Part shown: one piece after another, positions 1 through 35,260 of the stretch
Layout of the letters: each line of letters starts with the position of its first letter
How positions within the stretch are numbered: position 1 is the stretch's first letter
Source: Prolixibacteraceae bacterium
Lineage (GTDB): Bacteria; Bacteroidota; Bacteroidia; Bacteroidales; Prolixibacteraceae
Direction of reading: 5' to 3'
Assembly: GCA_023251475.1 (NCBI GenBank)
Contig: JAHEYS010000064.1
Span: 1-35,260, forward strand
Length of the DNA: 35,260 nt
The notes under the pieces: model-generated
What the model saw: the letters and a program-made list of their open reading frames with translations, nothing else
What the model was told of the DNA's origin: nothing
Databases searched by the model: none
Translations under genes and position numbers: made by a program

Positions 1-1013
1 AAATGGAAAAGGACATCCCCTTTGCTGATGCTATTCAGATAGGTTTGGCCGTGAACAATTTTTTTATGTCGTACCGGACTCTTGGGTTTATAGTAGAGAT
101 GTTTCGCCCCGACCAGTGGAAATCCCATAAAATCCTTGAAATTATGGATTCTGCTCCCTGCGATAACGACATCTTCCTTTTTGAAATTGAGTTTGTAAAG
201 GATGAAAGAGAGCAAATTTTCAGGTATACCCTTTTCGTGAACAAACCTGACAAGGGCACTATTACCCCGTTTTACAATACTTTTTGCCACCAGTTTAACG
301 TAACTCTCTGCCACATCATCATCCAAATCAAGTTCCGCGTCACGTGTCAACTTGAAAATATATGAACTGATCTTCTGATAGTTAAACATATAAAAGGTAT
401 CGTCCAGCTCGTAACGAATCACATCTTCAAGGAGAATAATATAGGTTTTATCATCTTTGGAAGGGATTATTACAAACCTCGGGAGCAGATCTGTAGGGAC
501 CTCGATCAGGGCATATTCCGATTTCTTGTTCTTTGCCATATCGACCGCAAGATAGATGGCATCATCACGAAGGACAGGCATCTTTGTCCCCTTTTTCAGG
601 ATAATTGGCATAATCCGTGGTCTTACCTCTCTTTTAAAATAGTGGGTAACAAACTCACCCTGCTCAGGGGTCAGCTGGTTCTCATTGACGATGAAAATAT
701 TTTCATCAGCCAACTCTTTCAATATCTGGTTATAAATTTCCTCAAACCGGTTACTGTGCTGAATAACAATCTCTTCAATCTGAGAAAGCACTTCGCGCGG
801 ATTGCCCCCTTCAGCCAGTGTAAGTTGGCCAATCATTGCCAGACGCCTCAAAATAGCAACACGAACACGGAAAAATTCATCCAGATTATTGGAATAAATT
901 CCCAGGAACTTAAGTCGCTCGATAAGAGGTACTTCATGCCTCGCAGCTTCCTGAAGCAGTCTCTCATTGAAGGATAACCAGCTGATTTCCTTACTTCTAA
1001 GTTTTGCAATCAT
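1..1013 (-). CDS. ppk1: Polyphosphate kinase 1 (N-terminal part; C-terminus beyond left edge)
   Basis: Reverse-strand reading from ATG at 1013 gives MIAKLRSKEISWLSFNERLLQEAARHEVPLIERLKFLGIYSNNLDEFFRVRVA..., the characteristic PPK1 N-terminus (SNNLDEFFRVRV); no stop before the window edge, so absent from the ORF track. Confidence 0.93.
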   Translation of the reverse strand, partial: MIAKLRSKEISWLSFNERLLQEAARHEVPLIERLKFLGIYSNNLDEFFRVRVAILRRLAMIGQLTLAEGGNPREVLSQIEEIVIQHSNRFEEIYNQILKELADENIFIVNENQLTPEQGEFVTHYFKREVRPRIMPIILKKGTKMPVLRDDAIYLAVDMAKNKKSEYALIEVPTDLLPRFVIIPSKDDKTYIILLEDVIRYELDDTFYMFNYQKISSYIFKLTRDAELDLDDDVAESYVKLVAKSIVKRGNSALVRFVHEKGIPENLLSFILYKLNFKKEDVVIAGSRIHNFKDFMGFPLVGAKHLYYKPKSPVRHKKIVHGQTYLNSISKGDVLFH

Positions 1014-1083
1014 AGCAGATTTATCAATTTTTATTTTTTAAAGATAAAAAATCACTGCAAAATAATACTTTAACCCAGTTGTT

Positions 1084-1115
1084 TTTGCATGTAACCATAT
1101 TTTCTCGTAAATTTG
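1084..1115 (+). promoter_or_regulatory. Bacteroidota-type promoter for the TPR gene (TTTG-N20-TAAATTTG)
   Basis: TTTG at 1084-1087 and TAAATTTG at 1108-1115, 20 nt spacing; matches the -33 TTTG / -7 TAnnTTTG consensus, ~25 nt before the ATG at 1141. Confidence 0.6.
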
Positions 1116-1140
1116 AACTAGAAGTAAATAAAACATTAAA

Positions 1141-3372
1141 ATGACCGATTCAGAGCTAAAGTATAAATACAGGCAAATTTGTAATCTGTTGTCGACAAGA
1201 AAGCTAAAGCCGGCATTTGATCTTCTTGAGGAGTTGATCGCAGTCACCGGCCTTGGTGAATTTGGGGATCAGTTCTTCAATCTTGAGCAAAATTACAAAT
1301 TTATGCTCAAATATACTGTCGAGGGGATTAACGATCCTGAAAGGCAAAAGATCTATGAGCACCTGTTTATATCCACTTATGAGCTTGCCGACAATATTTA
1401 TGAGAACCTGCGGATGAAATATTCACAATCTGTTGAATATCAAAAGAAACGGGGATTTCTTAAACACTTTATCACAAATTTTGAAGGATATGCGAAGGAT
1501 CTGGAACGGTATTCGGTTGAAAAAGAGCTCCGAACCCTGGTAACAGATGGTACAGCAGGCCAGAATGAACCGCGAATGGATTCAGAGATTCACCTGCAAA
1601 AGATCTTTACGATATTTTACCATTGCTGGTTTACAGACCGGCTGACAGGTGATGAAATTCAGTTTTTCCGCTCATTTCTGAAAAATGAGACGCTTCCCTT
1701 CTATGAAAAGGCTCTGATTGTTACCGCTCTTACCCTGGGTCTTATCCGGTTTTTCGACGAGCATAAGATCATCTTGCTCTTTAATGCATATGAGGATCCG
1801 GATGAAGAGATCAGTCAACGGGCTTTAATCGGGCTGATCATTGGAATCTATTTTTACGACCAGCGGATGCCCTTCTACCATGCCGTGTTAGGAAGGCTGC
1901 AGATATTAATTGAGGATCCGCGATTCAGGTCAAATTTTGAGCGCTCGATCCTTCAGTTTATCCGAAGTAAGGAGACCGAAAAAATCCAGCGGAAACTACA
2001 GGATGAGATCCTGCCGGAGATGATCAAACTCAGTCCCAATCTGCGCAATAAGCTCAGTATTGAGAGTCTGCTCGGCGAGGGTCTTTCCGATGATAAAAAT
2101 CCGGAGTGGCAGGAGATCCTGAAAGATTCGCCTGAACTGATGGGAAAAATGGAGGAGCTCACAGAGATGCAATCTGAGGGGGCCGACGTATTTCTGAGTT
2201 CGTTTTCAATGCTGAAACACTTCCCTTTTTTCAGTGAGCTGGCCAACTGGTTTTTCCCTTTTACACCCGAACATCCCGAAATAAAAAGAAATCCGATCAA
2301 CAAGGAATCAGGTGAAGATCTTGCGTTTACGCAGCTGATCATGAAATCACCCATGCTTTGCAATTCGGATAAATACTCGTTTTTTTTCAGTATCCTGAAT
2401 ATTCCTCCCGATTACAAAAAAATGGTATCCGATTCATTAAAAGCTGAATCAGAACAATTTGAAGAAATTGCAAAAGATGGCTCCTTCCTGTCTCAAAATA
2501 AAAAGGGGGAGAAAATCATCAGTCAGTACATTATGGATCTTTATCGATTTTTCAAAATTCATCCCCAACATGAAGGTTTTGAGGATATTTTTGCCTGGAA
2601 ATTCGACTTTCATAATAAATTTGCCTTTTCAAAATTACTGGGTGAAGACCCGAAGATACAGCGCAGCATTGCAGAATTTAATTTTGCCAAAAACTATTTC
2701 AGCGAAGCCGCCGACCTTTTTGAGATTTTGCTTAGGGACGCAGATGATGCTGAAATGCTGCAAAAACTTGCTTTTTGTCACCAGAAGATGGGTGATTATA
2801 ATAAAGCGCTCATTTTTTATCTCAAGGCTGACTTGTTTGAGCAAAATAAACTCTGGAACCTTAAAAAAATTGCACTTTGTTACCGGAACCTTAAAAAACC
2901 GGCAAAAGCACTTGAATACTATCAGCTGGCCGGGATTTTGGAGCCTGACAATCTGGCCCTTCATGTTTCGATCGGACAATGCCAGATGGAACTAAACCTT
3001 TACGAAGAGGCGCTTAAATCGTATTATAAGGTGGAGTATCTCTCTCCGGGGAACAAGAAAATATGGAGGCCAATCGGTTGGTGCTCCTTCCTCATTGGCA
3101 AGGTTGAACAGGCAGGTAAATACTATCAACGGCTGATCAATGACAGCCCGAATAAATACGACCTGCTCAATATGGGGCACGTACAATGGTGTCTCGGGAA
3201 CAGAAAAGCAGCGCTCGATTTTTACAAAAGAAGTATAAACAATCCTGAAAGTTCAGAGAATGATTTTATGGAGGCCTTTGACGAAGATTTGCATAATCTT
3301 ATTAATCAAGGGGTTAATCCTGACGATGTTCCAATCATGCTTGATCAGCTCAGGTACTTTCTGGAGGATTAG
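1141..3372 (+). CDS. Tetratricopeptide repeat protein (743 aa)
   Basis: Long ORF; C-terminal TPR-like repeats (e.g. AEMLQKLAFCHQKMGDYNKALIFYLKADLFEQNKLWNLKKIALCYRNLKKPAKALEYYQLAGILEPDN). Confidence 0.88.
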   Translation: MTDSELKYKYRQICNLLSTRKLKPAFDLLEELIAVTGLGEFGDQFFNLEQNYKFMLKYTVEGINDPERQKIYEHLFISTYELADNIYENLRMKYSQSVEYQKKRGFLKHFITNFEGYAKDLERYSVEKELRTLVTDGTAGQNEPRMDSEIHLQKIFTIFYHCWFTDRLTGDEIQFFRSFLKNETLPFYEKALIVTALTLGLIRFFDEHKIILLFNAYEDPDEEISQRALIGLIIGIYFYDQRMPFYHAVLGRLQILIEDPRFRSNFERSILQFIRSKETEKIQRKLQDEILPEMIKLSPNLRNKLSIESLLGEGLSDDKNPEWQEILKDSPELMGKMEELTEMQSEGADVFLSSFSMLKHFPFFSELANWFFPFTPEHPEIKRNPINKESGEDLAFTQLIMKSPMLCNSDKYSFFFSILNIPPDYKKMVSDSLKAESEQFEEIAKDGSFLSQNKKGEKIISQYIMDLYRFFKIHPQHEGFEDIFAWKFDFHNKFAFSKLLGEDPKIQRSIAEFNFAKNYFSEAADLFEILLRDADDAEMLQKLAFCHQKMGDYNKALIFYLKADLFEQNKLWNLKKIALCYRNLKKPAKALEYYQLAGILEPDNLALHVSIGQCQMELNLYEEALKSYYKVEYLSPGNKKIWRPIGWCSFLIGKVEQAGKYYQRLINDSPNKYDLLNMGHVQWCLGNRKAALDFYKRSINNPESSENDFMEAFDEDLHNLINQGVNPDDVPIMLDQLRYFLED

Positions 3373-3433
3373 TACCCATTGTTCAGACCGGACCTATCAG
3401 AATCACAATCAAATAATAAGTGGCATTTGTCCC

Positions 3434-4393
3434 TTAAAAATACCTTGGAATGTTATGACGTCCCCTGCGTATGGTTACAAAATCATAACTGATCATAAAT
3501 TCGTGCGTCCCCGAATTAACCTGGGTCGGATGGAAAGTGGTTTTGTCATAAGAGTATCCGAATTTAAGCTGAGGATTTAAGTTATACTGGAAGATCAGTC
3601 CAATGGAGTTCTTAAACCGGTAGGTCGCTCCGATCCATACCTGGTCATAAAGCAAAAAACTCGCGGTGAAATCAGCATAGTTTGGAGTTCTTTCGGCCCA
3701 CCGGTACAATATTGTGGGTTTAAATTTTACCACATCATTTAAGAAAAATACGTAACCACCCATACCGTAAAAATGGAAAACCTCCCTGAAAGCAGCTATT
3801 CCGTCATCTGCACGGATGGTGTGAGGCAATATTTTCGGAGAGGATGCCCCCAGAAAAAACCGGTCGCTATGCCACAGGATCCCAACTCCCATGTTCGGAA
3901 TAAACTTTAGTTTGACATCATACATGAAAACCATATCGGGGGAGTCCCATATGCGCAAATCGGTAAAATTGGCCTGGAAAGTATTCACCTCCGCTTTCAA
4001 ACCAAACGAGAGGTATTGCTCCTCACGAAGCATTACACGAAATGCATAATCAATATTAATCCCGTTTTGCCGCAGCGGACCCCACTTGTCATTTACAATT
4101 GACAATCCAAGACCCACATTAAATCCGGGAATAGGTCCGCTGATTGTAAGTGAGTTGGTGTTGGGAGCTCCGTCAAATCCAACCCATTGTGCCCTGGATA
4201 TACCGGTAAAATTTAAGACTCCTGAAATTCCGGCATAGGCCGGCTGGACGGTCAGCAAATTGTTCATGTACTGGGTATAAACCGGATCCTGCTGTGAAAA
4301 TCCGTAAAAAGGGGATATCACAAACAGCCAGGGGGCAAAACCTAATAGCCTGCAAAATAATTGGCTGACATATTTTCTCAAAATAAAAATCAT
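3434..4393 (-). CDS. PorP/SprF family type IX secretion-associated outer membrane protein
   Basis: Signal peptide then QQDPVYTQYMNNLLTVQPAYAGISGVLNFTGISRAQWVGFDGAPNTNSLTISGPI, the PorP/SprF family signature; beta-rich remainder. Confidence 0.9.
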   Translation of the reverse strand: MIFILRKYVSQLFCRLLGFAPWLFVISPFYGFSQQDPVYTQYMNNLLTVQPAYAGISGVLNFTGISRAQWVGFDGAPNTNSLTISGPIPGFNVGLGLSIVNDKWGPLRQNGINIDYAFRVMLREEQYLSFGLKAEVNTFQANFTDLRIWDSPDMVFMYDVKLKFIPNMGVGILWHSDRFFLGASSPKILPHTIRADDGIAAFREVFHFYGMGGYVFFLNDVVKFKPTILYRWAERTPNYADFTASFLLYDQVWIGATYRFKNSIGLIFQYNLNPQLKFGYSYDKTTFHPTQVNSGTHEFMISYDFVTIRRGRHNIPRYF

Positions 4394-4571
4394 TTACCTC
4401 ACGATTTGTAGTAAGCCAAACGTTAGCAATTGTAGTTAAGCGATTATCCTTATGAACAGGACGAAAAACCATGCATTAATCCATTGCAAATTACCAAAAA
4501 ATCTTACATGAAACAATAGCTGAATTTAAATATCTTACCGGGTCTAAAAAACTTTTACAGCAATCAAAATA

Positions 4572-4608
4572 TTAAAGCTGCTTCAGCTTTAACTGAAACA
4601 GCTTTAAC
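4572..4608. repeat. Hairpin plus direct repeat: TTAAAGCTG-ctt-CAGCTTTAA followed by a second CAGCTTTAAC
   Basis: 9-bp perfect stem with 3-nt loop (4572-4592) and a direct duplicate CAGCTTTAAC at 4584-4593 and 4599-4608, between gcvH and porP/sprF-like genes. Confidence 0.6.
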
Positions 4609-4762
4609 AGATATCCATTCCTGTTCCTCCATAGCTTTCAGGCAGCAATAATTTTATAACCTTGCCAAAAAATAAGATAAACCGAACCATTTAAGTGGTC
4701 CAGTGTCAAAGGATCCGGAGAAAAAAGCGATGAAGACACAACATGAAACACCAGATCGGGTC

Positions 4763-5143
4763 TTATTCCGAAATCAACGCTTTATATTCATCGGCAGTCA
4801 GTAACTCATCAAGTTCGGCTGCATCACTCATCCTGATTTTTACCAGCCACCCTTTATCGTAGGGATCACTATTGACCAGTTCGGCAGCATCGGCAAGCGC
4901 TTGGTTCATTTCAAGGATCTCTCCCGAAACCGGCATAAAAAGGTCAGAAACAGTTTTTACAGCTTCTATTGTCCCAAAAACCTCCTCCTTACCAAGGGTT
5001 TCTCCAACAGTTTCAATTTCAAGATATACGATGTCGCCCAATTCCCCCTGGGCAAAATCGGTAATCCCGATAAAAGCAAATGCACCTTCCACACGAATCC
5101 ATTCATGGTCTTTCGTGTATTTTAAATTTGATGGAATTTTCAT
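4763..5143 (-). CDS. gcvH: Glycine cleavage system H protein
   Basis: 126 aa; HEWIRVEG...[17 protein letters not shown]...[21 protein letters not shown], lipoyl-lysine motif and GcvH core. Confidence 0.96.
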
Positions 5144-5443
5144 TAATGATGTATTTAAGGTTTCTGATTTTATGCTTCAAAAATACGATAAATTAAGCAT
5201 CTAAAATAAATTGGCGCCTAAAATAATCTACAATTTCCATCTACTGCTGTAGAATACAGCTGACTACCGGCAACTGAGCTTTAGTGGTATAAAAATCAAA
5301 GTCAATCGTGACAGTACCCGATTTTTTGTGCTTTAGCGCACCCCTTTTTACAGGGAAATATGCCAATTAAGCGGAATATTTCCCTTATCTCTTTTATTAA
5401 CGCCAGATTTTCACTATACTTGGGGTGTAAAACATCAGATACA

Positions 5444-5860
5444 ATGTTCAAGGCCGAGATAAAGTCACTTTCAGAAATTAACCATATCGCGACCAGATTT
5501 ATTCAGGCGCACCCGGCAGACCGAATATTTGCGTTCTACGGAGGTATGGGAGCGGGTAAAACAACATTTATTAAGGCGCTTTGCGAGGAGATGCAGGTGC
5601 TGGACTATGTCACTTCACCCACTTTCTCTCTGATCAACGAATATAAAACTGAAAACAACAGCACTATTTTTCATTTCGACTTCTACCGGATCAAAAACAT
5701 TACCGAGGCGTATGATATTGGATATGAAGATTACTTTTACAGCGGTGATTATTGCTTTATCGAATGGCCTGAACTGATTGAACCTCTTTTGCCTCCCATT
5801 ACCGTGAAGGTATTCATCAGGGAGGTGGAGAATGGCAAAAGGATTATTGAAACGCTTTGA
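5444..5860 (+). CDS. tsaE: tRNA threonylcarbamoyladenosine biosynthesis ATPase TsaE
   Basis: Walker A GGMGAGKTTFIKALCEEM, TSPTFSLINEY, HFDFYRI, FIEWPE; start placed at internal ATG 5444 (MFKAEIKSL) within ORF 5360-5860. Confidence 0.93.
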   Translation: MFKAEIKSLSEINHIATRFIQAHPADRIFAFYGGMGAGKTTFIKALCEEMQVLDYVTSPTFSLINEYKTENNSTIFHFDFYRIKNITEAYDIGYEDYFYSGDYCFIEWPELIEPLLPPITVKVFIREVENGKRIIETL

Positions 5861-5886
5861 GGTTTTTTGTTTAAAATAGTCAGAAT

Positions 5887-7104
5887 ATGAATCAAAGGAA
5901 AGGTGGTAAATTGTCAACGCTGGCTAACGACCAGCTGCTGCCACGGGAGGAACTTTACAAGAGATGCCCCCGGAACATTAAATTGAATATTGGCATTCCT
6001 GACAATTCCTCATCCATGGAATACAGTGTTCCCCTGACTCCCCAGTCGGTTGAAGTACTTGTCGGCAACGGGCATGATGTGTTTGTGGAATCGGGCGCCG
6101 GCAAGGAGGCCAATTATTCAGACAAAGATTACTCCGACTCAGGAGCTGTGATCTGCAAATCGGCAGCCGAAATCTTTCAGTGTGACATTATCCTTAAAAT
6201 GTCTCCTTTCACTCAGGAAGAGAGCGAGTTGATGAAAGGAAACCAGCTACTTCTTTCCCCCATCTACCTCACTTTACAAACCCAGGAATCGGTGCGGCGC
6301 CTGATGCGCAAGAAAGTTACTGCGGTAGGTTTTGAATATATGAAAGACGAATACGGCATTTTCCCTGTTGAGAGGATATTCAGTGAGATCATGGGAAACT
6401 GCGCAATGATTGTCGCGAGCGAATACCTGAGTTCTGCCCGAAACGGTAAAGGGGTGATCCTTGGTTGCGTGACGGGAATCTCCCCAACCGAAGTGATTAT
6501 CCTTGGTTCGGGAACAGCTGCCGAACATGCCGCCCGTACTGCCCTGGCCCTTGGCGCTACAGTGAAGATCTTTGACGACTCTATATCAAAACTGATGGAG
6601 TTCCAATCGCGGCTGGGACAAAGGGTTTTTACTTCAGTTTTCCATCCCAAAGCGTTACGAAAGGCAATGAAAACGGCAGAAGTGGTGATTGGTGCCCTCT
6701 CAATGAATGAAGTGCCAAAAATTATTGTCCCTGAAGAGATGGTCGAAGGGATGAAGGAGAATTCGGTCATTATCGACCTGAATATCATCCAGGGAGGGTG
6801 CATCGAGACTTCAAGAATTACCAACCATAAAAAACCAACCTATATTGAACATGGAGTGATCCACTATTGTGTTCCCAATATTACCTCCCGTGTTGCCCGC
6901 ACCACCTCTATCGCAGTGAGTAATATCCTCACTCCGATGCTCCTGGAGATCGGACAGTCGGGTGGGATCAACCAATATGTAAAAACAAACCGGGGTTTTT
7001 GCGAAGGGATCTATGTCTTCAACGGGGTTTTAACCAATCAGGATATCGGCGAGCTTCTCAATATTCCGGTTACCGATATTAACCTGCTAATGGCGGCATT
7101 CTGA
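5887..7104 (+). CDS. ald: Alanine dehydrogenase
   Basis: 405 aa; VPLTPQSVEVLVGNGHDVFVESGAG, IILGSGTAAEHAARTALALGATVKIFDDS, VIIDLNIIQGGCIETS; 26 nt after tsaE, likely same transcript. Confidence 0.88.
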   Translation: MNQRKGGKLSTLANDQLLPREELYKRCPRNIKLNIGIPDNSSSMEYSVPLTPQSVEVLVGNGHDVFVESGAGKEANYSDKDYSDSGAVICKSAAEIFQCDIILKMSPFTQEESELMKGNQLLLSPIYLTLQTQESVRRLMRKKVTAVGFEYMKDEYGIFPVERIFSEIMGNCAMIVASEYLSSARNGKGVILGCVTGISPTEVIILGSGTAAEHAARTALALGATVKIFDDSISKLMEFQSRLGQRVFTSVFHPKALRKAMKTAEVVIGALSMNEVPKIIVPEEMVEGMKENSVIIDLNIIQGGCIETSRITNHKKPTYIEHGVIHYCVPNITSRVARTTSIAVSNILTPMLLEIGQSGGINQYVKTNRGFCEGIYVFNGVLTNQDIGELLNIPVTDINLLMAAF

Positions 7105-7106
7105 CA

Positions 7107-7133
7107 GGTGAATCTGATTCTCAGATTTCCACC
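7107..7133 (+). terminator. Hairpin immediately after ald stop
   Basis: GGTG-AATCTGA-ttc-TCAGATT-tc-CACC: 11 paired bases with a 2-nt bulge directly after the stop codon; weak T tract. Confidence 0.45.
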
Positions 7134-7276
7134 GTTTAGGTGTAGCCCAATGATTAAAGTATTCCTGTTTTATTTTCCATTCCATTATTCACCACTTACT
7201 ATGCCACACATGCGGTTACACTGTTCCGCTTCAAAAGTCAGTGATCCAGGTGGAAAGAAAAATTAAATTATTTAAA

Positions 7277-8017
7277 ATGAATCTGTATCTCGTTAATTAT
7301 TTGTTGATTGCCTCCTTATTTTTCCCAATTAAAAATAGTTACGGGCAAAATCCTTCTCCTGACTTTAAAAAGGGGGAGTTGATTTACCGGAATTCGATGG
7401 CATCGAAAGAAGAGGTGGCTGACTGGCGAATGGAAGGGCCCGGTGTTACTGAGTTTAAAGATGGATGGATGCACATGTTCTCCCCAAATGAAAAATATCA
7501 CCATGTGTTTTGGTGCCCTAAAGATTTCCCCGGAAGTTTTATCGCTGAATGGGAATTACAAAATCAGAAGATTGAGGCAGGATTATGTATTGTATTTTTT
7601 TCTGCAAAAGGGAGTAAGGGGGAAGATATTTTCGATCCGTCATTTCCGGTTAGGGACGGGACATTCAGCCAGTATACAAAAAGCAATCAATTTAATAATT
7701 ACCATATATCCTATTACGCAAATGGCAGGGATAATCCCGGACGGGAAATATCCCACCTCAGAAAGAACAAAGGTTTCAATCTTGTACAGGAAATTGAACC
7801 TGGTATTCCTGTAAAATCAATTGAAATCCACAAAATAACCCTGATTAAGGATGGCCCCCGTATTGTAATGTTCGTTGACAATCGAAAAATCATCGACTGG
7901 GTAGATGACGGGAAGAAGTACGGCCCTGTATTGCAGGAAGGTAAGATAGGATTTCGTCAGATGCAATGGACGCACTTCAAATACAGAGCGTTCAAAGTAT
8001 GGTCTTTAATAAAATGA
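7277..8017 (+). CDS. DUF1961 family secreted protein
   Basis: Signal peptide MNLYLVNYLLIASLFFPIKNSYGQ; GELIYRNSMASKEEVADWRMEGPG...FWCPKDFPGSFIAEWELQ..., resembling DUF1961 proteins found in polysaccharide utilisation contexts; start moved from 7241 to internal ATG 7277. Confidence 0.75.
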   Translation: MNLYLVNYLLIASLFFPIKNSYGQNPSPDFKKGELIYRNSMASKEEVADWRMEGPGVTEFKDGWMHMFSPNEKYHHVFWCPKDFPGSFIAEWELQNQKIEAGLCIVFFSAKGSKGEDIFDPSFPVRDGTFSQYTKSNQFNNYHISYYANGRDNPGREISHLRKNKGFNLVQEIEPGIPVKSIEIHKITLIKDGPRIVMFVDNRKIIDWVDDGKKYGPVLQEGKIGFRQMQWTHFKYRAFKVWSLIK

Positions 8018-8109
8018 ATGAATCAAATCCCTACAAGTAAAAGCTCGGTAATGAAGATAAAAATCGATCCGAATACCATATGGCTGTTTAAAAAACCAGT
8101 AATTATCAA

Positions 8110-8430
8110 ATGAAAAGGAGGCGGATTATAATCCTGTTTCTGACAATTGCAGAAGGTATCTTTCTTGGGGTATATTCTAAAGAAAAGCTAGGATTAATGG
8201 TAATTGTCAGGGCAGCATCTGCGGGGGATGCCCTGGATAGAATTCTAACAGCCAATCCGGATAAAAAACGATACCAAACGCAATTCAGGCATCCAAACGG
8301 TAATTTTATCGAATATGATTTGGATGCACCTAAAGATACCTGGGTGATTAAACGGGTGAATAACAAAAGTGTAAACAGGGAATTTGACAGGTGGCCATTT
8401 TTTGAAGGGAATATCGAACCGATTAAATAA
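8110..8430 (+). CDS. Small hypothetical protein (106 aa) between DUF1961 and lyase genes
   Basis: ORF on the same strand and spacing as flanking genes; no family recognised. Confidence 0.45.
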   Translation: MKRRRIIILFLTIAEGIFLGVYSKEKLGLMVIVRAASAGDALDRILTANPDKKRYQTQFRHPNGNFIEYDLDAPKDTWVIKRVNNKSVNREFDRWPFFEGNIEPIK

Positions 8431-8543
8431 AACAGGGGGGAATTTCAGAATTGGCGATTGTATTTCAGGTTATGGCCAAATAATAAGTTCCATATCAGAA
8501 ATAGGAGAAGAATAACAAGAACAACAGATTAAACCAAATACAA

Positions 8544-11084
8544 ATGAAGTTTTTAGTATCACTTTTCATTCTCTATATCGTGTTGGTTGCCTTCAATCCC
8601 TCAGAAAGGATTCAGACAGCTACGGGGAAAATCAATGCAAAGGTAATCTATCCAAAGATCAGAATCTGGACAACACCTGCATTGGGCGATGAACCAACAT
8701 TTAATTCGCCCAGCTTTCAGTGGCCGTCAAAGAAAAAGGGTAAGTACAGTATCAGAATCTCAGCGTCAAAAGATTTCAGTCGTGATCTGATCGAAAAAGT
8801 GGGATTGCCTTATGCAATTTTCAATCCTCACAAAAAGCTTGGCCCAGGAATGTGGTATTGGCAATACAAAGCAAATGACCAAAAATGGAATAAAACTGAT
8901 TCGTTTACCATTAAATCCTCTACACGTTTATTTGAAACCCCTGATATCAAAATAATTCTGGCAGCAATCCCTTCAACTCACCCCAGGATTTTAGTCAAAA
9001 AAGCGGATTTGCCGGAATTTCGGATAAGGGCAAAAACATATAAAGAATCGGCATTGATTATTGAGGAAGCAAATCACTATTTAAGCAACCCAGTACCTAA
9101 AGAGTCATCTGCGCTTCCCTCATTCAAAGGAAAGGATGAATTCGAGAATGAAAAAATTGCTTCCATCTCAAGTAAATGGGCCGGATGGCATATTCATAAA
9201 GTGATCCTTACACTTGCTCAGGCTTATCTGTTAACAGGTGATGAAAAATATTTCGGTACTGCAAAAGAATGGATGACAGCGGTTTCCGGATGGGATCCCA
9301 ACGGGCCAACTCATACCAATAATTTCGGCGATGCCGGTATCATGTCAGGTATTGCCATTGGAGTGGATACTTTCTGGGATTTATTGTCTGTGAAAGAACG
9401 GGATTTAATCATTAAACAAGCGGCGATCCGTGCCGGCCAGTTCTACAAACTTTGGGTCGGACAAGTGGAAAGCCGCTCCTCCTCCATGCACATCTGGCAA
9501 CATATTCTCCATAATTTGCTTCAGACATCCGTAGCGTTTAAAGGGGAGATTCCGGAAGCTGACCATTGGCTGGATTATATATATGAACTCTGGATTGCCC
9601 AGTCTCCAAAAATGGGGGAGGAAGATGGCGCATGGTTTAACGGCACTTCCTATTTTGGAATGAATATGTTATCCCTGATTGATGTGTCTTCCATTTTTAA
9701 AGAGTTCTCCGGCGTTGACTTTATGGGTTCCGGATGGTTTAAAAACAATCCCCGCTGGCTGATCTATGCTTTTCCCCCGAATTCCATTTCAGATGGATTT
9801 TGTAATGACGGGGAAAAATATCCCTTTCCTGCAATGAATTATGGTGGTTATACCGATGCATTAGCCCGCATTTTAAACAATCCATATGCCGCATGGTATG
9901 CACAGGCAGTTGCAAAAAGTTTAGGTAAGGAAATTGCTTTAGATGATGAATTTCGCTGGTTCAGAATTCAAAGCGGATTAAAAATAAAGCTACCTGAGGC
10001 TGTCAAAGAATCAGCACTTCCACAGGCAGCTGTCTTTCCCGACATCGGGGTTGCTTATATGCATACCACTTTGCAAAACGCCAAAACAGATCTGATGTTG
10101 TCAGTACGAAGCTCACCGTTTGGTCCGATGGGGCATGCACATGCCGACCAGAACACTTTCAATATTGCCTGGGGCGGAGAAAGGCTGTTCTACAATACCG
10201 GCTACCGTCCAGCAATGGGAGATCCCCATTTTCTGGGATGGTACAAGCATACCCGGGGTCACAACGGGATTTTAATTGACGGTGAAGGGCAGCCCTTCAG
10301 TGATGAAGCTTTTGGTTATCTGCCCCGTTTCCTTACCGGAAAACAGATCTCTTATGCGGTTGGTGATGCCTCAAATGCCTATTCAGGAACGGATGAAGGG
10401 GTGAAAACCGATCACGGGATGAGACTTTTCAGACGGCATTTCATCATGCTACGTCCATCCACCATCGTAATCTATGATGAACTTGAGGCCGACCATGCTG
10501 CACAATGGAGCTGGCTACTGCACAATGACAACGGATTTAAAATTGATCCCGAAAGGAAAACAATTGCTGCCCAAAACAACCTGGCTAAAGCACAGGTAGC
10601 GCTGTTCTCCTCTTTCGAAACCGAATTCAGGGTGACCGATCAGTTTGCTGTACCCGTTGACAACTGGACAAATAAGATAAATGAGGAGGGTGACACACTT
10701 ATCTATAAAAACCAATGGCATTTTTCAGCGGTATCCAAACTGAAAACTGAGAAAATGAGATTCCTGGCTATAATTCAGGTAAAGCCCGACGGACGTTTTG
10801 AGCAGGTACTCAGTGACAGAAACAATGGACACTTTAGGGTCGGTAAATGGGAATTAAATGCGGAAATGAATTCATCAAAACCTGCACTAGTACAGGTAAG
10901 TAACGTGGATAAAAGTGCCTCACTGGTTTCAGGAGGGACACTTACAAATAATGGGAAAGAATACAAGGGAAAAGGGACCGCGAGCTCAAAATTACTGGAA
11001 ATCATTAAAGGGGAAGCAGTGTTTCATGAAACGTTTGATGAGATCCCCGTTTCAATTCAAAAAGCAATAAAAAGAGATTTTTAG
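8544..11084 (+). CDS. DUF4962 / heparinase II/III-like polysaccharide lyase
   Basis: 846 aa with signal peptide; N-terminal DUF4962-like region, helical toroid section, MGHAHADQNTFNIAWGGERLFYNTGYRP (heparinase II/III catalytic region). Confidence 0.87.
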   Translation: MKFLVSLFILYIVLVAFNPSERIQTATGKINAKVIYPKIRIWTTPALGDEPTFNSPSFQWPSKKKGKYSIRISASKDFSRDLIEKVGLPYAIFNPHKKLGPGMWYWQYKANDQKWNKTDSFTIKSSTRLFETPDIKIILAAIPSTHPRILVKKADLPEFRIRAKTYKESALIIEEANHYLSNPVPKESSALPSFKGKDEFENEKIASISSKWAGWHIHKVILTLAQAYLLTGDEKYFGTAKEWMTAVSGWDPNGPTHTNNFGDAGIMSGIAIGVDTFWDLLSVKERDLIIKQAAIRAGQFYKLWVGQVESRSSSMHIWQHILHNLLQTSVAFKGEIPEADHWLDYIYELWIAQSPKMGEEDGAWFNGTSYFGMNMLSLIDVSSIFKEFSGVDFMGSGWFKNNPRWLIYAFPPNSISDGFCNDGEKYPFPAMNYGGYTDALARILNNPYAAWYAQAVAKSLGKEIALDDEFRWFRIQSGLKIKLPEAVKESALPQAAVFPDIGVAYMHTTLQNAKTDLMLSVRSSPFGPMGHAHADQNTFNIAWGGERLFYNTGYRPAMGDPHFLGWYKHTRGHNGILIDGEGQPFSDEAFGYLPRFLTGKQISYAVGDASNAYSGTDEGVKTDHGMRLFRRHFIMLRPSTIVIYDELEADHAAQWSWLLHNDNGFKIDPERKTIAAQNNLAKAQVALFSSFETEFRVTDQFAVPVDNWTNKINEEGDTLIYKNQWHFSAVSKLKTEKMRFLAIIQVKPDGRFEQVLSDRNNGHFRVGKWELNAEMNSSKPALVQVSNVDKSASLVSGGTLTNNGKEYKGKGTASSKLLEIIKGEAVFHETFDEIPVSIQKAIKRDF

Positions 11085-11174
11085 CCTGCCATTTCGATGA
11101 TAAGGTAAAAGCTTACGGCAAGTTACTGTAAATAATCAAATATTTGCGGAATAAATACCATTGACAAAAAACAA

Positions 11175-11561
11175 CTATTCAACCATATAAATATTTGCAT
11201 TTATTTTAAGCCATTTGTTTTTCCATTGTTTGGAAACAACCCTGCAAAAGAATAGTTTACCGGCATCCATTAATCGCGAACAAACCAGATTCAATGTCCC
11301 GGGAACAAATCCAATCCGGATGTTATCACAATATACGGCAATCGCAAACTCGTCGAATTGATTATCAGGTTCTCTTTTCATGGTAAGAATCTTTTCTGAA
11401 ACGATAAGGTTTTCAATCGTTTCAATTTCTTTACAGAAACTTGTGCCTGCAACGACAATCTCCAGCAAAAAAAATTCCTGGGTAAATGGGGTAATTCCGG
11501 TTTCTGTTTTGCTTAGCATTGATAGTAAGCCCGGAGTTACGGGTAGTATGGACTCATTCAT
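11175..11561 (-). CDS. HIRAN domain-containing protein
   Basis: FLLEIVVAGTSFCKEIETIENLIVSEKILTMKREPDNQFDEFAIAVYCDNIRIGFVPGTLN: HIRAN pattern (vaGt..., L.REPdN.yD..AIaV...iG.vP). ATG at 11561 overlaps the 3' end of the J-domain gene. Confidence 0.85.
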   Translation of the reverse strand: MNESILPVTPGLLSMLSKTETGITPFTQEFFLLEIVVAGTSFCKEIETIENLIVSEKILTMKREPDNQFDEFAIAVYCDNIRIGFVPGTLNLVCSRLMDAGKLFFCRVVSKQWKNKWLKINANIYMVE

Positions 11562-12357
11562 CAATCATAATATTAATAACATTTTTAAATTGGTCGATTT
11601 CTGTTTCCGCGTTTTTGATTTGAGTCCGTAACTCCTCCTGTTTCTGAATGATATATTCTTCATCGTTTATCAAAGCTTTAATCGTAAAGGGAAAGCTTTG
11701 GTTTAACTTGTCGATCTTGTCTTTTAAAGTGAAAATGCTCTTTTCCAGATATTCAATGCGTTCTTTTTTTTCATAGCCGGGTATTGCAGTAAGTTTTTCG
11801 GGTCTTGAATTATCCAGAAACAGGAAAATACTTTGTAAATCGCTTAATCTATTTAAGTCATAGGCAGCCTTTACCCTGATGAACAAATCTTTCTCCTCTT
11901 CAGTTTGATTTGGATTCAGATCGGGATGGAGCCTTTTGCAGAGTACCCTGAAAATTTCTTTTATCTTCAGGCTTTCCTCTGCAGAAACCAAATGCGAGAG
12001 TATCTTGTTTGCCTCATCCACTGCAGCAGATTTTGCTTCAATCCGGGAATAATAATCCTGCAATCTAACATTTAACTGATACTCAATGTTTTTCAAGTCG
12101 GGTTGTACATTTCTATTGATAGCCGCTTGTATCAGATGCATTTTCATTTTAAGACGGGCAGCCTCCGTTTGTTTTTCAAGCAACTCAAGTTGCAGATGGC
12201 CTAATTTTGCCAGATAAAGTGAGGTGAGAATAACAGACTCATTTTCAACCATCTCCTTGTGCAGGGTAAAGAGGTCTAAAAATTCCAGCTGCAATTGCTC
12301 CAATTTTCTGGCTAATTCCTTGTTCTCAACTGTAAATGCCGGCAGGTCGTTGTTCAT
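11554..12357 (-). CDS. J-domain (DnaJ-like) coiled-coil protein
   Basis: 267 aa; central KIKEIFRVLCKRLHPDLNPNQTEEEKDLFIRVKAAYDLNRLSDLQSIF with HPD motif, flanked by coiled-coil-like N- and C-terminal segments. Confidence 0.8.
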   Translation of the reverse strand: MNNDLPAFTVENKELARKLEQLQLEFLDLFTLHKEMVENESVILTSLYLAKLGHLQLELLEKQTEAARLKMKMHLIQAAINRNVQPDLKNIEYQLNVRLQDYYSRIEAKSAAVDEANKILSHLVSAEESLKIKEIFRVLCKRLHPDLNPNQTEEEKDLFIRVKAAYDLNRLSDLQSIFLFLDNSRPEKLTAIPGYEKKERIEYLEKSIFTLKDKIDKLNQSFPFTIKALINDEEYIIQKQEELRTQIKNAETEIDQFKNVINIMIDE

Positions 12358-12471
12358 TGGTCCTGAATTTATAATTTTCGTAATATGTATTACCGTATTT
12401 TCCCGCTCCGGACTTCAGATTCAGTATGGATCTGAGGGGGAGGATTTCATGATAATCAGGTGCCAGACAAT

Positions 12472-13017
12472 TTATTTTGATTCCCTGACGATTCGCCCAA
12501 CACTTGAAAAAGATACCCCCTGGCCGCCGGTCAGTCCGATCATCACCGATTCAATGAGTGGCTCGTTAATGGTTGTATCCGCAACCCATTCAACAATAAA
12601 ATTCGCACCAGTACCGCTTTTATCCCTTTCGGGGACAAAAAAGTTAGTCGCTCCAAGTGGTTGAAGTATAACCTCTTTTGAGAGGAAATTGAAAACCGGA
12701 TTCCCGTCATTATCGAAGAACAATACCTTTGTTATCTTTAGTTTATGACTGAAGTCTGTATTATGTATTGCCACAAAGGCATTCAGATCGAAGTTCTTCC
12801 CATGTTCAAAGTAAGGGATGTTCGAATAGACGGGTAAATAAAGAACCTGTCCGCGGACTTTTTTTGTATTGCTGTTTTCCTGAACCAGGAGGCCATTGGG
12901 ATCAAATCTGGCAGGAACCTGTTGCTTTGTATTCTTTGACTCCTTTCCGGAACAGGCCAGTATGATCAGAACAGACAAGCTAAACAGGGCTGGTATTAAG
13001 TGTGTTTTATTTCCCAT
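12472..13017 (-). CDS. DUF3124 domain lipoprotein
   Basis: Start placed at internal MGNKTHLIPALFSLSVLIILACSG (lipobox LAC); GQVLYLPVYSNIPYFEHGKNFDLNAFVAIHNTD...GTGANFIVEWVAD...PLIESVMIGLTGGQGVSFSSVGR matches DUF3124 pattern. Confidence 0.8.
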   Translation of the reverse strand: MGNKTHLIPALFSLSVLIILACSGKESKNTKQQVPARFDPNGLLVQENSNTKKVRGQVLYLPVYSNIPYFEHGKNFDLNAFVAIHNTDFSHKLKITKVLFFDNDGNPVFNFLSKEVILQPLGATNFFVPERDKSGTGANFIVEWVADTTINEPLIESVMIGLTGGQGVSFSSVGRIVRESK

Positions 13018-13356
13018 CTCATTGTGGTTAAATTTAAAATATGAGTGACGATTTGCTTCGGAAATACCGGCAGTCCGGCGGTCGATGAATTGATGACAAC
13101 TTCCCGCCCGGATAAAACGACCCAACTGCCACAGGACATTTTTAAATCTGTCCATTTTATTCAGGGTCCGCCGGAAAATAAGATAATGCCCAGTGCAAAA
13201 CCCCTATGAATTTTTCATTCCGGGGGTTGCAGAAACGGTTGCCACCGGGGCCATCTGATCCGGCGAACATTCCAACGGGTATAAATACCTTTTCCAAATA
13301 TACGAAAATTTCAGAAATTATCTGAATTGGAAACCGCTAAATAGGCGTGCCTCTTT

Positions 13357-15303
13357 TTAAGATTCAGCTGCAAGGATCATCATTGAGATAGGATGGAGTC
13401 GGACCAGGTTAGTTTTGGAGTAACCCATCCCATTTGGATTGATCTCCCCGTTTTGGGCCACAATAAGCCAGTTTTCCATCGGGATTTCGTATTCCACGGA
13501 GTAATTGTTCCCGTTGAGCAGCACAAGTATCCGGCGCCAGCGGTCGCCATTGGCATGATCGCACAGCTCATAGGCAATCACTCCCGGGATATATTTTGCG
13601 AAAAACCGCAGTTTCTCTTTAACCATACCGGCGTTACCTATCCTGAAGGCGGGGTGCTGATGCCTTAGTTCGGCGCACATTCTGACAAATCTGACCAATT
13701 CAGCATAATCAGCCTTTCGGGACCATTCAATTTGATTCACATAGTCGGGCGACCGGTAGGAATCGGGATGCCCCCCCTTTGAACGGAGCATTTCATCGCC
13801 TGCAAGAAAGAATGGGACACCCTGTGAAGTGAGTACGATCCCAAAGGCGAGACGGGCCATCCGTTCCACCGTTTCGGGTGATGCCTCAGGACACGAGTAC
13901 TGCAACTTATCGAACAGGGTTAAGTTGTCATGACAGGAGACATAATTCACGCATTGTTCCGGACTGTTTGCCCAGGCATGATGGGAAGTATTCACGAAGT
14001 CATAAATGATCTGATCGTGATCAACTGCTCCGGTTATGGCAAATTTGAGTTGTTCTTCCCGTAAGGTGATACCGCTGATAAAACCGACGTTGTTTTTATC
14101 AAACGGAGAACCTTTGAGCCCGTTTCGCATATCGTCGCAGAACGATGCGATCCGGTCCAGTTGTTTCGTGTTGGATTTAACGGCACGGAATTTCTCCTGT
14201 AAGGGGCTTTGGCCTCCACTCCAACCCTCGCCATACATAAAAATCCCGGGGTCAATCTGATCCAGCCGTTGCCGTATCTGGTTCATCGTTCCGATGTCGA
14301 TGAGTCCCATCAGGTCAAAACGGAACCCATCGATATGGTATTCCTCCGCCCAGTAGGCGACCGATTCGACAATATACCTTCGGACCATCTCCCGTTCTGT
14401 GGCCAGTTCTGTCCCACATCCACTCCCATCGGAGAATGTGCCGTCGTGATTAAACCGGTAAAAATATCCAGGTACAGTCTGATTAAAATATGACTCAAAG
14501 ATTAGTCCTGTATGGTTGTAAACAACATCCAGGATTACCCCCATCCCATTATTATGCAATGATTGTACGAGCTGTTTCATCTCCCTGATCCGTGTGGTGC
14601 AGTCAAAAGGATCGGTAGAATACCATCCCTCGGGAGTATTGTAATTTAAGGGGTCATAGCCCCAGTTATAGTGAGCGGCGGGATTTAATTCGTCAACAGT
14701 ATAAAAGTCAGCAACCGGAAGCAGATGGACATGTGTGATACCCAGTTCCTTCAAATGGTCAATACCTGTGGTCTCTCCGGACGGTAGCCTGGTTCCCGAT
14801 TCTGTAAATCCCAGATATTTGCCCTTATTGATAATGCCCGAAGAGGGCGACATCGAAAAGTCACGGATGTGAACCTCATAAATCAACATATCCGTTGGAT
14901 TGGCCATTGTGCGGCGCGTATCTGTTTCCCATCCAGGGGGATTGCTCTTCGAAGGGTCGATGATCATCCCACGGATTCCGTTTACACCAGTAGCTTTTGC
15001 ATAAATATCGGGGCCCTCCTTGAGCCATCCGGCAAGATCACGTACCTGGACGGTGTAAAACATCCCTTCCAGATTCTCCCTGATCTCATATATCCAGGTC
15101 CCTAGCTCATCAGGCAGGAGGATGAATTCCTTAATTGCCTGGCCCCCCACCCCGGTTTTATAGAGCCGGAAAAATATCCTTTGCGCAGTAGGCGCCCATA
15201 ATTTTATTGTTGTTTTTGCGGCAGTCCAGTGTACACCGAGATCATTACCCTCATATACAGGGAAATCAATAAAATCGGACTCCTTAAATTTCCAGTTTCT
15301 CAT
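13357..15303 (-). CDS. pulA: Type I pullulanase (GH13), cytoplasmic
   Basis: 648 aa; YNWGYDPLNYNTPEGWYS, DVVYNHTG, GFRFDLMGLID, GEGWSGG, CHDNLTLFDKL; no signal peptide. Confidence 0.92.
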   Translation of the reverse strand: MRNWKFKESDFIDFPVYEGNDLGVHWTAAKTTIKLWAPTAQRIFFRLYKTGVGGQAIKEFILLPDELGTWIYEIRENLEGMFYTVQVRDLAGWLKEGPDIYAKATGVNGIRGMIIDPSKSNPPGWETDTRRTMANPTDMLIYEVHIRDFSMSPSSGIINKGKYLGFTESGTRLPSGETTGIDHLKELGITHVHLLPVADFYTVDELNPAAHYNWGYDPLNYNTPEGWYSTDPFDCTTRIREMKQLVQSLHNNGMGVILDVVYNHTGLIFESYFNQTVPGYFYRFNHDGTFSDGSGCGTELATEREMVRRYIVESVAYWAEEYHIDGFRFDLMGLIDIGTMNQIRQRLDQIDPGIFMYGEGWSGGQSPLQEKFRAVKSNTKQLDRIASFCDDMRNGLKGSPFDKNNVGFISGITLREEQLKFAITGAVDHDQIIYDFVNTSHHAWANSPEQCVNYVSCHDNLTLFDKLQYSCPEASPETVERMARLAFGIVLTSQGVPFFLAGDEMLRSKGGHPDSYRSPDYVNQIEWSRKADYAELVRFVRMCAELRHQHPAFRIGNAGMVKEKLRFFAKYIPGVIAYELCDHANGDRWRRILVLLNGNNYSVEYEIPMENWLIVAQNGEINPNGMGYSKTNLVRLHPISMMILAAES

Positions 15304-15307
15304 TCAA

Positions 15308-15799
15308 TTAAAACCATTTCAGCCTGATGGTATGACTCTTGTATTTATTCCCCCTGAGATCTTTCATCTCTACAGACATCCGGCAGGCAAGCTGTAATTC
15401 AGGGACAGTCTCATAAAACTGTTCCAAAGAGATATCCAATACATAAGCCCTGTTTCTTTCCAGAAGTATGGGATATATTTCTGAATGTTCAACTTTAAGT
15501 ACCCTGAATTTCCGTTTTGTGAACCATCGTTTAAAAACAATAACCGGAGCAAGCAGGTCAATCTCATTAATTCCTGTATTGAGCGCTGTCATCTCTATAT
15601 TCGAAGGGTTCAGCCGCCGGCTTTTAATCAGCATGATCTCGGCAGCATACGGTTTAGTCCGTTTACGAAAAGACAATTTTTTTCCGGAAGCTCCCCTGGA
15701 AAAAGTACGGGAACGGTTAAAAAGAAAAAATCCGATCACCAAAACTATGATTACCAGTACTATTTTCATCAACATTATTTCAAAATATGTCAGCTCCAT
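15308..15799 (-). CDS. Hypothetical protein with one N-terminal transmembrane segment
   Basis: 163 aa; MKIVLVIIVLVIGFFLF anchor; stop lies 4 nt before pulA start, suggesting co-transcription. Confidence 0.6.
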   Translation of the reverse strand: MELTYFEIMLMKIVLVIIVLVIGFFLFNRSRTFSRGASGKKLSFRKRTKPYAAEIMLIKSRRLNPSNIEMTALNTGINEIDLLAPVIVFKRWFTKRKFRVLKVEHSEIYPILLERNRAYVLDISLEQFYETVPELQLACRMSVEMKDLRGNKYKSHTIRLKWF

Positions 15800-15914
15800 A
15801 AATGCTTGGATTGAAATTTACAGGATTTCTGATTGAATCAGCCTTTAATATCGCTTCCGGTAAACATTCGCAAAAGAATAGAAATTAACAGAGACAAACA
15901 AATATTCACGTTCA

Positions 15915-18107
15915 CTATTTCCATCGCCGCTTCTTACCTGTAATTTTGGCCCTTTGCTGGGGTAATTCCTCCCCGACAATGCGGAAGTCAAGCTGTTTTC
16001 GTTCGAGATTTGCACGGGCTATTTCAATTTCAATCGGATCGCCCAACTGATATTTTTTATGGGTACGTCTTCCGATGATGCAATAGTTTTTTTCGTCGAA
16101 CTCATAAAAATCGTCGGTAAGTTCGAATAGCGGGACCATCCCTTCACACTTGTTCTCGTCGAGTTCAACATAAATACCCCATTCTTTAACCCCTGAGATC
16201 ACCCCCTTGAACTGCTGGCCGATTTTATCGGACATAAATTCAACCTGCTTATACTTAATTGAGGCACGCTCAGCATTGGCAGCCTTATTTTCCATTTCAG
16301 ACGAATGTTTACACATCTCCTCGTACTGATCTGACTGTACTGACCGTCCGTCTTCAAGATAACGTGCCAGTAAGCGGTGGACCATCATATCGGGATAGCG
16401 TCGGATCGGGGAGGTAAAATGGGTGTAATATTCAAATCCAAGACCGTAATGACCAATGTTACGGGTGGAATACTCGGCCTTTGCCATTGTCCTGATGGCC
16501 AGCGTCTCTATCACATTTTGCTCTTTCTTTCCGGCGACATTCTCAATCAATTTATTCATGGAGGCAGTCACGGTTTGAGGATTATTGGTCATGATGCCAT
16601 ATCCAAACCGTTTAATGAAGTGATTGAAGGTATCGAGTTTATCAGGATCCGGTTTATCGTGAATCCGGTAAACAAAGGTCCTCTCCCTCTTTTTTGCACC
16701 TGGCTTACCCACGAACTCTGCCACCCTTTTATTGGCAAGGAGCATAAATTCCTCAATCAGTTTATTTGAATCTTTGGATTCTTTAAAAAACACACTGAGC
16801 GGTTTACCATCTTTATCAATTTCAAACTTCACCTCTACCCGGTCGAACCCGATGGATCCCGATTCAAACCGGATCTCCCGAAGTTTTTTTGCCAGCCGGT
16901 CGAGCGTCAGTATCTCATTCTTTAAATCTCCCTCTCCAGTCTCGATGACCTGTTGCGCTTCTTCGTAAGCAAACCTGCGATCGGAATGGATAATCGTTCT
17001 TCCAAACCATTCATGATGAACCACACTATGATCATCAATCCGGAATACTGCAGAAAAACATAGCTTATCCTCATTTGGTCTTAAAGAGCAGACGCCATTT
17101 GACAACTTCTCGGGAAGCATGGGAACTACCCGGTCGACCAGGTAAACGGAGGTTGCCCGGTTATAGGCCTCTTCTTCAAGCAATGATTCAGGCTTTACGT
17201 AATAAGTTACATCAGCAATATGCACTCCAACTTCCCATAACCCGTTTTCAAGTTTTTGGATCGACAGGGCATCATCGAAGTCCTTGGCATCGGCAGGATC
17301 GATCGTAAATGTGGAAACTCCACGGAAATCACGCCTGTTTTTGATCTCATCTTCAGGAATTTCAAATGGGATCTTTTCTGCCGCCTGATTCACCGCATCG
17401 GGGTATTTATAGGGAAGGTCGAATTCGGCCAGAATAGCATGCATTTCAGTATTGTTATCCCCGGCATCTCCAAGCACATCAATGATTTCGGCAAAAGGGT
17501 TCCTTGCATTTTCGGGCCAGTCCATGATCCGGGCGATCGCTTTTTGTCCATGTTTTGCACCTAAGAGTTTATCTTTGGGGATAAAAAGATCGAAAGGACT
17601 CTTCTTATTGGGGATGAGAAAAGCGCTGAACTGTGAAATCTCCACTGTTCCGACGAATGTTGTTTTCGCCCGTTCCAGTATTTCAATCACCTCCGCCTCT
17701 GGATCGCTTTTCTTCCGTCGGGCATACAGACGAATCCTAACCTTATCCCCATCCAGGGCATGGTTCATATTGGTTGCCGATACAAAAACCGGCTCTTCCA
17801 GCTCTTCACTGCTCACCTGTCCATATCCTTTTGGATTCAGTTCCATGGTCCCGGTAACAGTTCCCCCCTTTGATTTTAGGGCGTACCTCCCCCGTTCTGT
17901 TTCCACCAGGGAGTCTGCATCGCGAAGTTCCTGTAAAACAACATTCACCAGCTGCAATGCTCCAACATCTTTCGCCCCGACAGCTGCACCTATCTGTTTG
18001 TAATTAAATGATTGATTCCCTTTCTCATAATATACTGAAAGGATTGCCCTTTTAAGTCCCTGCTTATTGAATCGGAGCGCTTTCTTGTTCTTTTTATCTT
18101 TAGTCAT
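15915..18107 (-). CDS. rnr: Ribonuclease R
   Basis: 730 aa; RNB domain DPADAKDFDDALSI, HIADVTYYVKPESLLEEEAYNRATSVYLVDRVVPMLPEKLSNGVCSLRP, C-terminal S1 domain. Confidence 0.95.
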   Translation of the reverse strand: MTKDKKNKKALRFNKQGLKRAILSVYYEKGNQSFNYKQIGAAVGAKDVGALQLVNVVLQELRDADSLVETERGRYALKSKGGTVTGTMELNPKGYGQVSSEELEEPVFVSATNMNHALDGDKVRIRLYARRKKSDPEAEVIEILERAKTTFVGTVEISQFSAFLIPNKKSPFDLFIPKDKLLGAKHGQKAIARIMDWPENARNPFAEIIDVLGDAGDNNTEMHAILAEFDLPYKYPDAVNQAAEKIPFEIPEDEIKNRRDFRGVSTFTIDPADAKDFDDALSIQKLENGLWEVGVHIADVTYYVKPESLLEEEAYNRATSVYLVDRVVPMLPEKLSNGVCSLRPNEDKLCFSAVFRIDDHSVVHHEWFGRTIIHSDRRFAYEEAQQVIETGEGDLKNEILTLDRLAKKLREIRFESGSIGFDRVEVKFEIDKDGKPLSVFFKESKDSNKLIEEFMLLANKRVAEFVGKPGAKKRERTFVYRIHDKPDPDKLDTFNHFIKRFGYGIMTNNPQTVTASMNKLIENVAGKKEQNVIETLAIRTMAKAEYSTRNIGHYGLGFEYYTHFTSPIRRYPDMMVHRLLARYLEDGRSVQSDQYEEMCKHSSEMENKAANAERASIKYKQVEFMSDKIGQQFKGVISGVKEWGIYVELDENKCEGMVPLFELTDDFYEFDEKNYCIIGRRTHKKYQLGDPIEIEIARANLERKQLDFRIVGEELPQQRAKITGKKRRWK

Positions 18108-18198
18108 GATTCAACTATTTTGCTACTAAAAGTACTTTATATTTTTAATTATAAAGCTTTCTATCTATTGATTTTAATACTTTCCCAAATCCTTTGTT

Positions 18199-18206
18199 TA
18201 AATTTG
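18199..18206 (+). promoter_or_regulatory. Candidate -7 promoter element (TAAATTTG) for comF-like gene
   Basis: Exact TAnnTTTG match 18 nt before ATG 18224; upstream -33 not at ideal spacing. Confidence 0.35.
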
Positions 18207-18223
18207 TATGAAAAGAAGACTAA

Positions 18224-18922
18224 ATGGGAAATCAGGCAATGATGCTGTTCGATGATCTTGTTTCTATCTTTTATCCACGGTTGTGTGCCGGATGTAATAT
18301 CCCGCTTGTAAGAGGAGAGGAGGTACTCTGCCTGAATTGTCTCGCCGACCTTCCCCGAACCAATTATCATCTTAATATGGAAAATCCTGTATTTCAGATT
18401 TTTATTGGAAGGGTGCGTATTGAGCAGGCAACCTCCTATTGCCGTTTCGATAAGGGTGGACGATTACAACATCTTTTACATCAGCTTAAATACAAGGGTA
18501 ATCGCGAAGTTGGACGAAAAATGGGGAGCGTTATGGGATTTGATTTGGTCCAAAGCAACTTATACCAGGATATTGATGCCATTATTCCGGTTCCCCTGCA
18601 TCCGAAAAAGGAGAAAAAAAGGGGGTTTAACCAAAGTGTTGAGATTTGCAAAGGATTATCTGAATCGATGCACCGCCCCATCGTCCTGGGAAGTCTGATC
18701 CGGGAAATTCATAGTGCTACCCAAACGCGAAAAGGGCGGTTCGAACGCTGGGAAAATGTAAGCGGGATTTTCGGGATAAAAAATGAGATCCTGTTAACCG
18801 GCAAGCATCTGCTGCTGGTAGATGATGTTGTAACCACGGGCGCCACACTTGAAGCCTGTTGCGGAGCTTTGCTGGGAATTCCGGGGGTAAAAGTGAGTAT
18901 AGCCACTGTGGCATGTGCATAG
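18224..18922 (+). CDS. comF: ComF family protein / phosphoribosyltransferase
   Basis: 232 aa; N-terminal CAGCN...CLNC zinc-binding cysteines, IIPVPLHPKKEKKRGFNQS, LLLVDDVVTTGATLEAC PRPP motif. Confidence 0.9.
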   Translation: MGNQAMMLFDDLVSIFYPRLCAGCNIPLVRGEEVLCLNCLADLPRTNYHLNMENPVFQIFIGRVRIEQATSYCRFDKGGRLQHLLHQLKYKGNREVGRKMGSVMGFDLVQSNLYQDIDAIIPVPLHPKKEKKRGFNQSVEICKGLSESMHRPIVLGSLIREIHSATQTRKGRFERWENVSGIFGIKNEILLTGKHLLLVDDVVTTGATLEACCGALLGIPGVKVSIATVACA

Positions 18923-18960
18923 GGAGAGGGAGGCAGGGAATGAAAAATGAAAAATGAATG

Positions 18961-18990
18961 AATTAAGAATTAAAGAATTAAGAATTAAAG
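18961..18990. repeat. Two tandem copies of AATTAAGAATTAAAG
   Basis: Exact 15-bp repeat at 18961-18975 and 18976-18990, preceded by TGAAAAATGAAAAATGAATG; in convergent comF/ubiX gap. Confidence 0.85.
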
Positions 18991-19034
18991 GAATTGTCTT
19001 TTGCATTGTTACTGTCGCTCCATCATCCGGTTTC

Positions 19035-19628
19035 TTAGGCAAGCCCTCTGTCAGTCATTTTCTCAATTCCCTGCCATCTGAATCCTTTATTCTCAATACC
19101 TGCCAGATCGAGTACCCGGTTTATCACAGTATCTACAACCTCCTCAACCGAATTCGGAAGGCTGTAAAATGATGGTGTTGCAGGTGCAATAATAGCGCCC
19201 GCCTCGGTTAAAATTGTCATATTTTTGAGATGGATCAGGTTGTATGGGTTTTCGCGGATAACCAGGATTAACCTTTTTCGCTCCTTGAGCATCACATCGG
19301 CCGCGCGTGTGATCAGGTCGTCAGAAACACCAGCTGCAATCCGGCCTAATGTTCCCATCGAACAGGGTATAATGATCATGGTATCATATCCGGCGGAACC
19401 CGAAGCAAAAGGGGCAAAAAAATCATTCTTCCCATAAACTTTGAAATCGCCTGTCAGATCATCAGCAGAGGTTCCCAGTTCATATTTCCAGATCTCCCTG
19501 GCATTGGAAGAAAATACAATATCCAATCGTTCAATCTGATTCCTGTTTTCCGACAGTTTGTCGAATAACTGTTTGGCGTAAACAGCGCCACTTGCACCGG
19601 TTACTGCAATTATGATTTTCTTTGCCAT
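19035..19628 (-). CDS. ubiX: UbiX-family flavin prenyltransferase
   Basis: 197 aa; MAKKIIIAVTGASGAVYAKQLFDKL, IIPCSMGTLGRIAAGVSDDLITRAADVMLKERKRLILVIRENPYNLIHLKNM. Confidence 0.93.
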   Translation of the reverse strand: MAKKIIIAVTGASGAVYAKQLFDKLSENRNQIERLDIVFSSNAREIWKYELGTSADDLTGDFKVYGKNDFFAPFASGSAGYDTMIIIPCSMGTLGRIAAGVSDDLITRAADVMLKERKRLILVIRENPYNLIHLKNMTILTEAGAIIAPATPSFYSLPNSVEEVVDTVINRVLDLAGIENKGFRWQGIEKMTDRGLA

Positions 19629-19751
19629 TAATCTTAATTTTTTCTATTGTTAGTAAGAATCTTAATGAAAAGATTTTAAACAGATGCAGCAATTCAATAT
19701 AAATACAGTATTCACCTGTTCTCACGAAGTTATTATAATTGAATGCAATTC

Positions 19752-22700
19752 TTACTGTACAAGCGTGAACCTGAAACTAACTCCAAAATTCGAATTGGTA
19801 GTCCGGTAAGCGTTCGAAATAAACGGACTGTTCATAATTCTGTCGTAGAATAGCCTCACAATAAAAACTTCACTCAGGTTATAATCGGCCGAGAACTTAA
19901 CCGAGAACGACTCCTGCCCTGCAGTTGTCTGGTTATTCTCTTCAATCAGCTTCCGAAGTACCGTCTTGTTTTTTCCGTAAGTAAGATCGGCCCTGACATT
20001 TAAATCGTTATTCAGCATTTTTTGCGAACTCTTTGTCTTTACAAACAGTTTCATGTTTTCAAAACGGTAACCGAGCCCCAGACTCGCCTCATTGTTATAA
20101 AGTTCCATCGCCTGGTTATTGGTCAGGCTGAGCATCACATTTCTTGTTTTGCGATACTCGAAACGTGAGGTGACATTATTTAACCAGGTAATGTCAATAT
20201 CAAACAGCGGATTGAAAGTTTCGTTAATATTGATACTGGCGATGTCATATTTTGAAAGGAAATTTTTCTGGGCATCAAGGACATAACTATAGCCATCATC
20301 CTCCGCCTTATAATTAAGATTTGAGATATAGGATCCAATGCTATAAGTTGACCTGTAGTCGTGTATAATGCTCATTGACTTCATGATATCTTTGAGTCCC
20401 TGAATCTTGTTTACCACGCCTGAATACTGAATACGCCAGTTTGGCATCATAAATTTTGCGGATGGGAATGGTGATAGGGGGATAGTTTCAGCGCTTTTAC
20501 CCGAATAGGCAGCGAGGAATGCCGGGATTAAAACCTCCTGGGAAGAGACGCCATAACCGGCAGGAAAGCCGGTATTGGGATCAAAATTTCCCGGGGAATA
20601 TCCATAATCCGCATTTGGAATCCTCGACCGGTCGAGCCGACGTGCAATCACCTCCCGGTTTTGCCTGAACTGATTCCAAACCTTTGAATCCTGCACCTCT
20701 GATTTTCCAAGGCTCTCAAATGAAGAACCGATCGAAATGATAGACATGCTAAAATTCCCGTTAAAGGATTTATTATAACCTTCCCACCCATTCTGGTCAT
20801 TAAAGATCAGAAATTCAGAAGTGTTGGCCGAGAAGTTACGGTTGGCATTGATATCAATTTTCAAATCGGGGATCGGAACCAGTTTAGCCCTCAGATTAAA
20901 CCGTGTATTCTTACTCATCATGTAAGGTTTATTCAGGATTGTATCGGTGGAAACCCAGCCTTTCTGAGCAGCCTGTTGTCCGAATCCGGCACTCTGAACG
21001 CCAAAAATAAAGGGCAAACCGGGGGCCATCAGCCTGTTCCCGTCATCGCTCTGATAATCTGACGACCCAAAAAAGTTGGTTCCGGGTAAATAGCCGTAAA
21101 GACTTGTCCCGCTATTTTCGGTATAGGAGATGTTCACATTATAGAGCATCATCAGAAAACGGGCCAGATACTCATCCAGGTGCAGATTAACCTTTGCAGA
21201 TTTGTCTTTCCCGCCGGTTACTTCAACGATGGCCTTTTTACAGTCCGATTCCGGGGTGAAAAGGATCCGGTTTTCGTTCACCACTTTTACTTTCCCGTTG
21301 ATCACTTTCCCCTTGTCGTCTGTCACCCTGACCGTTACATCTGTGGTGCCCAATTTATGAAAGACCGATTGCGGGATATTCTTCTTCAGTACAGCATTGG
21401 CATCCTTGAATCTTGCGGTTGAGATGCCGTTTATTGGATTAGCCTGCCCTCTTTTGATCTGGGCATCTCTCCTTCCCCGGCTAAATTCACCATACTTCTG
21501 ATTAACTCTTTTCAGGTAGGGAACCCGGTTATAAAGTCTTATAAAATCAGCCTGACCGTTTAACTGAATTGCACTTGAATTATTGATGCTGTTGCCAACA
21601 ACATAATTACTTTTTGTAATCGGGGCCACATCCCAGTCGTATCCTGCCTGATATATAGCTGATGATGAGATCCATTCCAGTAATGGCAATTTATTGATCG
21701 GGATGGTATAGGAAATATTCCAGGTGTGATGGTAATGGGTATTCCGCCCCCCGTCCATGATATTTTGCCAGATCGTATCCCGCCTGGCCTGGTAGCCCGG
21801 CAGATTCTTGTCAAGTGCCCCCAGTGGTTCATCAATTCGGGATGAATTTACGGCAGAAAAATCGATTTTCAGACTTCGTGTAAGATCAAAACGGAAGTCA
21901 TAATACCTGTTCCAGTTAAAATCTTTCAGGTATGTTTTTGGCAGGATAAAACCAGGGTTGGTGATATCGCGGTATTGCACTGAACTACTGGTACGGTTAA
22001 TATCGGAACGGAATGAGATTTGGCTTGGTACAAAATTAAGGTTAAAATCACGCACCAAAGCCAGAGCCGGAGCTTTTAAGAATTTCACATTTTTAAAAGG
22101 GTCTATGGGGACCGGACGACTTACAAAATTGTAATTCAATAAGGCCCGCGTATTTATCGTCTGGTCCAGCGAGGTGGTAATATCGCCGTGTTCATAAAGG
22201 TTATGAGCATAAGTAAGCGAGAAATTCGAAATATCATAAATCTTTGGCGACCCCGTTTTGTTCGGCTTAGTAATCTGTACATTCGTCAGATTAATACTTT
22301 TCCGTGTGGTGAACGTCTGAGAGATCTGTTTAATCGAATCACGGGCATGAGAATTTGCGGCACTGGAAAGTGCGTCAGACAGTTTTACATCTTTGTCCAA
22401 CGGGGAATATTCGGGTGTTGCGACCGATTTGGAGATACCAATATAAAGGGGAATTCTTACCCCTGATTCCTCCTTAAAAAACTTGCCGAGTTCAAGATTA
22501 GTGGAGATATCGTATTCATGAGTGTCATCCAGTGTACGCTGCCCCATCTTTGAATCAATGCTTCCAAATCCTGTCGTTGTAATCCGCCCGGCAATTGAGT
22601 AGCTCCCTAAATCGGCCAGATTACCGGAAACACGTCCAATAGCGGCCCAACCCCCATTTTCCTCGAAATTCGTCAAACGCAGTTCATTGACCCATACCTC

Positions 22701-25700
22701 AACCGATTTAGGGCCAAGGGTTCTGCCCCTCTTATTGCGGATCCCTATCATGCCCACTTCAACCTGCGAGAGGTCAGGGTTTCCCTTTAGTCTGATCCTG
22801 TTCTTATTCCCGTTTACACCCGCATGAATCTTCTCGTATATATCACTGAGCGTGATAAGAGATCCTCCCTTTCGCATCTCTGCATTCCGGTCCAGTTTCA
22901 GTTTCGGGAGTTCATCCAGCGGAATATAGACCCGGTTATTTTCGGGCCAGACGGCCAACCGGTCGCTCTCTTTGTTGCTATCATAATATCCTGGTGTAGT
23001 GAGCTTTAAAGGTATTTCATATTCGTAATAATTATACTGGAAGTCAGATCCGAAACGAACGAACAGGTAGAGATCGTCATCACGCAGGGTGGTCCCCTCC
23101 ATCTCCTCGGCATGGACCTCCAATTTGAGGGTTTTGTACCTGCGCATATCAATCATCATGGTTTTAAATGCTCCCCGGGCATCTCCGGGGTTCAGACCGA
23201 TCGTTCGCAGAACCATCGATTGCTCATTCAATTGGGTTAATTGTGCATTGGAAGGATCGATCACCCTGTCAACACCGGGGGGGACAATATAATTAACCGG
23301 TTTCCGGTTACTGTTCTCCTCCACATTGACTGCAGAAATTTCAAACTGCGTATCCTGTCCCGGAATACTATTATCCTCGGTGAGGTCCTTATCGTACCGT
23401 CTCCAGTTGGTGCGGACAAGGTCCATGGTTGCAAACCGCATTACCACAGGTTTTTGCCATCCTTTCAGGAACATCCTGATAAAACGGATCGATCTGAAAT
23501 CGTTGATGGCGCCATAGACTTTGTCGGGTGAGCTTACAGGTATCCTGAACTGATACCATTTAATTGTATCCTTGTTGCCACTTAGAAGGGTCACCGGTGA
23601 GGTCTTGATATCCGAGATATAGTTTTTACCCAATACCATATTATTGCGGTCGATCCTGAGATGATACTGATAATAGGCTTCATTTTCGTTCAGGGTATTG
23701 TCGTCATTAATATCCTCTACATCAGGGATAGAGGTCGCAGCAGTCGGGTAGCTTTCCGGTGACTGTGAAGAGGTGGGTGAATTACCCTCTGTCCTGGAAT
23801 AGTATTTATACCTATCCAGGAGGTTTTTTTCCTTCTGATCGTAGTCTGTGCCTCGAAAATAGTGATAGTCGTCGCTCGATGGGTCTTTTTCTGCCTGCGA
23901 CAGCGCGGCGGTATCAGCGACCAATTTACCCAGATTACTGATATAGTTGCCAAAAAAACCTTTTTCATCCTTCGAACTTAACCCATCAAGGCCGATATCC
24001 TGATTTACACGGGCAGCAGGTGTGTTATCAAAGGCTTTTACCAGGGATTGCTGTTTTGAAACCCTGCCCCAGGCCGTTTGATCCGTCTCAGCGCTATTGC
24101 CATCTCCAGGCAACCCGTTTTCAAATGATTTTCGTCCATCGCGCAAAATATCCTCGGAAACATTTCCCAGGTTGAAATAGAGATCGCCGCCCGGATTTGG
24201 GTCTTCACTTTTATCCATTGCAAAAGGATCCATCAGCCAGAATTCAATGTATTCGACGTTGGCCGCCTCGAAGTCGCTGGTTTCAATCTTCCGCATGATC
24301 CCTCCCCATCTTGTTTCCGGTGATTTCAGCGCCCCGCTTCGCTCAACACCTGAGGAGTAGGAGGAAGGGGAAACTTCATAGTTGTATGAGCCCCGTTCAG
24401 CAGGAGAATAGGAGAGGTCGAGGGTTGGAATATTTGTGGGCTGGCCTGCAGGTGTTTCCCGATCAGGAAATATCTCATACTGAAATACTTCCCTGACCCG
24501 ATGATCGTCCAGTAAACCCTGTTTGGAAAGATAGGAAGGGGCTGTGCGGCGCTGCATATAAGGATCGATGATGTACCACGAGAGCTGTGACCGGTTATAC
24601 CCGCTGGCAAGGTCATTGATTAAATTTCCTTCCGGAAAGAGTTCATTGTTCTGGGGAGTACTTGCGATTGACCATCCTATGAAAGATTTAAGGTTAATGG
24701 GTGTTTTTGCCCCCTCAAAATCATCAAGGTAAGCTGCCCCTTCTTTGGAAATTACCTTAGAGTGTCCCGGGAATAATCTGGCCCACTCAGCCTCCACTGC
24801 AATCTTGGATTCCACATTTGTCTTAAGAAAAGGGAGGGCATTTACCATCCTGGTAATCATCCCTGAAGTGGTATTATAAGAGCCATTCAATCCGAGCATA
24901 AGGTTTGAAATCGGATCTTCGCCATAATTTACTTTTTGATAGAGCGGTTTCTCGTGGAGATACATCAGTGTTGTTCCGATGTTGAAATTTTTGCTGAATT
25001 CGTAATTAAGATGTGTTCCCAGCATGGTTTTTTGTTGCATACTGAAAAGATCCTGGCTTTCGGTTGAGATTGAAATCGGGGTTCCCGACTCGAGTAAACC
25101 CTGATTAATGATTTTTACCTTACCTTGTGTATAATCGACAATAAAATCAACATCTTCCTGAAGCTGACGCCCGCCTGCCAGCACCTTGACAGAACCACGG
25201 GCAATATTGATCGCATCGAGCGAAATATCGGTGCTTGATGATCCTTTATAACTTCCGGTCAGACGATACTTATTTTTTTCCGCATCCTGAACTGCCGCTG
25301 TTTTTGTCTTATCGTACAGGCTCCGGAAGACATACTTTGATATTGCCCCGGCATCGCCACTGAATTGCCGTTCAAGGTTCGAACCAAAAGGTTCTATAAC
25401 CGGAAATATGATGCGTCCACGCTGGGAATTGACAGTAATCTGCTCCAGAAAATCGAATATCCCGTCAGGATAGGGGTCAAACTGTTTGTTCAGGTGATCA
25501 AGATTCATCACTCCGAGCAGGATCTTTTCCTTGAGTGGGCCATCAGGGAGATAGTTTAAATTTGATCCTGCTGCATCATTTTTATAGAGTACATCCATCT
25601 TAAATTCATCTCCTGAAATTCGAGCACCATTGATATTGTAGATGTTTTTCATCATCAACCTCCAGTTTTTAAATACCGGATTTAAATTTGTCCCTTTCAG

Positions 25701-27248
25701 CAATTTCAGAATCAGTGTACCCGGAGCTGCAATTCCGTCAGTTGAGAACTCTCCGACCTGGAATTTCTCTCCGTTCACGGTGTACTGATATGCAACTGCC
25801 AGAACCTCATCATTATTAACAGATTGATTTAATGATATGTATCCAATTTGCCGGTTAATGGTATATTCTGTTGAATCGAGTAAACGGGCATTCTCAATTT
25901 TTTCATAATCGCGCCCTCCCACAAAATCACGGGCCGATAACGGGCCCAGTGTTGCGGTGAGCCGTGCAATATCACGTATACCCGAATAGGTAGTGGACAT
26001 CTCCTTATAAAGTCCGTTGATATCATTCCATGGATAGGTATTGAACGGAAAAGCGAGCCCGGGGGTATCACCAAAGGCGGGATTAGTCTGATTCTGCATG
26101 TTTATCTTTTTCTCACCAAGATCCATTAAAGCCAGAATATTACGTGATTCCTGAAACCGGCTTGATTTATTGGTCACCCAGACCTCGATCTTGTTGATTG
26201 TAACTGCCGATTTTATAATGGGCAATTCCTGAAGCGCTTTATCATAATTTTCATAAAAATAGTGGCTCAGCAAAAAGTGGCGGTTGGCATCGTAATCGGT
26301 AGCGTTAATTTCAAACTTTGATTTTTCGGCTCCCCCTTCGGTATTGATCACTTTTGTCTCCCCTTTTTGCTGGGAAAAAACTGTTGATACCGATAATTTT
26401 CCGAATTGCAAATCGGTCTTGACTCCAAAAAGATTAGTCCCTCCCCTGATCAGGGTCCCGGTCAGCGGCATTGAAACATTGCCCGCCTCCACATTTTTCA
26501 CGATATCGTCATCGTTACCTGCGTAATCCAGTTTTATCTTGTTCTCAAAATCGAAGGTTGCGTCGGTGTTATAGTTAAACCTCATTTTTAACCGGTCACC
26601 AATCTGGCCGTCGAGGTTGACATTTATCTTCTGGGTGAAATCAAAGGTAGTATTTCTCTGCATCCGAACCGGGATTGAGGGATTTTCGATTCTGTTGCTT
26701 TTGACCCCCAGGCTCATTTCGACATAACCCTGTGGTTTGATATTCACAATATTTGAACCGAAAACCTTATTGAAAGCCTCCCCGCTAATCCGGAACTGGG
26801 GGACAAGCTGCGATTTCTGATCCAGCGAATTCTGCGCCATTTTGTTCCTCCAATAGTGATCGATCGATTCCCGAAGGTCATTTCTGAGAAATTCTTCCCT
26901 GGTGAGGGATAATGGGAGGCGATAATCCATTGTCCCTATTTTTTCGGAGATCAGGTAATCTCCTGAAATTGGGTCATATTCGATGACAGTATGAATATTT
27001 GAAGGTTTTTTCAGATATAAGGCGGATGAGTCGGCTGATCCCGGTTTTGCAAAAATCTTCTGATCTTTAAATGGAAAAGGGAGGGAACCCACGGTATCCC
27101 GACGCACGGAATCCTGACCGGTAAGACTGCTCAGTAATGGATCCTCCATTGACAAATCATTACTGAACCTGGCAATACCATTGCCGGATAAAGCGGAAAT
27201 AATCAAAAGAGTTAAAACCACTATTGTATTTAACGATACCTGTCGCAA
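19752..27248 (-). CDS. sprA: Cell surface protein SprA (type IX secretion translocon / gliding motility)
   Basis: 2498 aa single ORF; NIKPQGYVEMSLGVKSNRIENPSIPVRMQRNTTFDFTQKINVNLDGQIGDRLKMRFNYNT, KVEVWVNELRLTNFEENGGWAA, C-terminal beta-strand-rich; size and motifs typical of SprA/Sov. Confidence 0.95.
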   Translation of the reverse strand: MRQVSLNTIVVLTLLIISALSGNGIARFSNDLSMEDPLLSSLTGQDSVRRDTVGSLPFPFKDQKIFAKPGSADSSALYLKKPSNIHTVIEYDPISGDYLISEKIGTMDYRLPLSLTREEFLRNDLRESIDHYWRNKMAQNSLDQKSQLVPQFRISGEAFNKVFGSNIVNIKPQGYVEMSLGVKSNRIENPSIPVRMQRNTTFDFTQKINVNLDGQIGDRLKMRFNYNTDATFDFENKIKLDYAGNDDDIVKNVEAGNVSMPLTGTLIRGGTNLFGVKTDLQFGKLSVSTVFSQQKGETKVINTEGGAEKSKFEINATDYDANRHFLLSHYFYENYDKALQELPIIKSAVTINKIEVWVTNKSSRFQESRNILALMDLGEKKINMQNQTNPAFGDTPGLAFPFNTYPWNDINGLYKEMSTTYSGIRDIARLTATLGPLSARDFVGGRDYEKIENARLLDSTEYTINRQIGYISLNQSVNNDEVLAVAYQYTVNGEKFQVGEFSTDGIAAPGTLILKLLKGTNLNPVFKNWRLMMKNIYNINGARISGDEFKMDVLYKNDAAGSNLNYLPDGPLKEKILLGVMNLDHLNKQFDPYPDGIFDFLEQITVNSQRGRIIFPVIEPFGSNLERQFSGDAGAISKYVFRSLYDKTKTAAVQDAEKNKYRLTGSYKGSSSTDISLDAINIARGSVKVLAGGRQLQEDVDFIVDYTQGKVKIINQGLLESGTPISISTESQDLFSMQQKTMLGTHLNYEFSKNFNIGTTLMYLHEKPLYQKVNYGEDPISNLMLGLNGSYNTTSGMITRMVNALPFLKTNVESKIAVEAEWARLFPGHSKVISKEGAAYLDDFEGAKTPINLKSFIGWSIASTPQNNELFPEGNLINDLASGYNRSQLSWYIIDPYMQRRTAPSYLSKQGLLDDHRVREVFQYEIFPDRETPAGQPTNIPTLDLSYSPAERGSYNYEVSPSSYSSGVERSGALKSPETRWGGIMRKIETSDFEAANVEYIEFWLMDPFAMDKSEDPNPGGDLYFNLGNVSEDILRDGRKSFENGLPGDGNSAETDQTAWGRVSKQQSLVKAFDNTPAARVNQDIGLDGLSSKDEKGFFGNYISNLGKLVADTAALSQAEKDPSSDDYHYFRGTDYDQKEKNLLDRYKYYSRTEGNSPTSSQSPESYPTAATSIPDVEDINDDNTLNENEAYYQYHLRIDRNNMVLGKNYISDIKTSPVTLLSGNKDTIKWYQFRIPVSSPDKVYGAINDFRSIRFIRMFLKGWQKPVVMRFATMDLVRTNWRRYDKDLTEDNSIPGQDTQFEISAVNVEENSNRKPVNYIVPPGVDRVIDPSNAQLTQLNEQSMVLRTIGLNPGDARGAFKTMMIDMRRYKTLKLEVHAEEMEGTTLRDDDLYLFVRFGSDFQYNYYEYEIPLKLTTPGYYDSNKESDRLAVWPENNRVYIPLDELPKLKLDRNAEMRKGGSLITLSDIYEKIHAGVNGNKNRIRLKGNPDLSQVEVGMIGIRNKRGRTLGPKSVEVWVNELRLTNFEENGGWAAIGRVSGNLADLGSYSIAGRITTTGFGSIDSKMGQRTLDDTHEYDISTNLELGKFFKEESGVRIPLYIGISKSVATPEYSPLDKDVKLSDALSSAANSHARDSIKQISQTFTTRKSINLTNVQITKPNKTGSPKIYDISNFSLTYAHNLYEHGDITTSLDQTINTRALLNYNFVSRPVPIDPFKNVKFLKAPALALVRDFNLNFVPSQISFRSDINRTSSSVQYRDITNPGFILPKTYLKDFNWNRYYDFRFDLTRSLKIDFSAVNSSRIDEPLGALDKNLPGYQARRDTIWQNIMDGGRNTHYHHTWNISYTIPINKLPLLEWISSSAIYQAGYDWDVAPITKSNYVVGNSINNSSAIQLNGQADFIRLYNRVPYLKRVNQKYGEFSRGRRDAQIKRGQANPINGISTARFKDANAVLKKNIPQSVFHKLGTTDVTVRVTDDKGKVINGKVKVVNENRILFTPESDCKKAIVEVTGGKDKSAKVNLHLDEYLARFLMMLYNVNISYTENSGTSLYGYLPGTNFFGSSDYQSDDGNRLMAPGLPFIFGVQSAGFGQQAAQKGWVSTDTILNKPYMMSKNTRFNLRAKLVPIPDLKIDINANRNFSANTSEFLIFNDQNGWEGYNKSFNGNFSMSIISIGSSFESLGKSEVQDSKVWNQFRQNREVIARRLDRSRIPNADYGYSPGNFDPNTGFPAGYGVSSQEVLIPAFLAAYSGKSAETIPLSPFPSAKFMMPNWRIQYSGVVNKIQGLKDIMKSMSIIHDYRSTYSIGSYISNLNYKAEDDGYSYVLDAQKNFLSKYDIASININETFNPLFDIDITWLNNVTSRFEYRKTRNVMLSLTNNQAMELYNNEASLGLGYRFENMKLFVKTKSSQKMLNNDLNVRADLTYGKNKTVLRKLIEENNQTTAGQESFSVKFSADYNLSEVFIVRLFYDRIMNSPFISNAYRTTNSNFGVSFRFTLVQ

Positions 27249-27258
27249 AATATTTTTT

Positions 27259-27840
27259 TTAAAAACTCTTTAATGCAATCTTAAGAAGCTGTTCCACTGT
27301 CAGATCGGGCTTTGCAGCCATGATCTGGTCTATGGAATTTTCAACTGCTTTTTTATTGAATCCCAACATTTCGAGGGCGCTTAAGGCTTCATTTCTGACA
27401 ACCATATTACCCGATCTGAATATTTTATCCGTGACCACCCCTTTGCCCACCTTATCTTTGAGCTCGATAATTACGCGCTGGGCAGTTTTAGCTCCAATTC
27501 CCTTAATGCTTTTGAGGAGGTTCACGTTGTCAGTTAAAATCGCATTACTAAGGTCTTCAGGCAGATAAGAGGAAAGCATCATGATTGCTATGGATGCGCC
27601 AATTCCATTGACAGAAATCAATAATCTGAAAAAATCACGTTCATCCTGATCTGAAAAGCCATACAATAAATGGGCATCCTCGCGTACCACCTCATGAAGG
27701 AAAAGTTTAGCCTCTTCACTCCCCTTTAACCGGGAATAAGTGTTGACAGAAATGTGAAGAAAATACCCCACGCCAGCTGCTTCAATTACAACACCGGCCG
27801 GAGTTATTCCGGAGATAGTCCCTTTGATATATTCGTACAT
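27259..27840 (-). CDS. ruvA: Holliday junction branch migration protein RuvA
   Basis: 193 aa; MYEYIKGTISGITPAGVVIEAAGVGYFLHIS, HhH motifs LLISVNGIGASIAIMML and LKSIKGIGAKTAQRVIIELKDK; 10 nt before sprA. Confidence 0.95.
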   Translation of the reverse strand: MYEYIKGTISGITPAGVVIEAAGVGYFLHISVNTYSRLKGSEEAKLFLHEVVREDAHLLYGFSDQDERDFFRLLISVNGIGASIAIMMLSSYLPEDLSNAILTDNVNLLKSIKGIGAKTAQRVIIELKDKVGKGVVTDKIFRSGNMVVRNEALSALEMLGFNKKAVENSIDQIMAAKPDLTVEQLLKIALKSF

Positions 27841-27869
27841 CCCAATGGTATTAAATGATCGTCAAAACG

Positions 27870-28931
27870 CTACTCCCCGCCGGTTCTGTCAATCTCATGC
27901 CTTTGCAGGGGATTTTTTGAAAGTATCTCAAACCGTTTTCTGTTTTCAAAAAGATCTATTGCCAGGTAAAGGGCGTTGCGAAATGATTCTTCAGATGCTG
28001 TTCCGTTACCTGCAATATCATAAGCGGTTCCATGACCAGGAGAGGTACGGATAATGGGCAATCCGGCCGTATAGTTTACTCCCGATTCAAATGCAAAGGA
28101 CTTAAAAGGAATCAAGCCCTGATCGTGATACATCGCCAGTGTGGCATCAAATTTCTTAAACTCTCCGGCACCAAAATAACCATCTGCAGGGTAAGGACCT
28201 AAAGCGATGATCCCCTCTTCGTTAGCTTGCCTGATTGCCGGAAGAATAATCCGTTCTTCCTCATCGCCGATAACGCCACCATCCCCTGCGTGAGGATTGA
28301 GGCCAAGAACAGCAATGCGTGGTTTTCTGACTGAAAAATCTTCGAGTAATGTTTTATGCAAAACCCGTAAGTTATTTAATATCCGCTCCCTGGTGAGGGA
28401 GGCAACGATCTGGTTTACGGGAATATGTCCGGTAACAACACCTATTTTCAGGATATCGCTGATCATCAGCATCAGGTAGTTTTTTGTTCCAAACTCCTTG
28501 GCAAAATACTCAGTATGACCCGGAAAATTAAAGCTTTCAGATTGAATGTTCTCCTTGTTAATCGGGGCAGTAACCACGGCATCAATATCTCCCGATTTAA
28601 GATCACGGACCGCAGCCTCAAGTGCAGATAAGGCAGCCTCTCCGGCCATCTTTGTCGATTTTCCCAACTCAACTCTTACCTCTTCACTAACACAGTTAAT
28701 GATATTAGGTCGCTTATTGTTAGCCTCTTTGGCCGTATTAATATTGTTAAATGTGAAAATTTCATTGTCCATCGCTTTCCGGTAGTAAGCAGCCACCTTA
28801 GACGAGCCATATACTATCGGGGTGCACATCTCAAGTATTCTGCTGTCAGCTAAAGCTTTAATGATTATTTCGTATCCGATTCCATTAATATCACCGTGGG
28901 TGATCCCCACTTTAATTTTATGTTGCTCCAT
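27870..28931 (-). CDS. pdxA: 4-hydroxythreonine-4-phosphate dehydrogenase
   Basis: 353 aa; KVGITHGDINGIGYEIIIKAL, VVTAPINKENIQSESFNFPGHTEYFA, GLNPHAGDGGVIGDEE, ATLAMYHDQGLIPFKSFAFESGVNYTAGLPIIRTSPGHGTAYDIAG. Confidence 0.95.
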   Translation of the reverse strand: MEQHKIKVGITHGDINGIGYEIIIKALADSRILEMCTPIVYGSSKVAAYYRKAMDNEIFTFNNINTAKEANNKRPNIINCVSEEVRVELGKSTKMAGEAALSALEAAVRDLKSGDIDAVVTAPINKENIQSESFNFPGHTEYFAKEFGTKNYLMLMISDILKIGVVTGHIPVNQIVASLTRERILNNLRVLHKTLLEDFSVRKPRIAVLGLNPHAGDGGVIGDEEERIILPAIRQANEEGIIALGPYPADGYFGAGEFKKFDATLAMYHDQGLIPFKSFAFESGVNYTAGLPIIRTSPGHGTAYDIAGNGTASEESFRNALYLAIDLFENRKRFEILSKNPLQRHEIDRTGGE

Positions 28932-29102
28932 TCCACGCCATTTAAAGGTTAATAAACAACCGTATTTTTAACCGGTTGATTTGTCAAATATAAGGTTTAT
29001 TTGAGAATATCATGTGTGAATTAACACCGAAAAGATCTATTTGGTTCCCTGAAGATTAAAACTTAGCGTGCCACTTTCCGGACAAAGCTTACATAATGCT
29101 CA

Positions 29103-30545
29103 TTATAAACTATTTAAAAAATCTATCAATAATCTCACCCCGGTGGCCGTTCCCCCTTTTGGCCGGTAATGATCAGCAGCATTCAAGAATGCCGGACCGG
29201 CAATATCGAGATGAATCCAGGGGTAGCCGACAAATTTTTCCAGAAACTTGCCGGCAGTTACAGCTCCTGCCTCTCGTCCTCCAATATTCTTCATATCAGC
29301 AATATCCGATTTTATCGATTCTCCGTACTCCTCCCAAAGCGGAAATTCAACAATACGCTCGTATACATTTTCGCCCGATTGTTTTAATGCGCCAAAGGTA
29401 GCTGCCGAAGCATTCCCCATCGCGACAATACCCTGAGAACCAATTGCCATAGCGGCAGCACCAGTAAGTGTGGCAATATCAATCACCAGTTCAGGCTGAT
29501 ATTGCTTCGCATAACTCAAAGCATCAGCAAGCAATAATCTCCCCTCAGCATCTGTGTTGAGCACCTCAACTGTCTGACCACTATGCATGTAGATTATATC
29601 TCCGGGAGCATAGGCATTGCCGTCAGGCCGGTTATCAGTTGCCGGAATGAGTGCGATCAGGCGCAAAGGGAGGCTGCATTTGGCGGCGTACCAGATAACG
29701 GCAGCTGCTACAGCTCCACCGGCCATATCACATTTCATATAATCCATGGAATCCCTGGTAGGTTTCAGACTGAGCCCTCCCGTGTCGTATACAACACCCT
29801 TGCCCACCAGAATAATTGGGTTTGAGTTCCTGGCATCATCGGGTTCCCACCTTAAAACAGAGAAAGTAGGAGGATCTATACTTCCTTGATTTACAGCCAA
29901 TAACCCACCCATCTTTAAAGCTTTTATTTGATCTTTATAAAAGATTTCGGTAGAAAACCCTGCTCCTGTTCCCATCTCCTCAAAAATGGCAGATAGTTGA
30001 ACTGCATTCAGATGCGAAGCCGGTTCATTGATCAGGTCACGTGCCTTAAAAACTGCTTCAACACTCACCGACAAATGTTCTGTCTGCAATTTCGTAATTT
30101 CATTTCCCACAAATGTTATCTGATCGAGGCTCCATGGAATTTTATGGTTTGCCGACCGGTACTTCGTGAACTGGTAACTTCCCAATGCGAGTCCCTCTGC
30201 AAGTGCCAGGCTACTTTCAGCCTCATTACCGGAAACGATCAGATCTATTTTGTTGATTTTTTCCAGCTTTAAAATCCGGGAAATTTCATTTCCCCGTTTT
30301 CGGCACTCCTCCCGGGATGCGCCCCGCATTTTTGAATGATCGGCAAAAGCAACAATGATTAACTCATTGTATCTGTTTATTATAGCAAGATCATTTTCTT
30401 CAAGCTGTTTTCTGACATAACTGGATTCCTTCTCATGGAGTGATCTTTTATCGGTGAAATTGCGGTCAAAAGTGAGCAACACCTTTGCGAAAGATTCTCC
30501 CTGCAGCTTATTATTAAATTGAATTTTCATTTCGTCTGTTTTCAA
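29103..30545 (-). CDS. pepA: Leucyl aminopeptidase (M17 family)
   Basis: VGKGVVYDTGGLSLKPTRDSMDYMKCDMAGGAVAA, NTDAEGRLLLADAL signature of M17; start may be 30545 or the internal MKIQFNNK at 30530. Confidence 0.93.
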   Translation of the reverse strand: MKTDEMKIQFNNKLQGESFAKVLLTFDRNFTDKRSLHEKESSYVRKQLEENDLAIINRYNELIIVAFADHSKMRGASREECRKRGNEISRILKLEKINKIDLIVSGNEAESSLALAEGLALGSYQFTKYRSANHKIPWSLDQITFVGNEITKLQTEHLSVSVEAVFKARDLINEPASHLNAVQLSAIFEEMGTGAGFSTEIFYKDQIKALKMGGLLAVNQGSIDPPTFSVLRWEPDDARNSNPIILVGKGVVYDTGGLSLKPTRDSMDYMKCDMAGGAVAAAVIWYAAKCSLPLRLIALIPATDNRPDGNAYAPGDIIYMHSGQTVEVLNTDAEGRLLLADALSYAKQYQPELVIDIATLTGAAAMAIGSQGIVAMGNASAATFGALKQSGENVYERIVEFPLWEEYGESIKSDIADMKNIGGREAGAVTAGKFLEKFVGYPWIHLDIAGPAFLNAADHYRPKGGTATGVRLLIDFLNSL

Positions 30546-30583
30546 ATTTTGTTATCAAATCATTAGTGCAATTGTTGATGCTT

Positions 30584-30591
30584 CAAATTTA
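30584..30591 (-). promoter_or_regulatory. Candidate -7 element (TAAATTTG on minus strand) for pepA
   Basis: Reverse complement of CAAATTTA at 30584-30591 is an exact TAnnTTTG; ~40 nt before pepA start. Confidence 0.35.
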
Positions 30592-30615
30592 CTACCTTTA
30601 TCCCAAATTTTATTA

Positions 30616-30682
30616 CAGATGAAATAGCCATGGTTGTGAAATCTCAAACCGGAATGAAATTATCCCATGGCTATTCCATCTG
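30616..30682 (+). promoter_or_regulatory. 18-nt inverted repeat hairpin in the mqnC 5' leader
   Basis: CAGATGAAATAGCCATGG (30616-30633) and CCATGGCTATTCCATCTG (30665-30682): 17 of 18 complementary, 31-nt loop; 25 nt before ATG 30708. Confidence 0.75.
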
Positions 30683-30707
30683 ACCTTTAAAAAACAAATT
30701 ATTTCAG

Positions 30708-31832
30708 ATGAATTTCGATCGGATTTATGACCGCGCTTTAAACCTTGAACCCCTCTCTTTGGAGGAGGGAGTCTTACTTTACAATCAGGCGCCAATTTCC
30801 GAACTAATGGTAATCGCCTGGCTGATACGACAAAAATTCCATCCCGACAATACCGTTACCTGGATGATTGACAGAAATATAAATATCACAAACATTTGTA
30901 TTTCAGGATGCAAGTTTTGCAATTTTCACCGGAAAGTCAACGGAGAGGAGACCTATACCACCACATTTGAAGATTATAAAACCAAAATAGATGAGATGTT
31001 GCAATTGGGTGGAAACCAGTTGCTGATTCAGGGTGGTATGCATCCCGGCTATGGACTGTCATTTTACAGTGACCTTTTTTCCCGTTTAAAAAGTGAGTAT
31101 CCTCAAGTGAGGTTGCATGCATTGGGGCCGCCGGAAATTGTCCATATTGCCAGAAAAGAGCGGATGTCATATCATGATGTTCTTCAGAAGCTGATTGAAT
31201 CAGGTTTAGACAGTTTACCGGGCGCTGGGGCTGAGATACTTTGTGACCGGGTTCGAAAGGAGATTTCACCGGGTAAAGCGCGTACTTCTGAATGGCTTGA
31301 TGTGATGGCTGAAGCTCATCGGTTGGGGATGGTTACCTCCGCAACGATGATGTTCGGACATATCGAAACAATCAGTGAAAGGGTCGCCCATTTAATCCAT
31401 ATCCGCGATTTGCAATCCAGGAAGCCAACTTCAGCACCTGGATTTATGGCATTTATTCCGTGGCCGTTTATGTCGGAAGGGACAGAACTGGGAAAGATGA
31501 TTAAGGTATCTCCGGTGCTTCCCGTCGAATATCTGCGAACCATTGCCATCAGCCGCATTCTGCTGAATAATATTGAGAACATTCAGGCATCCTGGTTAAC
31601 AGTGGGGAAAGAAACTGCGCAGGTTTGTCTTCACGGGGGGGCAAATGATCTGGGTTCCATAATGATAGAGGAGAATGTCGTTTCATCTGCCGGGGCATCG
31701 TTCAAATTATCCTCCTATGAGATGCAGCGCACTATTGCGGAAGCAGGTTTTCAGCCACAATTGCGTACCCAGGATTACCGATTTATCGGTTTACCCCCCG
31801 TAGTTGAAAAATATATGGCAGTGCCGGAATAA
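30708..31832 (+). CDS. mqnC: Radical SAM menaquinone biosynthesis enzyme, cyclic dehypoxanthine futalosine synthase (MqnC-like)
   Basis: 374 aa; INITNICISGCKFCNFHR (CxxxCxxC), LLIQGGMHPGYGLSFYSDL, LHALGPPEIVHIA, LDSLPGAGAEIL, ATMMFGHIET. Confidence 0.87.
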   Translation: MNFDRIYDRALNLEPLSLEEGVLLYNQAPISELMVIAWLIRQKFHPDNTVTWMIDRNINITNICISGCKFCNFHRKVNGEETYTTTFEDYKTKIDEMLQLGGNQLLIQGGMHPGYGLSFYSDLFSRLKSEYPQVRLHALGPPEIVHIARKERMSYHDVLQKLIESGLDSLPGAGAEILCDRVRKEISPGKARTSEWLDVMAEAHRLGMVTSATMMFGHIETISERVAHLIHIRDLQSRKPTSAPGFMAFIPWPFMSEGTELGKMIKVSPVLPVEYLRTIAISRILLNNIENIQASWLTVGKETAQVCLHGGANDLGSIMIEENVVSSAGASFKLSSYEMQRTIAEAGFQPQLRTQDYRFIGLPPVVEKYMAVPE

Positions 31833-31986
31833 TGATTAAAAAATAATTATTTTAGTTCCGTCAAGTTTAAATTATTTTAACAGCCATGCAACCTTACATA
31901 AGTTCTTGTATTTTGTTGCAGAAAAGATTTTTTATTGTATTTAATAAATTACAAATCAGGTTTTTACCTAAACATAAATATCATTA

Positions 31987-33879
31987 ATGAGAAAATGGCG
32001 GATTGAAGACTCAGCTGAGCTTTACAACATTACCGGATGGGGAATTAATTATTTTTCAATCAATGAAAAAGGACAGGTTGTAGTTACTCCCAGGAAAAAC
32101 GGCGTTGAAGTTGACCTTAAAGAGCTGGTGGAAGAGCTTCAGTTGCGGGATGTTTCGGCTCCAATGCTGATCCGGTTCCCTGATATTCTTGACAGCAGGA
32201 TCGAGAAAATGGCCAGCTGCTTTAAAATAGCTTCAGAAGAGTACCTTTACAAGGCGCAGAATTTTATCATCTATCCCATCAAGGTCAATCAGATGCGACC
32301 CGTTGTAGAGGAGATTGTGGGTCATGGCAAAAAATTCAATATTGGCCTCGAAGCGGGGTCAAAACCGGAGCTTCATGCCGTAATAGCCATCAATACAGAT
32401 AATGATTCGCTCATTATCTGCAACGGATACAAGGATGAGGATTATATTGAGCTGGCACTTCTGGCGCAGAAGATGGGGCGACGCATCTTCCTGGTTGTTG
32501 AAAAACTCAGCGAACTAAAACTGATTATTAAAATTGCGAAGCAGTTCAAAATAAAACCCAATCTTGGGATAAGGATTAAACTGGCCAGCTCGGGCAGTGG
32601 AAAATGGGAAGATTCAGGGGGTGATGTAAGTAAATTCGGACTTACTTCCAGTGAGTTACTCGAAGCGCTTGATATTCTGGAAAGGAATAAGATGAAAGAT
32701 TGTCTGCATCTTGTCCATTTTCATATTGGCAGTCAGGTCAATAAAATCAGGCGGATTAAAATTGCCATAAGGGAGGCCTCCCAGTTTTATGTTCAGCTCC
32801 ATCTCAACGGTTATAATATTAGTTTTGTTGATATTGGAGGCGGATTAGGTGTGGATTATGATGGCACCCGTTCGTCGAACAGTGAAAGCAGTGTAAACTA
32901 CAGCATTCAGGAGTATGTTAACGATGTGATTTCGACGATGGTTGATGTGAGCGATAAAAATAATCTGCCCCATCCCAATATTATCACTGAGTCGGGGAGA
33001 TCACTTACAGCACATCACTCTGTACTGATATTTGAAGTGCTGGAAGCCACCACATTGCCCGTCTGGGAAGATGATGAAGAGATTGATCCGAATGATCACG
33101 AGTTGCTTAAAGAGCTTTTTTCGCTCTGGAATACCCTGAACCAGACCAGAATGCACGAAACCTGGCACGATGCCCAACAGATCCGGGAAGAGGCGTTGGA
33201 CCGTTTCAGCCTCGGGCTACTGGATATTCAGACCCGGGCTAAAATAGAAAGGTTATTCTGGTCGATCGCCAGAGAGGTACAGCAGATGACAAATGGGATG
33301 AAGCATGTTTCAGAAGAGTTGCTGAATCTGCCCAAACTGCTGTCGGACAAATATTTCTGTAATTTTTCGCTCTTCCAGTCGTTGCCTGACTCCTGGGCTA
33401 TTGATCAGATTTTTCCCATTATTCCCATTCAGCGGCTAGATGAGAAACCAGACCGGTCTGCCACCTTGCAGGACATCACCTGCGACTCGGATGGAAAAAT
33501 AGATAACTTTATCTCTACCAGAAATCTATCCTATTACCTTCCGGTCCACTCTCTCAAACCGAAGGAACCCTATTACATTGGAGTATTCCTGGTAGGGGCA
33601 TATCAGGAAATACTGGGTGATTTGCATAATCTGTTCGGAGATACCAATGCCGTTCACGTATCGGTTGACGACAAGGGTTATAGCATCGACCAGATCATAG
33701 ACGGTGAAACGGTAGCTGAAGTCCTTGAGTATGTACAATACAACCCCAAAAAATTGGTCCGGACCGTAGAAACATGGGTAACATCCTCCGTGAAATCGGG
33801 AATTATTACAGCCGAAGAGGGGAAAGAGTTTCTTTCAAATTATAGGTCCGGGTTATACGGCTACACTTATTTGGAGTAA
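31987..33879 (+). CDS. speA: Biosynthetic arginine decarboxylase
   Basis: 630 aa; YPIKVNQMRPVVEEIV PLP-lysine motif, NIGLEAGSKPELHAVIA, LVHFHIGSQVNKI, DIGGGLGVDYDGTRS, ITESGRSLTAHHSVLIFEVLE. Confidence 0.95.
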   Translation: MRKWRIEDSAELYNITGWGINYFSINEKGQVVVTPRKNGVEVDLKELVEELQLRDVSAPMLIRFPDILDSRIEKMASCFKIASEEYLYKAQNFIIYPIKVNQMRPVVEEIVGHGKKFNIGLEAGSKPELHAVIAINTDNDSLIICNGYKDEDYIELALLAQKMGRRIFLVVEKLSELKLIIKIAKQFKIKPNLGIRIKLASSGSGKWEDSGGDVSKFGLTSSELLEALDILERNKMKDCLHLVHFHIGSQVNKIRRIKIAIREASQFYVQLHLNGYNISFVDIGGGLGVDYDGTRSSNSESSVNYSIQEYVNDVISTMVDVSDKNNLPHPNIITESGRSLTAHHSVLIFEVLEATTLPVWEDDEEIDPNDHELLKELFSLWNTLNQTRMHETWHDAQQIREEALDRFSLGLLDIQTRAKIERLFWSIAREVQQMTNGMKHVSEELLNLPKLLSDKYFCNFSLFQSLPDSWAIDQIFPIIPIQRLDEKPDRSATLQDITCDSDGKIDNFISTRNLSYYLPVHSLKPKEPYYIGVFLVGAYQEILGDLHNLFGDTNAVHVSVDDKGYSIDQIIDGETVAEVLEYVQYNPKKLVRTVETWVTSSVKSGIITAEEGKEFLSNYRSGLYGYTYLE

Positions 33880-33982
33880 AATATTCCTGGTAATTTTTGA
33901 ATCAAAAAAGATATAGCTATATTACCAATTTGGATATTTATTCTGCTAAATAATCTAATTTTTCATGTCTGTATGCCAGGCC

Positions 33983-34019
33983 AAAAGGCTGAACCAAATT
34001 ACTACTGGATCAGCCTTTT
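33983..34019 (+). terminator. Terminator-like hairpin downstream of speA
   Basis: AAAAGGCTGA (33983-33992) / TCAGCCTTTT (34010-34019), perfect 10-bp stem ending in TTTT. Confidence 0.6.
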
Positions 34020-34046
34020 AACAAAAGCAACGCTCTTTTGTTAAAA
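34016..34046. repeat. Second perfect inverted repeat overlapping the first hairpin
   Basis: TTTTAACAAAAG (34016-34027) / CTTTTGTTAAAA (34035-34046), 12-bp perfect stem, 7-nt loop. Confidence 0.75.
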
Positions 34047-34665
34047 AAATCAGATATTAAACAAAAACAGGTAACAAAGTTAACCTTATACCTATTAATA
34101 CTTGAGTTATTAATCATATTTGTCAAATAGATTCTGATTTAAAAATTTAAAAATTATGATATATAATGAATTTTGGACGGCAGAAATAACATTTCAGCTC
34201 GTTTAAGATCAGTTACTTTATTTTTACATTAAAAACAATTCCTTTGAACGATTAGCAGTAAAATCATAAAGAAATCTGAATATAATTTAACTGTAATTTT
34301 TAAAAAATTAAACTGTAAAAATTAAAAAAGAAAAGTAAAATTTTTATTTACATTTTATTGTTTTTCAAATTATATTAACTATATTTGTTAAACTGACTTT
34401 ATTTTTTAAGAAATGTATTTTATTGATAAAAAATGACCTTAAAACATTATTTATTATAGAAAAAACCAGAAGTGCAATCCTGAAAATTCAATAAATCCTA
34501 CCTTATATTCTGAATTTTTGCTATCGTCTTTGATAAAAAACAATCAAAGTGTCATTGTTAACTGGTAGCAATAGCGTGTTTATGGTGATTTAACACCGGC
34601 GTAAAGCCGAAAAAATCCGGATAATCGTTCAATAATTAACGAATATCTATTAATTAGAAAACTAA

Positions 34666-35260
34666 ATATCCTTATTTAGAACCAATAGAAACTTGCGGTT
34701 TATATATATCATATTGATTTTAAAGTTACTCATCTATGACAATCTGTTATACGGATCATCTGATAGGGTAGAAAGAAGTATAAGCCTGTGCACTACTGAT
34801 CATGCCACCTCCATTTTACCAGACCAGCAAACAATTACTGAAAACACAGTAAATCAATCTGTAACAACCACTTTTACATCGGTTAATGTTAAATGTTATG
34901 GCGGAAGTACCGGCGCTATCGACATTACAGTATCGGGTGGAACAAACTACACCTTTTCCTGGACAGCAAGCGCCGGAGGTGTCATCCCGTCGGGTCAGGC
35001 CAATAATGAGGATCTGACAGGATTGTTAGCAGGCACTTACACCGTCTCCGTATTTGATAATGGTGTTTTGGATGGGACGACCACCGTTGTAATTACTGCG
35101 CCGAATGCCGCACTTTCGGTCTCGATTAGTCAGACAGACGTAAAATGTAAAGGAGATGCAACCGGATCGGTAGTGATCACTCCGGCCGGGGGCACTGCCC
35201 CTTATGTAATAACTCCGGCGCAGATTGGACTATCAGCTGGTTTGCACACCTTTACCGTAA
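34666..35260 (+). CDS. SprB repeat-containing surface adhesin, N-terminal part (runs off right edge; start codon unresolved)
   Basis: Open frame after TAA at 34663-34665; encodes ...VTTTFTSVNVKCYGGSTGAIDITVSGGTNYTFSWTASAGG...LLAGTYTVSVFDN...ISQTDVKCKGDATGSVVITPAGGTAPYVITPAQIGLSAGLHTFTV: two SprB-type repeats. No in-frame ATG; only alternative starts such as TTG 34693 or 34714. Confidence 0.75.
   Translation, partial: MSLFRTNRNLRFIYIILILKLLIYDNLLYGSSDRVERSISLCTTDHATSILPDQQTITENTVNQSVTTTFTSVNVKCYGGSTGAIDITVSGGTNYTFSWTASAGGVIPSGQANNEDLTGLLAGTYTVSVFDNGVLDGTTTVVITAPNAALSVSISQTDVKCKGDATGSVVITPAGGTAPYVITPAQIGLSAGLHTFTV

Follow-up and report, generated by a model that had tools for sequence, protein, structure and literature searches.

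A 2008 study considered that the eukaryotic HIRAN domain might derive from restriction systems and mobile elements (PMC2292703), and prokaryotic HIRANs have been called experimentally uncharacterised (PMC11090510). Phe142, the duplex-binding residue of HLTF, was reported as missing in most bacterial HIRANs (PMC8262856), and modules composed of HIRAN and HipA are predicted defence systems (PMC8262856; PMC11706625). Among J-proteins, a host DnaJ was described as mediating phage sensing by bNACHT25 (PMC12169576).

Here, we analysed a Prolixibacteraceae locus in which a HIRAN protein is encoded together with a J-protein. In the window (the whole stretch of DNA that was analysed, 35,260 nucleotides), two overlapping genes are present on the minus strand: a J-protein gene (12357-11554; 267 amino acids plus the TGA) and a HIRAN gene (11561-11175; 128 amino acids), the ATG of which lies inside the end of the former. 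The overlap, ATGAATGA (11554-11561), contains the HIRAN ATG and the J-protein TGA, the two frames reading ATT GAT GAA TGA at the end of the J-protein and ATG AAT GAG TCC at the start of HIRAN. Both genes and the 8-nt overlap had been placed at these coordinates by the first-pass annotation, and the ORF listing confirmed them. The genome to which the window belongs contains a single HIRAN and a single J-protein of this type. The pair is solitary, with metabolic genes around it, a secreted-protein ORF on the same strand 114 nt upstream and a large convergent gene downstream. Elsewhere in the window, an ORF of 2498 amino acids (19752-27248), located beside ruvA-like and pdxA-like genes, is probably a gliding/secretion protein of the SprA type, as recognised by eye only.

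The identity of the two products, proposed earlier by reading the sequence, was examined with Pfam: the HIRAN match is above the curated cut-off (PF08797, 40.6 bits versus 24.7, E 2.3e-10), while the DnaJ match of the J-protein is real but marginal, being 0.4 bits under its cut-off (PF00226, 27.4 bits versus 27.8, E 3.6e-6). The latter match spans positions 15-52 of the 63 of the profile, i.e., only helix II, the HPD motif and helix III, and the Pfam profile did not recognise a canonical helix I, leaving the set of four helices incomplete. Considering the ORF, the Pfam match, the AlphaFold2 model and the 31-sequence family A3, the protein is organised as coiled coil, J domain and coiled coil. 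The model is all-helical (pLDDT 86), with a long N-terminal helix or coiled coil (residues 10-81; 12115-12330, minus strand, as for all features below) containing the conserved Y48, G53 and N81, helices at residues 100-121, 126-143, 153-167 and 171-182, and a C-terminal helical hairpin (residues 194-266; 11560-11778). Helices II-IV, the core of the J domain, correspond to residues 126-182 (11812-11982), with Pfam and PDB matches to residues 126-167, and the model suggests that the preceding helix (residues 100-121) may take the place of helix I or be an atypical version of it. When the model was taken as a whole, the fold search returned no meaningful match in the PDB. A J-protein with an extra N-terminal domain of approximately 165 amino acids was also observed (L205:5380-6672).

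The HPD motif (residues 144-146; 11920-11928) is invariant in the 31 HIRAN-paired J-proteins of alignment A3 and likewise in 31 of 31 unpaired ones, and the helix II/III signature is completed by K141 and Y166. The use of DnaK would not be universal, since the paired J relative of contig L202 has HPS in place of HPD. Residue 222, the first of the FPF motif (residues 222-224; 11686-11694), is a phenylalanine that marks the paired J-proteins, whereas the unpaired proteins have mostly glutamate or isoleucine, or another residue; N81 and G53 are likewise typical of paired J-proteins. This difference between paired and unpaired proteins makes F222, N81 and G53 candidate contacts of HIRAN.

The HIRAN domain proper is located at 11184-11465, and its model (pLDDT 81.5) has the beta-barrel fold, with Foldseek matches to 3k2y (4e-8) and to the DNA-bound HIRAN of HLTF, 6kcs (1.5e-5). 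Residues R63, N67 and D70 (11352-11375), invariant in the 31 J-paired HIRANs (31/31), compose a presumed pocket for the DNA 3' end: N67 and D70 occupy the places of the second N and the D in the HLTF motif RDPNNPYD, which we take to be contacts of that end. At the position equivalent to H110 of HLTF, paired HIRANs have F or Y. Residues 1-22 (11496-11561; alignment A4), which contain the (T)PGLL motif, are mostly of low confidence in the model. This N-terminal segment is present in J-paired HIRANs; because other HIRANs match the family profile only from position 16 or later, we regard it as a candidate J-binding segment. No HipS match was obtained for the N-terminal 32 amino acids, and PADLOC matched the HIRAN protein to PDC-M03B.

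To evaluate the pairing, J homologues were sought in genome samples of the family, class, order and phylum, the respective regions were retrieved, and hidden Markov models of the J-protein (A1) and of HIRAN (A2) were run over all loci. With A1, each J-protein gene at or above 147 bits is followed immediately by a HIRAN gene on its own strand, and those at or below 129 bits (L131-L158 and others) have no HIRAN beside them. The first-pass annotation would have been abandoned if the two genes were not neighbours in other genomes, and they are neighbours: the 31 loci of close J homologues examined in full are all paired, one further locus (L068) having a broken HIRAN. In the latter, a stop interrupts the HIRAN ORF (L068:888-1274) beside an intact J gene, reflecting a pseudogene or a sequencing error. 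The overlap is exactly 8 nt in 20 of the 31 aligned pairs, with nearly all others spaced between -29 and +11 nt. Chance is ruled out because 31 loci, with J-protein identities as low as 24-30%, have this gene order and mostly also the 8-nt overlap.

Within 295 genomes of the order, a paired-type J-protein is encoded in nine and the cognate HIRAN in the same nine (hypergeometric 2e-17, computed ignoring relatedness); cognate HIRANs score 157 bits or more, and the other HIRANs in those genomes at most 67. The 34 paired J-proteins of the tree form one clade versus the 31 unpaired (support 93/95), and the divergences of the two proteins are correlated (r=0.68, n=13 non-redundant pairs, with 0 of 5000 Mantel permutations as high), as expected for co-inheritance, although this is no proof of contact. 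The idea of a dedicated module, put forward in the first-pass annotation, is supported. The J-proteins of L131-L158 belong to a wider, HIRAN-less family of coiled-coil J-proteins of approximately 300 amino acids, often encoded in conserved order with housekeeping genes (for a BatA-like VWA protein and an M61-like peptidase).

The distribution of the pair is patchy. The J-protein of the window is 58-61% identical to those of pairs from a different class (L069, L121-L127), but only 26% identical to that of a pair from the same genus (L056, G015), and 16 of 17 other genomes of this genus are devoid of the pair. Its flanking genes differ in nearly every lineage, and no third constant gene was found beside it across the loci compared. 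This combination of patchy distribution, changing neighbours and cross-class identity exceeding that within the genus indicates that the pair moves horizontally as a unit. A phage origin was considered and rejected, since a full J match is absent from 50,697 phage and 72,556 plasmid records. Three distinct paired loci are present in IMG/VR (L202, L203/L204 and L205), in restriction or other defence-like contexts, and their gene content suggests that these contigs are probably from Firmicutes. The Firmicutes-like L202 (2-2343) encodes a SpoVK-like AAA ATPase, the J relative with HPS and HIRAN, with a Vsr nuclease nearby; in L205, the J-protein gene belongs to what looks like an operon with McrBC and an ImmA/IrrE-like peptidase. 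As judged from sequence and its conservation, a coiled-coil J-protein with an intact HPD and a HIRAN protein, encoded in overlapping frames, are kept together. Their genes make up a real and ancient module of two, co-inherited as well as mobile, and spread across Bacteroidota and beyond.

Several copies of the pair close restriction, Hma or CRISPR operons. PADLOC identified, near the pair, restriction-modification (RM) systems of type IIG (L050, L164, L129 and L127), type III (L124) and type I, the last together with Mrr (L203), McrBC (L205), a Vsr nuclease (L202), HmaC (L123), a SNF2 helicase with HEC-01 (L121/L122) and a methyltransferase (L052). Very large enzymes tightly precede it in L164 (a type IIG enzyme of 1231 amino acids), L069 (an HmaC homologue, just upstream) and L121 (a helicase of 945 amino acids), and in L163 (1974-10311) the pair separates cas2, which it follows immediately, from the CRISPR array, in a Cas9-type locus encoding a Cas9-like protein of 1436 amino acids, a 173-amino-acid protein, Cas1 (by PADLOC) and Cas2, Cas9 and Cas2 being named from the sequence; in these four loci the gap to the J gene is below 100 nt. 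Many copies, including that of the window, are located among metabolic genes. In the family of the window, we also observed a HIRAN without J-protein whose neighbours are a helix-turn-helix-type regulator and a type I-like CRISPR-Cas operon (L061:8225-18658; names read from the sequence).

For each locus, we asked whether defence genes could be recognised among the nearest few genes. Such genes are present in 8 of 29 paired loci and in 3 of 28 random loci of the same genomes, a difference that is not significant (p=0.18); this control may be too strict, as its loci come from the starts of contigs, where mobile DNA may be more frequent. Unpaired J loci gave 1 of 29, and against both controls pooled (4/57, part of the control defence calls being our own reading of the sequences) the difference has p=0.018. 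Tallies of PADLOC families (204 around pairs and 9 around unpaired J-proteins) looked decisive as a measure of enrichment, but once random loci from these genomes had yielded 170, per-locus counts were used in their place. The context points to defence, suggestively and not decisively, given that defence genes are also fairly frequent in those random loci.

Our preferred reading, held tentatively, is that the pair constitutes one co-inherited, horizontally moving module, probably acting against foreign DNA, in which a HIRAN/J complex docks on 3' DNA ends and the J-protein stimulates the host DnaK. The two products would form a complex through the PGLL segment of HIRAN and the coiled coils/FPF region of the J-protein, HIRAN would dock this complex on free 3' DNA ends, where DnaK, stimulated by the J domain, would strip or remodel the proteins present; the recruitment of DnaK to DNA ends is inferred from the domains and the conserved residues. 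Less certainly, the useful targets might be the ends of invading or cleaved foreign DNA, and the module might assist restriction or CRISPR systems or be a small defence in its own right. The part of DnaJ in phage sensing by bNACHT25 (PMC12169576) speaks for this reading, and the many copies among metabolic genes and the reported lack of Phe142 in most bacterial HIRANs (PMC8262856) speak against it.

A rival reading, which we consider unlikely, is that of a repair or replication-stress module, recognising 3' ends where host forks are stalled or broken, from which DnaK would clear stuck proteins, with no role in defence. In its favour, the HIRAN of HLTF works at reversed forks, and the copy of the window, like many others, stands alone with metabolic genes around it. 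The genomic context, nevertheless, is not suggestive of repair: in the loci examined, genes for repair or replication do not recur as neighbours, several copies terminate restriction or CRISPR operons, and a patchy, horizontally moving distribution is unusual for core repair. Defence against foreign DNA, although unproven, is favoured over repair.

HIRAN could instead be an adaptor between proteins that does not bind DNA, the pair being a general co-chaperone whose client specificity is unrelated to nucleic acids. The F or Y at the presumed H110 position would agree with this proposal, as would the experimentally uncharacterised status of bacterial HIRANs (PMC11090510), but the invariance of R63, N67 and D70 in 31 of 31 sequences and the fold match to DNA-bound HLTF structures render it rather improbable. 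We give little credit to an assembly chaperone, i.e., a dedicated J-protein and an adaptor that keep large defence enzymes or their DNA complexes folded or soluble; the tight placement of the pair behind the IIG enzyme, the HmaC homologue, the helicase and the Cas operon argues for it, but these partner enzymes are mutually unrelated, many copies have no such partner, and the invariant presumed DNA-end pocket would be left without a reason. Least probable of all is a toxin-antitoxin-like or abortive infection module resembling HipI-HipN, with HIRAN sensing DNA ends and controlling its partner, which the PDC-M03B match and the predicted defence role of HIRAN-HipA clusters (PMC8262856; PMC11706625) would favour, but neither protein nor any constant neighbour has a kinase, nuclease or other toxic domain and the J-protein has no PADLOC match.

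Returning to the preferred reading, the first-pass interpretation, a chaperone and DNA-end-sensing module, is as a whole partly supported. The most novel form of the preferred reading seems to us possible but doubtful: a module for defence or for guarding the genome, not described before, in which HIRAN senses DNA ends and, with its own J-protein, aims Hsp70 at them, as an add-on to restriction/CRISPR loci. If true, no earlier case of a dedicated Hsp70 co-chaperone system targeted to DNA ends would be known from bacteria. The strict and ancient pairing with an Hsp70 co-chaperone gives the bacterial HIRAN a concrete and testable partner, supplies specific residues to mutate (HPD, N67/D70, F222 and PGLL), and possibly connects chaperones with the sensing of DNA ends in the defence of the genome.

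The first reading of the locus had also failed to match it to a described system, and so did we: no system listed in PADLOC has both components, the J-protein being without match and HIRAN matching only the PDC-M03B part, and the J-HIRAN pair is undescribed in the literature searched, which mostly did not reach subscription papers. HipIN/PDC-M03, a HipA-like kinase with a HipS-HIRAN protein, is likewise a two-gene module with HIRAN and a predicted defence system, but the pair has neither the kinase nor the HipS domain that define HipIN, and its partner is a J-protein. bNACHT25 offers a likeness, as a J-protein takes part in anti-phage sensing, but it uses the housekeeping DnaJ of the host and has no HIRAN. 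With PF00226 proteins, the J-protein of the window has in common the HPD, the helix II lysine and the AY motif of helix III, although its J domain lies in the middle of the protein, between coiled coils, with an unrecognisable helix I and a score just under the Pfam cut-off. The unpaired coiled-coil J-proteins from other Bacteroidota classes (L131-L158) share its architecture and HPD and are homologous over most of the length, but form a separate clade, with no HIRAN neighbour, E or I at residue 222 and housekeeping neighbours. The closest solved structure is lp_0118 of Lactobacillus plantarum (PDB 3k2y; E 6e-14 by profile and 4e-8 by fold), a stand-alone bacterial HIRAN that aligns only from profile position 35. 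Unlike human HLTF (PF08797), the paired HIRAN is a protein of its own that lacks helicase and RING domains, has the PGLL segment as a conserved feature and shows no evident duplex-binding Phe; it nevertheless has the fold of the HLTF HIRAN domain (Foldseek 1.5e-5, TM about 0.6) and retains the N and D that belong to the pocket in RDPNNPYD.
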